64,000 nucleotides of DNA from Cloacibacillus evryensis DSM 19522. GTDB taxonomy: Bacteria; Synergistota; Synergistia; Synergistales; Synergistaceae. The DNA is taken from the NCBI RefSeq assembly GCF_000585335.1, contig NZ_KK073872.1:2347283-2411282 (forward strand). Direction: 5' to 3'. The notes beneath the pieces are model-generated. The model saw only the letters and a program-made list of their open reading frames with translations, ran no database searches and was not told where the DNA came from. This document shows, one piece after another, positions 1 to 64,000 of this stretch. The position numbers and the translations under genes are program-made. The first letter of the stretch is position 1. The number at the start of each line of letters is the position of its first letter.

Positions 1-56
1 GGCTGACGTCCGGCGGACGGCTTTGTAAAAAATTATTGAATATGGAGGCAGCAAAA

Positions 57-581
57 ATGCAGAACGAAGAAAGAAAAAAGATGTTTAAAAAGGCGGTCCT
101 CGCCGGGGCCTTCGCCGCGGCGGGCGTAGTGCTCTCGGTGGTCTCGATACCGATGGGGCCGACAAAGTGTTTCCCCTTCCAGCACACGATAAACGTGCTC
201 GCGGGAATACTGCTAGGCCCCTGGTGGGCGGTCGGCGCGGCCTTCACGACCAGCGTCATCAGGAACATGATGGGGACGGGCAGCCTCTTCGCCTTCCCCG
301 GCAGCATGTTCGGCGCGCTCTTCGTCGGACTCGCGGCCAGAGCCCTGCCTGAAAGATACAAGCTGTGCGCCGCCTGCGCGGAACCGGTCGGAACAGGCAT
401 CGTCGGAGCCTGGGTCGGAGCGAAGATACTAGGCCCCATCCTCGGCAAGGGCATCGGCTTCCTCTTCTTCTCAAGCTCCTTCCTCATGAGCTCCGTGCCG
501 GGCGCGGTGATCGGAGCGCTGCTCGTCTATTGCCTGCAAAAGCGGATGGCGCTGACAAGGACCTTCGGCGCGATGATCTGA
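57..581 (+). CDS. thiW: ThiW-type membrane protein (thiamin-precursor ECF substrate-binding component)
   Basis: A 174-residue, very hydrophobic protein with about five to six membrane segments. It carries the family-typical stretch PFQHTINVLAGILLGPWWA near residue 40, which is characteristic of ThiW, the substrate-binding (S) component of an energy-coupling-factor transporter for a thiamin precursor, probably the thiazole. I chose ATG 57 because GGAGG at 44-48 lies 8 bases upstream; an in-frame TTG at 36 would precede that site. ThiW genes are commonly under a TPP riboswitch, but only 56 bases of leader are visible, so that cannot be judged. Transport of the thiazole is inferred from family knowledge. 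Confidence 0.8.
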   Translation: MQNEERKKMFKKAVLAGAFAAAGVVLSVVSIPMGPTKCFPFQHTINVLAGILLGPWWAVGAAFTTSVIRNMMGTGSLFAFPGSMFGALFVGLAARALPERYKLCAACAEPVGTGIVGAWVGAKILGPILGKGIGFLFFSSSFLMSSVPGAVIGALLVYCLQKRMALTRTFGAMI

Positions 582-620
582 GGAATCCAGGATATCATCT
601 ACGATAGCCACACAAAAACG

Positions 621-811
621 GTAAATCGGCGTTTATAAGCACGATTTGCGTCATAAAACGGAGGCTCCGAATCCTCGCCGTATACAAATACGGCTCCGGT
701 ATCGGAGCCCCCATTTTATTTAGCAACTCGCACTTCTGGTGAACAAATTAAGCGATTCACACAAAACGCAAAACCGGCGTTTTGGTTCACTGCTTATAAA
801 CGCCGATTTAC
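621..811 (+). repeat. Nested-palindrome repeat, copy A
   Basis: The outer arms 621-641 and 791-811 are perfect 21-bp inverted repeats whose core is GTAAATCGGCGTTTA. Inside is a second hairpin: stem 663-670/702-709 (GGCTCCGA/TCGGAGCC), an asymmetric internal loop, then stem 677-683/88-94 of the 600s (GCCGTAT/ATACGGC). The right arm is followed by a conserved flank, CGCGATTGCGGGGGAAGATA. Two further copies (3016-3146 inverted, 47044-47173) share the arms, the internal-loop bases and the flank, but not the sequence of the middle helix. Copy A also holds an extra stretch (about 720-790) absent from the others. No coding potential is evident. It looks like a small mobile or REP/MITE-like element, or a structured RNA. 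Confidence 0.85.
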
Positions 812-941
812 GCGATTGCGGGGGAAGATAAACTGCGATTTATCAAAGATCTTTGGCTCCCTCTCCGATAAGCAGGGAGCCAAAACGATGTTTTTCGTTT
901 TGTGCGAGTCGCTTAGCTCCGGCGAAGCCGGTGGAGGAGGG
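812..941. other. Palindrome-dense non-coding stretch before the intron
   Basis: No gene is seen here. After the flank of repeat A come several hairpins: a perfect 11-bp stem 852-862/874-884 (TTTGGCTCCCT with its complement), a 7-bp stem 882-888/895-901 (AAAACGA/TCGTTTT), and a GC-rich inverted repeat around 916-937 (CTCCGGC gaa GCCGG). The group II intron begins directly after the last of these. A similar series of hairpins follows the intron at 2879-2974, which suggests the intron split a single palindromic island. Confidence 0.6.
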
Positions 942-2823
942 GTGCGCCCGACATGCACATAAACTAGGCGGTGTAAGTCCGCTACAGGCATTGCAGTGTG
1001 AACTGTTAGCCAAAGGCAAGGGTGTCCATCGTGAGGTGGAATCTGAAGGAAGCCGGAGGCAAACCCTCGGTCCGACGAACAGGAACCGCATGTGAGGCAT
1101 TATGGGACGGACGAGTCTACCCCCAAGACAAAGTCCTACACTGCACGAATCCCATGGTGTAAATGCGGCGGATATATGAGGAGAAAGTTTATGTGCTTAC
1201 TCGGGGAGATCTTGCGGGGGCTTAACCTGAGTGCAATCCACCCAGAGATGGATGGATGAACCGCAAGAAGTCAGCAGAGGCCATAGTACTGGTGAGAGAA
1301 AAAAACAATCAGGAAGGGCCGAACGGTAACAAACTTCTCAGACGAAAGAAGGTCGGGCAATGCGAAGAAAGCAGAAAACTGCGCAAGCAGGCTGTTCATG
1401 CGAGGACAAGCTGGAAGCGGAAAGCACCATGAAAGCGCCGAGTATTGCCCACACAGAAACGCAGGAGAAGAAAGAGCGCAAACGTTGCTCGAATGTATCC
1501 TCACCAGAGCGAACATGGCAGAGGCGTACAAACGGGTAGTCAAAAACGGAGGTGCGTCAGGCATAGATGGAATGACAGTCCAAGCGATGTATGGACACCT
1601 GAAGGAGCACTATCCCGAACTTATCCAAAGCCTCTATGATGGAAGCTACAGGCCCCAGGCAGTAAAGAGAGTCGAAATCCCCAAAGCGGACGGAGGAAAG
1701 CGCAAGCTGGGAATCCCCACGGTCATAGACCGTATGATACAGCAAGCCATCTCCCAAGTGCTGACGCCAATATTCGAGAAGCAATTCTCCGACGGCAGCT
1801 ATGGATTCCGCAAAGGAAGAAGCGCCCATCAGGCAATAGAACAGGCTAGGATATATTACGAACAGGGATACAAAGTATCAGTGGATATCGACCTGGCCAA
1901 ATACTTTGACACGGTCAACCACAACCTGCTCATAAAGACGCTTCGGGAAGAGATAAAAGACGAGCGTGTAATAAGGCTCATCAGGAAATACCTCAAAAGC
2001 GGAGTAATGGAAAACGGGCTCATCAGCTCGACCACAGAAGGAACTCCGCAGGGAGGCAACCTATCACCACTCCTCTCCAACATCTACCTTACAAAATTTG
2101 ACAAACTGCTGGAAAGCAGAGGACACAAATTTGTAAGATATGCCGACGACTGCAACATATATGTCAAAAGCGCAAGAGCCGCCCAAAGAGTAATGGGAAA
2201 CTGCGTCAATTATCTTGAAGGAACGCTGAAACTCAAAGTGAACCAAAAGAAAAGTTGTATCGGAAGCCCGACAAAACTCAAATTTCTTGGTTTCTCCCTC
2301 TACCCTAGCAAAGGAGAAACGAAGATAAGGGTCCACGAACAAAGCCTGAAACGGTTCAAAGACAAAATCCGAAAACTTACCGCCAGGAATCAGGGACGCT
2401 CGATAGAGACCATCATGCTAAACCTCAGGAAATACACGACGGGATGGCTGGGCTACTATGCGATAGCCGAAATGAAAAGCGCGATGTTACAGCTGACTGG
2501 ATGGATAAGACGCAGGATACGGCAAATCTACTGGAAACAGTGGAAAAGGATATGGCCGAAATACAAGAACCTCAGGCAGCTGGGGATCCATCACAGGGAC
2601 GCGTGGCGATGGGCAAACAGCAGGCTCGGATGCTGGCATATAGCCAGAACGTGGATACTGACCACCTCACTGACCAACAAATACCTCGCCTCGCAGGGAT
2701 ATGACGATATCCTGCTGCGATATGAGGCAATGCGCGCTCGTTACCGAACCGCCGTATACCGAACGGTACGTACGGTGGTGTGAGAGGACGGCCTCTCAAA
2801 TAATGGGAGGCCTCCTACTCGAT
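942..2823 (+). mobile_element. Group II intron with reverse transcriptase/maturase
   Basis: The 5' end GTGCGCCCG matches the bacterial group II intron start, and the ribozyme-like leader contains GGCAAGGGTGTCC, GGAGGCAAA and GGTCCGACGAACAGGAA, blocks seen in such introns. An encoded reverse transcriptase/maturase follows. At the 3' end a domain V-like hairpin (about 2747-2780, ACCGCCGT pairing with ACGGTGGT) precedes a domain VI-like stem (GGCCTCTC...GGGAGGCC) and the end CTACTCGAT. The boundaries rest on these consensus ends and are accurate to a few bases at best. It lies between two inverted copies of the nested-palindrome repeat and directly downstream of a GC-rich inverted repeat. Confidence 0.85.
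1398..2783 (+). CDS. ltrA: Group II intron reverse transcriptase/maturase
   Basis: A 461-residue LtrA-type protein. The reverse transcriptase domain covers roughly residues 40-300, with the catalytic YADD at 248-251 and upstream blocks such as SYGFRKGRSAHQA and TPQGGNLSPLLSNIYL. The X/maturase (GIIM) region follows, with RKYTTGWLGYYAIAE. No HNH endonuclease zinc module follows the maturase domain, so retrohoming would not involve second-strand cleavage by this protein. The reading frame runs to a TGA at 2781-2783, so the last codons overlap the putative intron domain V. The exact start is uncertain; 1398 is the first ATG in frame. The ORF looks intact, so the element may be active. Confidence 0.92.
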   Translation: MRGQAGSGKHHESAEYCPHRNAGEERAQTLLECILTRANMAEAYKRVVKNGGASGIDGMTVQAMYGHLKEHYPELIQSLYDGSYRPQAVKRVEIPKADGGKRKLGIPTVIDRMIQQAISQVLTPIFEKQFSDGSYGFRKGRSAHQAIEQARIYYEQGYKVSVDIDLAKYFDTVNHNLLIKTLREEIKDERVIRLIRKYLKSGVMENGLISSTTEGTPQGGNLSPLLSNIYLTKFDKLLESRGHKFVRYADDCNIYVKSARAAQRVMGNCVNYLEGTLKLKVNQKKSCIGSPTKLKFLGFSLYPSKGETKIRVHEQSLKRFKDKIRKLTARNQGRSIETIMLNLRKYTTGWLGYYAIAEMKSAMLQLTGWIRRRIRQIYWKQWKRIWPKYKNLRQLGIHHRDAWRWANSRLGCWHIARTWILTTSLTNKYLASQGYDDILLRYEAMRARYRTAVYRTVRTVV

Positions 2824-3015
2824 TTGACCTTGGTGTTGATTCTTTGACCTTATCCTCTCCCGCGGCTTGCGCCGCTGGCACTGTTTAGCGCGGAAAACCG
2901 CGCCAAACAGTGCAACACTCCTTCCGACCCGGCGCAAAAATCGTGCGCCGGCCCACCTCCCTCGGCGAGGGAGGCTTTAAAATATAAACCCCAGTTTATC
3001 TTTCCTCGCAATCGC
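2824..3015. other. Palindrome-dense non-coding stretch after the intron
   Basis: No gene is seen. Three strong hairpins lie in a row: 2879-2912 (CACTGTTT and GCGCGG paired with CCGCGC and AAACAGTG), 2929-2951 (CCGGCGCA/TGCGCCGG) and 2956-2974 (CCTCCCTC ggc GAGGGAGG). The stretch 2984-3015 is the reverse complement of the flank that follows repeats A and C (ATAAAC...CAGTTTATC..TCGCAATCGC), which shows that copy B is inverted relative to them. Confidence 0.6.
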
Positions 3016-3146
3016 GTAAATCGGCGTTTAGACGTGCCGGATGCTAAATAACTTGCCCTCTGAGTACCGGAGCCGTATTGGTCATACGGCGAGGACACTC
3101 AGAGGGCAAGTTATGACGCAGACGGCGCGTATAAACGCCGATTTAC
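3016..3146 (-). repeat. Nested-palindrome repeat, copy B (inverted)
   Basis: The outer arms 3016-3030 and 3132-3146 are perfect 15-bp inverted repeats (GTAAATCGGCGTTTA). The middle helix 3050-3065/3097-3112 is 16 bp and perfect, but unrelated in sequence to that of copy A. It encloses the internal loop ACCGGA (3066-3071) / GAGGAC (3091-3096) and an inner helix GCCGTAT/ATACGGC (3072-3078/3084-3090). The inner helix and loop match copy A read on the other strand. The right arm and middle helix overlap the 3' end of pepT and supply its last codons and stop. Confidence 0.88.
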
Positions 3147-4340
3147 GGCAACCAGCATCTCAACGACCCTCTCCATGTCTTCGACGCATGCGAACTCCAG
3201 CCGCCCGTGATGGTTGTGGCTCGCCGTTCCGAGATTGGGGCAGGGCAGCCCCATGAAGGAGAGGTTCGCGCCGTCCGTGCCGCCGCGTATCGGGACGATG
3301 AAGGGCTCGCCGCCCGCCGCTCTGACGGCCTCCTTCGCGATCTCGACCATGAAGGGATGTCTTTCGATCACCTCGGCCATGTTGCGGTAGCCCGGCGTCA
3401 GTTTGAGCTCCGCGCGCCCTTCGCCATATTTTTCATTGATGCGGCGCGCGGCCTCACGCATCGCCTCTTCGCGCTCCGCGAGTTTCCGCGCGTCGTGGTC
3501 CCGCAGGATATATTTCTGAAATGCGCTCTCCACGGAGCCGCCGCTTTCGTCGAGGAGGAAGAAGCCCTCGCGCCCCTCCGTGTTTTCGGGGCGCTCCGCC
3601 GCGGGCAGCATCGCGAAAAATTCCATCGCCAGCAGCTGCGCGTTTATCATGACGTTCTTCGCGGTCCCCGGGTGGACGCTGCGCCCCGTGAACGTTACCC
3701 GCGCCGACGAGGCGTTGAAGTTTTCGCAGGATATTTCACCGAACCCGCCGCCGTCGACGGTGTAGGCAAAGTCCGCGCCGAATTTTTTCAGATCGAAATG
3801 TTCGGTGCCGCGCCCGATCTCCTCGTCTGGGGTAAAGGCGATCGCGATCCTGCCATGTTTTATCGAATCATCGGCGAGCAGCCGCTCCGCCATCGTCATG
3901 ATCTCGGCGATGCCGGCCTTGTCGTCCGCCCCGAGCAGCGTCGTGCCGTCTGTGACGATGAGGCTTTTGCCGACATAATTCCGCAGTACCGGGAAGTCGG
4001 CCTCCCGCATAACGATATTTTTCTCTTCGTTAAGGACGATGTCGCCGCCGCGATAGGCGACGACTCTCGGCCTGATATTCTCGCAGGGGGAGGCGGACGA
4101 GACGTCCATGTGGGCGATAAAGCCGAGGACTGGGACGTCGTCCGCGATATTCGCGGGAATGGAGGCGTAAAGATAGCAGTGCTCGTCAAGGCAGACGTCC
4201 GTGAGCCCCATCTCCTCCATCTCATTTTTAAGAAGGCGCGCCATCTCCCAGATTCCGGGCGCGCTCGGTGAATTTTCGCTTTTTTCGTCGGAGGCGCTTG
4301 CCACGCCCGCATAGGCGAGCAGCCGTTCACATGTTTTCAT
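3111..4340 (-). CDS. pepT: Peptidase T (tripeptide aminopeptidase)
   Basis: A 409-residue M20-family metallo-aminopeptidase that removes the N-terminal residue from tripeptides in the cytoplasm, fitting a peptide-fermenting lifestyle. Visible motifs are the metal-ligand segments GFIAHMDVS, LLGADDKAG, TPDEEIGRG (with the EE pair) and the C-terminal ASHNHHGRLEF. ATG 4340 follows GGAGG and overlaps the coaE stop by 4 bases (ATGA), so the two genes are translationally coupled. The last eleven codons (NRRLYAPSAS plus stop) lie inside the right arm and middle stem of the palindromic repeat, so the native C-terminus was probably replaced when the repeat arrived. The family fold ends before this tail, so activity is probably kept. 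Confidence 0.93.
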   Translation of the reverse strand: MKTCERLLAYAGVASASDEKSENSPSAPGIWEMARLLKNEMEEMGLTDVCLDEHCYLYASIPANIADDVPVLGFIAHMDVSSASPCENIRPRVVAYRGGDIVLNEEKNIVMREADFPVLRNYVGKSLIVTDGTTLLGADDKAGIAEIMTMAERLLADDSIKHGRIAIAFTPDEEIGRGTEHFDLKKFGADFAYTVDGGGFGEISCENFNASSARVTFTGRSVHPGTAKNVMINAQLLAMEFFAMLPAAERPENTEGREGFFLLDESGGSVESAFQKYILRDHDARKLAEREEAMREAARRINEKYGEGRAELKLTPGYRNMAEVIERHPFMVEIAKEAVRAAGGEPFIVPIRGGTDGANLSFMGLPCPNLGTASHNHHGRLEFACVEDMERVVEMLVAVNRRLYAPSAS

Positions 4341-4924
4341 TTTACTCCTCCTTCCACAAGCTTCAGCCAGAGGCCGCGCGCCTTTTGCCGCCACTCTTCC
4401 TCTGTGCCGTCGTTTACCAGCACAAAATCGGCTCTTGCCATCTTCTCCCCGCTCGGCAAAAGCCTGTTCTCGCGGCGCGAGACCTCTTCGGCGTTCCAGC
4501 GGCGCTTCGCGTTGCGTTCCACGCGCTTTTCAAAGGGCGCAGCGGCGTAGACCACGCAATCGAGCCATCTTTCGTGGCCGCCCTCATAGAGCAGCGGTAT
4601 CTCCGCCACGACCCAGCCGTCGGCGCCGGCCGCCATTTCCTTGATCGTTTCCATCGTTTTTTTGTGTATCAGCCGCGAGGCGAAACGGTATTCCTCTTCG
4701 TCGGCGAATATCTTCGCGGCGATCTTCGCCCACAGCTCTTTATGCGGCGCGTCGAAGAAGCCCGCGCCCCAGCGTTTTTCCGCCTCGCGGCGTATGCCGG
4801 GATCGTCCCAGAGAGCGCGCGCGACGCTGTCCGCGTCTATGATATGCGCGCCCATGGCGGCCCACTCTTTGCAGAGCGTGCTCTTACCAGCGCCAACGTC
4901 GCCCGTGAGCCCTACTGTCGGCAT
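4337..4924 (-). CDS. coaE: Dephospho-CoA kinase
   Basis: A 195-residue enzyme that catalyses the last step of coenzyme A synthesis, phosphorylating the 3'-hydroxyl of dephospho-CoA with ATP. The N-terminal P-loop GLTGDVGAGKST is clear, followed by the IIDADSVAR segment typical of CoaE and a basic lid region around residues 130-150. I chose ATG 4924 because GGAGG lies about 8 bases upstream; a longer in-frame version starting at 4966 would run deeper into the helicase gene. It overlaps the 3' end of the helicase gene by about 40 bases and hands over to pepT by an ATGA overlap, so the three genes form an operon. Confidence 0.92.
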   Translation of the reverse strand: MPTVGLTGDVGAGKSTLCKEWAAMGAHIIDADSVARALWDDPGIRREAEKRWGAGFFDAPHKELWAKIAAKIFADEEEYRFASRLIHKKTMETIKEMAAGADGWVVAEIPLLYEGGHERWLDCVVYAAAPFEKRVERNAKRRWNAEEVSRRENRLLPSGEKMARADFVLVNDGTEEEWRQKARGLWLKLVEGGVK

Positions 4925-6848
4925 GATAACCGCCTCCCTGCGCGTCGTCTGTAAATTCTTTGACATCCTTCGGTATCTCGCCGAGAAAGCGCGACATCGG
5001 GTTGCGCTGAATGCCGCCGAAGAGCAGGCGGCTCGAGGCGCAGCTGATGTAAAGCTGTTCCCGCGCGCGCGTCATTCCCACATAGCAGAGACGCCGTTCC
5101 TCGGCGATGTCGCCTTCGCCGGTGACGGAGCGGGCGCTCGGGAATATTCCCTCTTCAAGCCCGATGAGGAAGACTACGGGAAATTCGAGCCCTTTCGCCG
5201 CGTGCAGCGTCAGCATATTGACGGAGTCTTCCAACCCCTCCGGGGAATCCTGGTCGGTGATCAGCGGTATCTCTGTCAGCGCCTGCGTGATATCGCTCTC
5301 CGGCGGGACGATGGAGAGTATTTCCATCACGTTCTCCACGCGCTCCTCCCAATCGTCGGGATATTCCTCCCGCAGGTATTTTTCATACCCGTTTGAATCG
5401 ATGATCGTGCGCACGGCCTCGCCGATATTTTCCTCGTTAGCGAGGATCGCGAGCATATCCGAGGCGAGCGCCTTCACGCCGCTCCCCTGTTTGCCTTTGA
5501 GTCCGCCGCCGTTCGCGAGGAGGGCTTTCCACAGCTCTTCGGCATTGCCGGCTTTCAGCTCCGCCATCGCCTCGCCGAGCAGCTCGACGCTTTTTTTGCC
5601 GAGGCCGCGCGTCGGGATGTTGGCGACGCGCGCGAGCGAGATGGCGTCGCGCGGGTTGACGGCGAGGCGCAGCATCGAGAGGGCGTCCTTCACCTCGGCG
5701 CGCTCATAGAAAGCGACGCCGCGGATGACGCGGTACGGTATCGAACGTTCCAGCAGCGCCTGTTCCATACCGCGGCTAAGGACGTTCATTCGGTAGAGGA
5801 TCGCCATTTCACCGTAGGCGTAGCCGTCGTCATGAAGCGATTCGATCTTTTTCGCGATCCATTCCGCCTCGTCGGAGTCTTTAAAGCTCCGCCGCACGTT
5901 TATCAGCCGCCCGCGCTCAGCGGCGGTCCAGAGGTCCTTCGGGTGGCGGTCGTCATTGTTCTTGATCACGCCGTTCGCGCCTTCGAGGATGTTCCCCGTC
6001 GAGCGGTAGTTCTGATCCAGGATCGTCATCTTAGATCCCTTGAAATCGCGCTCAAAGTTGAGGATCATCGCCATCTCCGCGCCGCGCCAGCCGTAGATGG
6101 ACTGGTCGGGGTCGCCGACGACCATGATCTTGCGCCCGTCGTCGACAAGACAGCGCAGCATAAGATACTGCGGATGGTTAACATCCTGATACTCGTCTAC
6201 CAGCACCCAGTCAAGGCGCGAGCGTTCATGCTCGAGCACCTCTTTATTGGTGGCGAGGATATGCAGCGGCAGCACCATCAGGTCGTCAAAGTCAAGCGCC
6301 CCCTGCGTTCTGAGCTGCTCCTGGTATCTGTCGTAAAGCGAGCGCCAGCGGTCGGATATCTTCGGCTCGCGCGAAACGGGATTCGCCTTCGTCTTCGCCT
6401 GCGATATCATGTCGAGCGCCGCCGACATCTCCAGTTTCTTCGGATCGATGTTGAGCTCCGCCATCGCCCGTTTGACGACCGCCTTTGTGTCGCCGCGGTC
6501 GAATATCACGAAGGGATAGGGATGGCCGAGCTTTTGCAGCGCCTCGGAGTAACGGTGCAGGAAGCGCAGCCCGTAGGCGTGAAAGGTAGATATCTCAAGC
6601 CCCTGCAGGTTGCCGTCCAGTATCGCCTCGGCGCGGCTCTTCATCTCACGCGCCGCCTTATTGGTAAAGGTAAGCGCGAGAATGCGCCAGGGGCGGACAT
6701 GCCGCTCCTCTATAAGGTAGGCGATCTTCGTCGTAAGCACCTTCGTCTTGCCGCTGCCCGCGCCCGCGAGCACGACCTGAGGCCCGTCGCAATAGGTAAC
6801 GGCCTCGCGCTGGCGCGGGTTGAGCGATTCTATCATTTCACAAACCAT
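4884..6848 (-). CDS. UvrD/PcrA-family ATP-dependent DNA helicase
   Basis: A 654-residue superfamily 1A 3'-5' helicase for repair and for removing proteins from DNA. It shows the Q-motif region LNPRQREAV, Walker A AGAGSGKT (about residues 27-34), motif Ia ALTFTNKAAREM, motif II DEYQD, motif III GDPDQSIYGWRGA, motif IV LDQNYRS, motif V TLHAAKGLEFPVVFL and motif VI EERRLCYVGMTRA. At 654 residues it is shorter than typical PcrA/UvrD (about 720) and lacks much of the C-terminal tail, so Rep-like or PcrA-like assignment is open. ATG 6848 has AAGGA ten bases upstream; a GTG at 6857 is possible. It is first of a helicase-coaE-pepT operon. Confidence 0.92.
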   Translation of the reverse strand: MVCEMIESLNPRQREAVTYCDGPQVVLAGAGSGKTKVLTTKIAYLIEERHVRPWRILALTFTNKAAREMKSRAEAILDGNLQGLEISTFHAYGLRFLHRYSEALQKLGHPYPFVIFDRGDTKAVVKRAMAELNIDPKKLEMSAALDMISQAKTKANPVSREPKISDRWRSLYDRYQEQLRTQGALDFDDLMVLPLHILATNKEVLEHERSRLDWVLVDEYQDVNHPQYLMLRCLVDDGRKIMVVGDPDQSIYGWRGAEMAMILNFERDFKGSKMTILDQNYRSTGNILEGANGVIKNNDDRHPKDLWTAAERGRLINVRRSFKDSDEAEWIAKKIESLHDDGYAYGEMAILYRMNVLSRGMEQALLERSIPYRVIRGVAFYERAEVKDALSMLRLAVNPRDAISLARVANIPTRGLGKKSVELLGEAMAELKAGNAEELWKALLANGGGLKGKQGSGVKALASDMLAILANEENIGEAVRTIIDSNGYEKYLREEYPDDWEERVENVMEILSIVPPESDITQALTEIPLITDQDSPEGLEDSVNMLTLHAAKGLEFPVVFLIGLEEGIFPSARSVTGEGDIAEERRLCYVGMTRAREQLYISCASSRLLFGGIQRNPMSRFLGEIPKDVKEFTDDAQGGGYHADSRAHGRRWRW

Positions 6849-6923
6849 GAGCCACACGTCCTTAATAAAATATAAACTAAATTAACGCCTCAGCGGGCTG
6901 AGGTCAAGAGCAGGCGATAAAAA

Positions 6924-6945
6924 AATCCCCTCTTGCGAGGGGATT
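6924..6945 (-). terminator. Rho-independent terminator of hpf
   Basis: On the minus strand the stem AATCCCC gcaagagg-type hairpin (arms 6939-6945 and 6924-6930, 7 bp) is followed by a run of seven T residues. It lies between the hpf stop and the helicase start, so it ends the hpf transcript. Confidence 0.8.
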
Positions 6946-6970
6946 CCCAATCTGTAACAGTTTATGGCCT

Positions 6971-7516
6971 TTATTTGGGTTCAAGCAGCCCGTAGCCGCC
7001 CTCTTCCCTGCGGTAAACGACATTGATCGCGCCGGTCTCGTCGTTCTTGAAGAGGAAGAACGAGTGACCGAGCAGATCCATCTGCATCGTAGCCTCGATC
7101 GGCGTCATGACGTCCACCGAGAATTTCTTTCTTTTTACGATCTCGCGCACAGGCTCGTCTCTCTCGATCGCCGGAGCGGGGATAAGCTCTGGGTCTATGT
7201 CAAAGGAAATATCCTGTACCTTCATGCGGGCCTTATCTGTGAGGTAGCTCTTATGTTTTTTCACTTGACGTTCAATGTTCTTGAGCGCCTTGTCAAAGGC
7301 TTTGCGAAGGTCAGGGGCGTAATCCTCTCCGCGCATCACGACTCCATTCACATTTGAGGTGATCTCAACCACATTCATCCCTCTCTTGTAGTTGAGCGCG
7401 ACCTGAGTGTCCAGGATACGGTCAAAGAACTTTTCGATCTTGAAAAGCTTCTTCTCCATATAATCCTTAATGTCTCCGGGGAGTTCAACATTGCGCGTGA
7501 CAAAACGTACCTCCAT
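6971..7516 (-). CDS. hpf: Long-form ribosome hibernation-promoting factor
   Basis: A 181-residue protein. The N-terminal domain (about 1-100) has the YfiA/HPF fold signature, starting MEVRFVTRNVELPGDIKDYM with a basic segment around KKHK. The C-terminal domain (about 125-178) is the dimerisation module, with KKFSVDVMTPIEATMQMDLL and HSFFLFKNDETGAINVVYRR. The long form drives 100S ribosome dimers in stationary or starved cells. The start ATG 7516 follows GGAGG. It is monocistronic: a promoter lies upstream (7565-7593) and a terminator directly downstream. Confidence 0.95.
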   Translation of the reverse strand: MEVRFVTRNVELPGDIKDYMEKKLFKIEKFFDRILDTQVALNYKRGMNVVEITSNVNGVVMRGEDYAPDLRKAFDKALKNIERQVKKHKSYLTDKARMKVQDISFDIDPELIPAPAIERDEPVREIVKRKKFSVDVMTPIEATMQMDLLGHSFFLFKNDETGAINVVYRREEGGYGLLEPK

Positions 7517-7564
7517 AGCAACTCCTCCATTCGTATGGTGCTTTATATTACTGTTACTGATGTT

Positions 7565-7593
7565 ATTCTAGCATGATATCCAAATAGGCTCAA
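7565..7593 (-). promoter_or_regulatory. Sigma-70-type promoter of hpf
   Basis: On the minus strand TTGAGC (7588-7593) and TAGAAT (7565-7570) are 17 bases apart, about 50 bases upstream of the hpf start. This is a sequence match only. Confidence 0.5.
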
Positions 7594-7685
7594 ATGTGCA
7601 AATTATGTAAATATTAATCGCAGTTATAATTTCAGAAGGCTTATATTTAGCCATAAGGCCACTTCAAGATAAGTAAAAGGCAATA

Positions 7686-7715
7686 GTGACATAAGAGATG
7701 ATTTAGTATTATAAT
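7686..7715 (+). promoter_or_regulatory. Sigma-70-type promoter of the aminotransferase gene
   Basis: GTGACA (7686-7691) and a perfect TATAAT (7710-7715) are 18 bases apart, about 70 bases upstream of the GTG start. The surrounding DNA is AT-rich. Sequence match only. Confidence 0.5.
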
Positions 7716-7783
7716 ATCCGGACTTTACGTGTTTCTTGTTTCCAAACGGCAACATTGTCATTTAAAGGATGGAGGTCATAAAA

Positions 7784-8947
7784 GTGAAGTTTTCCAAGAA
7801 AATATTGAATATCAAACCTTCCGCAACTCTCAGCATCTCCGGCAGAGCCAAGACGATGAAGGCCGAGGGCAAACCGGTCCTATCTTTCAGCGCGGGCGAG
7901 CCCGACTACGACTCACCGAAGTCGGCATGCGAGGCGGCCGTCGCCGCCATCGAACGCGGCGAGTCGCACTACACGCTCAACCCGGGCATCGCGGAGCTGC
8001 GCCAAGAGGTCTGCAATTATTACAAGAGGCGCTTCGGTCTGGATTACACACCCGCCGAGGTCATCATCGCCCCCGGGGCGAAACCCCTTCTGTACGAGGC
8101 GCTGCAGGCTCTAGTAGACGAGGGAGACGAAGTGATACTCTTCGCTCCGGCGTGGGTCAGCTATGTCGAACAGATACACATGGCCGGCGGCGTTGAAAAG
8201 GTCGTCGATACGATAGGGACAGACCTCCTTCCCACAAGAGAGAACCTCCTCGCGGCGATCGGGCCGAAGACGGTGGGGCTGATCCTCAACTCCCCCTCCA
8301 ACCCGACGGGGGCCATCTATCCCGAAGAGACGATGAAGATGATCGCCGAGGTCGCGAAAGAAAAGGACCTCTGGATCATCTTCGACGAGATATACGAGCG
8401 ATTCGCCTACGCGCCGGCAAAACATGTCAATATCCTCAACGCCGCTCCCGGGATCAGGGACCGCGTGCTGATAATAAACGGCGTCAGCAAAGCCTACGCG
8501 ATGACAGGCTGGCGCATCGGCTACGCGCTCGGCCCCAAAGAGATCATCGCGAAGATGAACACGCTCCAGACGCACCTCACCTCCAACGCCTGCTCGATCG
8601 CGCAGTGGGCGGCCTGCGGGGCCGTCAAGGAGGCCGACGCCGACGTCGACGCGATGCGCGACGAGTTCGCGAAGCGCCGCCGCGTCATTGTGGACCTCAT
8701 CCGCGATATGCCCTACGTCAAGGTCAAGGAGCCGGACGGCGCTTTCTACGTCTTTGTGGACATCCGCGAATGCCCGATCCCCGACGACATGGAGTTCTGT
8801 GAAAAGCTGCTCAACGAGAAGTTTGTCGCGGCGGTCCCCGGCACGGCCTTCTTCGCCCCCGGCTTCCTGCGCCTATCTTATGCCTGCTCAATGGAACAGA
8901 TAAAAGAGGGTATGGCGAGGATGAAGGAATTCCTCGAAAGCCTATAG
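7784..8947 (+). CDS. Class I/II pyridoxal-phosphate aminotransferase (AspB-like)
   Basis: A 387-residue fold-type I aminotransferase, most like the aspartate/aromatic subgroup (Igamma). Motifs include FSAGEPDYDSP near the N-terminus, LNSPSNPTG (PLP hydroxyl contact), FDEIYERF and the PLP-binding lysine in VSKAYAMTGWRIGY, plus the substrate-carboxylate arginine in the C-terminal region FLRLSYA. GTG 7784 is chosen because GGAGG at 7771-7775 lies 8 bases before it; the ATG at 7769 overlaps that site. It would deaminate amino acids against 2-oxoglutarate in the cytoplasm. Substrate cannot be told from sequence. It stands alone between its own promoter and the methionine attenuator. Confidence 0.88.
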   Translation: MKFSKKILNIKPSATLSISGRAKTMKAEGKPVLSFSAGEPDYDSPKSACEAAVAAIERGESHYTLNPGIAELRQEVCNYYKRRFGLDYTPAEVIIAPGAKPLLYEALQALVDEGDEVILFAPAWVSYVEQIHMAGGVEKVVDTIGTDLLPTRENLLAAIGPKTVGLILNSPSNPTGAIYPEETMKMIAEVAKEKDLWIIFDEIYERFAYAPAKHVNILNAAPGIRDRVLIINGVSKAYAMTGWRIGYALGPKEIIAKMNTLQTHLTSNACSIAQWAACGAVKEADADVDAMRDEFAKRRRVIVDLIRDMPYVKVKEPDGAFYVFVDIRECPIPDDMEFCEKLLNEKFVAAVPGTAFFAPGFLRLSYACSMEQIKEGMARMKEFLESL

Positions 8948-8971
8948 GGCAGGACTATGTCCTCAGCTTTA

Positions 8972-9000
8972 TTGACAGGTATTTCCCTAAAGTTTATAAT
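8972..9000 (+). promoter_or_regulatory. Consensus promoter of the metYA leader
   Basis: TTGACA (8972-8977), exactly 17 bases, then TATAAT (8995-9000): both hexamers are perfect sigma-70 consensus. Transcription would begin near 9007, about 25 bases ahead of the leader peptide start. Confidence 0.85.
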
Positions 9001-9031
9001 GCACCATACTATTTCCGGAGGAGGAAGCGTA

Positions 9032-9130
9032 ATGTCAACGACGACAGCAAAGGCCACAGATAAAATGATAATGTGCGTTATGATGCGTGCGCCTGCCTTT
9101 GCAGTCCGGCTGGGCCTTCCGCGCCTGTAA
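9032..9130 (+). CDS. Methionine-rich leader peptide of the metYA attenuator
   Basis: A 32-residue open reading frame, ATG 9032 to TAA 9128-9130, with a strong GGAGGAGGA site at 9017-9025. Codons 12, 14, 17 and 18 are ATG, giving KMIMCVMM, with a cysteine codon at 15; methionine makes up four of seven codons there. It sits 33 bases ahead of a terminator and directly precedes metY-metA. The octamer CTGCCTTT inside its coding part (9093-9100) repeats exactly in the terminator's descending arm. This is the layout of a transcription-attenuation leader whose ribosome stalls when charged Met-tRNA is short. The coding status is inferred from RBS, position and composition. Confidence 0.75.
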   Translation: MSTTTAKATDKMIMCVMMRAPAFAVRLGLPRL

Positions 9131-9199
9131 CCGCGGGAAACGGCCTCAGAAACAAGACTTACAAAGGCAGTCCTCAAACAGACGGGGGCTGCCTTTTTT
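9065..9199 (+). promoter_or_regulatory. Attenuator: antiterminator/terminator switch ahead of metY
   Basis: AAAGGCAG (9163-9170) can pair with CTGCCTTT at 9093-9100 (antiterminator, 9 bp with the flanking G-C) or with the identical CTGCCTTT at 9189-9196 (terminator), but not both. Between them lies a separate hairpin near 9115-9143. A ribosome stalled at Met codons 12 or 14 would leave 9093-9100 free to capture 9163-9170 and so prevent termination. A ribosome finishing the peptide would cover the first octamer and let the terminator form. The pairings are seen in the sequence; the mechanism is inference from the trp/his type. Confidence 0.72.
9163..9199 (+). terminator. Intrinsic terminator of the metYA attenuator
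   Basis: A 13-bp stem AAAGGCAGTCCTC (9163-9175) / GGGGGCTGCCTTT (9184-9196), with some G-T pairs, an 8-base loop, and a six-T run at 9194-9199. It lies upstream of metY, which is what an attenuator needs. Confidence 0.88.
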
Positions 9200-9230
9200 G
9201 TTGTCTATAAAATTCAAGGAGGAATTAATT

Positions 9231-10535
9231 TTGCAGAATCAGAAAAAACTTGACACACTTTGCGTACAGGCCGGCTATACTCCCGGGAACGGAGAACCTC
9301 GCGTGCTTCCGATCTGCCAGAGCACGACCTACAAATTCACCTCCGCGGACGAGCTGGGCGAATTATTCGACCTCAAGACCGAAGGACATATGTACTCACG
9401 CATATCAAACCCCACTGTGGCCGCCGTCGAAGCAAAGATAGCCGCTCTCGAGGGCGGCTCCGGAGCCCTGTGCACCTCCTCCGGACAGGCGGCGACGCTT
9501 CTTTCCGTGCTCAACATCGCCTCGGCGGGACATAACATCATAAGCGCCTCCGCGGTCTACGGCGGAACGATAAATTTATTTGCCGTGACGCTCCGGAAAC
9601 TTGGCATCGAGGTCCGCTTCGTCAGCCAGAATATGACGGACGAGGAAATATCCTCCCTCTTTGACGAAAATACCCGCCTCGTCTTCGGTGAAACGATCGC
9701 GAATCCGGCGCTTGAGGTCTTTGACATCGAACGCTTCGCGAAACTGGCCCACGCGCACAGGGTCCCGCTCATCGTGGACAACACCTTCGCGACGCCGCTG
9801 CTCTGCCGCCCGTTTGAATTCGGCGCGGACGTCGTGACGCACTCCACGTCAAAATATATGGATGGGCACGCCACCGTCGTGGGCGGCGTCATAGTTGACG
9901 GCGGGAAGTTTGACTGGGCCGCGGCCGGCAGGTATCCCGAACTCTGCGCACCGGACGAGTCATACCACGGCGTAGTCTACACGGAGAGTTTCGGCGCGGC
10001 GGCCTATATCACAAAGGCGCGCGTCCAGCTGATGCGCGACCTTGGCGTCACCCCGCAGCCGATGGCCGCCTTCATCCTCAACCTCGGCCTCGAGACGCTG
10101 GCCCTCCGCATCGCGAAACACAGCGCAAACGCGCTCATCATAGCGAAGCGCCTTGAAAGCGAACCGCACGTCGCGTGGGTCAATTATCCGGGGCTCGCTT
10201 CGTCAGACCAGCACGAACGCGCGAAAAAATATCTGCCCAACGGACAGAGCGGCGTCATCTCTTTCGGAGTGAAGGGCGGACGCGCCGCCGCGATGAAATT
10301 CCTCGACTCGCTGAAACTCGCCGCCATCGTCGTCCACGTCGCCGACGCGCGCACCTCCGCGCTTCACCCGGCGAGCACCACGCACCGCCAGCTCGACGAC
10401 GGGCAGCTCGCCGCGTGCGGCATCGGCCCGGAGCTCGTGCGCTTTTCCGTCGGCATAGAAAACCCGGAGGACATTTGGGACGACCTGGTGCAGGCGCTGA
10501 AAAAGACAGAGGGAGCGACCGGCAATGCCGATTAA
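9231..10535 (+). CDS. metY: O-acetylhomoserine sulfhydrylase (Cys/Met metabolism PLP enzyme)
   Basis: A 434-residue PLP enzyme of the gamma family that makes homocysteine from O-acetylhomoserine and sulfide. Visible are [22 protein letters not shown], the IVDNTFATP segment, the PLP lysine in [10 protein letters not shown], and the long MetY insertion around [21 protein letters not shown]. The C-terminus [16 protein letters not shown] and [10 protein letters not shown] are family hallmarks. The TTG start at 9231 follows AAGGAGG by 8 bases; nothing upstream in frame has a better site. It overlaps metA by 11 bases, so the two are coupled. Expression is probably controlled by the leader attenuator. 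No SAM riboswitch or T-box is apparent. Confidence 0.93.
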
Positions 10536-11472
10536 AATACCAGACGGCCTGCCGGCGGCCCAGACACTGAACGGCGAGAACATATTCGTCATGCATGAGA
10601 TCCGTGCCGCAAAACAGGACATACGTCCGCTGCAGGTGGCGCTTTTGAACCTCATGCCGACAAAGATCGCTACAGAGACACAGTTCGCCCGCCTTCTCGG
10701 CAATACGCCGCTTCAGGTGGAGCTGACGCTCCTCCAGACTGCGACCTACGAGGCAAAAAACACCAGCCGCGAACATCTGCTTTCGTTCTATGAAACATTT
10801 GAGGATGTGAAGAATAGAAAGTTCGACGGCCTCGTGATAACTGGCGCACCGGTGGAACTGCTTGAATTTTCCGAAGTGGAATACTGGGACGAGCTTTGCG
10901 CGATAATGGAATGGAGCAAAAGCCACGTCTACAGCACGATGCATATATGCTGGGGCGCTCAGGCGGCGCTTTGCTACCATTACGGCGTGAAAAAATACCC
11001 GCTTGAAAAAAAGCTCTTCGGAGTTTTTGAACACAGCGTCGATTACAAAAATTCCATGCTTTTCCGCGGTTTTGACGACATCTTCATGGCTCCCCACTCG
11101 CGCCACACGACGGTCAGGCGAAGCGAGATAGAGGCCGTCCCCGAGCTACAGATACTTGCCTCCTCAAAGGAAGCCGGCGTCTACACGATAAAGACTGAAA
11201 AGGGGAAACAGTTCTTCGTCATGGGACACACGGAATACGACGCGGATACTCTTGAAAGGGAATACCTGCGCGACAAAAACGCCGGCCTGCCGATAGAAGT
11301 CCCTAAAAATTACTATCCCAACGATGACGACAGCCTTCCGCCGCGCGTCTCATGGAGAAGCAGCGCAAACCTGCTCTTCATTAACTGGCTCAACTATTTC
11401 GTCTACCAGAACACACCATTTGAACTGGAGGCGATCGGCACCACTAGAGAAGACGAGTGGCTGAAGGGCTAA
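10525..11472 (+). CDS. metA: Homoserine O-acyltransferase (MetA family)
   Basis: A 315-residue MetA-family enzyme that activates homoserine with an acyl group. Motifs are [20 protein letters not shown] near residue 40, the nucleophile cysteine in [11 protein letters not shown] (about residue 140), APHSRHT, and the His-Glu pair around FVMGHTEYD. Although named succinyltransferases, many members use acetyl-CoA; pairing with MetY, which takes O-acetylhomoserine, suggests acetyl transfer here (inference). The ATG lies within the end of metY, an 11-base overlap. No clear terminator follows before the converging radA gene. Confidence 0.92.
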
Positions 11473-11579
11473 GCCCGGCCCGACTCCGGCGCGTCCGCCT
11501 CTTTTTCCAGCGCGCGGTAAAAATTTAAGGTGTCGTTTTCGGATGGACAAAACAACCTGAAGGTATTATTCAGAGATGT

Positions 11580-12932
11580 TCACCGTTTTAAAAACAGGTC
11601 GACGATCTCGCGCAGCGAGGATATTTTCAGTACATCTATCGGATAGCTCTCTTTCGGCGTGCGGCGGCTTATCACGGCCCGTTTGAAACCGAGCCGGGCC
11701 GCCTCTTTCACGCGCATCAGCGTGCGTCCGGCGGGGCGGACCTCTCCCGCGAGGCCGACCTCGCCGATGAAGCAGACGTCGGAGGGGAGCTCGATATCGG
11801 TGACGGCGGAGGCGAGCGAGGCGCATATCCCCAAATCGGCAGCCGGGTCCTTCAGCTGCAGGCCGCCGGCGACGTTCAGATAGATGTCGCTCGTGCGCGA
11901 AAGGATGCCGCAGCGGCGTTCCAGCACCGCGAGGAGAAGCTGCAGGCGGCTTATGTCGATGCCGCGCGCGGTGCGCTTCGGATAGGGAAAGGGCGTCGCG
12001 CAGCCGAGCGCCTGTATCTCGGCGGCAAGGGCGCGCGATCCTTCGAGCACCATCGCGATCGACACTCCCGAACTGCCGAGGTCCGTGCCGTTCCAGTAGA
12101 GGCGGCTCGGGTCGTTCACCGCCGCCAGTCCCCGCTCGGACATTTCGAAGATCCCCAGCTCCTCCGTGCTGCCGTAGCGGTTCTTTTCCGCGCGCAGCAG
12201 GCGATTGGGGGAGTTCTGTTCTCCGGAGAAGAGCAGCACCACGTCGACAAGGTGTTCCAGCAGCTTCGGCCCCGCGATCTGCCCCTGTTTTGTTATGTGT
12301 CCAACCAACACGGTCGGTATATCGCAGCGTTTCGCCGTTTCAACGGCCATCGCCGCGACCCCCTTGACCTGGTTCGGCGAGCCGGCCCAGCCGCTCTCGC
12401 TGTCGGCGCGGAAGGCCTGTACGCTGTCGATGACCATAAATTTATAGCCGTGGTTTTCCGCCGCCGCGAGCGAGGAGGGAAGGTCGCTTTCGCAGAGCAG
12501 GTCCAGCCCCTGCGTCATGAGCCCGAGCCGCCGTCCGCGCAGCGCGAGCTGGCCCGAGGATTCCTCTCCCGAGATGTACAGCACGCGGCCGCCGCGTTTC
12601 GCCATTTCAGCGCAGACCTGCAGCAGAAGGGTGGACTTCCCCACCCCCGGCTCGCCGCCGAGCAGCGTGACGCCGCCCTGCACCCAGCCGCCGCCAAGTA
12701 CGCGGTCAAGCTCCTCGATGCCGGATGGTATGCGCTCCTGTTCTTCGACTTCGAGGCCGGAGATCGGCACGGCGGGCCTCGCCGCCGTCACAAGGCCGGC
12801 TTTCGAGGTCTGTATCGGCGTATCGTCCTCCATCGTGCCCCATGAGCCGCATTTGGGGCAGCGCCCGATCATCGTCGTACTGCGGTACCCGCATTCGGAG
12901 CACTTGTAACTGTTTATCTCTTTTTTTGCCAT
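11580..12932 (-). CDS. radA: DNA repair protein RadA (Sms)
   Basis: A 450-residue RecA-like branch-migration helicase. The N-terminal zinc finger has C11, C14, C25 and C28 (CSECG..CPKCGSWG), followed by Walker A GGEPGVGKST near residue 92, the RadA-specific KNRYGST motif near 260, and a C-terminal Lon-protease-like domain with GGLQLKDPAADLGI. It helps process recombination intermediates with RecA in the cytoplasm. It is the last gene of a minus-strand run that begins at 16160; only 7 bases separate it from the PHP-domain gene, so it is likely co-transcribed with it. Confidence 0.95.
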   Translation of the reverse strand: MAKKEINSYKCSECGYRSTTMIGRCPKCGSWGTMEDDTPIQTSKAGLVTAARPAVPISGLEVEEQERIPSGIEELDRVLGGGWVQGGVTLLGGEPGVGKSTLLLQVCAEMAKRGGRVLYISGEESSGQLALRGRRLGLMTQGLDLLCESDLPSSLAAAENHGYKFMVIDSVQAFRADSESGWAGSPNQVKGVAAMAVETAKRCDIPTVLVGHITKQGQIAGPKLLEHLVDVVLLFSGEQNSPNRLLRAEKNRYGSTEELGIFEMSERGLAAVNDPSRLYWNGTDLGSSGVSIAMVLEGSRALAAEIQALGCATPFPYPKRTARGIDISRLQLLLAVLERRCGILSRTSDIYLNVAGGLQLKDPAADLGICASLASAVTDIELPSDVCFIGEVGLAGEVRPAGRTLMRVKEAARLGFKRAVISRRTPKESYPIDVLKISSLREIVDLFLKR

Positions 12933-12939
12933 TTTTATA

Positions 12940-13689
12940 TCAGCCCCACGGCCACGAGATGCGCCGTCCGTCCTCTCCGCGTATAGCTTTTTTTATCTCA
13001 TCGAAGGTAGGCTCTTCGAGCATCATTTTTGTACAGTTGGCGCGCGACATCGTCTCAAGTGTGTGCGAATCGGAGGACCTTATAAAGGTGCGTCCGGGAT
13101 ACCGCTCGCGCCACTTTTGCGCCTCCTCGTGATCGAGGCGGCTGGAGAGCTCGAAGGCCTCCGCCGGATAATCGTCGGGCATCGGTCCCAGCGCCGCCGG
13201 ATATGAGAAGGCTGGACGGTCAACATGGGCAAGGATGGGGATGCCCCCCACCTCCTTCGTTTTGCTGACGATCTGGTCGACTTCATAGCCCGCGCCCTGG
13301 ATGAGCAGTGTCTCCTCTTCCTTCACTATTTCGTTGTTCGCGTCAACCACGATCTGATAGCCAAAATGCTCGACGTCGTTCGGGATCGGGCGAATGCGCC
13401 GCCAGAGCCACTCTTTGTAGCCTGCCGCCGTTTCGTAATCGGGAAAGACGCAGAGTATGTGGATGTCTTCCGCGCTTTGGGTCTCGATGCAGGGAAGCAC
13501 GACGGGCACGCCGGCGGCGGCCTCATGGATGCCGGGAAAGTTCTCGCAGGTGTTGTGGTCGGCGATGCCGATGACATCCAGTCCGGCCTCGCGCGCCCGT
13601 TCGACTATCTCCGGAGCCCCCATTTCGAGCTCTCCGCAGGGGGAGAGCAGCGTATGTATATGAAGGTCCACCCAAAAGGGTTTCAGCAA
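12940..13689 (-). CDS. PHP-domain phosphoesterase-like protein
   Basis: A 249-residue PHP-domain protein with the metal-ligand motifs DLHIHTLLSPCG (residues 8-19), GIADHNTCENF, a LAHVDRPAF segment and a C-terminal RSSDSH. PHP proteins hydrolyse phosphoesters, but the substrate of this subgroup is unknown. The start is TTG 13689, four bases after the stop of the preceding gene and without a strong binding site, so translation is probably coupled. In several anaerobes PHP genes of this type stand beside DRTGG and hydrogenase-like genes as here. Confidence 0.85.
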   Translation of the reverse strand: MLKPFWVDLHIHTLLSPCGELEMGAPEIVERAREAGLDVIGIADHNTCENFPGIHEAAAGVPVVLPCIETQSAEDIHILCVFPDYETAAGYKEWLWRRIRPIPNDVEHFGYQIVVDANNEIVKEEETLLIQGAGYEVDQIVSKTKEVGGIPILAHVDRPAFSYPAALGPMPDDYPAEAFELSSRLDHEEAQKWRERYPGRTFIRSSDSHTLETMSRANCTKMMLEEPTFDEIKKAIRGEDGRRISWPWG

Positions 13690-13693
13690 GGCG

Positions 13694-14029
13694 TTATCCC
13701 TTTACCCCCAACGCGCTCAGCTTCGCGCAGATCTCGTAAAGGCTCTCCTGAACGGAGAGTATCGCTATGTTTTCTGTTTTGCAGCGTTCGATGAGATCTT
13801 CCGGCGCGCGGCGGCCCGCAGCGATGATTATCAGCGGCAGGTCCTTAAGCACCGCGACGGCGGCGACATTCAGATGCGCCTGTATCGTCACCCAGACGGC
13901 TCCCTCACGGGCTACGCCCATTATAAAGCTCAGCAGGTCTCCCGCTATCGCCTCCGTGACATCACGTCCGCCATCCCCCCGGCACTGGAGTTCTCCTCCC
14001 AGCGCGGCGCAGATATCGTCTATCGTCAA
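13694..14029 (-). CDS. DRTGG-domain protein
   Basis: A 111-residue protein made up almost wholly of a DRTGG-type domain (a nucleotide-binding-like regulatory fold), with LSFIMGVAREGAVWVTIQAH and DLPLIIIAAGR segments. I place the start at TTG 14029 because GGTGGAG precedes it and its TTGA overlaps the stop of the Fe-S protein gene; a longer reading frame into that gene is possible. The function is unknown. A second DRTGG protein is encoded at 15798-16160 in the same operon. Confidence 0.75.
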   Translation of the reverse strand: MTIDDICAALGGELQCRGDGGRDVTEAIAGDLLSFIMGVAREGAVWVTIQAHLNVAAVAVLKDLPLIIIAAGRRAPEDLIERCKTENIAILSVQESLYEICAKLSALGVKG

Positions 14030-15342
14030 TTCGCTCCACCCTTTCTCTTCAATGTCTGAGGCTGTGATTCGGAAAGGACCACGATCTTGTTCGCCAGCGA
14101 GGCGATGCCCTCGCGAAGTTTGAAGATGCAATCCGTGACTGAGCCATGACCGCGCACGATCTCCTCCGCCATCGCCTGGCAGGAGGGCCGCCCGCAGGAG
14201 CCGCAGTCGATATGCGGCAGCCCCGAATATATCTCTTTCATCTGCTGGAGTTTGACCATCGCGTCAGCCACGTTGTCGGAGAGCGGCAGGCGCGGGCGCG
14301 GCAGGTATTCTTTGGTGATCGACCAGAAATCCATCGCGTAAAGTTCCTCTACGCGGCGCAGGTCCTTCGGCGTTATCTCCCAGTCTGTGCTCATATTATT
14401 CAGCCTGAGGTTGGCGAGGAAACGCGAATCGGCCGTGCCGATACCGCCGACGCAGCCGGTGTCGCAGACGCGGCATTCGATGAAGTCCACCGAACGCAGC
14501 CGGCCGAGTTCAAGCTCCTGCAGCACGTCTATCGTGTTCCGCATACCGGAGACGGCAAGCATCGTAAGTTTTTTTTCGGAGAACGACTGTATATGGCGGG
14601 CCTCCCCGCCGCGGCGCGCCCACTGTACCCAACGGTTGTTGCGCGTTTTCAGCGTTTGGACGGAAGCCGGCGTAACATTGCTCGCCATAATGCTGCGCGC
14701 CACCCTGCGCACCGTGACGGCGTGGTTTATCGGAGAACGCTCGCGTCCCTGCGGCTCTCTGATCATCGTGATCTTTGATGAGCAGGGGGCCAGCAGGGTC
14801 ACCGGCACGCTGCTGTTCGTCCTCATGCGCCAGAGGTCCGCCCCCAGCTCAAGCGGAGAACATACGTGGACTACTCTCGAAAGCAGTTCCGGGAAACGTG
14901 ACTGTATGAGCCTCAGCACCGAGGGACAGTAACATGATATCAGAGGAAGAGACGACGCGGGAGTACGCGCGATCATTTGGGCGCTCGCGTAGGCGCAGAG
15001 GTCGAATGCCTCTTCAACCTCATCAATAAGGACGTTGAAATCAAGAGAAGAGAGCACCTCTTCAAGCTGAGACGGATTCATATAATGGCTGAACTGCGAG
15101 AAAAAGACCGGGTCGGGGACCAGCGAGACCCTCGACGATTCCTTTATGCGATTCCAGTCATCCTCTTCAATGCCGAGCGCCTGCCGGTGGCAGGAACGCA
15201 GGCATTCGCCGCAATCGATGCACAGCTCTCCGATGATGCTGATCTCACCGTCAACGATTCGGATAGCTTCGGCGGGGCACACCCTGATGCAGTTTACGCA
15301 TCCCTGACATGCCTCCCTGGAGATTTTGACGCTGTGGAGCAT
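14026..15342 (-). CDS. Fe-S protein with [FeFe]-hydrogenase large-subunit C-terminal-like domain
   Basis: A 438-residue protein. The N-terminus carries two 4Fe-4S ferredoxin motifs, CQGCVNCIRVCP and CIDCGECLRSC (residues 14-60). The middle (about 80-370) resembles the H-cluster domain of [FeFe] hydrogenase, with a TLLAPCSSK motif but apparently not the full set of H-cluster cysteines. The C-terminus has a cysteine cluster, DCGSCGRPSCQAMAEEIV, as in Fe-S cluster-binding (4Fe-4S) domains. It is therefore more likely a redox or hydrogen sensor (HsfB-like) than a hydrogenase. The gene lies between an RsbW-like ATPase and a DRTGG gene. Confidence 0.83.
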   Translation of the reverse strand: MLHSVKISREACQGCVNCIRVCPAEAIRIVDGEISIIGELCIDCGECLRSCHRQALGIEEDDWNRIKESSRVSLVPDPVFFSQFSHYMNPSQLEEVLSSLDFNVLIDEVEEAFDLCAYASAQMIARTPASSLPLISCYCPSVLRLIQSRFPELLSRVVHVCSPLELGADLWRMRTNSSVPVTLLAPCSSKITMIREPQGRERSPINHAVTVRRVARSIMASNVTPASVQTLKTRNNRWVQWARRGGEARHIQSFSEKKLTMLAVSGMRNTIDVLQELELGRLRSVDFIECRVCDTGCVGGIGTADSRFLANLRLNNMSTDWEITPKDLRRVEELYAMDFWSITKEYLPRPRLPLSDNVADAMVKLQQMKEIYSGLPHIDCGSCGRPSCQAMAEEIVRGHGSVTDCIFKLREGIASLANKIVVLSESQPQTLKRKGGAN

Positions 15343-15362
15343 TGGCGCTCACCCCTTTGCCT

Positions 15363-15794
15363 TTAATTTTTATTAAAAAAGACCGTGCTCCTAAGTGTGG
15401 TCCCTTTGCCTACCTCTGATTCTATGTCAAAGGTATCGCTGTTGCGCTTTATATTCGGCAGGCCCATGCCTGCCCCGAAACCCATCTCGCGTGCCTGTTC
15501 CGTCGCGGTGCTGTAGCCTTCGGTCATCGCCTTATTTATATCGGCGATCCCGGGGCCTTCGTCCCTTATCACCAGATCCACGTGGTCTTCCGATATCAGC
15601 GCCTGCAGCATGCCGCCGCCCGCGTGGATCACAAGGTTTATCTCAGCCTCGTAGGTGATTATCGCGACGCGCCGGCATATATCGGAAGCTATACCTAACA
15701 TTTTGAGGGTGTTTTTTATATTATTAGAGGCTGCGCCGGCAACCATAAAATCATTCCCCTCAATTCTGTATTCAAGACAGACAGGGGCTCCCAT
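15363..15794 (-). CDS. RsbW/anti-sigma-type ATP-binding protein
   Basis: A 143-residue GHKL-fold ATPase domain without a sensor or dimerisation region. The N box (EAEINLVIHAG), the G1-like box DEGPGIAD and the G2-like GFGAGMGLPNIKR are visible, ending with GKGTTL. Stand-alone domains of this kind act as serine kinases/anti-sigma factors or switch proteins. It follows the DRTGG gene by three bases (GTAAGGCATG). Its partner could be the Fe-S protein next to it; this is inference from conserved neighbourhoods in anaerobes. Confidence 0.82.
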   Translation of the reverse strand: MGAPVCLEYRIEGNDFMVAGAASNNIKNTLKMLGIASDICRRVAIITYEAEINLVIHAGGGMLQALISEDHVDLVIRDEGPGIADINKAMTEGYSTATEQAREMGFGAGMGLPNIKRNSDTFDIESEVGKGTTLRSTVFFNKN

Positions 15795-15797
15795 GCC

Positions 15798-16160
15798 TTA
15801 CATCTCCTGAATCTGTATGCTCGGTTTCATACCCTTCGCAAAGAGGATGCCGCAAGATTCAAACATGCTGTATCTTGTAAGGAGAATAGGGATCCCGTTG
15901 TCTTTTGCAAGCTGGACCGTCTCTTCCAGCGGGACCTTTCCGCGCACGAATATGATGGCGGGAATGTCGAGCATCTGCGCGGTGCGCACGATCTGCACGT
16001 TCGTCAGCCCGGTCAAAAGAAGCGAGCCGGGCGTGCAGAAGGCGAGCACATCGCTCATAAGGTCACAGGCGTAGGCGTTATTTACCACAATATTGTTCAG
16101 ATCGTCCGATGTTGAAATATTCTTAGCATCAAGAAATGACGCCAGTTCATGTAAAGTCAT
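15798..16160 (-). CDS. DRTGG-domain protein, first gene of the redox-regulatory operon
   Basis: A 120-residue DRTGG-domain protein: an N-terminal helical segment (TLHELASFLDAKNI) followed by the alpha/beta domain with DVLAFCTPGSLLLTGL and DIPAIIFVRGKVPLEE. Function unknown. ATG 16160 fits the GGGGG site by spacing; a GTG at 16166 is just 2 bases from it. It heads a run of six tightly spaced minus-strand genes: DRTGG, ATPase, Fe-S protein, DRTGG, PHP, radA. The 160-base gap upstream is AT-rich and shared with the divergent symporter gene. Confidence 0.75.
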   Translation of the reverse strand: MTLHELASFLDAKNISTSDDLNNIVVNNAYACDLMSDVLAFCTPGSLLLTGLTNVQIVRTAQMLDIPAIIFVRGKVPLEETVQLAKDNGIPILLTRYSMFESCGILFAKGMKPSIQIQEM

Positions 16161-16321
16161 CTTCACTGCCCCCTGAGAACTTTATTTGTATGTTTTGATG
16201 TGTTGCAAACTCCTTGTGTAAAGAATAACAAAGAGAGGGGAGAAAAACAAGTGCGCATAGCCGTTACTATTGGCAATAAATGTTGTAATATATGGACGAA
16301 ATCGAAGAGGAAGTGATTTTT

Positions 16322-17707
16322 GTGTTCTTATTTTATATTTCGGCCTTCGCTCTGCTGGCGCTCTTTGTCGGGTCCGGCGTTGTGATCGGCAGCAGAGGCG
16401 GCGGTAAAAAGGATTACAGCCTCGGCGGACGCAAAGCCGGAGCGGCCGGCGTGACGGGCATTCTGCTCGGAGCGCTCGTCGGCGGCGCCTCTACGGTCGG
16501 GACAGTACAGATGGCCTACAGCTACGGCATGACGGCCTGGTGGTTCACCCTCGGCGGCGGCATCGGCTGCCTGCTTCTCGGCCTGCGCTTCGCGGTGCCG
16601 CTGCGCAGCTCGGAGGTCACGACGATCGCCGATTACCTTGAAAGAAACTACGGCGGTTCGGGCTGCGGCACGGCGATCGCCTTCACCGCCACCGTCTCCT
16701 CCTCGATAGGCACTTTCATCTCAATCTGCGCCCAGTTCCTCTCCTGCATCGCGCTGATACGCGGGGTGCTCCCGCTGCCCGCGTGGGCGGCGTCCATAGC
16801 CGCCGCGGTCTCAATATGGGGCTTCATCGCCGCCGGCGGGATGAAGAGCTTTTCAACCCTTGGCACCGCGAAAATATTCCTCCTTTATATCGTCCTCGTG
16901 CTCTGCGCCGGGGCCGCGTGCTGGCACGGCGGATTTGTCCCCACGGCAAAGGCGCTCGGCTTTCACCCGTGGTTCAACCTATTCGGGCGCGGCATCCTTC
17001 CGGAACTTGGATATCTTGCCTCGATGATCGTCGGCGTCTTCACGACACAGATCTACATACAGGCGCTCGCCGCGGCAAAGGACGCCGCCGCCGCCCGCGC
17101 GGGAGCATTCGCCTCCGCGGTGCTGATGCCGCCGATGGGCCTTCTGGGGACCTGGGTGGGGCTGTCGGTACGCGCAAGCGGCGTTGAGATCGCTCCCGAC
17201 AAGGTGCTCTCGTGGTTCATCATGGACTCGTTTCCTCCGCTTTTCGGCGGCCTGATCTGGGGCGGCGTACTCATCACCGTCGTCGGCTGCGCGGCGGGGC
17301 TGATCCTCGGTATCGCCACGAATATCACGAAAAATTTTATCCCTAAAAAGTTAACGGAGAAGTACGCCTCAAAAAACAGCATGATACAGCAGGGGCTCGT
17401 GATATTGATGATAATAGTAGCGGCGCTTTCAGGCATAGGCGGCTCCGGCTCGATGATCCTTGAATGGAGCTTCATGAGCATGGGGCTGCGCGGCGCGGGA
17501 ACCTTCTTCCCATTTGTGCTCGCGGTACTCAGGCCGGGGCTGCTTTCACCGCCGTGGGCTCTCGCCTCCAGCGTGGGCGGCCTAGCGGCGATGCTGCTGT
17601 GGGCGGTGATGGGACTGCCGCAGGACCCTCTCTTCGCGGGATTGGCGGCCTCGGCGCTGTGCGTGACGGCGGGAGCCATACTCGGCAAGAGGCGCTTATC
17701 TCTTTAA
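16322..17707 (+). CDS. Sodium:solute symporter family protein
   Basis: A 461-residue inner-membrane protein with about twelve to thirteen hydrophobic segments and the SSS-family pattern: a first segment FYISAFALLALFVGSGVVIG, the DYSLGGRKAG linker, and TGILLGALVGGASTVGTVQMAY for the sodium-site helix. It probably imports an organic solute with Na+; the substrate is not evident. GTG 16322 follows GAGGAAG at a normal distance; an ATG at 16292 without a good site would add ten acidic residues. It is transcribed alone, divergent from the DRTGG operon. Confidence 0.8.
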   Translation: MFLFYISAFALLALFVGSGVVIGSRGGGKKDYSLGGRKAGAAGVTGILLGALVGGASTVGTVQMAYSYGMTAWWFTLGGGIGCLLLGLRFAVPLRSSEVTTIADYLERNYGGSGCGTAIAFTATVSSSIGTFISICAQFLSCIALIRGVLPLPAWAASIAAAVSIWGFIAAGGMKSFSTLGTAKIFLLYIVLVLCAGAACWHGGFVPTAKALGFHPWFNLFGRGILPELGYLASMIVGVFTTQIYIQALAAAKDAAAARAGAFASAVLMPPMGLLGTWVGLSVRASGVEIAPDKVLSWFIMDSFPPLFGGLIWGGVLITVVGCAAGLILGIATNITKNFIPKKLTEKYASKNSMIQQGLVILMIIVAALSGIGGSGSMILEWSFMSMGLRGAGTFFPFVLAVLRPGLLSPPWALASSVGGLAAMLLWAVMGLPQDPLFAGLAASALCVTAGAILGKRRLSL

Positions 17708-17715
17708 AAGATTTT

Positions 17716-18057
17716 TCAGCTGTGTTCTCTGCCCCATGCACACATGGCGTCCATGATCGGAAGCAGGGAGAGCCCCTTTTCGGTTAGAGAATACTCCACT
17801 CTCGGCGGTATCTGCGGATACTCGCGGCGCTCCACAGTGCCGGCGGCGGCAAGCTCTTTCAGGGCCATGCTCAGCGCCTTATAAGATACGCCGCCCATCT
17901 CGCGGTGCAGTTCGTTGAAACGTATATTATTGCCGCTCTGCGCGATCAGGTAGATGATTATCATCTTATGCTTCCCGCCAAGGATGGAGAGCGTATGGCC
18001 AAAATACGTATCCTTCAGCATCTCTCCCTGCGCGACACAGTTTCTGTTTACAGCCAT
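17716..18057 (-). CDS. HxlR-family transcriptional regulator
   Basis: A 113-residue winged-helix regulator of the HxlR/MarR-like type, with the family stretch GGKHKMIIIYLIAQSG.NIRFNELHREMGGVSYKALS split over residues 27-62 and the wing region ERREYPQIPPRVEYSLTEKG. These proteins often sense reactive electrophiles or redox state through a cysteine near the N-terminus; C8 is a candidate. ATG 18057 follows AAAGGTGAG; GTG 18063 is an alternative. It is divergent from a flavodoxin-fold gene across a 120-base gap, which is its likely target. Confidence 0.9.
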   Translation of the reverse strand: MAVNRNCVAQGEMLKDTYFGHTLSILGGKHKMIIIYLIAQSGNNIRFNELHREMGGVSYKALSMALKELAAAGTVERREYPQIPPRVEYSLTEKGLSLLPIMDAMCAWGREHS

Positions 18058-18177
18058 AAGCACTCACCTTTTGTATAGTAACTGAAAAAATATTGCGTTC
18101 TTGTCTTTGCCGCTATAATTATATAGACTTTTATCAAAAGAGACAAAACAAAAAATAAATTTTAGGAGGAACAGACA

Positions 18178-18741
18178 ATGGGAGAGAAAAAAGTGCTGAC
18201 GATGCTGCTGGGAAGCCCGAGAAAAGAGGGCAACTCCGAAACGCTGGCCGACGCCCTCGCGGCGGGCGCGGCGGAAAAGGGTTATGAGGTGAGAAAGGTC
18301 CGCCTCGCGGGAATGACGCTCAAAGGATGCCTGGACTGCCGCCGCTGCTGGAGCACGGGAAGCCCCTGCATTCAGCGTGACGACATGGATAAGGTCTATG
18401 AGGATATAGAGGCCGCTGACGTAGTCGCCTTTGTCTCACCGCTTTATTACTTTTCCTGGTCGTCGCAGATCAAGCCGGCATTTGACCGTCTGCTGCCCTT
18501 CGGAGCAAAAGCGGCCCCCCGAGAATTGGGGAAGAAAAAGGCCGTGCTACTCGCGGCCGCGGGAGACGACGAAGCCGGGGTTTTCGACGGCCTGCGGGCG
18601 ACATACCGCCTGACGGCCGACTATCTGGGCTGGGAAAACGCCGGTGAGGTCTGCGCCCACGGGATATACACGCGCGGCGAAATGGCGGAAAAGGGAACGG
18701 CCTGGCTCGAAGCGGCAAAGGAGCTCGGCGGAAACTTGTAG
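18178..18741 (+). CDS. Flavodoxin-fold NAD(P)H reductase / iron-sulfur flavoprotein-like
   Basis: A 187-residue protein of the NADPH-dependent FMN reductase family. The FMN-phosphate loop LGSPRKEGNSETLADAL is at residues 11-27, a CLDCRRCW cysteine cluster at about 51-58, and the SPLYYFSWSSQIKPAFDR segment follows. The cysteine pattern resembles iron-sulfur flavoproteins, though spacing is short of the usual four-cysteine motif. ATG 18178 follows AGGAGGAA. The neighbouring divergent HxlR gene suggests induction by electrophiles or redox stress (inference). Confidence 0.85.
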   Translation: MGEKKVLTMLLGSPRKEGNSETLADALAAGAAEKGYEVRKVRLAGMTLKGCLDCRRCWSTGSPCIQRDDMDKVYEDIEAADVVAFVSPLYYFSWSSQIKPAFDRLLPFGAKAAPRELGKKKAVLLAAAGDDEAGVFDGLRATYRLTADYLGWENAGEVCAHGIYTRGEMAEKGTAWLEAAKELGGNL

Positions 18742-18753
18742 GCGCATCTTTAC

Positions 18754-18797
18754 AGGAACGCCGGTCCCACGGCAATGACGGCGGGGCCGGCGTCCTT
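18754..18797. terminator. GC-rich terminator hairpin between the flavoprotein gene and the converging gene
   Basis: AGGAACGCCGGTCCC (18754-18768) pairs with GGGGCCGGCGTCCTT (18783-18797) with a few mismatches, followed by TTCTTT on the plus strand. It probably ends the flavoprotein transcript and could serve the converging gene too. Confidence 0.65.
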
Positions 18798-18834
18798 CTT
18801 TATCCGCGGCGGCGCGCGCCGCGCGAGGCGCCCT

Positions 18835-19332
18835 TTACCTCTTGTATCCGATGATATCCCTCAGCAGCATCTTGCGCCAGGCCTGTCCCTTTTCATCCTC
18901 GACGCCCTTCGTCGTAAAACCGTCGATCACGCCGATCACGCCGCGTCCCTGCCCGCTCTCGGCGATCAGCAGCTGCAGCGGATTCGCCGTCGCGGCGAAG
19001 ATGCGGCAGACCTCCTGCGTATCTTTGATCCTGTTCAGCACGTTGATGGGATAACCCTTGCGCATCACGATTATAAATACGTGCCCGGCGTTTATCTTCT
19101 TCGCGTTCTCCACCGCGGCCGCCTCCATCTCGGCGTTGTTGCCGTCGTGGCGGATGAGGCAGTCCCCCGAGGCCTCGCAGAAGGCGATGCCGAACTCCAA
19201 ACAGGGGGCGGACGTCACCATCGCCTCGTAGAGGTCTTCCACCGTCTTTATAAAATGGCTCTGCCCGACGACGACGTTCGCCTCCTCGGGAATTTCGACC
19301 TGCACGATGCCTATATTCAAATTCTCAGCCAT
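18835..19332 (-). CDS. Adenosine-specific kinase family protein (DUF355)
   Basis: A 165-residue protein matching the adenosine-specific kinase (PAE2307-like) family along its length: [59 protein letters not shown] and [10 protein letters not shown]. The family is widespread in archaea and anaerobes; an archaeal member binds adenosine/AMP, but the physiological role is unsettled. ATG 19332 lies 8 bases after GGAGGTG; a GTG three codons earlier overlaps that site. Monocistronic by spacing. Confidence 0.88.
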
Positions 19333-19397
19333 AAAAAACACCTCCGGAGTTTTTTTTATTCACACCTGACCTTAGTATAGCATTTTCCCATAAAAAA

Positions 19398-19425
19398 GCG
19401 GCAGTCCCATCGCTGAGACCGCCGC
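19398..19425 (-). terminator. Rho-independent terminator of the ompH gene
   Basis: On the minus strand GCGGCGGTC (19417-19425) pairs with GGACTGCCGC (19398-19407) over nine to ten base pairs, followed by six T residues. It lies 20 bases past the ompH stop. Confidence 0.85.
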
Positions 19426-19444
19426 CTGCCGAAAACTTATTTTC

Positions 19445-19873
19445 TTACTTCTTTTTAAGCTCCGCGACCACCGCGTCCGTAATATCGATGCCGCCGTAGA
19501 AGACCGCTTCCTTGTCAACGACGACCGTAAGCTTCTTCTGGTTCGCCACGGTCCTGATGGCGAGGTTGATCTCCTTAAAGAGCGGTTCCATAAGCTTCTG
19601 TTCCTCTTTGGCAAGCTCCTGGCGCTTTGACTGGTAGATCTGAGCCTTTTTCTTATCGTCCGATTCCTTGTCTATCGCCGTCTGGGCTTCCTTCTGCTTG
19701 CTCGCGGTGATGTCCTTGAGCTGCTTCTGGACCTGCTCAAACTTAGGATGCTGGAACATGATCTTCTGAGTGCTTATCGTACCGATCACATCGGCCGCAA
19801 ATGCAGAGCCCGCCATGAACAGGGCGGCCGCCACAGCCAAAATTGATACTGAAACTGTCTTTCTTGAAAACAT
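19445..19873 (-). CDS. OmpH/Skp-family periplasmic chaperone
   Basis: A 142-residue secreted protein with a signal peptide (SVSILAVAAALFMAGSAFA, cleaved before ADV) and the OmpH/Skp core: IGTISTQKIMFQHPKFEQVQ, then a highly charged helical coil (about 45-110), and a final strand LTVVVDKEAVFYGGIDIT. Skp binds unfolded outer-membrane proteins in the periplasm, so its presence supports a diderm envelope. ATG follows GAGGAGG. It stands alone here rather than beside bamA or lpxD as in many genomes. Confidence 0.9.
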   Translation of the reverse strand: MFSRKTVSVSILAVAAALFMAGSAFAADVIGTISTQKIMFQHPKFEQVQKQLKDITASKQKEAQTAIDKESDDKKKAQIYQSKRQELAKEEQKLMEPLFKEINLAIRTVANQKKLTVVVDKEAVFYGGIDITDAVVAELKKK

Positions 19874-20139
19874 TGAATTTCCTCCTCTTGTTCGCAGGGG
19901 TATTTTTCAAATAACCTCTGACTGCCTGACCTGAGTATTTTACATTGTTTTCTTCATAAAGTCCACGTATATTATGTAAAAGGCCGGCACGCGCGGGCAA
20001 GTCCCGCATTTTTCCGGTAGAGCATTCGTTTTGTGGCGTTGCACAATATAAAGGGATATGTTATTTATCTTAGAGAGGAAGTATGGTAAAAATATATGGA
20101 TATATCAGCCAGATGAGACATCGGGAGGAAATCATAAAG

Positions 20140-20361
20140 ATGGAATGCCTTGCAACATTCGATACGACACATATGGCGCTCTTCTTTGAGAAAGCCTGCC
20201 GCGCGGAGGGGCTGAGCGTAAAGATCGTCCCCGTGCCGCGCCAGATATCGGCAAGCTGCGGCCTCGCCTGCAGCTACCCCTGCGGGGAGCTTGACCATGT
20301 TAAAAATATCGCCGTCGAAAGGGCGATCGAGGTGGCCGAGTATCACGAGCTCGCCTCATAA
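20140..20361 (+). CDS. DUF3343 protein
   Basis: A 73-residue protein matching DUF3343: ATFDTTHMALFFEKACRAEG then KIVPVPRQISASCGLAC. The family has conserved cysteines after PVPR.IS and is often near selenium-related genes (YedF type), though no such gene adjoins it here. I favour ATG 20140, behind GGAGGAAA, because the family begins just before the first strand; an upstream ATG at 20083 with its own AGAGGAAG site would add 19 residues. It has no obvious operon partner. Function unknown. Confidence 0.7.
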   Translation: MECLATFDTTHMALFFEKACRAEGLSVKIVPVPRQISASCGLACSYPCGELDHVKNIAVERAIEVAEYHELAS

Positions 20362-20370
20362 TCAGCTCCT

Positions 20371-20649
20371 CTACTCCCCGTCCTCCGGCGGTTTTTCGCC
20401 TTTGAAATATTTGTGCCAGAAGAGCCAGCCGAGAAAACGCCAGAGAAGGTAACCGCCGCAGACTACGGCGATCGAGATCCAGAAGAGCGTTCCGAAATCC
20501 ATTCCGGCTCCGCGCAGCGCCGCCATCCCTCCCCTGCGGACCTGGGCGCTGCCGGGGCCGAAAAATTTCCAGGCCCAGACCATCATCATTACGACCGCAA
20601 CGGCCGTCAATATCCTGTTTATCATCCTGCGCGTCGAATCTCCGTCCAT
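20371..20649 (-). CDS. Small two-helix membrane protein
   Basis: A 92-residue protein with two membrane segments (residues about 12-30, ILTAVAVVMMMVWAWKFFG, and 54-74, LFWISIAVVCGGYLLWRFLG) and a charged C-terminus. I do not recognise a family. It begins three bases before the stop of the upstream CLC gene region ends, close enough to share its transcript, so it may be an accessory protein of that transporter (inference). Confidence 0.6.
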   Translation of the reverse strand: MDGDSTRRMINRILTAVAVVMMMVWAWKFFGPGSAQVRRGGMAALRGAGMDFGTLFWISIAVVCGGYLLWRFLGWLFWHKYFKGEKPPEDGE

Positions 20650-20652
20650 AGC

Positions 20653-22149
20653 CTATCTCCTCTCTATGAGCTTCGCCTTTATCCTCTCCAGATAGAAGCG
20701 CGCGATACGGTGCAGCGAGATACTGTCAAAACGCCGCACCAGCTGCTCGCCGTCCTCCGTCTTTTTGATGACGAAGGTGCGCGATTTCGGAGAGAGCAGC
20801 ACCTGTGTAGGATAGAGGCTCCGGTGCCCGACGACAAGATAGGAGACCGCACAGGCTATGCCCGCAAAAGCCGCAATATGCGCGCCGAAGAGCTCCATCG
20901 CCAGGATCGTGCCCGATATCGGGGTATTGGTCGACGCGGCGAGCACGGCGCTCACGCCGAGCGCGCTGCAGAAGGAGGGGTCCAGCCCGAATACCGTTGC
21001 AAAGAGCAGGCCGGACGAGGCTCCCACAAATAGCGTCGGCGTTATTTCGCCGCCGCAGCCGCCGGCGGACAGAGTGATGCCCATCGCGGCGATCTTGATG
21101 AGAAATCCCAGAGGCAGGTTCCTCTCTCCCATGATCATCGACTGGATGACGTCGCTCCCGAGGCCGAGAAAATCGCCGCCGAAGAGAATGCCGGTGGCAA
21201 GAAGCAGCACGGCTCCGCCGACGGGACGCTTCCACCCTGTTATCTGATAATAGACAAACATCTTGTTCACAAAATGGATGCCCTCTACATTCATTATCGC
21301 CACGAGGCCGAAGAATATCCCCGCGGCCAGCACCGTCACGAGCACTCCCGGACCGATCTGCGGTATCTCCACCAAGTATGACGGCAGGTGTCCGGCGCCG
21401 ATGCTGGCGGCGGTAAAATAGCCGACGATGCCGCTGATGAGCGCCGGCAGGAGCACGTCATAGAATATCTGCCCGACAAAGAGCACCTCGACGGCAAAGA
21501 TCGCGCCCGCCACCGGCGTGCCGAAGACGGCGCAGAAACCGGCCGCGATGCCGCAGATGATTATCTTCTTCATATCGGATTCGTCGAGGTTGAATATCCG
21601 GCCAAGCAGATAAGAAACGCCCGAACCGATCTGCGCGCAGGGGCCCTCTATGCCGACGGAGCCGCCGGAAGAGATCGTCGCGATGGTGGCGATGATCTTC
21701 ACGGGAACGGCCTTTACGTCGATGAGCGTGCGATGGCGGTTATGTATCGCGTCGATCACAGCCTCCGTGCCGTGCCCCGCGGACTGCGGCGCGAGCATCC
21801 GCACAAGGTAATAGCTGAGGATGAGGCCGGGGAAGAGCAGCAGGTAGTGCAGAGCGCCGAGCGAAGCGGCGAAATCCATCGAACGGCGCAGCGCGAGCAG
21901 AAAGCCGCCCGCGACCAGCCCGACGGCGATCCCCGTCACGATCGAGATAAAACACCACTTGACGACGGTGCACATGAGCCAGACTTCGTCGCGCACGATA
22001 TTTCCGCTGTCCGGCTTTTCTATATCTATTCGGATAGAACCGTCGTCGCGCGCCGCCCGTTGTTCGCCTTGGCGAGCTTTTGAGTTTTCCGCAGGGGACG
22101 GTCCGGCTGACGCCCTTGACGCGTCCGATTTATTATTTAAATCTTCCAT
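20653..22149 (-). CDS. CLC-family chloride channel/H+ antiporter
   Basis: A 498-residue membrane protein with about ten hydrophobic helices. The CLC selectivity segments are recognisable: GHGTEAVIDAI, GSVGIEGPCAQIGSG (keeping the gating glutamate, as in H+-coupled exchangers) and the late GGEITPTLFVGA. No CBS domains follow. The N-terminus is hydrophilic and charged (about 70 residues). ATG 22149 is chosen; an in-frame frame extends to 22227 but lacks a good ribosome site and would overlap the divergent gene's start. Confidence 0.88.
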   Translation of the reverse strand: MEDLNNKSDASRASAGPSPAENSKARQGEQRAARDDGSIRIDIEKPDSGNIVRDEVWLMCTVVKWCFISIVTGIAVGLVAGGFLLALRRSMDFAASLGALHYLLLFPGLILSYYLVRMLAPQSAGHGTEAVIDAIHNRHRTLIDVKAVPVKIIATIATISSGGSVGIEGPCAQIGSGVSYLLGRIFNLDESDMKKIIICGIAAGFCAVFGTPVAGAIFAVEVLFVGQIFYDVLLPALISGIVGYFTAASIGAGHLPSYLVEIPQIGPGVLVTVLAAGIFFGLVAIMNVEGIHFVNKMFVYYQITGWKRPVGGAVLLLATGILFGGDFLGLGSDVIQSMIMGERNLPLGFLIKIAAMGITLSAGGCGGEITPTLFVGASSGLLFATVFGLDPSFCSALGVSAVLAASTNTPISGTILAMELFGAHIAAFAGIACAVSYLVVGHRSLYPTQVLLSPKSRTFVIKKTEDGEQLVRRFDSISLHRIARFYLERIKAKLIERR

Positions 22150-22208
22150 AATTATCACCGCCCCGTATTCTAGCATAAAGTTCCGGCAACTACTGGTATA
22201 ATAGCCCC

Positions 22209-22814
22209 ATGAGTGTAAAAATTTCAAGTATCGCGGAACGGACGGCCAAATACATATTTTCAGCGGCGGTGATCGCCTCTTTCGTCTTCTTCGGGTGGCG
22301 CGTGATGACCAAAGGCGCTTACGTGGAACACGAAAAGGCCCAGTGCGAGGCGTTCGCGGTGAGCTCGGCCCTGACGGCGGCGGCGGCGGTTTCGGAAGAC
22401 GGGACGCTCGCGCGGCTGGTAAAAGAGCTCGGCAAAGCTGATTTCGTCGCGGACCACATGAAGATGCCGGGCAACAACACCATCTCCGTTACGATAATAG
22501 CGGAGGGCGGAGATTTCATGATAAGGTCAAACGCCGCCTCCGGCTGGAACTCCCGCAGCCCGCAAAGCGCGGAGTTTAACCTGAAATTGAATTCCGACCG
22601 CCATATCTCTTACGAAAACGAGGCGGACGCAAAAAGAGCGGAGCGCGTCCGTTCCGCCATCGCCGGCGCCTCCGGCTCGGACACGGCGGCGGAACACACC
22701 TTCACCTTCCCCCACGAAAAACCATGCCCCGCGCCTTTTACGGCTATAACGGCAAAGGCAGAGGGAATTTCAAAGGAAGCAATCTACGTATTGATTTTCA
22801 AACGCGACAAATAA
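22209..22814 (+). CDS. Membrane-anchored hypothetical protein
   Basis: A 201-residue protein with one N-terminal membrane segment (residues 14-30, YIFSAAVIASFVFFGWRV) followed by a soluble domain of mixed strand/helix character that would face the periplasm. The C-terminal strands end in EAIYVLIFKRDK. I do not recognise a family. It diverges from the CLC gene with a 60-base gap and is followed by a converging GNAT gene, so it is probably monocistronic. Confidence 0.6.
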   Translation: MSVKISSIAERTAKYIFSAAVIASFVFFGWRVMTKGAYVEHEKAQCEAFAVSSALTAAAAVSEDGTLARLVKELGKADFVADHMKMPGNNTISVTIIAEGGDFMIRSNAASGWNSRSPQSAEFNLKLNSDRHISYENEADAKRAERVRSAIAGASGSDTAAEHTFTFPHEKPCPAPFTAITAKAEGISKEAIYVLIFKRDK

Positions 22815-22853
22815 CCGGCGGCAGGAGTATCGCCGTTTTATTATCCGTAGTCC

Positions 22854-23279
22854 CTACGAATACTCCATCGGCCGCCGCTGCAGTATCAGCAGGCCTTCGC
22901 GCGGCTCAAAGCCGAGGCGGCCCATGAAGGCCGTCAACTCGCTGGTGTAGGTGACGAGCACGGGGACGTTCCGCAGCGCGGGGTGGCCTAGCGCGTATTC
23001 AAGCAGCCGCGAGCCGATGCCTTTCCCCTGATAATCGGGGTGTACAAGGATGTCCCAGAACGAACCGCGAAAGACGAAGTCCGTGAGCACGCGGCAAAAG
23101 GCGATGAGTTTGCCGTTATGGCGGATCGAGAAACACATGCTCGTTCCCTCCAGCATCTTCGCGATCTGCTCGAGGGAACGACTCCGTCCCCAGCGGGTGA
23201 AGCGGTAAAGGTCCTGCAGGTCGGCGGGAGATACTGCCAGCTTGCTGTCGTAGAAATAGTATTCAGGATCTGATTTCAT
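22854..23279 (-). CDS. GNAT-family acetyltransferase
   Basis: A 141-residue GNAT-fold enzyme. The acetyl-CoA loop is in FWDILVHPDYQGKGIGSRLLEYAL (Q/R-x-x-G-x-G/A as QGKGIG), and the early part has DLQDLYRFTRWGRSRSLEQI. The C-terminus LTAFMGRLGFEPREGLLILQRRP matches the last strands. Substrate unknown. Its start overlaps the end of the upstream zinc-ribbon gene by 17 bases, so the two are translationally linked. Confidence 0.85.
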   Translation of the reverse strand: MKSDPEYYFYDSKLAVSPADLQDLYRFTRWGRSRSLEQIAKMLEGTSMCFSIRHNGKLIAFCRVLTDFVFRGSFWDILVHPDYQGKGIGSRLLEYALGHPALRNVPVLVTYTSELTAFMGRLGFEPREGLLILQRRPMEYS

Positions 23280-23514
23280 CGGGCATACCTTCCCGTATAA
23301 AGGCGTATCTTCTATCGGGATTTGCCGCGAACGCCATGCCGCCGATGATCTTGCGAAGGTCCCCGCGTCTGGTATCTTTCGTGACCGTCAATTCAAGCAA
23401 TTGCCCGGCTCCGCATTTACTGCAGGTCCACATGGCGCGCGCCGTACCGCTGGCATCGGGCGAACCGGCAAGCACTTTGAGCTCCCCGCATTTTTGACAG
23501 GCTAAAATAAGCAT
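23263..23514 (-). CDS. Small zinc-ribbon-like protein
   Basis: An 83-residue protein with two CxxC knuckles, CQKC (residues 6-9) and CSKC (31-34), typical of a zinc ribbon, then a short basic region. I do not recognise a family. It overlaps the following GNAT gene by 17 bases. A role in nucleic-acid or protein contact is possible but unsupported. Confidence 0.6.
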   Translation of the reverse strand: MLILACQKCGELKVLAGSPDASGTARAMWTCSKCGAGQLLELTVTKDTRRGDLRKIIGGMAFAANPDRRYAFIREGMPDEIRS

Positions 23515-23598
23515 TTGAAATTACTTCTTTCTAGGAGATATTCCGCCGCGGCGGCCTCTCCTGCGTATTTTCCGTGCGCCGCGGCCGGCGGCCCCAGA

Positions 23599-24801
23599 TC
23601 ACTTTAAGATGAATTTTACCCTTAGTGGGCCTTCGCTGTAAATATCCCTCGCCGTAAGTATCTCAAGCTTTATTTTGCTCCTGACCTGCGATATTTTGTC
23701 CAGCGCCGTGATAAACTCCCCCGTGTCGATGGAACCGACGTTGCCGGAGATCGGATCGCGCAGCACGCCGTCGTTGGCGGCCTTCTGGTTGAGCGATCTC
23801 AGCGCCTGGAATACGGTCTCTTCTATTTCATGGCGGGGCGTGTCCGGTTCAAAGACGTGCGTATAGAGCAGCTGGTCCTCTTTGTATATCAGGCGTGAAC
23901 GGTACGCCTCTATCTGCGCCCGCACAGCCTCCCCCTCGACTGCGTTGCCGAGCGCCGTCAGGCGCAGCAGCCAGCGTCCCGGGTTATGTGTCAGCCGGTC
24001 TCTGACTTTGGCTATAGACTCCGCCGTCACCTCCGGCAGCTTCGCGGATTCCGGGTCCTTTCCGCCAAAGCGGTAGGCGAGCAGCGCGCGGGCCTCGCTG
24101 CGCAGTCTGTCGACATGCTGGTCCACCTGCTGCGCCGTTATGATGGAATCCGTCAGCACTCCCTGGGCGAGTATCTCGCCGGTAAAGGCGGCGATGCGCC
24201 CCTCGCGCAGGCGCTGTATCCCTGATTTCAGCGATTCGGATTCGGCCTTCAGTGCTTTGACCGAGGATTCGAGTTTTTTGCTTTCGGAGAGCAGCCGGTC
24301 GTTTTCTTTTTGGAGCACCGCCTGTTCGGCTTCCGTTTTATTGCGCATCTCCGTCATCGCGGCAAGCTTCGCGCGCGCTTCGTTAAGGCTCTTCATGCCG
24401 AGTTCCAGTTTTTCCTCGACCTTCTGAAGCTCCTCCTCTTTTTCAGAAAGGTCTCCCCTGCTCTGGAACAGATCTATCTCCATGCGCCCCATCGATTCCT
24501 CGTTTTTCTTAAGTTCTTCTCTCGTGGATATCAGCTGCCGCTGGATGACCTGCATGCTGAAAAGCGCGGTCCGTACCTGTTCGGAGGCGGTACTGAGGAC
24601 GAATATCGTCGCGATGGCGATGCCGACGCCGGTCAGCACCGATATTATACGTGAGGTATATTTAGGGCGGAGCTTTAAGAAGGTGATGCGCTTTTTGCCG
24701 AGTTTCATGCCTATTACGTCTCCGGCCCATGAGACTAAAGCGCTGACGATTATCAGCGCGCCGAGCAGTATCCAGTTTATGTCATGAAAAATCTCAAACA
24801 A
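23599..24801 (-). CDS. DUF3084 membrane-anchored coiled-coil protein
   Basis: A 400-residue protein. Two hydrophobic helices near the N-terminus (about 9-28 and 52-70) flank GDVIGMKLGKKRITFLKLRPK, a DUF3084 signature. A long heptad-rich coiled coil follows (about 85-200), then a mixed domain of about 180 residues. DUF3084 proteins occur in cyanobacteria, Synergistetes and others; function unknown. The coil could span part of the periplasm. ATG 24801 is followed directly by the first membrane helix. Monocistronic by spacing. Confidence 0.8.
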   Translation of the reverse strand: MFEIFHDINWILLGALIIVSALVSWAGDVIGMKLGKKRITFLKLRPKYTSRIISVLTGVGIAIATIFVLSTASEQVRTALFSMQVIQRQLISTREELKKNEESMGRMEIDLFQSRGDLSEKEEELQKVEEKLELGMKSLNEARAKLAAMTEMRNKTEAEQAVLQKENDRLLSESKKLESSVKALKAESESLKSGIQRLREGRIAAFTGEILAQGVLTDSIITAQQVDQHVDRLRSEARALLAYRFGGKDPESAKLPEVTAESIAKVRDRLTHNPGRWLLRLTALGNAVEGEAVRAQIEAYRSRLIYKEDQLLYTHVFEPDTPRHEIEETVFQALRSLNQKAANDGVLRDPISGNVGSIDTGEFITALDKISQVRSKIKLEILTARDIYSEGPLRVKFILK

Positions 24802-24951
24802 TGAGTTACCTCGCTCTTAAAAGATTTTAAGTATACTAAATACCATATACGGTCCTATTATACCAGATGCTTTTTATGAAAATCGGCGGCAGGCAAGATA
24901 ACAAGAGAGAGAAAGAGGCAGTTTCACCCCGCCCCTTTCTCTCCCAGCCGT

Positions 24952-26169
24952 CTATTCGTATTTGAGCGCGTCTATCGGGTTCAGCAGCGAGGCTTTGTAG
25001 GCCGGGTAGTAGCCGAATCCCACGCCGACCATCGCCGAGAAGAAGAAGGCGAGCACGATCGACATCACCGTGAAGACCGGCGGCGCGGAGGTGAAGGACG
25101 ACAGCGCGTAACCCGCCGCCACGCCAAGCATAATGCCTATCGTTCCTCCGATCATGGAGAGGACGACCGCCTCGATGAGGAACTGCATCCTGATGTCCTT
25201 TTCCGTGGCGCCCACCGCCATCCTGATGCCTATTTCCCTGGTGCGCTCCGTCACCGATACGAGCATGATGTTCATGATCCCGATGCCGCCGACGACGAGC
25301 GAGATGAACGCGATCGAGCCGAGGAGCATCGACATTATGGTCGTCGTCTTGCGGCGCGCCTCAAGCATCTGCGATACGTTGCGCACCGCGAAGTCGTCGG
25401 CGTCGCCTGGCTTTATCCGGTGGCGTTCGCGCAGGAGCGCCTCGGTCTCGTTCTGTATATAGGAAAGGGCCTCCATAGAGACGCCCTTTATGTATATGTT
25501 TCCGATGCGCCCCGCCGTCTTCCAGCGCACGAGCCTCCTCTGCGCCGCGGTCAGCGGCACGAGGACGAAGTCATCCTGGTCGCTGCCCATCGCGGAGAGC
25601 CCCTTCGTCTCGAAGACTCCGACCACCGTGAAGGGGATCTTGTTTATCCTTATCGCCTTTCCCACTGGGTTTTCCCCGGAAAACAGCTTGTCCACGACCG
25701 TCTTGCCGACGACGGCCACCTTGGCGCCCTGGCGCACGTCGCTCGCGTTTATGTCGCGCCCCGATTCGACGTTCCATTCCTGCACGTATGAGTATTCCTT
25801 GGTGCTGCCGACGACGCTCGAACTCCAGTTCGTGTTTTCGTAGATGAGCGTGGCGGACATGTTTATCATCGGCGCCACGGCGTCCACGCCGGAGACCTCT
25901 TTTTCGATCGCCTGGGCGTCGTCGTAGGTTAGGTAGCGCGTGACGCCCGTCGTCGAACGCCCGGGCCGGTCGGGGAAGACCATGATGAAGTTGCTGCCGA
26001 AGGAGGATATCTGCTCGTCGATGCTCTTGTTGGCCCCAGCGCCCACCGCGAAGGCCGCGATGACGGCGGCGACGCCGATGATGATGCCGAGCGCCGTCAG
26101 CATGGAGCGCGTTTTGTTGCGGCGCAGCGCCGTCAGCGATGCGGAGAAGACTTCTGATACGGCGATCAT
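24952..26169 (-). CDS. MacB-type ABC transporter permease
   Basis: A 405-residue FtsX/MacB-fold permease: N-terminal membrane helix (TRSMLTALGIIIGVAAVIAAFAVG, broken over residues 20-43), a periplasmic MacB core domain (about 45-270) and three C-terminal helices including SLVVGGIGIMNIMLVSVTERTREIG split over residues 288-312. In E. coli ATPase and permease are fused; here they are separate genes overlapping by 4 bases (ATGA). With MacA and TolC it would export substrates such as peptides, lipoproteins or macrolides across both membranes. Confidence 0.92.
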   Translation of the reverse strand: MIAVSEVFSASLTALRRNKTRSMLTALGIIIGVAAVIAAFAVGAGANKSIDEQISSFGSNFIMVFPDRPGRSTTGVTRYLTYDDAQAIEKEVSGVDAVAPMINMSATLIYENTNWSSSVVGSTKEYSYVQEWNVESGRDINASDVRQGAKVAVVGKTVVDKLFSGENPVGKAIRINKIPFTVVGVFETKGLSAMGSDQDDFVLVPLTAAQRRLVRWKTAGRIGNIYIKGVSMEALSYIQNETEALLRERHRIKPGDADDFAVRNVSQMLEARRKTTTIMSMLLGSIAFISLVVGGIGIMNIMLVSVTERTREIGIRMAVGATEKDIRMQFLIEAVVLSMIGGTIGIMLGVAAGYALSSFTSAPPVFTVMSIVLAFFFSAMVGVGFGYYPAYKASLLNPIDALKYE

Positions 26170-26867
26170 GCGACCTCCCTCCTTTTTTCGTTTATTTCGT
26201 CTTTCATGATGACGCCGTCGCGAAAGTGAAGTATCCTCTTCGCGTACAGGGCGACGTCGTATTCATGCGTAACTAATATTATCGTCATCCCGTCGTCGTT
26301 GAGGCGGCGAAAGAGCGCCATGATCTCGTCGCTCGTCTTTGAATCGAGGTTGCCCGTCGGTTCGTCCGCCATCAGGATCGGCGCGCGGTTGACGATGCCG
26401 CGCGCGATCGCCACGCGCTGCTGCTGCCCGCCGGAGAGCTGCGATGGTTCGTGATAGAGACGGTCATGCAGCCCCATCTCTATCAGCGCCTCTTTAGCCT
26501 TTTCATGACGCTCCGCGCGCGGCACTCCCGCATACAGCAGGGGCAGCTCGACGTTTTCCAGCGCCGTCGTCTTGGCCAGCAGGTTGAATCCCTGAAAGAC
26601 GAAGCCGATCATCCTGTTTCTGATGTGAGCCAGTTCGTCGCTCCCCATCCCCTCGACGTTGACGCCGTCCAGGAAATATTCCCCGCCGGTCGGGCGGTCA
26701 AGACAGCCGAGGATGTTCATCGTCGTAGATTTTCCCGAGCCGGAGGGGCCCATCATCGCGACGAACTCGCCCTTTTCGACGCTGAGGTCCACGCCGTGAA
26801 GTATTTCTACCTCTTCCGCGCCCAGCGTAAAGCTCTTTTTTATATTCCTGAGCTCGACGAGCGCCAT
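26166..26867 (-). CDS. MacB-type ABC transporter ATPase
   Basis: A 233-residue ABC ATPase of the MacB/LolD group. Walker [10 protein letters not shown] is at about residues 40-48, the signature [14 protein letters not shown] at about 143-156, and Walker [13 protein letters not shown] follows. It starts one base after the macA-like stop and overlaps the permease gene by 4 bases, so the four-gene tripartite system (TolC, MacA, ATPase, permease) is one coupled unit. Confidence 0.95.
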
Positions 26868-26868
26868 C

Positions 26869-28080
26869 TTATTTTTCCTCTTTGGGAACGATGATGCCCG
26901 TTATTACGCGCTCGCCCTCTTCGACGCCGGAGATTATTTCGGTGTTCTGCCCGTCGGTGATACCCTTTTCGACCTCTATCTTGACCGGCTTTTTCTTTTT
27001 ATCGAGCGTATAGAGGGCGGGCTTCGTCACTTCGGCGACGTTCTGCTTGTGGCCGCCGCCCGGGCCCGGAGGTCCCATTTCGCCTGAGGACTGCCCGTTT
27101 GACGGTTTGAAGCGGAAGGCGCTGTTGGGAACGACGAGAACGTCGTCGCGGTTCTCAAGGATGAGCGAAACGTTGGCCGTCATACCGGGCAGCAGCTTGC
27201 CGTCCGGGTTCTGCACCTTCACGATGACCGTATAGGTGACGACGTTGTCGGTCGTCTCCGGAGACAGGCGCACCTGCGTCACCTTGCCCTCGAAGTTCAG
27301 CGTCGGATAGGTATCGACGTTGAAGGTCGCCGGCTGTCCCTCGTGGACGCCGCCGATATCGGCCTCGTCGACGTTCACCTCGACCTGCATCTGGGTGAGG
27401 TCGCGCGCGATCTCCGCGATCGAAGGCGTCTGGTAGCTCGCGGCGACCGTCTGTCCCTCTTCCACGTTCTTCGCGACGACTACGCCGTCCACCGGCGAAT
27501 ATATCCTCGTGTAATTAAGGTTGATACGTGATTTTTCGAGGGTCGCGCGGTACTGCGCCACCTTCGCCTCCGCCGCCGCGAGGTTCGCCTTCGCCTTGAG
27601 CCAGGTGCTCGTGTCCGCGTCGACGTCGGCCTTCGCGATCAGGTCGCGTTTGGCGAGCTCGCGGGTACGGGCGAGATCCTTGGCCGCCACGTCGAGCGCG
27701 GCCTGCGCGTTGAGCACGTCGGCCTGCGCCGAGGCCACCGTCGCCTGCGCCTGCGCCACCTCCGCCGACTGTGTCGCGGAGTCCATTATGGCTATCAGCT
27801 GCCCCTGTTTGACGCGGCTGTTGTAATCAAAATAAAGTTCCTTGATCGTGCCGGAGATCTGAGTACCGACGTCCACCGTCTCCACGGGGTTCAGCGTGCC
27901 GGTCGCCTGGATCGTCGAGCGCAGGTCCGAACGCACGACCGGGACAGTCTTATATTGTATTTCGCCCTCGCGCGTGTTCAAGAAATAAAATCCTCCGGCG
28001 GCGGCCACCGCCGCGGCGGCTATCAGCGCGGCGAATTTGAGTTTCCCGCCGTTTTTCATTATCTTAATCTTATTCTCCAT
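26869..28080 (-). CDS. macA: MacA-type periplasmic adaptor protein
   Basis: A 403-residue HlyD/AcrA-family adaptor with an N-terminal membrane anchor (AALIAAAAVAAAGGFYFL), lipoyl halves around VDVGTQISGTIKELYFDYN and YSPVDGVVVAKNVEEGQTV, and an alanine-rich alpha-hairpin between them (about 105-190). The beta-barrel and membrane-proximal domains follow, with LLPGMTANVSLILE. ATG 28080 lies 8 bases after GGAGG and overlaps the end of the tolC-like gene by 11 bases. It links the TolC channel to the MacB transporter. Confidence 0.93.
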   Translation of the reverse strand: MENKIKIMKNGGKLKFAALIAAAAVAAAGGFYFLNTREGEIQYKTVPVVRSDLRSTIQATGTLNPVETVDVGTQISGTIKELYFDYNSRVKQGQLIAIMDSATQSAEVAQAQATVASAQADVLNAQAALDVAAKDLARTRELAKRDLIAKADVDADTSTWLKAKANLAAAEAKVAQYRATLEKSRINLNYTRIYSPVDGVVVAKNVEEGQTVAASYQTPSIAEIARDLTQMQVEVNVDEADIGGVHEGQPATFNVDTYPTLNFEGKVTQVRLSPETTDNVVTYTVIVKVQNPDGKLLPGMTANVSLILENRDDVLVVPNSAFRFKPSNGQSSGEMGPPGPGGGHKQNVAEVTKPALYTLDKKKKPVKIEVEKGITDGQNTEIISGVEEGERVITGIIVPKEEK

Positions 28081-29338
28081 ATTTCAGACCTCCCATAGCC
28101 TTCTCAAGGTCGAGCTGTGCCGTTTTGCAGTTATAGAGGGCAAGGACCCTGTTAGCGGACGCCGTGGCGTAGCTGTCGACGGCGTCGGAAATTTCCAGGT
28201 TGTCGCCGACGCCGGCCGCGTAGCGCCCCTCCGCGAGATCGAGCGTCGCCTTCGCGCTGCGTTCCGCTTCCAGCGAAGAGACAAGCGATTCCTTTGCCTC
28301 GCGCAGCGCCTCCCAGGCCTTGCGCACCTCCAGCGTGACGCCGTTGGTCAGGCTCTTCATCTCGGCCTCGGCGGTGCGCAGCTCCGCGCTCGCCTGTTCC
28401 ACCTTGCTCTTCGTGAGTCCGCCGTCAGAGATCGGCACCGAGAGAGAAAGTTTGGCGCTCCATTCGCTGCCGTCGAAGGGCGACGAACCATAGATGTCAT
28501 ATCCGGCAGAGGCGGAGAGCGAGGGAGAAAGTCCCTTCATCTGCACCGTAAGGTTCGTGGAGGCGTATTCGACGCGCCGCTGCTTCGCGATAAGCTCCGG
28601 ACGCTGCTCCATCGCCCTTTTTACGGCTTCGTCCAGCGGCATATTCCATTCTTCATATTCCAGAATGTCGTCCACCTCGCTGATCTCGAGCATCGGCTGC
28701 CCGATGGCGTTCGCAAGATCCGCCCGATACTGCTCCATCGAGGCCTGGCTTTTGACTACCGCCAGCTTTGAGGCCGCAAGGTCTGCCTCGGCTTTCGTCA
28801 CTTCGATCTTCGGCTTCGTGCCGACTTCGTAGTAGGACTGCGCCCATTTAAGGCGTTTTTCAAAATTATCATAACGCGTCCTGGCGACCGCATTCTCACG
28901 CATTGCGCGGTTAAGCCCGTAATAGGCGTTATAGACGTTCTGGATCACGCTCTCGCGCGTGCTCCGGTAATCGGCGTCCGCAGCCTCGGTCGAAAGCTGC
29001 GCGCCCTCCACCTTAGCCTCGCGCCGGCCCCAGTCGCTGATCGACTGCTCAACCTTCACGTTGCCGGAATAGGAACCGCTGTTGTTGTCTCCGGACAGAC
29101 CGCTGCCGCCCCGCGAATACGAGCTTCCCGCCGAAAGCTGCGGCCGCCCCGCGGAGGCCGCCTGCCCGATCGTGGCGCGCTGTGCCGCGATCTTCTCCTC
29201 CGCTGCCATGAGGTCGGGGTTGTTCTTCATCGCCGAGGCCAGACATTCCTCGATCGTAAGCGGCGCCCCCCATGAGGCCGCGGCGCAGAACATCAGCGCC
29301 GCGCAGGCCAGAGGCCATCTTAATGCGGCTATTCTCAT
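28070..29338 (-). CDS. TolC-family outer-membrane efflux protein
   Basis: A 422-residue protein with a signal peptide (about 1-24, ending FCAAASWGA) and the two tandem outer-membrane-efflux repeats, each starting with a pattern like TIEECLASAMKNNPDL and ALREAKESLVSSLEAE. Long helical stretches make up the periplasmic tunnel. It would form the outer channel for the MacAB system encoded just downstream. ATG 29338 fits the AGGAG site; a GTG at 29347 lies too close to it. The gene follows the histidine kinase by about 20 bases. Confidence 0.92.
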   Translation of the reverse strand: MRIAALRWPLACAALMFCAAASWGAPLTIEECLASAMKNNPDLMAAEEKIAAQRATIGQAASAGRPQLSAGSSYSRGGSGLSGDNNSGSYSGNVKVEQSISDWGRREAKVEGAQLSTEAADADYRSTRESVIQNVYNAYYGLNRAMRENAVARTRYDNFEKRLKWAQSYYEVGTKPKIEVTKAEADLAASKLAVVKSQASMEQYRADLANAIGQPMLEISEVDDILEYEEWNMPLDEAVKRAMEQRPELIAKQRRVEYASTNLTVQMKGLSPSLSASAGYDIYGSSPFDGSEWSAKLSLSVPISDGGLTKSKVEQASAELRTAEAEMKSLTNGVTLEVRKAWEALREAKESLVSSLEAERSAKATLDLAEGRYAAGVGDNLEISDAVDSYATASANRVLALYNCKTAQLDLEKAMGGLKYGE

Positions 29339-29356
29339 AAGATACACTCTCCTTCT

Positions 29357-30739
29357 TTACTCAGTATCTTTTCGTGGTATCCTGACGGTGAAGCGGCTGC
29401 CCTCGCCTGGATCGCTCGCGACGGTTATCGTACCGTCGTGCGCCTCGACGATAGCCTTAACTATCGCGAGCCCGATGCCGATGCCGCCGCTCGTCCTCGC
29501 CCGCGACACATCGGTCCTATAGAAGCGTTCAAATATATACGGCAGGTCCGCCGCGCCGATGCCGATGCCGCTGTCGGCCACCTCTATCCTCATCTCGGCG
29601 GCGTCGCTGGACATCGACACCGTGACCGCGCCGCCGGCGTCCGTGTAACGCAGCGCGTTTGAAAGAAGGTTTTCTATCACCTGGCGGATCTTCGCCCCGT
29701 CCATGACCATCATCACATCGGGCTGGATCTCCCGCTTCAGTTCGACGCCCTTGTTCTTATACAGCGGGTCGAATACCAGCGCCGCCCTCTCTATTACCGA
29801 CGAGGCGTCAATATTTTCAAGAGCCAGAGAATGCCCCGCCCCCTCGATGTAAGTAAGCTTCTCCACCTCGCAGATAAGCTGCGAAAGGCGATCGACTTCG
29901 CTGACCGTTAGGCGGATACGTTCCGGCGTAGGCTCCCACACGCCGTCCTCGATCGCTTCGAGGTGGGATTTAATTATAGTCACAGGATTGCGCAGTTCAT
30001 GAGCGATATCGCTTAAGAGCCGCTTACGCAGCTCCTCCTGCGCCTCCAAGCTCTCGCCGAGCCGGTCCACGCTGTCGATCAACGCCTGTAGCTCCGTAAT
30101 ATCCGACTCCATCCGGTCTTCCATGCGATACTTGCCGTGGCTTATCTGCTGCGCGCGCTTTGCCGCGTTCAAAACCGGACGGCTGATGCGGTAGGCCATA
30201 AAGACCGCGATCATCGCGGCGACGACAAGCATCAGGGCGACCGCGTAATACATTATCTTGTTGAATTTGCGCAGAAAACCGCCTTCCGGACTGTTGTTGA
30301 AGGGCAGGCAGGTGAAGCGGACCTCGCCGACCCGGACGCCGTCAATGATTATCTCACGGCTGCTGACCAGCAGGTCTCCTTTGAAGGCCATCGGCTCGGG
30401 ATTTTTATTATGATGCCCCTCCCGCTTCATCATGCGGCTGTACTTACGCACCTCGACGCCCTTTTCGTCAAACAGCTGCACCACCACCATCGGCCAGCGC
30501 AGAAAATCCGATCCCCGCGGAAAGAGGCTGCATCCCTGCCACGATCCGTTTTCAATGTACATTTTGGCAAAAAACTCCGCGACTTCCAGTTCATTCTCAC
30601 GCAGACGCTCGGTGGCGAAGCCGCGGAACTGCCGGTCTAACAGCTCAGAGATGGCGGTCGGGATGACGAGCATACACACGATGACGATCACCATATACTG
30701 AAAAATCAGCTTCGTCTTCAGGGACCGCTTGATATTCAT
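29357..30739 (-). CDS. Sensor histidine kinase (BaeS/CpxA-like)
   Basis: A 460-residue kinase: membrane helix 1 (about 12-30), a periplasmic sensor of about 120 residues, helix 2 (YYAVALMLVVAAMIAVFMAY, about 163-182), a HAMP linker, the H box LSDIAHELRNPVTIIKSHLEA (split here; phosphorylated His in AHELRNP), the N box QVIENLLSNALRYTD, G1 EVADSGIGIG and G2 GGIGIGLAIVK. It would phosphorylate the regulator encoded just upstream, and its gene is followed by the efflux genes, suggesting envelope-stress or drug sensing. Confidence 0.92.
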   Translation of the reverse strand: MNIKRSLKTKLIFQYMVIVIVCMLVIPTAISELLDRQFRGFATERLRENELEVAEFFAKMYIENGSWQGCSLFPRGSDFLRWPMVVVQLFDEKGVEVRKYSRMMKREGHHNKNPEPMAFKGDLLVSSREIIIDGVRVGEVRFTCLPFNNSPEGGFLRKFNKIMYYAVALMLVVAAMIAVFMAYRISRPVLNAAKRAQQISHGKYRMEDRMESDITELQALIDSVDRLGESLEAQEELRKRLLSDIAHELRNPVTIIKSHLEAIEDGVWEPTPERIRLTVSEVDRLSQLICEVEKLTYIEGAGHSLALENIDASSVIERAALVFDPLYKNKGVELKREIQPDVMMVMDGAKIRQVIENLLSNALRYTDAGGAVTVSMSSDAAEMRIEVADSGIGIGAADLPYIFERFYRTDVSRARTSGGIGIGLAIVKAIVEAHDGTITVASDPGEGSRFTVRIPRKDTE

Positions 30740-30745
30740 CGCGCC

Positions 30746-31426
30746 TCACTCCGAGATCTTGTAGCCAAAGCCGTGCACCGTGCGTATGTAGCCGTTCTCA
30801 TGCTCGGGGTCGTAAAGCTTCTTGCGTATATTCTTTATGTAACTGTCGATAGAACGCTCAAAACCGTCATACTCATAGCCGAGCGCATAGGTTATAAGAT
30901 CGTCGCGGCTCCACGTCTTCTCAGGACGCGCAGCCATCTTTGAAAGGATCATAAATTCGTTGCGGGTAAGCGATACCTCTTCGCCGTTCTTCTTGACGGT
31001 AAAGTTTTGCGGGTCTATCACGAGCGAACCGCCCACCGTAATGACATCCGAGCCGCCGCCCTCCGCCGCGCCGTTCTTGCGCAGGTTGGCCCGGACGCGC
31101 GCCATCAGGATCTTGGGCGAAAATGGCTTTACTATATAGTCGTCCGCGCCGGCGTCAAGCCCGGCGACGATGTCGTCCTCTCCGCTCTTTGCCGTCACCA
31201 TGAGGATCGGAGCGTTTGAGCTGCGGCGTATCTCACGGCAAACGTCGGCGCCGGCCATACCCGGAAGCATCAGATCCAGCAGCACCAGGTCAAAAGTGTC
31301 GGAGCGGAACTTGGCAAGCCCCTCCAGGCCGTCCCGCGCGATCTCCGCGCCGTAGCCCTCCCGCTCTATATAGGCCTTTTCGACCTCTGCTATCGCTGAT
31401 TCATCCTCAATAATAAGTATCTTCAT
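30746..31426 (-). CDS. OmpR/PhoB-family response regulator
   Basis: A 226-residue regulator. The receiver domain has the acidic pair DE at 8-9, the phosphate-accepting aspartate in DLVLLDLMLPGM (about residue 52) and the lysine in YIVKPFSP. The C-terminal winged helix (about 130-224) has LTRNEFMILSKMAARPEKTWSR (in two parts) and SIDSYIKNIRKKL for the recognition helix. It stands between the Spy-like gene and the kinase gene and probably controls the whole run down to the MacB permease. Confidence 0.94.
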   Translation of the reverse strand: MKILIIEDESAIAEVEKAYIEREGYGAEIARDGLEGLAKFRSDTFDLVLLDLMLPGMAGADVCREIRRSSNAPILMVTAKSGEDDIVAGLDAGADDYIVKPFSPKILMARVRANLRKNGAAEGGGSDVITVGGSLVIDPQNFTVKKNGEEVSLTRNEFMILSKMAARPEKTWSRDDLITYALGYEYDGFERSIDSYIKNIRKKLYDPEHENGYIRTVHGFGYKISE

Positions 31427-31597
31427 GGCCGCACCGTCGCTCTCCTCGTAAACTTTCTTCGTTAATTATATGCCAGAAATATCTCCTATGTCTCTTTTAC
31501 GGCCGGGACGGATCAAAAAAACCGCCCCGACCTTCCTGTTGGTTTCTATAATAAACGCAAGGGCTCTATGCCGAGCCGCCAGCGATATTTTTACAGC

Positions 31598-32227
31598 CTA
31601 GTTGATTACGCAATTATGCTGCGGGCAAGTTCCCGGCCTGCGGCAGTCGGGGCAATCCCGGTGTGAGCCGCAGAAATCGTGACGTCCCTCCGCCCGTCCG
31701 CGCCGGTGTTCTCCATCCTGCATAAACCTCGCCGGGTCCTTGAGGACCTCCTCAAAACGCGCCTTCGCCTGTTCGCGGCGCGTCTTTGAGGCCTCTTTGT
31801 AAAGCTCGAGCGCCTTTGCCTTATTAGGGTAATCCTTGCTCATCTCCTGGCGGAGCTCGCGCCAGGCGCCGTCGTTATCTCCGCGGCCTCTTCCGCCTTC
31901 GTCACGCCAGCGGCAGCGGCTGTCCTTATCGTGGTTGGCGAGGCAGTCATTGAAACGCTCCGCCATAAAACTCTCTCGAATATCAAGCTCCTTCTCAAAG
32001 AGCTTCCGCGCCTTTGCCTTATCAGGCTTATCCTTGCTAAGTTCGGCTCTGATCTCGCCTTGCAGCTTTTTCAACGCGTCAAATTGTACGCGCTCCTCCT
32101 GCGACAGTTCCCGGCCTCCGTGACGGCGCCCCTCGTGACGCGGAGCGTCTCCGCAAGGCTGATAAGCGGCAGCCGTTCCCGCAATTGCCATAACCATCAA
32201 TAACGCTCCGATGATTTTAACTTTCAT
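31598..32227 (-). CDS. Spy/CpxP-like periplasmic protein with duplicated helical unit
   Basis: A 209-residue exported protein: signal peptide MKVKIIGALLMVMAIAGTAAA, a His/Arg-rich segment, then two copies of a helical unit, KDKPDKAKARKLFEKELDI... (about 63-95) and KDYPNKAKALELYKEASKT... (about 130-160). The C-terminus is rich in Cys and His (CGSHRDCPDCRRPGTCPQHNC), suggesting metal binding. Spy/CpxP-type proteins are periplasmic chaperones or sensors that bind envelope two-component kinases. Position directly ahead of such a system supports that role. It lacks an exact LTxxQ motif, so the family call is by layout. Confidence 0.7.
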   Translation of the reverse strand: MKVKIIGALLMVMAIAGTAAAYQPCGDAPRHEGRRHGGRELSQEERVQFDALKKLQGEIRAELSKDKPDKAKARKLFEKELDIRESFMAERFNDCLANHDKDSRCRWRDEGGRGRGDNDGAWRELRQEMSKDYPNKAKALELYKEASKTRREQAKARFEEVLKDPARFMQDGEHRRGRAEGRHDFCGSHRDCPDCRRPGTCPQHNCVIN

Positions 32228-32504
32228 TCGTTTATTCCTCCCAGAAAAATTTTACCTCGGCGGCCGCCATATTCTAAAACCGGCCGCCTCCCTATCCGCT
32301 GAGGATATGATATCAAGAGGCTATGAAGATTTTATGAACTAAATGTGGGGATTTTGTGAAGGCCGAAACGCCGCCCCCAAACCGACCGGAAAGCCTCCCC
32401 CGGCCGCAGCCATACCGGCACAAAAACCAGCCGGCGGAGGCGCTCCGCGGCGCCGCCCCAAAAACAATTCATAAAGAAAATGGGATGAAATTTCTCTCCC
32501 TTCC
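32228..32504. other. Gene-free stretch between the Spy-like gene and tRNA-Cys
   Basis: No convincing gene. The part near 32228-32340 is the likely promoter region for the minus-strand efflux block, with AT-rich patches such as GAAGATTTTATGAAC that could hold regulator boxes, which I cannot confirm. The part 32370-32460 is very GC-rich with short hairpins. Confidence 0.4.
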
Positions 32505-32533
32505 TTGACACCACAGTCAAGGATTGTTATACT
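32505..32533 (+). promoter_or_regulatory. Promoter of tRNA-Cys
   Basis: TTGACA (32505-32510), 17 bases, TATACT (32528-32533): close to perfect sigma-70 consensus, ending 12 bases before the tRNA. Sequence match. Confidence 0.75.
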
Positions 32534-32545
32534 CTCTTTCGTTAC

Positions 32546-32619
32546 GGCGGCATAGCCAAGTGGTAAGGCAGAGGACTGCAAATCCTTTATCCCCAGTTCG
32601 AGTCTGGGTGCCGCCTCCA
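32546..32619 (+). tRNA. tRNA-Cys (GCA), CCA encoded
   Basis: Cloverleaf: acceptor GGCGGCA/TGCCGCC, D arm with AGCCAAGTGGTAAGGC, anticodon GCA in GGACTGCAAATCC, T arm CCCAG TTCGAGT CTGGG. The discriminator is T (U73) as expected for cysteine tRNA, and the 3' CCA (32617-32619) is encoded. One copy serves Cys codons; selenocysteine tRNA is not in the window. Confidence 0.97.
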
Positions 32620-32880
32620 AATTTTTTTATTTCCCTTAGAAACTATTTGCGAATACTGGTGTTTCCCGCCGTTATAAACTTTTGTTATGGCAGGCGATTT
32701 ATAATACTATGCCGCGCCTTTTGTCCGATGCGGCTCAATAATCGAAAATTATCACAATTGGCACGGATAGAATAAACAAGACTGCGCTTGAATTAACCGC
32801 CCCTTTTCAATTATAATTTCATAGTTTCCTGTTTCCTTTTCCGAAAAAACTCTTTCTGATTATGAAAAGGAGGGATGTAT

Positions 32881-33618
32881 ATGAATCTATTTGATGAGAG
32901 CAACTCTCGGAAAATATTCATAAGACGCCATAATACCGACGGTGCCGCGATAATTGCCGAATGTGAACTTTGCAGGCTCGGCCCGGAGGACATCGAAGAG
33001 ACGGCCGCTCTTCATGATGAAGTGGCCAACGGACTTTCCCGCGATATCTTCGCGGCGAGCCCATACGAGGAGATCGAGCGTTTTCTCGGCAGCGAAGGGC
33101 TGGCGGTCGGCATACGCCATAAAGGAAAGCTCGTCACTGCGCGCACCGTAAAGATGGAACGCAACTGGGTTGAGAAGGAGGTAAAATCCTTTAATGTCGA
33201 ACTTGACGGCGACGAATTCCCCGCCGTCACCGGTTTCTGTGTCGTGGACTGGGAGTTCCGCGGCAACAACGTACAATATCTGACACAGTACCTCGTTGAG
33301 GACATCGTCGCGAGGGAACACACTTCTCTGCTGACGACCGTATCGCCGAAGAATATCTTCAGTCTTGAGAATATACTGACCTGCAATTTCAGGATAATCG
33401 GCATCAAAGAGGTCTATGGAGGCTATCTGCGTTTTATCCTAAAAAAGGACTTCCGCTCGTCGCTGCTGCCGATATGGACGCACGGCCACCTGCAGATCCC
33501 CATCAGAGACAAGGCCGCGCAGATGAAGGCCATCGCCGAGGGATACGCGGGATACAAACTGGTCCGCAAACACAAGAGCGGCTTTCACATCCTCTATGCG
33601 AGGGCGGCGGAGGCGTAG
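32881..33618 (+). CDS. GNAT-like acyltransferase, N-acyl amino acid synthase type layout
   Basis: A 245-residue protein with a GNAT-like domain (about 15-190): LGPEDIEETAALHDEV, GLAVGIRHKGKLVTARTVK, TGFCVVDWEFRGNNVQYLTQYLVEDIVAREH, and a final strand with IGIKEVYGGYLRFILKK. The acetyl-CoA loop is not canonical (RGNNVQ). Substrate unknown. ATG 32881 has AGGAGGG seven bases upstream; the ATG at 32875 overlaps that site. It follows tRNA-Cys by 260 bases and is probably monocistronic. Confidence 0.65.
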   Translation: MNLFDESNSRKIFIRRHNTDGAAIIAECELCRLGPEDIEETAALHDEVANGLSRDIFAASPYEEIERFLGSEGLAVGIRHKGKLVTARTVKMERNWVEKEVKSFNVELDGDEFPAVTGFCVVDWEFRGNNVQYLTQYLVEDIVAREHTSLLTTVSPKNIFSLENILTCNFRIIGIKEVYGGYLRFILKKDFRSSLLPIWTHGHLQIPIRDKAAQMKAIAEGYAGYKLVRKHKSGFHILYARAAEA

Positions 33619-33632
33619 ACGGCGTAGACCGT

Positions 33633-33869
33633 CTATTCGGCCCTGCCGCTCTTTAGCTTGCCGTACAACGAAAATAATTCTGTGATCGGGAAGATGAGCG
33701 TAAGAAGCCTTCTTCCCGAAAACGCCGTAAGCGCTCCTGCCGCCGCCGCGGCGGCTGCGCTTTCTATCGGGTAACTTCTTATTATATTTGCCGGGCTCAT
33801 CTTATCCATAGCCGCGGCGAAATTCTTTTTCGCCTCGGCTAGGTTTGCCGGCTTAGTCCGCGTCTTCAT
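33633..33869 (-). CDS. Small hypothetical protein, YqjK-like position
   Basis: A 78-residue protein with a charged N-terminus (MKTRTKPANLAEAKKNF) and one hydrophobic stretch rich in alanine (about 36-65). I do not recognise a family. It overlaps the upstream holin-X-like gene by 17 bases and occupies the third position of a YqjD-YqjE-YqjK-like set, so it may be a peripheral inner-membrane partner (inference from order). Confidence 0.6.
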   Translation of the reverse strand: MKTRTKPANLAEAKKNFAAAMDKMSPANIIRSYPIESAAAAAAAGALTAFSGRRLLTLIFPITELFSLYGKLKSGRAE

Positions 33870-34170
33870 TTTTTGACTCCGCGCGCTCCGCGCCGCCGTT
33901 ATTCCGCGGCGACGATTTTGATATAAGAGTCATCCCCACCGCGCCGAGCAGCAACGCGACGATGAAGGCGGCCGCGGGGGCTCCGAGCAGGCGGGCGAGC
34001 GTGAGGTACAGCGCGTAGCCGGCCGCCAGCAGGCCGGCGGTAAGCAGCACTCCGCCAAAAAAGAGCATGATGGCGCCGCGCGCGACGATCTGTGCCTGTT
34101 CGCGAAGCTCGCGTCCCTCCGCCTCCATAAGGTCAAAAAAACTCAGCACAAGCTCGGTCAGCCGGCTCAT
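33853..34170 (-). CDS. YqjE/holin-X-like membrane protein
   Basis: A 105-residue protein: an N-terminal amphipathic helix (LTELVLSFFDLMEAEGRELREQ), two membrane helices (about 31-55 and 64-83) and a charged tail. This is the layout of the YqjE / putative actinobacterial holin-X superfamily. In E. coli yqjE follows yqjD, which encodes a ribosome-binding inner-membrane protein; the same order is seen here. Function unknown. Confidence 0.7.
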   Translation of the reverse strand: MSRLTELVLSFFDLMEAEGRELREQAQIVARGAIMLFFGGVLLTAGLLAAGYALYLTLARLLGAPAAAFIVALLLGAVGMTLISKSSPRNNGGAERAESKNEDAD

Positions 34171-34222
34171 TCAGTTGTCCCTCCGTCCAAAGCTGACAGG
34201 AGGTCTCTGTTTTCCCGCGTCA

Positions 34223-34576
34223 TCAGGAACGGTGAAAATGTCCGCCGTGACAGACCTTGTTCTCCAGCAGCCTGGCGATCAGAAGGCCGGCGCCAAATGC
34301 CGCCGCCACCGATATAAACGGATGCTCGCATATTTTCGTTCCGGCCGCGCGCATCGCCTGATCGCGCTCTTCCTTGTATTTCTCGACAAAGGGGGTCAGG
34401 TCTTTGTAAAGGCGCTCCGCGCCGTTTTTTATATTTTCGAGCAGAGCTTCTTTTCCCTCGCTGATCTCTTCCCCCGCCATTTTTGCCTGCTCCTGAAGTT
34501 TCGCCTCCAGCTCCAGTATCTTTGCCTCCATCGCCTCGATCTTTGCCTGGCTAGCATCCATAATTTGATCGCTCAT
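34223..34576 (-). CDS. YqjD/ElaB-like (DUF883) protein
   Basis: A 117-residue protein with a long N-terminal coil (AKIEAMEAKILELEAKLQEQ), a DUF883-like middle, and a C-terminal membrane-seeking helix HPFISVAAAFGAGLLIARLL. In E. coli, YqjD and ElaB bind ribosomes at the inner membrane in stationary phase. The C-terminal tail here ends in a His-rich CHGGHFHRS. It is the first gene of a three-gene minus-strand set, with ATG behind GGAGG. Confidence 0.75.
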   Translation of the reverse strand: MSDQIMDASQAKIEAMEAKILELEAKLQEQAKMAGEEISEGKEALLENIKNGAERLYKDLTPFVEKYKEERDQAMRAAGTKICEHPFISVAAAFGAGLLIARLLENKVCHGGHFHRS

Positions 34577-34585
34577 AAGAAATGA

Positions 34586-34896
34586 CCTCCTTCAAATAGT
34601 TATATATTTTGGCGTTCCGCCGCAAGTTTATTCTAACATCGGCGCAGGCGGATAATTATATAGAATTACCTGAAAAAAAACGCTAAAATCAATGGTTAAC
34701 GTATTATCTCGCCGCGCCCCCGCGTCGGCCGTTTGCCTATACAAATATATAGCCATCCCGGCAAGATGGCAAACGGCAGCCTGAATTTTTTAAACGCGAG
34801 AAACCGGCGTCAATTCAAAACGGCGCATATGGGTGTTTTTCGGGGTAGAATAATCATATCGTTTTCTTGTATGTCCATCACAGGGAGGTTGTCATT
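34586..34896. other. Gene-free divergent region with a 10-bp inverted repeat
   Basis: No gene seen. GCCGTTTGCC (34728-34737) is a perfect inverted repeat of GGCAAACGGC (34768-34777), and an inner pair GCCATC/GATGGC (34752-34757/34765-34770) shares its GGC bases, so the two helices compete. A six-T run follows at about 34785. It lies about 120 bases ahead of the ATC-hydrolase-like gene on the plus strand. Confidence 0.5.
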
Positions 34897-35370
34897 TTGG
34901 GAGAAAAATTTAAAGAGATCCCGCTTCTGCAGCAGAGAGAGATCGAGGCAAAGGTGATCGGCCCGCTCATACGCGCCTTTTCCCTTGAGTTCGGGGAGGA
35001 GCGTGCTTACGAGGTCGTCAGGCGTGCGCTGAAAGATATCTCACGCGAGGCCGGAAAAGAGCTGAGTGAAAAATGCGGCGGCGGCCTGGAATCTTTTAAG
35101 AAAAACTGCATCGCGCGCTGGAACGCCGGCGGAGCGCTGGAATCCACTCTGAAAGAGGACAGCGCCGATTGCTGCCGCTTCGACGTCACCCGCTGCGCCT
35201 TTGCCGAGCTTTACCGGGAACTCGGCTATGGGGATATAGGGAGCGTCATCTCATGTGAGCGTGACGCGGCCTTCCTTGAGGGCTTCGACGAAGGGCTGGA
35301 ACTCGTTCGCAGCAAGACGCTGATGGAGGGCGGAGACCGCTGCGATTTCTGTTATAGAAAGAAGAAATGA
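34897..35370 (+). CDS. L-2-amino-thiazoline-4-carboxylate hydrolase-like protein
   Basis: A 157-residue protein matching the ATC-hydrolase-like family: a helical N-terminus, GGLESFKKNCIARWNAGGA, the central DVTRCAFAELYRELGYGDIG and the C-terminal EGGDRCDFCYR. ATC hydrolases open the thiazoline ring on the way to cysteine, but many anaerobe homologues have unknown substrates. TTG 34897 lies 8 bases after AGGGAGG; no ATG fits as well. It ends 13 bases before a strong terminator, so it is monocistronic. Confidence 0.75.
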   Translation: MGEKFKEIPLLQQREIEAKVIGPLIRAFSLEFGEERAYEVVRRALKDISREAGKELSEKCGGGLESFKKNCIARWNAGGALESTLKEDSADCCRFDVTRCAFAELYRELGYGDIGSVISCERDAAFLEGFDEGLELVRSKTLMEGGDRCDFCYRKKK

Positions 35371-35383
35371 CCGCTTAAAGACG

Positions 35384-35429
35384 CCCGTCCCGCCGGTCAG
35401 GATGATCTCCGGCGGGACGGGATTTTTTT
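35384..35429 (+). terminator. Strong Rho-independent terminator
   Basis: A perfect 13-bp stem CCCGTCCCGCCGG (35384-35396) / CCGGCGGGACGGG (35409-35421), then seven T residues. It ends the ATC-hydrolase-like gene and faces the converging htrA gene. Confidence 0.93.
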
Positions 35430-35458
35430 ATTTTACAAGTTTTTCAGCCTGATGAGCT

Positions 35459-36988
35459 TTATTTGCCGACGGAGATGAAAAGCGTCTGCCCGCCGCGCGA
35501 GACGAGGAGGCCCAGCGCGCCCTTCTTTGCGCTCATCATCCGCTCCCAATCGGCGATGGAGTTTATCTTCTGGCGGTTGATCTCCAGAATCACATCTCCG
35601 GGGCGAAGGCCGAGGCGCTGCCCCTGCGAGCCCTGGGCGATCTTTGTCACGACCACCCCGCCGGTCTCCGAGAGGTCATGCTGTCTGCTGAATTCCGGGC
35701 TGTTGACGACCACCGTGACGCCCATCTGCGTCGATTCCTGCGGGGCGCTCTGCTGGCCGCCGCGCGGGTTGGAGCTCTGTCTTCTCGCGCCCTTGATGCT
35801 GTCCATATCGCCGAGCGTTACTTCGACGGTCATCTTTTTGCCGTCGCGATATATCTCAAAGGGTACCTTTTCGCCGGCAAGTTTGTTGCGCACGGCAAAG
35901 ACCACGTCCTCGCTGTTCTTTATCTTGCTGTCGCCCACCGCCGTTATCACATCTCCGCGCCGCAGTCCGAACTTCTCCGCCGGTGAGCCCTTCTGGACGT
36001 CTGCGATGATCGAGCCCTCTTTGACGGGGATCTTATAAGCCTCTACGAGTGAAGCCGTAAGCGGCTGCACAGTCACTCCGAGCCATCCGCGCCGCACCTC
36101 TCCGTGTTTGATGAGGTCGTCCATTATCTGCTTCGCCATATTTACTGGGACCGCGAAGCCTATGCCCTGGGCATAGGGAACGATCGCGGTGTTGATCCCG
36201 ATGACGTTTCCATTGAGATCGATGAGCGGGCCGCCGCTGTTGCCGGGGTTGATCGCCGCGTCGGTCTGCAGGAATCCCTGAAAGTTGATGCCGGGGGCCT
36301 GCAGAGTCCTGTTTTTCGCGGAGATGATGCCCGCGGTGACAGTGTTCTCAAAACCATGCGGGTTTCCGATCGCCACTACCTGCTCGCCGACTTCCGTCGC
36401 GCCGGAGTCGCCAAGCGGCAGTACCGGAAGGTCCTTGGCCTTTATCTGAATGACGGCAAGGTCGAACGTCGGGTCCTGCCCCACTTTTTTGGCGTCGAAG
36501 GTCCTGCCGTCGAGCAGAGTTACCTTTATCTTGTCGGCATCCTCAACGACGTGGTTGTTCGTGAGGATGTAGCCCTCTTTGCTGACGATGAAGCCGGACC
36601 CCTTGCCGCGGCGCGGCACCTTTCGCGGCTGACTCTGACGCTGCTGGGGGCCGAAGAACTCTTCGCCGAAGAACTCCTCAAAAAAAGGATTTCCCTGGAA
36701 GGGGTTGACCACCGGCTGCTCTGTCACCATCGTCTCAACGTCGATGTTGACGACCGCCGGCGAACTCCTCTTGACGATAGCCACGTATGGGTTCTTTTGA
36801 TCAAACACCGTCGGGGCGGAAGCCGACGCCGCCCCTCCGGGATTTGCGGCCACGCCGACGCCGGCCTCGGTTACTGTGTATCTTGTTGCTATATAGGACC
36901 CAGCGGCCCCGCCGGCGAATAAAACCAGCGCGGCCAGCGCGGCTGTTCCGAACTTTTTCAAACCGCTGTTCAGATTGAATTTCTCCAT
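35459..36988 (-). CDS. DegP/HtrA-family periplasmic serine protease
   Basis: A 509-residue Do-type protease. An N-terminal signal/anchor (about 10-35) is followed by a trypsin-like domain with the catalytic triad His in LTNNHVVEDADK, Asp in TFDLAVIQIKAK and Ser in INPGNSGGPLIDL, a Q-linker (GQQRQSQPRKVPRRGKGSGF), and two PDZ domains (about 300-390 and 425-505, GFGLRRGDVITAVGD and GLRPGDVILEINRQK). It degrades or refolds misfolded periplasmic proteins. ATG follows GGAGG. Monocistronic. Confidence 0.94.
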   Translation of the reverse strand: MEKFNLNSGLKKFGTAALAALVLFAGGAAGSYIATRYTVTEAGVGVAANPGGAASASAPTVFDQKNPYVAIVKRSSPAVVNIDVETMVTEQPVVNPFQGNPFFEEFFGEEFFGPQQRQSQPRKVPRRGKGSGFIVSKEGYILTNNHVVEDADKIKVTLLDGRTFDAKKVGQDPTFDLAVIQIKAKDLPVLPLGDSGATEVGEQVVAIGNPHGFENTVTAGIISAKNRTLQAPGINFQGFLQTDAAINPGNSGGPLIDLNGNVIGINTAIVPYAQGIGFAVPVNMAKQIMDDLIKHGEVRRGWLGVTVQPLTASLVEAYKIPVKEGSIIADVQKGSPAEKFGLRRGDVITAVGDSKIKNSEDVVFAVRNKLAGEKVPFEIYRDGKKMTVEVTLGDMDSIKGARRQSSNPRGGQQSAPQESTQMGVTVVVNSPEFSRQHDLSETGGVVVTKIAQGSQGQRLGLRPGDVILEINRQKINSIADWERMMSAKKGALGLLVSRGGQTLFISVGK

Positions 36989-37159
36989 TGAAACACCTCC
37001 AAAATTTTTCTCACTTTCTACTTACTGCATGGCTCATAATAATACCATATGGTCAATGAAAGTCAATAATGCTTTTTGTGGAATATTTGTGGAGATGTCA
37101 ATGCCATTCGTGCTATAATTAATCAAAGGCGCACGATCTTGAGGAGGACTCGCGGGAAC

Positions 37160-39826
37160 TTGAAGAATAGGATAAATCTACATTTTTTCCTGACACGCAC
37201 CTTTGTCCTTCTTATAGTAATGCTCTTTTTGTTTGCCTGTATGAGCGTTATGCTGCTGCTGCGCGTCCGGGAGCTATACGGCAGACAGGACAGCGTCCAG
37301 ACAAATTCTGTAGTTTCGCTTGCCGCGGACATCGTCAATGAAAGAATAAATACCCGCATCCAGATGCTCTCCTCTGTCGCGAGGACGCGCGCCAACGAAT
37401 CGACAAGGGATCCGCGCAAGGTACTGGACGGGCTCAAGGATTATATCGCCTTTTACCAGACGTCAAAAGATGAGATGGATTACAAGCGCATCTCCATCGC
37501 CGACGCGGATGGCACGGTGATAAATCCCGATGGAAAAGGTTACAACGTCTATGTTTACGACTCCTTCCAGCGGGCACTGCGCGGTTTTTCCTCAACGTCA
37601 TCCGTGATGCTCGACCCCGCCGCGAAAGACAGGATACAGGGAACCGAATTTATCGCGATCTGCGTCCCCATCTATATGGGGGCCGAAGTCATCGGCACGC
37701 TCAACGCCGTGATGGGGCTCAGGGACGCTGCCGCCTTCCTGAAAAATATAAACATCCAATATAACGGCGCCTTCCTCTTTCTTGTAGACGGGGAAAATTC
37801 CGTCATCTCAAATTCAGGCCTCTTCAGCGACCCGCAGATGTTCCTCAGCAGTTCGACTAACGTATTCAACTTCATGGGAGGCATCCTCTCCGAGCGGGAG
37901 AGCGACGAACTCGCCGCGCGGATGTCTTCCGCCGCCGACGGCTCCGACGTCTGCAATTACAGTTCAAAAGACACAGGGCGTTTTATCTCCTACGTAACGC
38001 TGCCCAATACCAACAACTGGAAGCTCATCGCCATCTCGTCAAACAACAGTATCAGAGGCGAACAGCGCAAGCTGCTGATGACGGTCGCCGCCGCATTCAC
38101 GGCGCTGACGCTGCTGCTGATCACCATCATCCTCTCCGTCTATTTTTACGCCTGGCGCTCGTCCCGCCTCCAGCGCATCTCCAACGCGATGCTGGACTCA
38201 TCGGGACTTCACCTGCTGACCCTCCATCCTTCAGGGCGGGCTGAAGGTTTCGACGGCGGCTTCGCGGAGCTGCTGGGGCTGCCGGCAAAGACACGAGACT
38301 TCAACTTCGGCGACATCACGATTGCCGGACAGAAAATATTCCCGCACGCGCCCTTCAAGGGAGGGGAATCGCTGCGCCTCTGCTGCGCCGTTTCAGGCGG
38401 GCACTGCGTATACCTACTGATTCAGCTTGTCGAAGCCGATCCCAAGGGAATAGGGCAGGCGCTGGCGCTCGACATCACCAAGGATGAAAAAATGCAGCAG
38501 CGCATACGCGACCTCGCTTACGTCAACAAGCTCACGGGACTGCCCAACAGTGAAGTCTTCTCACAGAAAATACGCGCGGTGATGGCGGAGCATCCGCCGG
38601 AAGATTACCAGGCCGTATGCTGCTTTGTCGAGATCAACAACGCGAACAGGATACTGGAAATATTCGGCAGCCCCGTTTACAACAAAACGATCGCTGAGGC
38701 CGCCAGCCGCCTGAAAACGGCGGTGAAGGACTTCAAGGCCGAGCTTTACAGCCTGAAATACGATAACTTCGTCGTCTATCATGATTACAAAGATACAGAA
38801 GAGCTTGCGGAGCTCCGCGAGGCGATCAAAGCGGCTTTCTTCGCTCCGTTCCGCGTCGGCAACAGTACTTTTGACGTCAGCTGCAACATCGGCGTCATCA
38901 CCTATAAGGAATATACCGCCAACCACAGCGTCACGCCAGACGATATATTTCGCTATGGCGAGATAGCGACGCGCCTCGCGAAGGAAAACAACGGCGTCTG
39001 TCATCTCGATGAGAAGAGATACCGCTCCATACTGCGCAGCCTCGACATTGAAACGGCGCTCAGCCTCTCCCTGAAAAACTGTGAGATGGAGCTCTATTAC
39101 CAGCCGATATACGACGCCATGGAGGATAGGATCACCTCGGTGGAGGCGCTCTCACGCTGGCGCAGCGCCAGCCACGGGGATATACCGCCGGGCGTATTCA
39201 TCCCGATGGCGGAAAAAAGCGGCTTCATCAACGCACTCGGCGATTGGGTCGCTGACGAATCGATCGCCTTCGCAAAAAGGCTTAAGAATGCGGGATGCGG
39301 CGTTTCCGTGGAATTCAACGTCTCTCCCGTACAGCTCGCGCAGGCCGACTTCATCCCGAAACTGCTTGCAAAGGTCAGAGATTCCGGGCTGCCGCCTCAT
39401 TCACTGGGTATCGAAATAACGGAATCGAACTGTCTGGAAAATGCCGTGGAACTGCGGGAGATGCTGTGCCCCGTCAAAGAGGCGGGAATAGCGATATATA
39501 TCGACGACTTCGGCACGGGATACTCCACCATCTCTTACCTGAAAGACCTCAGCGCCGACTATATAAAGGTAGACAAGAGCTTCGTCGATGATATAGAGAA
39601 TTCCGCCATACAGAGGGAGATCGTCAGGGCGATCATCGCGGTCGCGCGCGCCACCGGGCAGAAGGTCATCGTCGAAGGGGTCGAAAGCGAAGACGAGCTT
39701 GCCGTTTTGCTCAGCATCGGCTGCACAAAAATACAGGGTTACCTGATCGCGAAGCCAATGGACGGCGAATCGCTGCTGCGGTTCCTGAAAAACTTCAGCG
39801 GCGGCGAAGCGCGAAAAGACGTATAA
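37160..39826 (+). CDS. Membrane EAL-domain phosphodiesterase with Cache-type sensor and degenerate GGDEF
   Basis: An 888-residue protein: membrane helix (about 8-30), an extracytoplasmic Cache-like sensor (about 35-310), a second helix near 315-340, a PAS-like stretch, a GGDEF-family domain and a C-terminal EAL domain. The GGDEF motif itself is degenerate (LKYDNFVVY at that place). The EAL domain keeps its catalytic residues: VEALSRW, FNVSPVQL, IEITES, IDDFGTGYST, DYIKVDKSF, VEGVE and IQGYLIAKPM. It is therefore predicted to cleave cyclic-di-GMP, with the GGDEF part perhaps sensing GTP. TTG 37160 is chosen behind GAGGAGG (spacing 12, long); the true start is uncertain. Confidence 0.88.
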   Translation: MKNRINLHFFLTRTFVLLIVMLFLFACMSVMLLLRVRELYGRQDSVQTNSVVSLAADIVNERINTRIQMLSSVARTRANESTRDPRKVLDGLKDYIAFYQTSKDEMDYKRISIADADGTVINPDGKGYNVYVYDSFQRALRGFSSTSSVMLDPAAKDRIQGTEFIAICVPIYMGAEVIGTLNAVMGLRDAAAFLKNINIQYNGAFLFLVDGENSVISNSGLFSDPQMFLSSSTNVFNFMGGILSERESDELAARMSSAADGSDVCNYSSKDTGRFISYVTLPNTNNWKLIAISSNNSIRGEQRKLLMTVAAAFTALTLLLITIILSVYFYAWRSSRLQRISNAMLDSSGLHLLTLHPSGRAEGFDGGFAELLGLPAKTRDFNFGDITIAGQKIFPHAPFKGGESLRLCCAVSGGHCVYLLIQLVEADPKGIGQALALDITKDEKMQQRIRDLAYVNKLTGLPNSEVFSQKIRAVMAEHPPEDYQAVCCFVEINNANRILEIFGSPVYNKTIAEAASRLKTAVKDFKAELYSLKYDNFVVYHDYKDTEELAELREAIKAAFFAPFRVGNSTFDVSCNIGVITYKEYTANHSVTPDDIFRYGEIATRLAKENNGVCHLDEKRYRSILRSLDIETALSLSLKNCEMELYYQPIYDAMEDRITSVEALSRWRSASHGDIPPGVFIPMAEKSGFINALGDWVADESIAFAKRLKNAGCGVSVEFNVSPVQLAQADFIPKLLAKVRDSGLPPHSLGIEITESNCLENAVELREMLCPVKEAGIAIYIDDFGTGYSTISYLKDLSADYIKVDKSFVDDIENSAIQREIVRAIIAVARATGQKVIVEGVESEDELAVLLSIGCTKIQGYLIAKPMDGESLLRFLKNFSGGEARKDV

Positions 39827-40559
39827 CGGAGAAAGCCAGCCAGAGAAGGCCGGCGAAAGAGGCGAGCAGCCATATCCACCTGGAGCCGGGAAGCTCCCTG
39901 AAATGGTCAAAAATGAGCCGGTAGAGACCGTACAGCGCCATGAAAAGAGGGAATACCACCGCGGCGCTGCCGCCGCCCCTGACTCTTCTCACAAACCTCT
40001 CGACCAGCAGCAGCAGGATCAACATCGTCAGGGCGGCGAGAGATTCCATCAACTGCGAGGGATACCGGTAAAGGCCCGCCGGATCAAAATGCAGATGCAC
40101 GGCCCACCATGGCGCCGGGGCGTAATGCTTTCCAACGCCGGCGCAGCAGCCTTCCATAAAACAGCCGATACGGCCGACGCCGAGCATCGCGGCGGCGGGA
40201 ATGGCGGCGGCCTCCGCGAAATCTTCGATGCCGATCCGGCATTTTTTCAGCCGCCAGATCCCAACAAGTCCTCCGGCGAGCATACCTCCCCCCGAGGAGA
40301 GCCCGCGCAGCGTCATTTTAAGAGAGAGGCCGCCGCTGAGGTAGAGCGGCAGCCTCTCAGCGACGCTGGCCGCGTATGAACCGAGGACGCCGGCGCAATA
40401 GACCCATAGCAGCACGGAAGTGACATCGTCGTCGTCCATGTCCCAGAGCTTTTCGGCGCGGCGCCGCGTCCAGAATACGAAGATGAGCAAAGCGGAAGCC
40501 CACAGCAAATAATAGCTGCGGGCCTCCACAAATGAAATTTTAAATATTACGGGATACAT
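39795..40559 (-). CDS. Lgt-family prolipoprotein diacylglyceryl transferase-like protein
   Basis: A 254-residue polytopic membrane protein of the Lgt family: first helix region SYYLLWASALLIFVFWTRRR, the signature MLGVGRIGCFMEGCCAG, and RYPSQLMESLAALTMLILLL with a late FDHFRE. True Lgt has GRIGNF.NGE at that place; the Cys-rich variant here is common in a side branch, so lipoprotein diacylglyceryl transfer is likely but not certain. Its 3' end overlaps the converging EAL gene by 32 bases. It follows the jag-like gene by 12 bases. Confidence 0.75.
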   Translation of the reverse strand: MYPVIFKISFVEARSYYLLWASALLIFVFWTRRRAEKLWDMDDDDVTSVLLWVYCAGVLGSYAASVAERLPLYLSGGLSLKMTLRGLSSGGGMLAGGLVGIWRLKKCRIGIEDFAEAAAIPAAAMLGVGRIGCFMEGCCAGVGKHYAPAPWWAVHLHFDPAGLYRYPSQLMESLAALTMLILLLLVERFVRRVRGGGSAAVVFPLFMALYGLYRLIFDHFRELPGSRWIWLLASFAGLLWLAFSVIRLFALRRR

Positions 40560-40571
40560 GATCCCCCTTCG

Positions 40572-41273
40572 TTAGTTGAACTTTCCGCGATTGGAGTGTC
40601 TCCGTCCACGGTCGCCGCCGCGGCCTCGCGCGGCCGCTCCCACGGGGCAGACGAGGACCCTGCGCAGCGGCTCTTCGCCGATCGAACGGGTCTCCACATC
40701 CTTATTGTCGCGCAGAGCGATATGGATGAGGCGGCGTTCCCAGCTCGACATCGGCTCAAGGCTCACCGGCGATCCCTTGTGCTTCGCCTCGCGCGCGATC
40801 GACTCGGCAAGGCGGCGCAGCGTCTGCTCCCTGCGGGCGCGGTAGCCCCCGCAGTCGAACCGGACGCGTCTCGTCGACATATCATCGTGGCAGACAAGGT
40901 TCGTGATGTACTCAAGGGCCTTCAGCGTCTCGCCGTAGCGGCCGATCACCACTCCGGCGTCCTCGCCGACCAGGTTGATCATGCCGTCGTCGGTAAGCTC
41001 CGGTATCAGGTCAAGTTCCATCTTGTCGAGTATCTCGTTGACGAAATGGCAGGACTTGATATAAGAGACGGGCGCGAACGGGCGTATCTCTATCTTATAG
41101 GTCGAGCCCAGCAGTCCGAAAAGTTTTTTATCCTCGGAGAGGACCGTCGCGTCCACATCCTCAGTCCGGATATCCCACATCTGAGCGCCCTTGGCTTTCG
41201 CTTCATCGATCGATGAGCAGTCCACCACTGCGCTCTCTATTTCAGGCATCGGTATCAGATCTGTCTCTTTCAT
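40572..41273 (-). CDS. jag: Jag/KhpB-like RNA-binding protein (KH and R3H domains)
   Basis: A 233-residue protein: an N-terminal Jag domain (EAKAKGAQMWDI), a KH domain around LVGEDAGVVIGRYGETLKALEYI (IGRYG as GxxG loop), an R3H domain with RREQTLRRLAESIAREA and PMSSWERRLIHIAL (RxxxH), and an Arg/Gly-rich tail. Jag/KhpB binds RNA and is linked to cell-wall and division control. It follows yidC by three bases as in many genomes. Confidence 0.92.
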   Translation of the reverse strand: MKETDLIPMPEIESAVVDCSSIDEAKAKGAQMWDIRTEDVDATVLSEDKKLFGLLGSTYKIEIRPFAPVSYIKSCHFVNEILDKMELDLIPELTDDGMINLVGEDAGVVIGRYGETLKALEYITNLVCHDDMSTRRVRFDCGGYRARREQTLRRLAESIAREAKHKGSPVSLEPMSSWERRLIHIALRDNKDVETRSIGEEPLRRVLVCPVGAAARGRGGDRGRRHSNRGKFN

Positions 41274-41276
41274 GAT

Positions 41277-42101
41277 TTAATCCTCATCGTCTTCGTCATC
41301 GTCGTCCGCGGGATTAACCGGCTTGTTCTTGTGGAGAGTCGGCTTTACCGCAAGCTCTTGGGTCGTCTTCTTCATCACGAAATACTGCTGCGCTACGCCT
41401 ATCAGCGAGGAGAGGCCCCAGTAGAGCATTACGCCGCCTGGCATCGAGAGGCAGATGAACGCCATAAAAAACGGCATGATGGTATTCATCATCGCCATCT
41501 GGGGATTGTTGCCGCCCGAGAGCTTCTGCTGCGCCCAGGTGAGCACGGAGATGCTGATGAGCAGGATCAGGTTTCCAAGATAAAAGTTGACGTGCGCAAG
41601 TCCGGCGGGATTCGTAACGACGGCGGAAAGGACGGCCATTATGCTGTATTCGCCGTTGGCGGCCGCCGCGATGCCGAAAGCCTTGGCAAGCCCCGCGGTC
41701 GTCGAAGAGCCGAGAAGGACGCCGAAAAAGGCCGTATCCGCGAAATCATAGGTGCGCAGTACGTTGAAGAGCAGGATGAGTATGGGAAGCTGCACTACGA
41801 GGGGCAGGCATCCCGCCGCCGGGTTTACTTTGTATTCCTTGTAGAGACGCATAGTCTCCTGATTCATTTTTTCCCTGTCGTTAGCGTATTTTTCCTGGAT
41901 CACCTTCAGCATCGGCTGAATCTTCTGCATATGCTGCATAGAGAGCATCTGCTTCTGATTGAGCGGGTAAAGAGCGATCCTCACCGCTATTGTGAGCAGT
42001 ATGATCGCCAGTCCGTAAGAATGCGTGATCCCATAAAAGAACTCGAGTATCGAGAGAAGGAGCTCGCTCGCTCCATTCCATATCGCGCCCAAAACCTTCA
42101 C
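41277..42101 (-). CDS. yidC: YidC/Oxa1 membrane protein insertase
   Basis: A 274-residue insertase with five membrane helices. Characteristic parts are HSYGLAIILLTIAVRIALYPLN, the coiled cytoplasmic loop with KIQPMLKVIQEKYANDREKM, YKEYKVNPAAGCLPLVVQLP, and the late MPFFMAFICLSMPGGVMLYW. It lacks the large periplasmic domain seen in E. coli YidC and so has the short form known mostly from Gram-positives. The C-terminus is basic then acidic (DDDDEDDED). It lies in the rpmH-rnpA-yidD-yidC-jag cluster. Confidence 0.95.
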   Translation of the reverse strand: MKVLGAIWNGASELLLSILEFFYGITHSYGLAIILLTIAVRIALYPLNQKQMLSMQHMQKIQPMLKVIQEKYANDREKMNQETMRLYKEYKVNPAAGCLPLVVQLPILILLFNVLRTYDFADTAFFGVLLGSSTTAGLAKAFGIAAAANGEYSIMAVLSAVVTNPAGLAHVNFYLGNLILLISISVLTWAQQKLSGGNNPQMAMMNTIMPFFMAFICLSMPGGVMLYWGLSSLIGVAQQYFVMKKTTQELAVKPTLHKNKPVNPADDDDEDDED

Positions 42102-42401
42102 CTAACCTTTCGAAGTTTGCTCCGTCTTTGAGCAGAGCCTTCCTATCCATTTCCGCACCGCAATCTCAGCGGTCTCCGGCACAGGGTCGAAGCCCCCCTT
42201 ATGCCACGGGCCGCATTTTACCAACCGGGCCGACGCCAGCCACAATCCAGTGACCGGGCCATAACGCCGCAGCGCCTCCGCCGCGTACTCGGAACAAGTA
42301 GGATAAAACCTGCATTTTCCCCCGCCAAGGATCGGAGAGATGATCGCCTGATAGGCTCTGATGCAGAATATCATACAAAAAGAGACCAAGCGCACGATCA
42401 A
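42102..42401 (-). CDS. yidD: Membrane protein insertion efficiency factor YidD
   Basis: A 99-residue protein with the YidD signature: a first amphipathic segment, RAYQAIISPILGGGKCRFYPTCS (in two parts, ending CSEYAAEALRRYG), and WLASARLVKCGPWHKGGFDPVP. It assists YidC in membrane insertion. I take TTG 42401 as start because its TTGA overlaps the rnpA stop, and because family members begin just before this first helix; a longer frame extends into rnpA without a good start. Confidence 0.9.
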   Translation of the reverse strand: MIVRLVSFCMIFCIRAYQAIISPILGGGKCRFYPTCSEYAAEALRRYGPVTGLWLASARLVKCGPWHKGGFDPVPETAEIAVRKWIGRLCSKTEQTSKG

Positions 42402-42790
42402 TTTCTCCCGGAATCGATATTCCAATCCGCGCCGGGCCACTCCTGTACCAGCAAGCCCCGGCGTTTCAGGGAAAGAGCCATGTCCGCATAAATTTCATCG
42501 GCCTTCGCCCCGAGGGCGTTTTCACGCAGGGAGGCCACTATCCACGTACCCTCTCTGACCCACGGCAGAAGCCTCCTGACGGCCTCGCGCATAACGCGGC
42601 GTCCGCGCGTGCGCCGCGCCGCGCCGGCGATCTTCTTGCCGACCGTCACACCGGCAAGCGCGGGCCCCTTTGCCTTAGTTAGAAACAACAACCGCACCAG
42701 TGCGCCAGTTTCACGACGTCCGGTGCGGAATACAAGATCAAATTGCCACCCGCTCTTTAGCCTTTTTGCAGATGAAAAACCAAAATCCAC
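42398..42790 (-). CDS. rnpA: Ribonuclease P protein component
   Basis: A 130-residue basic protein. It shows AKRLKSGWQFDLVFRTGRRE near the start and the RNR-like motif in ARRTRGRRVMREAVRRLLP (about 57-75), which binds RNase P RNA for tRNA 5' maturation. The start is GTG 42790, six bases after the rpmH stop. The tail after residue 110 (EWPGADWNIDSGRN) is extra to the family. It overlaps yidD at TTGA. Confidence 0.93.
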   Translation of the reverse strand: MDFGFSSAKRLKSGWQFDLVFRTGRRETGALVRLLFLTKAKGPALAGVTVGKKIAGAARRTRGRRVMREAVRRLLPWVREGTWIVASLRENALGAKADEIYADMALSLKRRGLLVQEWPGADWNIDSGRN

Positions 42791-42796
42791 AGCTAA

Positions 42797-42931
42797 TTAG
42801 ACGGCGAGACGTGCTCTACCTTTACGGCGCCGATTTCTAAGAATGCGGCGTCCGCTGGGGGATGCGGAGCGTTCAAGAAAGCCCATTGAGCGCTTGCGTC
42901 TTATATTGTGCGGCTGAAAAGTTCGTTTCAC
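42797..42931 (-). CDS. rpmH: Ribosomal protein bL34
   Basis: A 44-residue, very basic protein beginning (V)[20 protein letters not shown], the invariable L34 start, and ending GRARLAV. The start is GTG 42931, 8 bases after AGGAGG. Length is exactly that of the family. It heads the rpmH-rnpA-yidD-yidC-jag cluster. dnaA, often just upstream of rpmH, is absent here; rpsT lies there instead, divergently. Confidence 0.96.
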
Positions 42932-43081
42932 AGACTACACCTCCTGCGTTTTGTCATCGTTATCAAACTATCAAAAATTCTTTGCAGAATAATTGGCCCA
43001 TAAACAACCTGATAAATATAACATAGACTTGCCCGCGCGGCAAGAAAAGAATAATCTTTTTGGCGATTTTTTTTTGAACTA

Positions 43082-43111
43082 TTGCGCAACGCCCCCCTTT
43101 TGTGCTAAGAT
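43082..43111 (+). promoter_or_regulatory. Promoter of rpsT
   Basis: TTGCGC (43082-43087) and TAAGAT (43106-43111), 18 bases apart, about 30 bases before the start codon. Sequence match only. Confidence 0.45.
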
Positions 43112-43142
43112 GTTCGCTGTCTTTGTGAAGGAGGTGACGGCA

Positions 43143-43409
43143 TTGCCAAATAAGAAATCAGCAAAAAAACGAGTCCTGGTCACTGAGAGAAACCGCATCT
43201 ACAACCGTTTCTGGAAAACCCGCTGCAAGAACGCGGTTAAGAAACTCCTCGAGGCGGTAGCGAGCAAGGATCTTGATCTTGCGACAAAGAGGCTGAACGA
43301 GGCTCAGGGCGTACTGGATAAGGCGGTAGTTAAGGGCGTCGTCCACCGTAATACAGCGGCCCGCCGCAAGTCGAGCATGTCTGCAAAAGTCAAGGCTCTC
43401 TCAGCCTAA
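43143..43409 (+). CDS. rpsT: Ribosomal protein bS20
   Basis: An 88-residue basic helical protein: (L)PNKKSAKKRVLVTERNRIYN at the start, and KGVVHRNTAARRKSSMSAKV near the end, the hallmarks of S20. The start is TTG 43143 behind AAGGAGGTGA, a near-perfect site. bS20 often has a UUG start, which is used for autoregulation in E. coli; the same codon here may be meaningful. A terminator follows at 43443. Monocistronic. Confidence 0.96.
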   Translation: MPNKKSAKKRVLVTERNRIYNRFWKTRCKNAVKKLLEAVASKDLDLATKRLNEAQGVLDKAVVKGVVHRNTAARRKSSMSAKVKALSA

Positions 43410-43442
43410 GACACGGGTCTGTATATTCATTATTTAGAAAAC

Positions 43443-43478
43443 AACGGCGGAGCTCCCTGCGGAGATCCGCCGTTTTTC
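43443..43478 (+). terminator. Rho-independent terminator of rpsT
   Basis: Stem AACGGCGGA (43443-43451) / TCCGCCGTT (43466-43474), 9 bp, then TTT. It lies 34 bases past the rpsT stop. Confidence 0.88.
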
Positions 43479-43517
43479 GTTCGTCCTAAACTGCAAACTT
43501 GAATTTAATCGTCCACT

Positions 43518-44462
43518 CTACCGGCTCCGCGCAGCGGGAGATGAGCTCAACAGAGTTATCACCGCCGTCTCCAACCCCTGCCAGCCGGAGCCCAGCCCGC
43601 TTCTCTCCTCGATGTTCATCCTTATCAGAGAGGCGATAAAGTCGGTGACCGCCGCGTGGCCGTACCTCTGATCGGCCTGCTTCGCCATGCGCCAGGCGTA
43701 ATCCTTCGCGCCGAGCGCCTGGGCGAAAGCCGGTCCGTCCTTGCCAAGCCCCGAGTACCAGGCCAGTCTCATACGATTGTGTATCGGCGTCAGCGTCGGT
43801 ATCAGATCCCCCGTACGCGCTATCGCCCGCAGGCTCTTCAGCACTCCGGCACAGTCGCCGGTACAGAGGCCGTCAAGCAGGCGCAAAAGGTTCCGGCTCC
43901 CGTCGTCGAGACAGAGCTGCTCCACATCATCCGCGCCGACGGGGGTTTTCTTTTTCAGAAGGCCGAGGCTCTTCAGCTGAGCACGGATCTCCTCCGGGTC
44001 CTCAAGCAGTTCGACGATCATCGAAGCTCCCTGCGGCGCCAGGTTCACGCCGAGCTCCTTCGCTAGGCCGGCCACCCACATCTGGCGTTCGCGCGGCCAG
44101 CGGGGAAACTCCGCCGCCCGGAGCAGCCTGCATTTCGCGAGGATATCTTTGGGGATAAACTTCGACGGCTGCGACTTTACCTCGCTTTCATAAACGAGTA
44201 CGAGCACAACGGACGAGGCGGGGTCGATCATAAAGGAGAGTTTTTCGGGGAAGGGGCCCATAAGCGGAGCCCCCTCGACGACGATAAAACGGTTTTCGTC
44301 AAAAAGGCCGCCGGTCATATTATCGGAGAGAAGGGAGTGCCACTCCCCGCCCTCCTGCCTCCCGGCGGCCGCATATCCTTTTTTTTCAAGTTCAGCCGCG
44401 GTCTCCTCGAGAAGGCGCCTTTGAGCTGTCCCCGAGGCGGCGATCAGGAGGAGGGCCGGCAT
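43518..44462 (-). CDS. holA: DNA polymerase III delta subunit
   Basis: A 314-residue protein with the HolA layout, though divergent: an N-terminal P-loop-like fold without Walker A, an extended middle with KSQPSKFIPKDILAKCRL and the C-terminal helical collar domain (about 210-314) with DYAWRMAKQADQRYGHAAVTDF. HolA opens the sliding clamp in the clamp loader. The start ATG overlaps the leuS stop by one base (TGATG), so expression is coupled to leuS. leuS-holA pairs are common. Weak sequence conservation keeps confidence below certainty. Confidence 0.82.
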   Translation of the reverse strand: MPALLLIAASGTAQRRLLEETAAELEKKGYAAAGRQEGGEWHSLLSDNMTGGLFDENRFIVVEGAPLMGPFPEKLSFMIDPASSVVLVLVYESEVKSQPSKFIPKDILAKCRLLRAAEFPRWPRERQMWVAGLAKELGVNLAPQGASMIVELLEDPEEIRAQLKSLGLLKKKTPVGADDVEQLCLDDGSRNLLRLLDGLCTGDCAGVLKSLRAIARTGDLIPTLTPIHNRMRLAWYSGLGKDGPAFAQALGAKDYAWRMAKQADQRYGHAAVTDFIASLIRMNIEERSGLGSGWQGLETAVITLLSSSPAARSR

Positions 44463-46960
44463 CAGCCCTTCACCACTATATTTACGAGTTTTCCGGGGAC
44501 GGATATCGTCTTGACGATCTCCTTGCCCTCGAGACGCTTCTTGGTCGCCTCGCGGGACATCACCTCGGTGAGCAGCTCCTCCTTTGAGAGGCCGGCCGGC
44601 ACGGTGAACTGTTCGCGCACCTTGCCGTTTATCTGCAGAACGACGGCGGCGCTGTCCGCGACAAGCGCTGACCCGTCTACCTCGAACCACCTGCGGACGG
44701 AGAGGAAGTCTTCATTGCCCATCTGGTGCCAGAGCTCTTCCGTAATATGAGGCGCAAAGGGAGAGAGACAGCACAGCAGCGTCTCCACGCCCTCGCGCTT
44801 GATGCTCCAGCCCTTGGCATCCTCCGGCGCGAAGGAGATCAGCGCGTTCGTCAGCTCCATCAGGCGGGCGACGGCGGTGTTGAACTGACGCTCGTCGCGG
44901 ATGTCCTTCGTCACGCGGTCCAGAGCGCTGTGGATGACGCGCTTCATATCGCGCTCCGCCTGCAGCGTGAGAGAATCCATCGCCACGCGCTCCGCGGAGG
45001 CCTTTTTAAGTTCTTCGAGGTTCTGCTCGACAAGGCGCCAGACGCGTCCGAGGAAACGGTTCGCCCCTTCGACTCCGCGCTCGGACCAGTCGAGGTCTTT
45101 CTCCGGCGGGGCCGCGAAAAGAATGAAGAGGCGCGCGGTATCCGCGCCATACTTTTTTATTATCTCGTCTGGGTCGACGACGTTGCCGATCGACTTTGAC
45201 ATCTTGGCGCCGTCCTTGATGACCATGCCCTGCGTCAGGAGCCTCTTGAACGGTTCGCGCATATCGGCGGGAAGCAGGCCGAGGTCGGAGAGCACCTTCG
45301 TGAAGAAACGCGCGTAGATCAGGTGCAGGCAGGCGTGTTCGATGCCGCCGATGTACTGATCCACAGTCATCCAGTAGGCAGCGTCGTCCTTGTCAAAGGG
45401 CTTATCTTTGCACCACGGGGACGTATAGCGGTCAAAATACCATGAGGAACAGAAGAAGGTGTCTATCGTGTCCGTCTCGCGGCGCGCGGGGCCGCCGCAG
45501 ACCGGGCAGGTCGTATTATACCAGTCGGGACGCAGCGCGAGCGGGTTGCCGCCGTTCGCCGGCATCTCGATGTCAAGCGGCAGCTTGACGGGGAGCTGTT
45601 CCTCGGGGACGGGAACGACGCCGCAGTGATCACAGTAGACCATCGGTATCGGCGTGCCCCAATAGCGCTGACGCGAGATCAGCCAGTCGCGGAGGCGGAA
45701 CTGCACCTCTTTTTTGCCCTTATTGTGCTCCACGAACCACTCGGCGGCCCTCTCGATCGCCTCTTCCGTCGGGAGGCCGTCAAGGAAGCCGGAGTTGCAT
45801 GAAACGCCGTCCGCCGCTACCGCCGCGGGCATCGTCGCGCCGTCGGGAGCAGGTTCGTCAACAGGGCGGACGACTGTAATGACGGGGATATTATATTTGC
45901 GCGCAAAATCAAAGTCGCGCTGGTCGTGCGCGGGAACGCCCATGATCGCCCCCGTGCCGTAATCGGTAAGGATATAGTCGGCTATCCAGATCGGCGCCTT
46001 CTCGCCTGTGACGGGATTTATCGCGAAGAACCCCGTATCGAGCCCCTCCTTGTCCGTACCGACGGCGGTGCGTTCGATCGTGCTGCGCGAGGCCATCCGC
46101 TTGGCGAAGGCGCGCATCTCATCGGCCTTCTCTCCGCCGGCCATCTTCGCAAATTCCTCGACGTAGGGGTGCTCCGCGGCCATCGCCACGAAGGTGACGC
46201 CGAAGATAGTATCGATACGCGTCGTGAAAGCTTCAAGCTTGAGGTCCGTATCGGCGATATCCATCTCAAAGTGTACGCCCTCCGAGCGGCCGATCCAGTT
46301 GCGCTGCATCGTGACGACGCGCTCCGGCCAGCCCTTCAGGTCGTCAAGGCAGTCGACCAGCTCCTGCGCGTAGTCCGTGATACGGATGAACCACTGGTCA
46401 AGGTCGCGCTTCGTGACGGGCGTGCCGCAGCGCCAGCAGACGCCGTCGTCAACGACCTGCTCGTTGGCGAGGACCGTCTGACACTTCTCACACCAGTTGA
46501 CGGGCGCGTGCTTGCGGTAGACAAGGCCCTTCTTATAGAACTGAAGGAACAGCCACTGGTTCCATCTATAATAGTCCACATTGCAGGTCTCGACGCGGCG
46601 GCGCCAGTCGTAGCTGTAGCCGGAGCGTTTAAGCTGCTGCGTCATATGCTCGATGTTGCTCCATGTCCAGTCAGAGGGAGCGGTCTTATTCTTGATCGCC
46701 GCGTTTTCCGCCGGCATGCCGAAGGCGTCGAAGCCCATCGGGTAAAGGACGTTGAGCCCTTGCATACGCAGGAATCTGGCAAGCAGGTCGCCTATCGAAT
46801 AATTGCGCAGGTGGCCCATGTGGAGCGCGCCGCTCGGGTAGGGGAACATTTCAAGGCAGTAAAACTTCTCTTTGCTGGGGTCGGCCTCTACCTCAAATAT
46901 CTTCGAGTCGGCCCACGCTTTCTGCCATTTTGGCTCAATGGCGGAAAAATCATACGGCAT
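44462..46960 (-). CDS. leuS: Leucyl-tRNA synthetase
   Basis: An 832-residue class I synthetase. The HIGH motif appears as [14 protein letters not shown] (about 38-51), KMSKS as [16 protein letters not shown] (about 578-593). The CP1 editing domain (about 225-420) includes [17 protein letters not shown], and a zinc-like module holds [22 protein letters not shown] (in parts). It charges leucine to tRNA-Leu. A nested-palindrome repeat (copy C) lies about 80 bases upstream of the start, between this gene and the CdaR-type gene, so it may sit in the leader. Confidence 0.97.
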
Positions 46961-47043
46961 CTATATCTCTCCTTCTTAGATGAAGAATTTTCATTTATAC
47001 ATCAAGGTATTATATACACTGGATTATGAGAGGTCAAACGCAG

Positions 47044-47173
47044 GTAAATCGGCGTTTATACGCACGACTAACTTCATAACCGAGGGCCTGCCAATGCTCG
47101 CCGCACACTAGTGCGCCTCCGCTTGGCAGGCCCTCGGTTATTTCGTTATTCGCACGTCTAAACGCCGATTTAC
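47044..47173 (+). repeat. Nested-palindrome repeat, copy C
   Basis: Outer arms 47044-47058 and 47159-47173 are perfect 15-bp inverted repeats (GTAAATCGGCGTTTA), identical in core to copies A and B. The middle helix 47076-47094/47123-47141 is 19 bp and perfect, with a sequence unrelated to the other copies. It holds a conserved-type internal loop (TGCTC / TCCGC) and an inner hairpin CGCAC acta GTGCG. The right flank CGCGATTGCGGG continues as in copy A. It lies upstream of leuS. Confidence 0.88.
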
Positions 47174-47273
47174 GCGATTGCGGGAAAATATAAACTACGA
47201 TTTTACAATTCATCCACAAAAACGGCCTGCGTTCGGAGACGCGGCTCTTCACCGGGGCAGCGCGAGGGAACGG

Positions 47274-48440
47274 TTATTGCTTCTTCTCCCCTCCGCTGAT
47301 GTTCTTCAGCACAAAGGCCGCCCATAGTTCAAAGGCGTCCTTGAAGTTCCAGGGGTCTTTGCCGGTGAGGGCGCGGATCTTTTTAAGGCGGTACTGCAGG
47401 CTGTTTCTGTGCATCGCGAGGCGTTCGGCCACTTCTCCGCTCGCGAAGGGCGATTCGCACCAGCCGAGAAAGGTGTCGCGCATCTCTTCGTAGTCGTTGC
47501 GCCCTTCCAGCCCGGCGAGCGTCCGGTCGGCGAACTCTTCGCGCTTGCCGGCGGGGAGCAGGTCGAGCAGCGCCTCGCTCGTGAGGTTGCGGGCCGATAT
47601 CACTCCCGAAAGTTTGAGCTGTCCCGCGAGGCGCATCGCGTCACGCGCCGAGCGCAGCGAGATAGCGAGGCCGTTCAGGTCGTTCGCGGGAAAGCCGACG
47701 GCGATGTCGGCCGTGATGCCCTTGTTTTCGAGGCTCTCAATGAAACCGCGGGCGACTCCCTCTATATTCTGGGTTATATCGTCGTTCGTACCGGGACGGT
47801 TCGGCGTTACGAAGATGGTCACGCGCCTGTTTCTCTGCGGGCAGATGACGTTGCGCGGATGTGAAAAGGCGGAGCGCAGCTCGCGCACCATCACCTGATA
47901 GGCGTTCTCGCTGGAATCGTCTTTCCAGCTTTTCATCTCGACGACGACGGAAGCCTTGCAGCGTGTAAGCGTGACGCCGAGCTCTTTGCCCTGCAGTGTG
48001 ATGAGCTCGCCCATCCCCTGCGAAGCGTCGTAGGAGGCGACATTCTCGACGAGGTCGCGCAGGGCGCGTTCGCGCATGAGGTTTGATTCAAGGAAGGCCT
48101 GTTCGCGCAGCATTATCTCCGCCTGCTTCTGCACGAGCAGCCCGAAGCGCTCGACCTCCTCCGGCATGCCGGTTATCGAGACGGAACCGATGACCTTGTC
48201 GAAGAATTGTATCGGCAGGGTATAGCCGGGATAGACGCCCGGCATTTTTTTCGCCTCCTCGCTGTATGTGACGCAGGGCTTGTTTTCCTGCATCACCTTT
48301 ATGGACGGTTCGTGGTAGGTGCCGACCCTTTTCTTGACATTACATCCAATAATGATGCCATTTTCGTCGGTAACAAGAACGCCGCGGCCGATAACCTCGC
48401 TCGTACTTTCGGCGATATTCTGGGCCATCTTCTTAAACAT
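47274..48440 (-). CDS. CdaR-family transcriptional regulator
   Basis: A 388-residue protein of the sugar-diacid regulator type: N-terminal sensory domain (about 1-135) with GRGVLVTDENGIIIGCNVKKR and KVIGSVSITG, a middle GGDEF-like domain, and a C-terminal PucR-type helix-turn-helix in LAMHRNSLQYRLKKIRALTG (about 343-362). Such proteins activate neighbouring catabolic operons in response to small organic ligands. It diverges from grdE across a 200-base gap, so it is a good candidate regulator of glycine reductase; this is inference from position. Confidence 0.88.
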   Translation of the reverse strand: MFKKMAQNIAESTSEVIGRGVLVTDENGIIIGCNVKKRVGTYHEPSIKVMQENKPCVTYSEEAKKMPGVYPGYTLPIQFFDKVIGSVSITGMPEEVERFGLLVQKQAEIMLREQAFLESNLMRERALRDLVENVASYDASQGMGELITLQGKELGVTLTRCKASVVVEMKSWKDDSSENAYQVMVRELRSAFSHPRNVICPQRNRRVTIFVTPNRPGTNDDITQNIEGVARGFIESLENKGITADIAVGFPANDLNGLAISLRSARDAMRLAGQLKLSGVISARNLTSEALLDLLPAGKREEFADRTLAGLEGRNDYEEMRDTFLGWCESPFASGEVAERLAMHRNSLQYRLKKIRALTGKDPWNFKDAFELWAAFVLKNISGGEKKQ

Positions 48441-48638
48441 CGGAAAACCACTCCCGGACTTTTTTATTCAAGAGCATAGTTCTATTTTTATTATATATCA
48501 TTTTTATGTTCTTAGGAATGATGTATTTTACCTTGCATATGGATAGAATGTGAATAGGGAGACAAAGGGGCTGAAGCGCCGAAATCTTCCAAAAAGAATT
48601 AAATGTTTGTTTTATCAATAAATAAGGAGGAATGCAAA
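48441..48638 (+). promoter_or_regulatory. Divergent control region of the glycine reductase operon
   Basis: A 198-base AT-rich gap between the CdaR-type gene and grdE. A hairpin at 48557-48590 pairs GGGAGA (48557-48562) with TCTTCC (48585-48590) and holds GCGCCGAA in its loop, bases reminiscent of one side of a glycine-riboswitch aptamer (GGAGAG ... GCGCCGAA). It is too short to be a complete aptamer as I know it. Regulator sites cannot be identified. Confidence 0.4.
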
Positions 48639-49928
48639 ATGCGTTTGGAGTTGCATAAGGTCCATATCAAGGGACTTGATTTTGCAGAGAAAACCCACGT
48701 AAAGAACGGCGTGCTCTATGTCAACAAAGAAGAAGCCGAAGCCCTCATCGCCGAGGACAGAAACTTCTCAAAGGTGAGCATAGACTTTGCCCGTCCCGGC
48801 GAGAAGACCCGCATCATTCCGGTCAAAGACGCGGTCGAACCCCGCGTGAAGATCGGAAAGGGCAACTATTTCCCCGGATTCATGGCTCCCATGGAGAAGG
48901 CCGGAAACGGCGAGACGCTCGTCCTTGACGGCGCTGCGGTCATAACCTGCGGTCCGATCGTCGCCTTCCAGGAGGGCTTCATCGACATGAGCGGCCCCGC
49001 AGCCCCCTATTCACCTTTCTCAGAGACGTACAACATCGTCCTCTCGGTCGAACCCACAGAAAACCTTGAGAAGCACCTCTACGAGACTTCTCTCCGCGAA
49101 GCCGGACTGAAGCTCGGCGTCTATCTTGCCCGCTGCGCGGAAGAGAACGGCGCGAAGGCCGACGAAGTCGCGGTATTCGAAAAGGGCGACACCTTTGAAG
49201 AGAGCCAGAAGTACCCTGATCTCCCGAAGGTCATCTACGTCTGCATGAATATCACCCAGGGACTGCTGCACGACACCTATCTCTACGCGGCTGACCTCCG
49301 CCCCTCGCTCCCGACTCTCATTCACCCGAACGAAGTCCTCGACGGCGCGATGGTCTCCGGAAACTGCGTCTCTGCCTGCGACAAAAACACCACCTGGCAC
49401 CACTGCCACAACCCCATCGTACAGGCCCTCTATGCCCGCCACGGCAAAGAGATAAACTTCCTCGGCATGGTCCCCACACAGGAGAGCACCGTGCTCGCCG
49501 GCAAGATCCGCGCCTCGCAGATGAACCTCTCGATCGCGCAGCAGCTCGGCGCGGACGGCGTGATCGTATCGGAGGAAGGCTACGGCAACCCCGACACCGA
49601 CCTTTGCCTCAACGCGAAGAACTTTGAGAACGCGGGCATCAAAGCGGTCCTCGTCTCCGACGAATCGGCCGGAACGGACGGCGCGAGCCAGAGCCTTGCC
49701 GACGCCACGCCGGAGCTGACGGGCTTTATTTCCACGGGCAACGTCAACGAAATGATCGAAGTTCCCGCGATGGACAAGGTCATCGGCTACCCCGAGTCGA
49801 TCGCTGTCCTCTCGGGCGGCGCGGAAGAGAGCCTGCGCCCCGACGGTTCAATGTATGTGGAGCTTCAGTCCATCATCGCCTCCACAGCTGAAATCGGCTA
49901 CAACAAGCTCGGCTGCGAGTGGGTATAG
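48639..49928 (+). CDS. grdE: Glycine reductase component B, proprotein GrdE
   Basis: A 429-residue proprotein that is cut into the 25-kDa and 22-kDa-type subunits of the substrate-specific protein B. The cleavage site is clear: Asn242-Cys243 in MVSGNCVSACDKNTTWHHCH, where cysteine becomes a pyruvoyl group that binds glycine as a Schiff base. ATG 48639 lies 8 bases after AAGGAGG. The gene is followed 13 bases later by grdB, so they form an operon. That it is the glycine (not sarcosine or betaine) version is inferred from sequence resemblance and operon context; grdG/grdI homologues are similar. Confidence 0.92.
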   Translation: MRLELHKVHIKGLDFAEKTHVKNGVLYVNKEEAEALIAEDRNFSKVSIDFARPGEKTRIIPVKDAVEPRVKIGKGNYFPGFMAPMEKAGNGETLVLDGAAVITCGPIVAFQEGFIDMSGPAAPYSPFSETYNIVLSVEPTENLEKHLYETSLREAGLKLGVYLARCAEENGAKADEVAVFEKGDTFEESQKYPDLPKVIYVCMNITQGLLHDTYLYAADLRPSLPTLIHPNEVLDGAMVSGNCVSACDKNTTWHHCHNPIVQALYARHGKEINFLGMVPTQESTVLAGKIRASQMNLSIAQQLGADGVIVSEEGYGNPDTDLCLNAKNFENAGIKAVLVSDESAGTDGASQSLADATPELTGFISTGNVNEMIEVPAMDKVIGYPESIAVLSGGAEESLRPDGSMYVELQSIIASTAEIGYNKLGCEWV

Positions 49929-49941
49929 GGAGGTAATCACA

Positions 49942-51255
49942 ATGACCTTAAGAGTTGTTCATTATATCAACCAGTTCTACGCCGGGATCGGCGGAGAAGA
50001 GAAGGCCGACCACCAGCCCGAGGTACGCGAGGGCATAGTCGGCCCCGGAATGGGCCTTAACGCGGCCTTCAACGGCGAAGCCGAGATAGTCGCCACCGTC
50101 ATCTGCGGCGACGGCTACTACGGAGAACACACTGACGAGGCGCGCGCCAAGTGCCTTGAGCTGATAAAGGCTCAAAAGCCCGACCTCTTCATCGCCGGCC
50201 CCGCCTTCAACGCCGGACGCTACGGCTTCGCCTGCGGCGACATCGCGGCCACGGTCGCGGCTGAACTCGGCGTCCCCACAGTAACTTCGATGTACCCCGA
50301 GAACCCCGGAGTGGAGCTTTACTCCAAGAAGACCTACATCGTCCCCTGCGCGGATTCGGCGCGCGGCATGGGCAAGGCCCTTCCTGTAATGGCGGCGCTC
50401 GGCCTCAAGCTCGCGAAGGGCGAGAAGATGGGCCCCGCGAAAGAAGAGGGCTACATCCACCGCGGCATGCGCAAATCCTTCTTCCACGAGAAGAGCGGAG
50501 CCGAGCGCGCGGTAGAGATGCTCCTGAAGAAACTCCGCGGCGAAGAGTTCCAGACGGAATATGAGATGCCGACCTTCAAGAAGATCCCGCCGGCAGCTCC
50601 CATAAAGGATCTGAAGCACGCGACGATCGCGCTCGTCACTTCGGGCGGAATCGTCCCCAAGGGCAACCCCGACCGCATCCGCGTCTCCTCGGCGGAGAGC
50701 TTCGGCGAGTATGACATCTCCGAACTCTTCGACATGACGCCCGACAACTACGAGTCGATCCACGGCGGCTACGACCGTCAGTGGGCCAATGTCGACCCCG
50801 ATGTCGTCGTTCCGATCGACGTTATGCGCGAACTTGAGAAAGAGGGCGTTTTCGGCAAGCTTCACAATAAGTTCTACACCACGACCGGAACCGGCACGGC
50901 CGTCGCCTTCGGAGAAAAGTTTGGCCAGGAGATCGGCGCGAAGCTGAAAGAAGCTGGAGTTGACGCCGTGATCCTCACCTCCACCTGAGGAACTTGTACT
51001 CGGTGCGGCGCATCGATGACAAGAGAAATTGAAAACGCGGCCGGAATCCCCGTCGTTCAGATAGCGACGATCGTTCCCATCATGCTCACAGTCGGAACAA
51101 ACAGAATAGTCCCCGGCGTGGCGATCCCCCATCCCGTCGGAAATCCCGAACTGGGCCCCGAAGTCGACAAGGCCGCGCGCAGAGAGCTGCTCATGCGCGC
51201 CTTCAAAGCGATGACGACCCCGATCGAAGAACAGACGATCTTCGAAAAGAACTAG
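49942..51255 (+). CDS. grdB: Glycine reductase component B selenoprotein GrdB (in-frame UGA)
   Basis: A 437-residue selenoprotein, subunit of protein B. Reading through TGA at 50986-50988 (codon 349) gives TSTUGTCTRCGASMTREIEN, the conserved active site of GrdB. Length equals the family's when the UGA is read as selenocysteine, and coding continues to TAG 51253-51255 with typical C-terminus (VGNPELGPEVDKAARRELL). A bSECIS-like hairpin follows the UGA (50993-51023). It takes glycine from the pyruvoyl of GrdE and passes the carboxymethyl group to the selenium of GrdA. ATG 49942 follows AGGAGG-like sequence. Confidence 0.96.
50993..51023 (+). promoter_or_regulatory. bSECIS hairpin of grdB
   Basis: Five bases after the UGA: CTTGT (50993-50997) pairs with ACAAG (51019-51023), then a 3x3 internal loop, then CGGTGC (51001-51006) with GCATCG (51010-51015), one G-T pair, and a three-base loop GGC. 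The position and the G-rich apical loop fit a bacterial SECIS that recruits SelB. Confidence 0.75.
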
Positions 51256-51269
51256 AAAAAAGCGGCACA

Positions 51270-51299
51270 GGGGGCGGCATCAAGCGCCGCCCCCCTTTT
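51270..51299 (+). terminator. Terminator after grdB
   Basis: Stem GGGGGCGGC (51270-51278) / GCCGCCCCC (51286-51294), 9 bp, followed by C and four T residues. It suggests grdEB is one transcript and grdX starts another. Confidence 0.85.
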
Positions 51300-51379
51300 A
51301 GAAATATTTACCCGAACAAAAAAACTTACTAAATCCGTGTTTCCCTTATTATTTTTATAAAAATGCACAAAAACAGCCT

Positions 51380-51408
51380 TTGCTTTTTGCTGTAGAATAT
51401 CATATTAT
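51380..51408 (+). promoter_or_regulatory. Promoter ahead of grdX
   Basis: TTGCTT (51380-51385), 17 bases, TATTAT (51403-51408), about 40 bases before grdX. It follows the terminator of grdEB. Sequence match only. Confidence 0.55.
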
Positions 51409-51447
51409 ACAAAACGGCGCGGGCTGAGGAGATTGGGTGACAGGCAG

Positions 51448-51846
51448 ATGGCGACAAAAGAGTTACGTATCGTTACGAACAACGGCTGGATAGAAAAAGG
51501 CCCGGCTGTGCCCCATGAGATAATCCCGGTTGACGGTACGCCGCTGGAGGTCCTCGACAAAGCGGAAGAGCTGCTTCAGCAGGGGTGGAAACTGGTTTCG
51601 GCTCCGCTTCCTCCGAACGTCCCGATAATGCGCGGCCCGTACAGGTCGCTCGTGATCGAGAAGAACGACCGTCAATATGACAAGGACGGCCTGATCGCGA
51701 TCGATAAGGCGAGAGAGCGGTACAGGATGGAGCGGGAGAACCACAATCTGCCGGAGCCGGGAGAGGATTTCGGCGTGATAGACCGTCAGATGCTCCAGCG
51801 TATGTTGCGCGACACTATGTTAATAGAAGCTGAAAAAGAAAATTAA
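51448..51846 (+). CDS. grdX: GrdX-family protein
   Basis: A 132-residue protein with the N-terminal ELRIVTNNGWIE typical of GrdX, followed by VPHEIIPVDGTPLEVLDKAEE and LVSAPLPPNVPIMRGPYRSL. GrdX is a conserved member of glycine reductase operons with unknown role. ATG 51448 is taken; a TTG at 51433 sits directly against GAGGAG and so is unlikely. It lies between a terminator/promoter pair and the thioredoxin gene, starting the grdX-trx-grdA segment. Confidence 0.82.
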   Translation: MATKELRIVTNNGWIEKGPAVPHEIIPVDGTPLEVLDKAEELLQQGWKLVSAPLPPNVPIMRGPYRSLVIEKNDRQYDKDGLIAIDKARERYRMERENHNLPEPGEDFGVIDRQMLQRMLRDTMLIEAEKEN

Positions 51847-51946
51847 TTACCATTTTTAAGGTCGACTTTCTGACCGGCAGATGATAAGATAAGAAATAGA
51901 AATTAAAAGTTGTGACTTTTAAAATATAAACAGGAGGCAGAATACA

Positions 51947-52276
51947 ATGATTGCACTTACAAAAGAAAACTGTGACGCCGAAGTACGCGAAGAGAAGTCA
52001 ATTCCCGTAGTGGTGGACTTCTGGGGTCCCCAGTGCGTCCCATGCATGGGCCTTATGCCCCACTATCACGAGATGGAAGAGGATGAGAAGTTTAAGGGCA
52101 AGGTAAAGTTCACCTCCGTCGACTGCTCGACAAACAAGAGAGTGGCGATGGGCTTCCGCGTAATGGGCCTTCCCACTTTCCTTTTCTGGAAGGACGGAGT
52201 CGAGGTAAAGCGTCTTTCAAAAGAAGAGTGCACCCCAGAGTCGATCAGAGCGGAGATCGAAAACCTTATTAAGTAA
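51947..52276 (+). CDS. trxA: Glycine-reductase-type thioredoxin
   Basis: A 109-residue thioredoxin fold protein with the active site WGPQCVPC in place of WCGPC. A GCVPC-like site is known in thioredoxins of glycine-reducing anaerobes such as Eubacterium acidaminophilum. It would reduce GrdA/GrdB after each cycle. The rest of the fold is normal (VVDFWGP, the cis-Pro in GLPTFLFWKDG). ATG 51947 follows AGGAGG. Thioredoxin reductase is not in the window. Confidence 0.92.
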   Translation: MIALTKENCDAEVREEKSIPVVVDFWGPQCVPCMGLMPHYHEMEEDEKFKGKVKFTSVDCSTNKRVAMGFRVMGLPTFLFWKDGVEVKRLSKEECTPESIRAEIENLIK

Positions 52277-52337
52277 GGCGAGAGTTGGGCACATTCGCCC
52301 AATTTAGCATAAAACACAAATAGGAGGTATCTTGTCC

Positions 52338-52814
52338 ATGGGCAAATTAAGTGGTAAGAAACTTCTCCTGCTTGGTGAAAGAGACGGCGTACCTGGGCCC
52401 GCGATGGAAGCGTGCCTTAAGGATTCTGGAGCCGAGATAGTATTCTCAGCGACAGAATGCTTTGTCTGAACCGCGGCAGGAGCAATGGACTTGCAGAATC
52501 AGCAGCGTATTAAAGACGCCGCTGAGAAATTCGGAGCCGAGAACTGTGTAGTAGTATTAGGTTCTTCAGACGCGGAAGGCGCAGAGATCTACGCCGAAAC
52601 CGTCACGAACGGCGACCCGACCTTCGCAGGCCCGCTTGCTGGAGTCCCGTTGGGACTTCCCGTATATCACATCTTTGATGAAACGATCCGCGCGGAGTGC
52701 GATCCCGCGCAGTGGGAAGAGCAGATTTCCATGATGGAGATGGTCCTCGATCCCGAAGCGCTCGCCGCCGCCGTCAAAGGCATGCGTGATGAGTACAGCA
52801 AAGCACAGCTGTAA
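52338..52814 (+). CDS. grdA: Glycine reductase selenoprotein A (in-frame UGA)
   Basis: A 158-residue selenoprotein. TGA 52467-52469 at codon 44 lies in the classical motif [15 protein letters not shown], and the frame is open on both sides: residues 1-43 ([20 protein letters not shown] at the start) and on to TAA 52812-52814. Length and Sec position equal those of known GrdA. The selenium carries the carboxymethyl group to protein C, which releases acetyl phosphate. Read without Sec recoding it would look like a broken gene. AGGAGG lies 10 bases before ATG. Confidence 0.97.
52476..52494 (+). promoter_or_regulatory. Possible bSECIS hairpin of grdA
   Basis: GCAGG (52476-52480) pairs with CTTGC (52490-52494), 5 bp with one G-T, around a 9-base loop, beginning six bases after the UGA. 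It is weaker than the grdB structure, but its position is right. Confidence 0.45.
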
Positions 52815-52840
52815 TTAAGCCAAGACAACAAAAAGACATG

Positions 52841-52877
52841 GGGTCCTTTCCTTCGGGGGAGGGCCCCGTCTTTTTTA
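52841..52877 (+). terminator. Terminator after grdA
   Basis: A 12-bp stem 52841-52852/52857-52868 (GGGGTCC..., with some G-T pairs) capped by a TTCG tetraloop, then GTC and six T residues. It ends the grd run and separates it from the next gene. Confidence 0.9.
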
Positions 52878-52946
52878 CCGCGCTTGAAAATAAATGCTAA
52901 AATAGGCTCATTACGGCTTGTGTTTTCCAAGGAAGGAGACCGCCTG

Positions 52947-54962
52947 ATGTTTTTCCATGTCATCGTGCTAACGATACTACTGACCGCAATATTCTCGGCT
53001 CTTGGCAGGGTGCTCATTGAGCGCTGCGGACTGCGCGGCGAGGAGCCGTTATTTTATCTGATGCTCTCGCCCGCGATCGGCGCCGCCTTCTGGCTGGGAA
53101 CCACGCTTTTCCTGGGAATAACGTTTTCATACGGCAAGCCTCTCTTACTCCTTTGTTCAGCCGCCCTCATAATTTACCTTTGCCGTTTTCACCGCGATAT
53201 CGGCATAAAGGGCGCCCTTACGAAAGGCGAATGTTCCGTCCTGCTGCTCATACTCGCGGCGGCGCTTGTTACGACATATCCGCTCATTCCTCTGGATTCA
53301 GGCGGCGGCGTCTATTTTTCCGCGCCCATATACGACCATGTGAAGGCCGGCATCGTCGATTCGATCGCGCGAAACGGACTCCCGCCGCTGAGCCCCTTTC
53401 TCGCCGACGACGGGACGCCGGTCTTGTTGACGTACTATTACGGATGGCACGCATTAGCCGCACAGCTCGGCATCCTCTTTGGGATATCCGGATTTACCGC
53501 CGACGCGGCGCTCACGGCCTTCACCACCTTAACGGCCATCCTGCTGATGGGCGCCTTCGCCTACAAGCTCTCCGGCGCGAAGAGATCCGTGCTGTGGACG
53601 CTGTTTTTGTTTCTGATCCTCTTCCCCATAGACATGGCGAACAAAGACAATACGTTCCCCTGGCTTCTGCCTCTCATCGCGACGGAAAATTATCCGGGCT
53701 TCTGGGGACTTATCGACAACTGTATATGGGTCCCTCAGCATATCTTCTCCGCCTCGCTGGTCGTCATTGTCGTTTATCTCGCCGCGCTGATCATTCAGCA
53801 GGGCCGGATGCGGCCCCGGTTGGTCATGTTAGCCTCCGTGCTGGCGGCGGCCTCATTTTACACCTCCGTCTACGCAGGTATCTTCGCCTTCGCGCTTTTT
53901 TTCATATCGCTGCTCGTCTGCCTGCCCTTCTCCGCCGCGCTGAGGGAGTCCCTTCTGAAGGCGGCCCCCTCCGTCGCCGCGGCCGCGGCGATCACGCTGA
54001 TCATGAGCGTCTCCTACCTGCTCTATCTTTTTAACAACAGTCCGGCGGAAACTCCCCTGCTCTTCGGCGTATACCCCGCTTACGAATCCGGCGGGCTGCG
54101 GCAGTTTGTCTATGGGACGCTCCACCTTTTCCTCGTCACGCTGCCGGTACGTCTGGGCGTCATTTACGTCGGCGGCATGGCCGTAGCTTTAGGCGCGCTG
54201 TCATTCAAAAAATCGGACCGTCTGGCGGCGTTCTTCCTGAAACTCCTCTGCCTCGCGCCGCTGCTCTCCGCGGCCTTTATTCATTCGTCATTCTATACCA
54301 ACGATTACGGCTGGCGGACGACTACCGCGTCGGAGCTGATCCTGTACATTTTTACCGCCGTCCTTCTTGAGCGTTCATGGGAAAATATCTCCGCGCGCGT
54401 AAAATTACCGGCGCGGGCCGCCGCCGTTTTCGTCCTCGGCGTCACCGCCGCGTCGTTTGTCGTATTTATGCCGGAGACGGTCTCGCTGATCCTTTCACGA
54501 CAGCGCACCGCCCCGGAGATACACCGCGTCTGCAAAGGAGCCATCGCCGCCTGGGACGAGGTCAAAGCCCATACGCGCCCCGACGATCTGGCGCTCACGA
54601 ATCCGGACGGTTTTTTCGAGGTCCTGACCGTAAAGACCGACGATAATTACAGCACAAACTTTTTCCAGTTGCTCTACGCCGACCGCGGCACGCCGCTGTC
54701 AGATCTGATATTCGCGAAGTGCTATTCGGAATTTTACAACGACGACAAGCTGAAAAAACGCTACGGGGAGCTGCGGCGCATTTTCAGCGGCGAGGTCAGG
54801 GGCGGCGATGCGGACTACCTGGCGGACGAACTTCGGACCGCCGCGATCGTAGTGACCCCTCTGGACGGCCTGTGGCACGACCCGGGAGCGCTCGGAGCAA
54901 GGTTTGAAATAATTTCGGAGAAGGACGACTACAGGATATATCTGAAAAAGAAACAGCTTTAG
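52947..54962 (+). CDS. Large polytopic membrane protein (GT-C-like layout)
   Basis: A 671-residue protein with about twelve to fourteen membrane helices in the first 530 residues and a soluble C-terminal domain (about 530-671). The acidic pair region IYDHVKAGIVDSIARNGLPP and the YYYGWHALAAQLG stretch after the first helices recall GT-C glycosyltransferases, but no family is certain. It might transfer sugars from a lipid carrier to envelope targets; this is only a layout guess. ATG 52947 follows GGAGA. It is monocistronic and converges on the next gene. Confidence 0.65.
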   Translation: MFFHVIVLTILLTAIFSALGRVLIERCGLRGEEPLFYLMLSPAIGAAFWLGTTLFLGITFSYGKPLLLLCSAALIIYLCRFHRDIGIKGALTKGECSVLLLILAAALVTTYPLIPLDSGGGVYFSAPIYDHVKAGIVDSIARNGLPPLSPFLADDGTPVLLTYYYGWHALAAQLGILFGISGFTADAALTAFTTLTAILLMGAFAYKLSGAKRSVLWTLFLFLILFPIDMANKDNTFPWLLPLIATENYPGFWGLIDNCIWVPQHIFSASLVVIVVYLAALIIQQGRMRPRLVMLASVLAAASFYTSVYAGIFAFALFFISLLVCLPFSAALRESLLKAAPSVAAAAAITLIMSVSYLLYLFNNSPAETPLLFGVYPAYESGGLRQFVYGTLHLFLVTLPVRLGVIYVGGMAVALGALSFKKSDRLAAFFLKLLCLAPLLSAAFIHSSFYTNDYGWRTTTASELILYIFTAVLLERSWENISARVKLPARAAAVFVLGVTAASFVVFMPETVSLILSRQRTAPEIHRVCKGAIAAWDEVKAHTRPDDLALTNPDGFFEVLTVKTDDNYSTNFFQLLYADRGTPLSDLIFAKCYSEFYNDDKLKKRYGELRRIFSGEVRGGDADYLADELRTAAIVVTPLDGLWHDPGALGARFEIISEKDDYRIYLKKKQL

Positions 54963-54993
54963 CCAGCCGCCGATACTAATGACCGGAACGTCG

Positions 54994-55722
54994 TTATTGA
55001 TCCCCGTATTCAGGCGGGCAGGCGACAATATACTGCTGCACACGCTGGTCGACAGGCAGGGCGCCGATGTCGCGCCATGTGTGAAAGAACTCCTCGGCGG
55101 AGACGACCGAATAGCCATCCTGGCAGTGGTCGCAGACGTCGTCGCTGTCCATAAGGATCAGGACGTCGTCGGCGGTCGTTGGCGTGCCCATGGTGTCGTA
55201 ACCGATTATTACGCGCCAGTGCCCGCCGAAGCGCATATTCTCCACCATTACCGGCAGCCCGGAACGCAGCTTGCCGACGATAAAATCACGGAACTCGGCT
55301 GCGTTTTTAAAGATATTTTCCCCGCCGCGGCATTCGCGCAGGCTTGAGCACACCTTCCAGCCTATCTCTTCAAAAAAACGGCAGATACCAGCCGTACAGG
55401 TGCCGCCCTCGCCCCTTTCGTTGGGGACGCCGCTGGTGCCCATTCGCCGCATCAGCTCCGGTTCGTCATAGCAAGTGACGCCAAAGTACCAAAGGACCGT
55501 CAGCGCCGCCGCGGGGCCGCAGCTGTAGCATGTGGTCTGCTGGTAGGTCGGATAGTTGGTGAGCATCGTCAGCCCTTTGTCGTTGCTCTTCATTGAATAA
55601 AAATCGGGAGCTTTAAAATAGGGCGAATCCTTAACGTCCGAAATACCGGCATATCCCGCTGCGCTCTCCGGATGAGGGATTATCCAGTCGGGACGCGGGA
55701 CGCGTCTTACACGGCTGCGCAT
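54994..55722 (-). CDS. C39-like papain-fold cysteine peptidase
   Basis: A 242-residue protein with a C39-like peptidase domain: catalytic Cys in QQTTCYSCGPAAALTVLWYFG (about residue 70), catalytic His in GGHWRVIIGYDTMG (about 170), and the following Asp in DVLILMDSDD. No signal peptide or membrane helix is seen, so it is probably cytoplasmic, unlike bacteriocin exporters with C39 domains. Substrate unknown. ATG 55722 is favoured over TTG 55728. It follows a hypothetical gene by about 10 bases. Confidence 0.78.
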   Translation of the reverse strand: MRSRVRRVPRPDWIIPHPESAAGYAGISDVKDSPYFKAPDFYSMKSNDKGLTMLTNYPTYQQTTCYSCGPAAALTVLWYFGVTCYDEPELMRRMGTSGVPNERGEGGTCTAGICRFFEEIGWKVCSSLRECRGGENIFKNAAEFRDFIVGKLRSGLPVMVENMRFGGHWRVIIGYDTMGTPTTADDVLILMDSDDVCDHCQDGYSVVSAEEFFHTWRDIGALPVDQRVQQYIVACPPEYGDQ

Positions 55723-55732
55723 AGCCAAAGCC

Positions 55733-56344
55733 TCAGTCTGCGATCGAGCTCAGCCGGCCGAGCTGTTCCCGTTTCTGAAACAGCGCCAGCGCGACGCTCA
55801 GGATGTGAGTGTTGTCCACCCACAGGAACGAGGCGCTCGTAAGCAGCCGGTCGGTGGCTTCGGCGGGAGTAAATACGAGATTGCCGTTCACGATGCCCCA
55901 TTTAAGGCGCTTCCATTCGTAAAACTCCGACTGAGAGCCTTTGAAGAGCCCTTTCTGCGTTACTGTGACGCCCTCGTCGCCCACCTCAAAGTCGCCGAAC
56001 CGGTACGCTCTCCCCTTACGCAGTCCTTCAAGCATCTCCGCCATCAGGCGTTTCCCCACGGAGCGCCAGAAGCGCTGTGTGAGGTGCTCATAGAAATCGT
56101 TTTGTTTGGTCTTGATCGTAAATTCGCGGGTCTCTGTACCGAAGGTAGCCAGGTACCTCACCTTGGGAAGGGGGCCGCCCCGCCTCTGGTCCACGCCCCA
56201 GCGAAGCCGCGTTATCGTCTTGAGGGGGAACAGTTCGCCGCAGTACAAAAAACCGGCCGGGGTGATGTCAAGGGTTTTCTTGAAAGGCCAGACGCCAAAG
56301 CTGCAATGAAAATCTATTTCTTGATGCCATGATTTTTTATCCAC
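55733..56344 (-). CDS. Hypothetical protein
   Basis: A 203-residue soluble protein with no signal peptide or membrane helix. It holds repeated beta-strand-rich parts: FGVWPFKKTLDITPAGFLYC with ITRLRWGVDQRR, and again FEVGDEGVTVTQKGLFKGSQ with WKRLKWGIVNG, which look like a tandem duplication of a PH-like or similar small domain. I do not recognise a family. It lies immediately upstream of the C39-like peptidase and may be its partner or substrate. Confidence 0.6.
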   Translation of the reverse strand: MDKKSWHQEIDFHCSFGVWPFKKTLDITPAGFLYCGELFPLKTITRLRWGVDQRRGGPLPKVRYLATFGTETREFTIKTKQNDFYEHLTQRFWRSVGKRLMAEMLEGLRKGRAYRFGDFEVGDEGVTVTQKGLFKGSQSEFYEWKRLKWGIVNGNLVFTPAEATDRLLTSASFLWVDNTHILSVALALFQKREQLGRLSSIAD

Positions 56345-56356
56345 GACAGACCGCTC

Positions 56357-56842
56357 CTATAATCTTTCTTTTATGTCCACATATCCGACGCCGGAAATCG
56401 TCACAAAAAACCTGACCTCCGGACTCTTCTTTGATTTTACTATAAAAGTGGCCGCTGGGGTCATGGTAAACCAACGTCCGGAAAAAATTAATTCGCCGAC
56501 GCCCTCATAGGCCAGCGCCGCGTCCCCGAAAGTAAAGACCTCATGCTGCAAACTTTTCATTCCGCCAAACCAGATCAGCGTCATCTCATAATTACGATCC
56601 TTACCTTGAGTGAGCATAACGCGAAATTCCACGCTCTCACGCGCCGCCAGCGCCATCCGGTGTTTTATCCAGAGAGAAAAATCCTGCGCCTCGTTACGGA
56701 CCATGCGCCGTTCTCTTGCGATGGAATCCGAAAATGCCATAACGGAGATGCCGGCGGCGCTCCCGATGATCGTCAGCACCGCAAGCAGTTCCACCAACAT
56801 AAAGCCTATTTTTACACGAGGCTTGTCAGGCGTCATCTCCAA
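56357..56842 (-). CDS. Type IV pilin-like (pseudopilin) protein
   Basis: A 161-residue protein with a prepilin signature: after KPRVKIG comes FMLVELLAVLTIIGSAAGI, where cleavage would fall between Gly and Phe, with Glu at position 5 of the mature form. The rest is a beta-rich head. No other pilus gene is nearby, so it is either a stray minor pilin or part of a system encoded elsewhere. The start is uncertain: TTG 56842 or ATG 56836. It overlaps the thioesterase gene by 17 bases. Confidence 0.75.
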   Translation of the reverse strand: MEMTPDKPRVKIGFMLVELLAVLTIIGSAAGISVMAFSDSIARERRMVRNEAQDFSLWIKHRMALAARESVEFRVMLTQGKDRNYEMTLIWFGGMKSLQHEVFTFGDAALAYEGVGELIFSGRWFTMTPAATFIVKSKKSPEVRFFVTISGVGYVDIKERL

Positions 56843-57251
56843 TTATAGAAAGGACCCACAAATAGAAGGGATGCTCTTTCTTGAACAGCTTGCCGCTGCG
56901 GTCGGTGCAGCCATGCCTTGTCCACCCCTCTGTGAGCAGTTTGCTGTCGGCGGCGCGTACGACCCGGTATTCAAATTTTATGCTGTGGACCTTAAGGTCG
57001 GAAACACGCCCCCAAAGCTCTATCTCGTCATCGTAGCAGGCGGGATGTTTATAGCGGCAGTATGCCTCCACCACGGGAAGCATGAGTCCGTTTTCCTCCC
57101 ATTCGGTATAGGGCCTGCCCCAGCCGCGGCAGAGCTCGGTGCGTGTCACCTCGAACCAGTCCAGGTAATTGGCATTGTAAACTATCTTCATCTGATCCGT
57201 CTCACTGTAGCGCACCCTAATCTTCGCGGCAAGGGTGTATCTCTCTGCCAT
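56826..57251 (-). CDS. YbgC/FadM-type acyl-CoA thioesterase
   Basis: A 141-residue hot-dog-fold protein with the catalytic pattern RVRYSETDQMKIVYNANYLDW (in two parts; Asp in ETDQM is the nucleophile region), YDDEIELWGRVSDLKVHSIKFEY, and TEGWTRHGCTDRSGK. It hydrolyses small acyl-CoA thioesters; the substrate is open. It follows the EF-G-like gene by 20 bases and overlaps the pseudopilin gene. Confidence 0.88.
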   Translation of the reverse strand: MAERYTLAAKIRVRYSETDQMKIVYNANYLDWFEVTRTELCRGWGRPYTEWEENGLMLPVVEAYCRYKHPACYDDEIELWGRVSDLKVHSIKFEYRVVRAADSKLLTEGWTRHGCTDRSGKLFKKEHPFYLWVLSIIGDDA

Positions 57252-57270
57252 CTGTCATTCTCCTCTCTAT

Positions 57271-59184
57271 TTATGCGCCAAGCGCGCCGCGCTTATACAA
57301 AATATATTTGGCGCGGTCCAGGGGGGACACCCCGCGATAGGGCACCTCAACCCCCTCGCCCGGCGGGCAGGGGGCATAACCGGCGCTTACGGTTGAAAGA
57401 GCGCCGCGTCCGCCGGTGAGCGAGGCTATGCGCAGCGGGAAGTCCATGCTGGCGGCCAGCGGCAGGAGCCCCTCCATCATAAAAACGCCCCTGCGCACCA
57501 CGGGGCTGTCAAAAGTACCGCGCATCGCGATTATTTCACCGATCAGTTTGCCGCTCAGCTCCTCAGGAAAAGTGAGGCGGAATTTCTGAATCGGCTCTAA
57601 AAGTTCCGTGCCGCCGGCGACAAGTCCGTCCATTATCCCCATCGGCGTCGCCAACATAAAGTCGAGAGGATGTGTGTGCACCGTATGATGTTCGCCGCCG
57701 ACGAGCCTTATCCTTATATCCGTGACCTCCCAGCCCTTCGGCCCCTGCCGCAGCGCCTCGGGAATAGTCTGTCTCACCTGCGCCTGGTACCGCGTATATA
57801 TTTTATCGTTGGGGACGACGCTCTCAAAGACGACGCCGGAACCGACCGGCAGCGGCTCTATCTCAAAATCCATCACCGCCCAGCAGGGCTTGGGCATGGT
57901 GTATTCAACATAGCCGTGCGCGCGTTTGCACGGGCGCTCCTTATAGATCACCATCGGTTCGCCGATCGCCGCCTCAAGGCCAAAGCGGTCTTTGAGCAGC
58001 GTTTGAAGTATCTCTATCTGGATCAGCCCCGCAACGCGCACGAGCATCTCACGGGATTCCCTCTCCCAGATCACGTCGAGCAGCGGGTCCTCGGCCGCCA
58101 GCTCGGCAAGCGCGGCCGACAGCGCGGGATACTGCTGTTGGTCGGCGAGCGTTACCCTGACCCGCAGTGCCGGCGCCGCGATCTCCGCAAATGGGGGCAC
58201 GTACGAGGCGTCGCCGATAATGTCGCCGCTGACGGTTCCCGTCATGCCGTAGACCGCGCCCACCTCTCCGGCGCTGAGACAGCCTCTGTCCCTTTCCTTT
58301 GAGCCGAGCACCTCGCGTATCTGCGTCACCTTCTCGTCGCGGTCCGCGGTGGCGTTGCGCACGATATCCCGGTTTTTCAGCGTCCCCGAGAAGAGGCGGA
58401 TATGAGCCACCCTCCCCAGCGAGGGATTATGCTCCACTTTAAAGACGACTCCTGAGAGCGGTCCCTCCGGAGCAGGCCTCTTCGCCAGCCACGCGAGGAG
58501 ATCAAGCAGGGGCTCGACCCCCTCGCCCTTCAGGGCGGCTCCGCTGAGGACGGGGACGAGCTTTCTTGAATAGAAAGAATCCCGCAGGAGTACGCCAAGC
58601 TCTTCGCAACTGAAGGCTTCGCCTCCTCCCTCAAAAAATTTTTCCAGCGCCTCGTCGTCATATTCGGCGAGCGTTTCGGCAAGCGCTTCTTTGTCTCCCA
58701 GTTCCAGCGGACGCGGGGCGGTCCCGGTCAGCTCCCCTATCTCCGCCGTTACCGAACCGGCGTCGGCCCCGACGCGGTCCGTCTTGTTTATGAAGAAAAG
58801 CGCCGGTATCCCCATCTTGTCTATAGAATGCCAGATCAACTCGGTCTGCGACTGAACGCCCTCGACCGCGGAGACGACGATCACGGCGAGATCCATCGCG
58901 CGGACGGCGCGCTGCACCTCGGAGGAAAAGTCGCTGTGCCCCGGGGTGTCGATGATATATATCTTTCTTTCCCTCCACTCAAGCAGAGCGGAGGCGGCGC
59001 GGACCGAGATGCCGCGCCGGCGTTCAAAATCCATAAAATCGGTATGGGCGCTGCCGTCATCCACACGCCCCAGCGAACGGACGGCGCCGGCCCGGAAGAG
59101 CATCTGCTCCGTCAGCGTCGTCTTTCCGCCGTCGACATGGGCCAGGATGCCGATCGTCAGCGGGCGTGTTTCGCCTACAGCCAA
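57271..59184 (-). CDS. EF-G/TetM-like translational GTPase
   Basis: A protein of about 637 residues of the ribosomal-protection/EF-G superfamily. G1 is GILAHVDGGKTT (near residue 10-22), G2 in FERRRGISVRAASA, G3 DTPGHSDFSSEVQRA and G4 INKTDR. Later parts align with EF-G domains II-V (LSGVVFKVEHNPSLGRVAHIRLFSG). TTG 59184 is taken as start because it reduces overlap with the nitroreductase gene to 10 bases and puts G1 at the usual place; the frame is open to 59262. Tetracycline protection, LepA-like or other ribosome roles cannot be told apart by eye. Confidence 0.82.
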   Translation of the reverse strand: MAVGETRPLTIGILAHVDGGKTTLTEQMLFRAGAVRSLGRVDDGSAHTDFMDFERRRGISVRAASALLEWRERKIYIIDTPGHSDFSSEVQRAVRAMDLAVIVVSAVEGVQSQTELIWHSIDKMGIPALFFINKTDRVGADAGSVTAEIGELTGTAPRPLELGDKEALAETLAEYDDEALEKFFEGGGEAFSCEELGVLLRDSFYSRKLVPVLSGAALKGEGVEPLLDLLAWLAKRPAPEGPLSGVVFKVEHNPSLGRVAHIRLFSGTLKNRDIVRNATADRDEKVTQIREVLGSKERDRGCLSAGEVGAVYGMTGTVSGDIIGDASYVPPFAEIAAPALRVRVTLADQQQYPALSAALAELAAEDPLLDVIWERESREMLVRVAGLIQIEILQTLLKDRFGLEAAIGEPMVIYKERPCKRAHGYVEYTMPKPCWAVMDFEIEPLPVGSGVVFESVVPNDKIYTRYQAQVRQTIPEALRQGPKGWEVTDIRIRLVGGEHHTVHTHPLDFMLATPMGIMDGLVAGGTELLEPIQKFRLTFPEELSGKLIGEIIAMRGTFDSPVVRRGVFMMEGLLPLAASMDFPLRIASLTGGRGALSTVSAGYAPCPPGEGVEVPYRGVSPLDRAKYILYKRGALGA

Positions 59185-59996
59185 TGTATCTTTGCTTCCC
59201 GGCGCGGTGGATACTGGCGCAGAGGCAGGATCTGGGGCCAGCCCATCATCTGGGCGCCGCATATATGTTCGTCCTCGCCGATCCCGAGGTATTCCCGCAG
59301 CGGCGCGAAATTCCTGATCGCCGTCGTCAGATAGCCGCCCCAGCAGCAGCCGATCCCCAGCCCATGAGCCGCCAATTCAAGGTAGGTAAGGGCGATCGCT
59401 CCGTCCTCGGGCCAACGGTGATCCTTCGGCACCACCGCCACCGCGACATGCGGAGCGCCCCGCAGCAGCGCGTCTTCACCGCTTTTGGCCTTTGCGATCA
59501 TCGCGGCTCCCAGCAGCGATCCGGGAGCGGTGGGGTTTTTGAATATCTCCTCGCGGAACCAGCAGAGGATGAGATTAGTTATCTCCTTAGTCTTCGCCGG
59601 GTCTTCCGAAACCACCCAGCGCACCGGCTGATAATTTACAGCCGTCGGCGCCTGCCGCACCGTCTCAAATATCCGCTCAAAGCTCCCGCGCGGTATACGC
59701 TCATCTTTGAACTTACGGATACTGCGGCGCGTCTTGAGCAGGTTTTCCGCCTCCTCGGCGGAGGGCATCGCAATATCTGCGCTCTTCACCAGCTTTTGGG
59801 GGTCCATGAAAGAGAGCGTATCAGCACATGCCGGACAGAAGAGGACGCACTGTGCGCACTGGATACAACGGTCGCCCTGTCTGGCTGCGATCTCAGGATA
59901 CCCTTCGCCGCCAAACTTTATTATCCCCGCGGGACAGATGCGCAGGCATGTTCCGCACTTTGTACACCTTTCACGATCAACTTTAAGTTCATTCAT
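59175..59996 (-). CDS. Nitroreductase with N-terminal ferredoxin domain
   Basis: A 273-residue fusion: two 4Fe-4S motifs, CTKCGTCLRICPAG and CIQCAQCVLFCPAC (residues 10-58), then a nitroreductase fold with RRSIRKFKDERIPRGSFERI, APTAVNYQPVRWVVSED and GLGIGCCWGGYLTTA. Such proteins transfer electrons from ferredoxin through FMN. Substrate unknown. It heads a minus-strand set of nitroreductase, GTPase, thioesterase, pseudopilin, hypothetical protein, peptidase with overlaps or short gaps throughout. Confidence 0.9.
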   Translation of the reverse strand: MNELKVDRERCTKCGTCLRICPAGIIKFGGEGYPEIAARQGDRCIQCAQCVLFCPACADTLSFMDPQKLVKSADIAMPSAEEAENLLKTRRSIRKFKDERIPRGSFERIFETVRQAPTAVNYQPVRWVVSEDPAKTKEITNLILCWFREEIFKNPTAPGSLLGAAMIAKAKSGEDALLRGAPHVAVAVVPKDHRWPEDGAIALTYLELAAHGLGIGCCWGGYLTTAIRNFAPLREYLGIGEDEHICGAQMMGWPQILPLRQYPPRREAKIHWL

Positions 59997-60166
59997 CGGC
60001 TTTCACACTCCTGATTATCAGCGTCTCTATAACAGACTAGATAATTTTATCACTACGGGGCAATTTTTTATCCTCCGATCACGCAAAAGCATGGAGCGCT
60101 TGCCTTCGTTTTAAGCTATAATCTGTGCTTGAAGCAGAGATGCAGCCGACTACAGGAGGTAATTTA

Positions 60167-61711
60167 ATGAAACGGATAATCATAACGCTGGCGCTCATTA
60201 CGGTACTTTTCACGCCGGGCGCGGCGATGGCGAATATATCTGATCTGATCCCGCCCTTTCACTGGACGTATCATTCTTTGAGCAATCTCTCAGCCAAAGG
60301 GCTGATAGGCGAACAGGTGACCCCGGGCAAGAGCGCCTTCACCCCGGAACAGGTGGTTGCTCTTGTGGTGATGGCGCTCAAACACGCGGAAAGCGACACC
60401 ATGAAGCTCGGCGACGCGGAGCTCTCCAGCATGCGCCAGCTGGCTAACGCCTACCGTCCTTATTTCAAGGAGGCGGGCTATGACTATAACACCATCCGCA
60501 ACGATATCGAGATGGTGGCGATACGCGCCGGGCTTATGGCGGTCGAGACGAACGGAGGCTTCAGGCCGACGCCGAAGACTCTCTCCGCCAAGGCGGCCTA
60601 CGCCGTCAACAAATTCACCTTTGACCTCTACCGGCAGGTGGCGGCGGAACGCGGGCACCGCAATCTATTCATATCGCCGTACAGCGTCACCTCCGCGCTC
60701 GCGATGACCTACGCCGGCGCGCGCGGCGTCACGGAGCAGCAGATGGAAAAAGTGCTGTCCCTGTCGCCAGACATCCATAAGAACATTGGCGCGCTCACCA
60801 ACGAAATAAACTCCGTTCCGCAGGATATCGCGCAGGTCGGCGCGGCCAACGCCGTTTGGCCCGCGAAACAGGAGAAGATCCTGCCGGAATACGCGCAGAC
60901 CGTCAGAGACTATTACAACGCGGGGCTGACGCCGCTCAACTACAAGGCCAACCCGGAATCGGCGCGCCAAACGATAAACAAGTGGGTGGAAAAACAGACG
61001 CAGCAGAGAATAAAAGATATCATAGCCCCCGGCTTGCTCCGCAAGGACACGCGGATGGTGCTGACGAACGCCATCTTTTTCAAATCCTCCTGGCTCGAGG
61101 AGTTCCAGGCGGTCAATACCACGCCGCGGCCCTTCTGGGTAAGCCCGGAAAGATCCGTTAACGTGCTGACCATGAACCGCACCGGCGACAATATCGGCTA
61201 CGCCAATATCAGCGACGCGGAGATAGTGGAGCTGCCTTATAAGGGAGGACGTTTCTCGATGCTCGTCCTGCTCCCTGATAAAAAGTCCGACATCGAAACC
61301 CTGGAAAACAGCCTGAGCGCGGAGCAGCTGGGCAAATGGACGGCCGCGATGACACCCCGGAAGGTGAAGATATATCTGCCGAAATTCAAGCAGGAGAACG
61401 ACTATGACCTCGCGCAGACTCTCGCGGAAATGGGCATGCCATCGGCGTTCAGCCCCGGCTCGGCGGATTTCTCCGGGATCACGGGCATGGACGACATCTA
61501 TATAAGCAACATCATCCATAAGACCTTCATCGAAGTGGCGGAAGAGGGCACGGAGGCCGCCGCGGCGACGGCCGTCATCATGATGCGCACCTCAATGCCG
61601 GCCCCCGACGACGGCATGGTCGTCTTCCGCGCCGAACGCCCCTTCATCTACCTGATCAAAGACAACGCGACCGGCGCGATACTCTTCATCGGCAGATACG
61701 CAAGGCCGTAG
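60167..61711 (+). CDS. Secreted serpin with N-terminal SLH-like module
   Basis: A 514-residue protein: signal peptide (about 1-22, ending TPGAAMA), a segment ISDLIPPFHWTYHSLSNLSA and following helices resembling an S-layer-homology unit (about 24-140), then a serpin domain with FISPYSVTSALAMTYAGARG, VLTNAIFFKSSWLEEF and the hinge EEGTEAAAATAVIMMRTSMP. The small residues in the hinge are those of inhibitory serpins. The reactive loop is about six residues longer than in alpha-1-antitrypsin, so P1 is uncertain (Arg or Thr region). It would protect the cell surface from host proteases. ATG 60167 follows AGGAGGT. Confidence 0.9.
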   Translation: MKRIIITLALITVLFTPGAAMANISDLIPPFHWTYHSLSNLSAKGLIGEQVTPGKSAFTPEQVVALVVMALKHAESDTMKLGDAELSSMRQLANAYRPYFKEAGYDYNTIRNDIEMVAIRAGLMAVETNGGFRPTPKTLSAKAAYAVNKFTFDLYRQVAAERGHRNLFISPYSVTSALAMTYAGARGVTEQQMEKVLSLSPDIHKNIGALTNEINSVPQDIAQVGAANAVWPAKQEKILPEYAQTVRDYYNAGLTPLNYKANPESARQTINKWVEKQTQQRIKDIIAPGLLRKDTRMVLTNAIFFKSSWLEEFQAVNTTPRPFWVSPERSVNVLTMNRTGDNIGYANISDAEIVELPYKGGRFSMLVLLPDKKSDIETLENSLSAEQLGKWTAAMTPRKVKIYLPKFKQENDYDLAQTLAEMGMPSAFSPGSADFSGITGMDDIYISNIIHKTFIEVAEEGTEAAAATAVIMMRTSMPAPDDGMVVFRAERPFIYLIKDNATGAILFIGRYARP

Positions 61712-61738
61712 GATAAAAATTTCCTTAAAGCATAAAAC

Positions 61739-61796
61739 AGCGGCGTCCGCTGCCGCGGACAAGAAATTAGGCAGGAGGGCCGCCGCTATTTTTCTC
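61739..61796. terminator. Terminator between the serpin and putP-like genes
   Basis: AGCGGCG (61739-61745) pairs with CGCCGCT (61781-61787), with an inner hairpin TCCGC/GCGGA and a following ATTTTT. On the minus strand it is also followed by T residues, so it can serve both converging genes. Confidence 0.8.
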
Positions 61797-61813
61797 TTAT
61801 CAATTAACAGCCG

Positions 61814-63265
61814 TCAGCGCTTCGCGAGCGCGATCTGCGCCTCGCCGTCCGCCGGCGCGTCCTGCATGAGGCTCACCGCCACGGTGATAAAGGTCGAAGA
61901 TAGCGCCGCGGGGAGCATCTCATACATGATATCCTTCAGTAACGGCGTATTGTACCAGAGCACCGTCACGACACCGCCCGTGATGATACCACCCAGCGCG
62001 CCAAGCGCCGTGACCCTTTTCCAGTACAAACCGAGAATCAGCGGCGGTGCGAAGGAGGCCCCCATTACCGCCCAGGCGTAGAGAACGAACCAAAATACCA
62101 TGCGCGTATTTGAAAGGGCAATACATGCTCCGCAGATGCCAACGGAGACGATCACGATACGCCCGACAACGGTCGCCCACCTGTCGGAGAGTTTTTTGTT
62201 GAAGACACCCTCTATCATGTCCAGGTGCACAGTCTGGGAAACGACCATTATCAGGGAATCGAGCGTGGAGAGGATTGCCGAGAATACCGCGGCCAGCACG
62301 ACGCCGGCGACCATCGGATGCAGCCTGTCTTTTATGAGTACGGGAAAGGCAAACTCCGGGTCGTGTATCGTCGGCATGATGACCCGGCAGATAAGGCCAA
62401 TCAGAGTAGCCCCGCTGACGACGGCGACCATCCAGAATACGCCGATGACGGCAGAGATGATAAGCGTCCTGTCGTCGCGCGCCGTAATGAAGCGCTGCAG
62501 TACCTGAGGCTGCCCCATAAGGCCGATCCCGCCGGCGGCGAGACCGAAGGCGAAGGCAAAACCGGCGTATCCGTCGATGCCCGCCGTCGCGTTCAGCAAC
62601 ATGGGATCGAGCGCGAATGCTCGCTCCCAAAAGACGTGCCAGCCACCGAGATAAAAGATGAAGATAAAGGGCGAGACGAGCAGCACCAACAGCATGATCA
62701 AGCCCTGCACCACATCGGTCCAAACGACGGCTCTGTAGCCGCCAAGAAAAGCATAGGAGGTACCGAGAAAGGCGGAGACCCAAATCGCATGTTCATAATC
62801 CCAGCCGACAAGGGCCTCGAAGGCCTTACCGGCGCTTGTGAGCTGCGCAGAGGTGTAGATGACGAAAAAAAGAGTGATGATCAGCGAGGAGACGCCGCGC
62901 AACAGCTTGGTGTGTTCTTTGAAGCGCACGCCAAAAAAATGAGGTATCGACATCGCGCCAGTACGTTTGGTGTAGCGGCGCAGCGCCGGCGCCAGACAAA
63001 TGTAGTTGAAGAAATAACCGAAGGTGTAGCCCACGCAGATCCACATCATCGAAACGCCGAAGGCGTAGGCAAACCCCACCGCGCCGGTAAATATCCAGCC
63101 GCTCGAATCTGTCGCGCCCGCGCTGAGCGCCGTCGGTATCGCGCCGAAATCGCGGTCCCCAAGATAGAATCCCTCGGCGGATCTGGAAAAATAGCGTGTC
63201 GCGATAAAGCCTATCATTATAAATATCACAAGATAAATGGCGGATACCGTGAGCATAGTATTCAT
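61814..63265 (-). CDS. Sodium/proline-type symporter (PutP-like)
   Basis: A 483-residue SSS-family transporter with about thirteen membrane helices: first helix AIYLVIFIMIGFIATRYFSR, then GAIPTALSAGATDSSGWIFT for the sodium-site region (typical of PutP), GYRAVVWTDVVQGLIMLLVL and a late VLAAVFSAILSTLDSLIMVV. Import of proline or another amino acid with Na+ is likely. Its ATG overlaps the stop of a 47-residue membrane protein gene (ATGA), so the two are coupled. Confidence 0.9.
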   Translation of the reverse strand: MNTMLTVSAIYLVIFIMIGFIATRYFSRSAEGFYLGDRDFGAIPTALSAGATDSSGWIFTGAVGFAYAFGVSMMWICVGYTFGYFFNYICLAPALRRYTKRTGAMSIPHFFGVRFKEHTKLLRGVSSLIITLFFVIYTSAQLTSAGKAFEALVGWDYEHAIWVSAFLGTSYAFLGGYRAVVWTDVVQGLIMLLVLLVSPFIFIFYLGGWHVFWERAFALDPMLLNATAGIDGYAGFAFAFGLAAGGIGLMGQPQVLQRFITARDDRTLIISAVIGVFWMVAVVSGATLIGLICRVIMPTIHDPEFAFPVLIKDRLHPMVAGVVLAAVFSAILSTLDSLIMVVSQTVHLDMIEGVFNKKLSDRWATVVGRIVIVSVGICGACIALSNTRMVFWFVLYAWAVMGASFAPPLILGLYWKRVTALGALGGIITGGVVTVLWYNTPLLKDIMYEMLPAALSSTFITVAVSLMQDAPADGEAQIALAKR

Positions 63266-63405
63266 TCGCCGCTTACCTCTCTTTCGCGCGCCCTCTCCGC
63301 CTTCATTGCGTAATAATAGTAGATCATGATCGCCGCTAGGGCCGTCAGCGGAAAAATTATGAACATGAAGGTTATCAAAAATGGTATTTCCGGTAAAATA
63401 TTCAC
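63262..63405 (-). CDS. Small single-helix symporter accessory protein
   Basis: A 47-residue protein from GTG 63405: one membrane helix (LITFMFIIFPLTALAAIMIY, about 10-29) and a charged C-terminus (KAERAREREVSGE). Its stop TGA overlaps the ATG of the symporter gene as ATGA. SSS/NSS-family transporters in other bacteria have tiny single-helix partner proteins encoded just upstream; this one fits by size and coupling. No strong ribosome site is seen for the GTG, which lowers confidence. Confidence 0.68.
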   Translation of the reverse strand: MNILPEIPFLITFMFIIFPLTALAAIMIYYYYAMKAERAREREVSGE

Positions 63406-63505
63406 CAGTCAGGCCGCCTTCCTGATTCCATCAATTATAAATACCCCGTTTAATTTAAAGTAGACTAACACAGGACAATTTTTTACGCAAACCCATCAGA
63501 GGCAA

Positions 63506-63539
63506 AAATGGCCGGAGCTTATTAAAGATCCGGCCATTT
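63506..63539 (-). terminator. Rho-independent terminator of the TRAP-binding protein gene
   Basis: On the minus strand AAATGGCCGGA (63529-63539) pairs with TCCGGCCATTT (63506-63516), 11 bp, followed by TTGCC; the T-run is short but part of the stem's end. It lies 15 bases after the dctP-like stop. Confidence 0.75.
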
Positions 63540-63553
63540 CGCATATTGCGGCG

Positions 63554-64000
63554 TTATTTCTTCTTAGGCGTGTAGCCGATAAACTTAGCCTCCTGTTTGT
63601 AGCCGAGTTCCCACAGTGTTTCGCGGTATATTCTGAGATACTCTTTTCCTTCGGGGGTCTTGCTGCATTCGTTGACAATAAGCTTAAGACCTGTCTCACG
63701 CGCTTTTTTCTCATCCTCGGTGCTCCATCTGATGATCTTGATCTTCGGATTTTCCTTCCATTTCTCGCGCGCCTTCACCTCGGCGACGTATACCATCGCC
63801 GACTGATAACGGGCGCGGTCACGGGCGACGATGATGATATCCTTAAGGTGCTGCGGGAGCTTCTCCCATTTGCCGGGGTTGACGACGAGCGGGAAGTATT
63901 CGCAGGTCCCGTTCTGGAAGGCGGGATCGACAACATACTTGGCAACTTCGTGGAAGCCCATGCGCATGTTCTCATCCCAGAAGGTCCATTCCGCGGCGTC
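63554..64000 (-). CDS. TRAP transporter substrate-binding protein, DctP type (partial)
   Basis: The C-terminal 148 residues of a periplasmic solute-binding protein; the gene runs beyond the window edge at 64000. Visible are EFHEVAKYV-like GFHEVAKYVVDPAFQNGTCE, FPLVVNPGKWEKLPQHLKDI (the typical DctP stretch before the last helices) and the helical tail ending YTPKKK. It would deliver a carboxylate or amino-acid-like ligand to DctQM transporter subunits that are not in this window. The ligand is unknown. Confidence 0.85.
   Translation of the reverse strand, partial: DAAEWTFWDENMRMGFHEVAKYVVDPAFQNGTCEYFPLVVNPGKWEKLPQHLKDIIIVARDRARYQSAMVYVAEVKAREKWKENPKIKIIRWSTEDEKKARETGLKLIVNECSKTPEGKEYLRIYRETLWELGYKQEAKFIGYTPKKK

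Follow-up and report, generated by a model that had tools for sequence, protein, structure and literature searches.

The leader ahead of metY–metA in the window (the whole 64,000-nucleotide stretch of Cloacibacillus evryensis DSM 19522 DNA analysed here) is very probably a ribosome-mediated transcription attenuator for methionine. Sequence and comparison among genomes establish its predicted parts, the conservation of its Met codons, the covariation of its alternative pairing, the spacing relative to the ribosome edge and the association with methionine genes; stalling of the ribosome, the response to methionine and the order of folding are inferred, without expression data. Textbooks describe leader-peptide attenuation for Trp, His, Thr, Leu, Ile/Val and Phe; methionine control is usually attributed to SAM riboswitches, T-boxes or protein repressors.

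An attenuator of the trp/his type calls for a short open reading frame (ORF) with a Shine–Dalgarno (SD) sequence, a cluster of cognate codons in it, an antiterminator conserved by covariation and an intrinsic terminator between the ORF and the first gene. The window leader (all of its features are on the forward strand) starts with a promoter of exact consensus, TTGACA-17-TATAAT (8972–9000; 12/12 matches), which was the sole such site in the 1-kb region scanned (shuffles yield 0.5 sites of at least 9/12). An SD sequence (GGAGGAGGAAG, 9017–9027) and an ORF encoding a 32-residue peptide (MSTTTAKATDKMIMCVMMRAPAFAVRLGLPRL, 9032–9130) follow, so that a short ORF with its SD spans 9017–9130, its translation being predicted from the sequence. 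The putative control codons at 9065–9085 read Met-Ile-Met-Cys-Val-Met-Met (MIMCVMM), with Met at 9065, 9071, 9080 and 9083 (4 of 7 codons), and provide the cognate cluster ahead of metY–metA. The matching cluster in relatives is MMMC, in place of which the predicted window peptide has MIMCVMM; the window leader is in this respect a divergent, atypical member of its family. Between the leader ORF and the first gene lies a predicted intrinsic terminator (9163–9196; stem of 13 pairs, U tract from 9194, −21.2 kcal/mol). The first gene, metY (9231–10535, read from a TTG start at 9231), encodes O-acetylhomoserine sulfhydrylase (TIGR01326, 581 bits, cut-off 495) and is overlapped by metA (10525–11472), which encodes an enzyme of the homoserine O-acetyltransferase type (NF047918 (MetA), 488 bits, cut-off 460.5).

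The leader RNA (fold z = −2.83) can be drawn in alternative pairings. Segment 2 (CTGCCTTTG, 9093–9101), the 5′ strand of the antiterminator, lies inside the ORF and is a perfect 9-bp complement of segment 3 (CAAAGGCAG, 9162–9170), which is both the 5′ arm of the terminator and the 3′ strand of the antiterminator; a match of 9 bp to the fixed arm was reached by just 17 of 3000 dinucleotide-shuffled versions of the window's post-Met ORF segment. Segment 1 (GCAAAGGC, 9047–9054), also within the ORF, pairs with part of the segment 2 region (GCCTTTGC, 9095–9102) in the predicted minimum free energy fold. A preliminary description of this DNA had claimed a perfect promoter, a short ORF with four Met codons in seven and a strong ribosome site, and a terminator followed by metY, all of which were found where it had placed them, with metY confirmed by TIGR01326. 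It had also pointed to an octamer, CTGCCTTT, at 9093–9100 and again at 9189–9196, with a common partner, AAAGGCAG, at 9163–9170; this holds, and the match in the ORF extends to 9 bp. Segment 1 had been overlooked, and its addition completes the 1:2 / 2:3 / 3:4 set. Elsewhere in the window, positions 1025–1319 carry matches to group II intron D1–D4.

We propose that these parts would work as follows. RNA polymerase would start near 9007 (an inferred position) and a ribosome would load on the leader ORF. A shortage of charged tRNA-Met would make this ribosome stall in the Met cluster (9065–9085); under Met limitation the stall is predicted on ATGATGATG, with the 3′ edge of the ribosome ~12 nt past the A site, covering segment 1 and leaving segment 2 (9093–9101) free. 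Segment 2 could then pair with segment 3 (9162–9170) once the latter is transcribed, in which case no terminator would form and metY–metA would be made. When methionine is plentiful, the ribosome would run on and, in most family members, come to rest at the stop codon, where it would cover part of segment 2. The stop codon and segment 2 do not overlap in the window leader, whose segments 1 and 2 probably pair again once the ribosome has passed. Segment 3 would be left for segment 4, and transcription would end after ~195 nt. The same device would control metNIQ, a second metQ and a second metY in the window genome, and met genes across the phylum Synergistota.

Within the family, the window MetY is matched best by that of G021 (82% identity), and the G021 locus repeats the arrangement of promoter, SD, leader with MMMC (MSAYCVKMMMCRLMCSSASLVDSGSMRP), complementary pair, terminator (ending in CTGCCTTTTTT) and metY. 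Its pair, CTGCCTCT/AGAGGCAG compared with CTGCCTTT/AAAGGCAG in the window, carries a compensatory change: at one position of the 2:3 helix, the ORF strand and the terminator strand both differ, giving C–G in place of U–A. Some metY genes elsewhere bear another methionine-type control element or sit within an operon. A DNA search with the window leader returned no match outside its own genome, because the leader diverges too fast.

MMMC leaders seen upstream of other metY genes prompted a search with the pattern ATGATGATGTGY, which gave 74 matches in 53 family genomes (8 for the reversed control pattern) and matches in 127 of the 188 phylum genomes, true leaders and chance matches being mixed in the latter. 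Some matches fell inside long ORFs and were discarded as chance. The recurring anatomy consists of an SD, a short ORF containing MMMC, a segment (for example, GGCTCCTCTTGTGATT), a stop codon and a terminator ~100 nt past the Met run. An SD, a short ORF and a terminator occur together in approximately 75 leaders; the SD was strong in the collected leaders, terminators were detected in 80 of 84 candidates (the window included), and a promoter site of at least 9/12 was present upstream of 54 of 63 non-redundant leaders versus 16% of shuffles. Across Synergistota the leaders precede metY, metNIQ, metQ and metX, and the genes behind representative leaders encode MetY, MetN, MetQ, MetX and one family-3 solute-binding protein. 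The window genome, in which further leaders were sought by pattern, holds four, ahead of metNIQ, a second metQ, a second metY and the window metY: the metN leader (MRFSAGYFANNMMMCMYTQGSSCDLPDA) precedes metN, a permease and a MetQ-like gene, and the leaders of the second metY and of metQ read VGSFSYMRMCMMMCDSGRASLRQ and LINCSSIMYMMMCAHCGSSPEMAGA, respectively. A degenerate ATGATNATGTG search of this genome found no further leader. A leader ahead of metX (L138) reads MTTRQATMMMCAMMMCGNGGSPPGRTGGC. Given that the pattern ATGATGATGTGY builds in Met and Cys, metN orthologues were gathered by protein instead; 19 of the 20 family loci picked in this way (L192–L211) had an MMMC leader, and L207 (genome G005) was the sole locus among them without one. 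A pattern scan over 84,980 species returned 57 stretches, 32 of them in Synergistota and all 32 with an SD, a short ORF and a T run; the remaining 25 fit chance, and none has a recognisable leader ahead of a methionine gene. The alignment among relatives that the preliminary description had called for therefore bears it out, with Met codons and alternative pairing kept in G021 and in dozens of phylum leaders, and the loss of either in close relatives, named there as the refuting outcome, was absent from the nearest one. Its reading as a Met leader-peptide attenuator is supported by the recurrence of anatomy, Met codons and pairing across the phylum, the methionine response itself being inferred.

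Several leaders of this kind were observed in other settings. In L130 (LNRSSHASRFCNFFAMMMCSDPPGA) and also L128, a Met leader lies ahead of a 418-residue protein (L130:123–1376, reverse strand) that had no Pfam or NCBIfam match and is a candidate for an unknown member of methionine metabolism. Another precedes the family-3 solute-binding protein (L163:770–1546, reverse strand), perhaps another methionine or cystine uptake gene. From L227:489 onward, a Met leader (MLWGGFIAFIAAAKMMMCMMRSGSSPGAIGF) is followed by an ORF beginning MSERKYWNEEIETLPRKKLEEVQ, which does not resemble a methionine gene. Ahead of metN-like genes there is also a second subtype of leader, with many Met and Cys residues (for example, MNLNVCALRGICFDYSMMMCMCGLCMHKICAVR; L127, L144, L154, L155, L156, L084 and L178), and its antiterminator is poorly captured by a definition that confines segment 2 to the ORF.

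Covariation of the 2:3 pairing was assessed by exchanging segments among the 63 non-redundant leaders. Own 2:3 duplexes averaged −30.2 kcal/mol versus −21.4 kcal/mol for partners from dissimilar leaders, and 0 of 20,000 permutations matched the observed total (relatedness was not fully removed); 51 of the 63 leaders beat at least 95% of shuffles. In this swap test the window's own duplex was no stronger than many swapped ones. Pairing of segment 2 with segment 1, taken as the SD region, was likewise beyond permutation (0/20,000). The metN alignment had 80% of its antiterminator cells paired, compared with 34–47% when slid, and its columns 37/88 change from U–A to C–G; the swap permutation and this alignment together identify an antiterminator conserved by covariation. 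Covariation within the metN group alone was modest (score of 0.187 versus 0.164 shuffled, 16/500) because segment 2 hardly varies, and the pairing claim therefore rests on the cross-group swap test. RNAalifold recovered the terminator and not the antiterminator from the metN alignment, as expected for mutually exclusive structures.

A stalled ribosome has a footprint that extends ~12 nt past the A site. Counted from the first Met codon, the median start of the first stable helix in segment 2 is +21 nt, which is the expected 3′ edge of a stalled ribosome, and the stop codon of most leaders lies at 48 or 51 nt. With this spacing, a ribosome would just clear segment 2 whichever of the three Met codons it occupied, and one at the stop codon would cover the 3′ part of segment 2. 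In the window the stop codon lies 27 nt beyond segment 2 and a ribosome at the stop would leave segment 2 uncovered, unlike in most relatives.

When the complete leader was folded at equilibrium with a ribosome footprint, the terminator was favoured in nearly every state and the states were barely separated, indicating that the switch needs co-transcriptional timing; truncated transcripts were used in its place and folded as snapshots before arm 4 emerges. In these snapshots of 63 leaders, placing the ribosome at Met gave a mean P(2:3) of 0.61, which fell to 0.12 when it was moved to the stop codon; the direction was as predicted in 55 of the 63 and reversed in 1. Escherichia coli thrL, used as a control, gave 0.74 and 0; E. 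coli trpL and hisL were unsuitable because segment 2 lies outside their ORFs and the definition admits only the ORF. For the window, P(2:3) was 0.89–0.90 with the ribosome at Met 12, 14 or 17 and segment 1 masked, and 0.80 with the ribosome at the stop codon; P(1:2) was 0.80 before segment 3 is transcribed. The off-state of the window leader therefore needs 1:2 to form first, and this step, inferred from modelling, is the weakest link for the window locus.

It remains possible, although we doubt it, that the attenuator reads sulfur amino acids generally, with Cys codons serving as control codons alongside Met. The Met run of the window leader is followed by a Cys codon, as is that of almost every other leader, those of the metN orthologues gathered without the pattern among them; Cys makes up 4.7% of residues outside the start and MMMC, and a ribosome stalled at Cys would also leave segment 2 mostly free. 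Mixed Met and Cys codons also occur in the metL peptide of Streptomyces lividans (PMC8079986). However, the collecting pattern includes TGY and Cys is hence partly built in, the g8 metY leader in L018 has MMMYY and the genes under control are methionine genes. Far less probable is an arrest peptide of the TnaC/SpeFL type, in which the nascent MMMC-GSSP chain, together with ribosome-bound Met or SAM, would cause the stall that sets the RNA switch. Although an MMMC-x-GSSP core is kept at the peptide level in metN, metQ and one metY group, the peptides after Met are wholly different between the metY, metN and window types (GRASLRQ, GSSCDLPDA, RAPAFAVRLGLPRL and GGPPDVV), and neither the window nor G021 has GSSP after Met. 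What is kept is the nucleotide complementarity to segment 3, with a CCTCyCTG-like string in different frames, and the number and order of Met codons vary (MMMCxMMMC and MIMCVMM), as codon sensing predicts.

We give very little credence to a small-molecule riboswitch (for SAM, Met or homocysteine) with an incidental ORF, even though methionine genes are usually riboswitch-controlled and SAM-I is present in 113 of the 188 phylum genomes. Rfam gave no match in the window or the leaders other than separate upstream SAM-I aptamers, SAM-I (RF00162) had none in the window or in its genome, and the T-box (RF00230) had none in the window (eight elsewhere in the genome, three above the cut-off); conservation is concentrated in the SD, the start, the Met run and the stop spacing, as for translation. 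Chance assembly of an ordinary promoter, short ORF and terminator, uncoupled although singly common in genomes, is contradicted by phylum-wide recurrence ahead of Met genes with covarying pairing and can practically be set aside.

Other RNA sensors stand in place of the Met attenuator at some orthologous metY genes. A SAM-I riboswitch adjoins the orthologous metY in G003, G006, G023 and G068, and the metY of G007 has a T-box-like leader instead of a Met leader (L004:1215–1450; 72 bits, below the Rfam cut-off). Six leaders have a complete SAM-I aptamer immediately upstream (L109:1237–1337, L110:1248–1348, L117:1646–1748, L139:39–142, L145:1811–1913 and L146:1826–1930), followed by what appears to be its own terminator and then by the Met leader, before metQ, metY or metX; if both elements work, one operon would be gated by SAM and then by charged tRNA-Met. 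We consider it reasonably likely that Synergistota have a phylum-wide regulon of Met-reading (possibly Met-plus-Cys) attenuators with their own SD as segment 1, in which a resting hairpin silences the leader ORF and favours termination, which are swapped with SAM-I or T-boxes at orthologous genes and which in several genera are stacked behind SAM-I as a two-signal gate. Initiation of the leader itself needs Met-tRNA, which raises the puzzle of how it is translated when Met is scarce. The natural phylum-wide set of leaders makes both this puzzle and the replacement of RNA sensors directly testable, leaders stacked behind SAM-I and orthologous genes under SAM-I or T-boxes being useful cases.

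The mechanism is already known in kind; its use for methionine, its recurrence as a family throughout the phylum, the role of the SD as segment 1 and the stacked arrangement with SAM-I appear to be new, within a partial coverage of the literature. In our literature search, which left most subscription papers uncovered, no such Met attenuator turned up for Synergistota, and Rfam has no family for the Met leader. The nearest precedent found is S. lividans metL, ahead of metNIQ, for which a leader peptide that depends on Met and contains Met and Cys codons has been proposed (PMC8079986). It has a leaderless start, and its authors saw no typical Rho-independent terminator and called termination unclear; its peptide is unrelated, and the accessible portion of the report shows neither alternative pairing nor a cross-species test (PMC8079986).

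Among established RNA sensors, SAM-I (RF00162) controls orthologous metY in relatives, presumably also by transcription termination, but is a ligand-binding aptamer, and the T-box (RF00230) reads tRNA charging as the Met leader would, but binds tRNA directly without translation. The closest likeness is to E. coli trpL, hisL and thrL, which share a leader ORF with a run of end-product codons, three alternative pairings and an intrinsic terminator before the structural genes; thrL also behaves alike in footprint folding. Unlike these trp, his and thr attenuators, the Met leader is predicted to read methionine, places segment 2 inside the ORF just past the control codons, uses its own SD region as segment 1 in most cases and, in some genomes, stands behind a SAM-I riboswitch.
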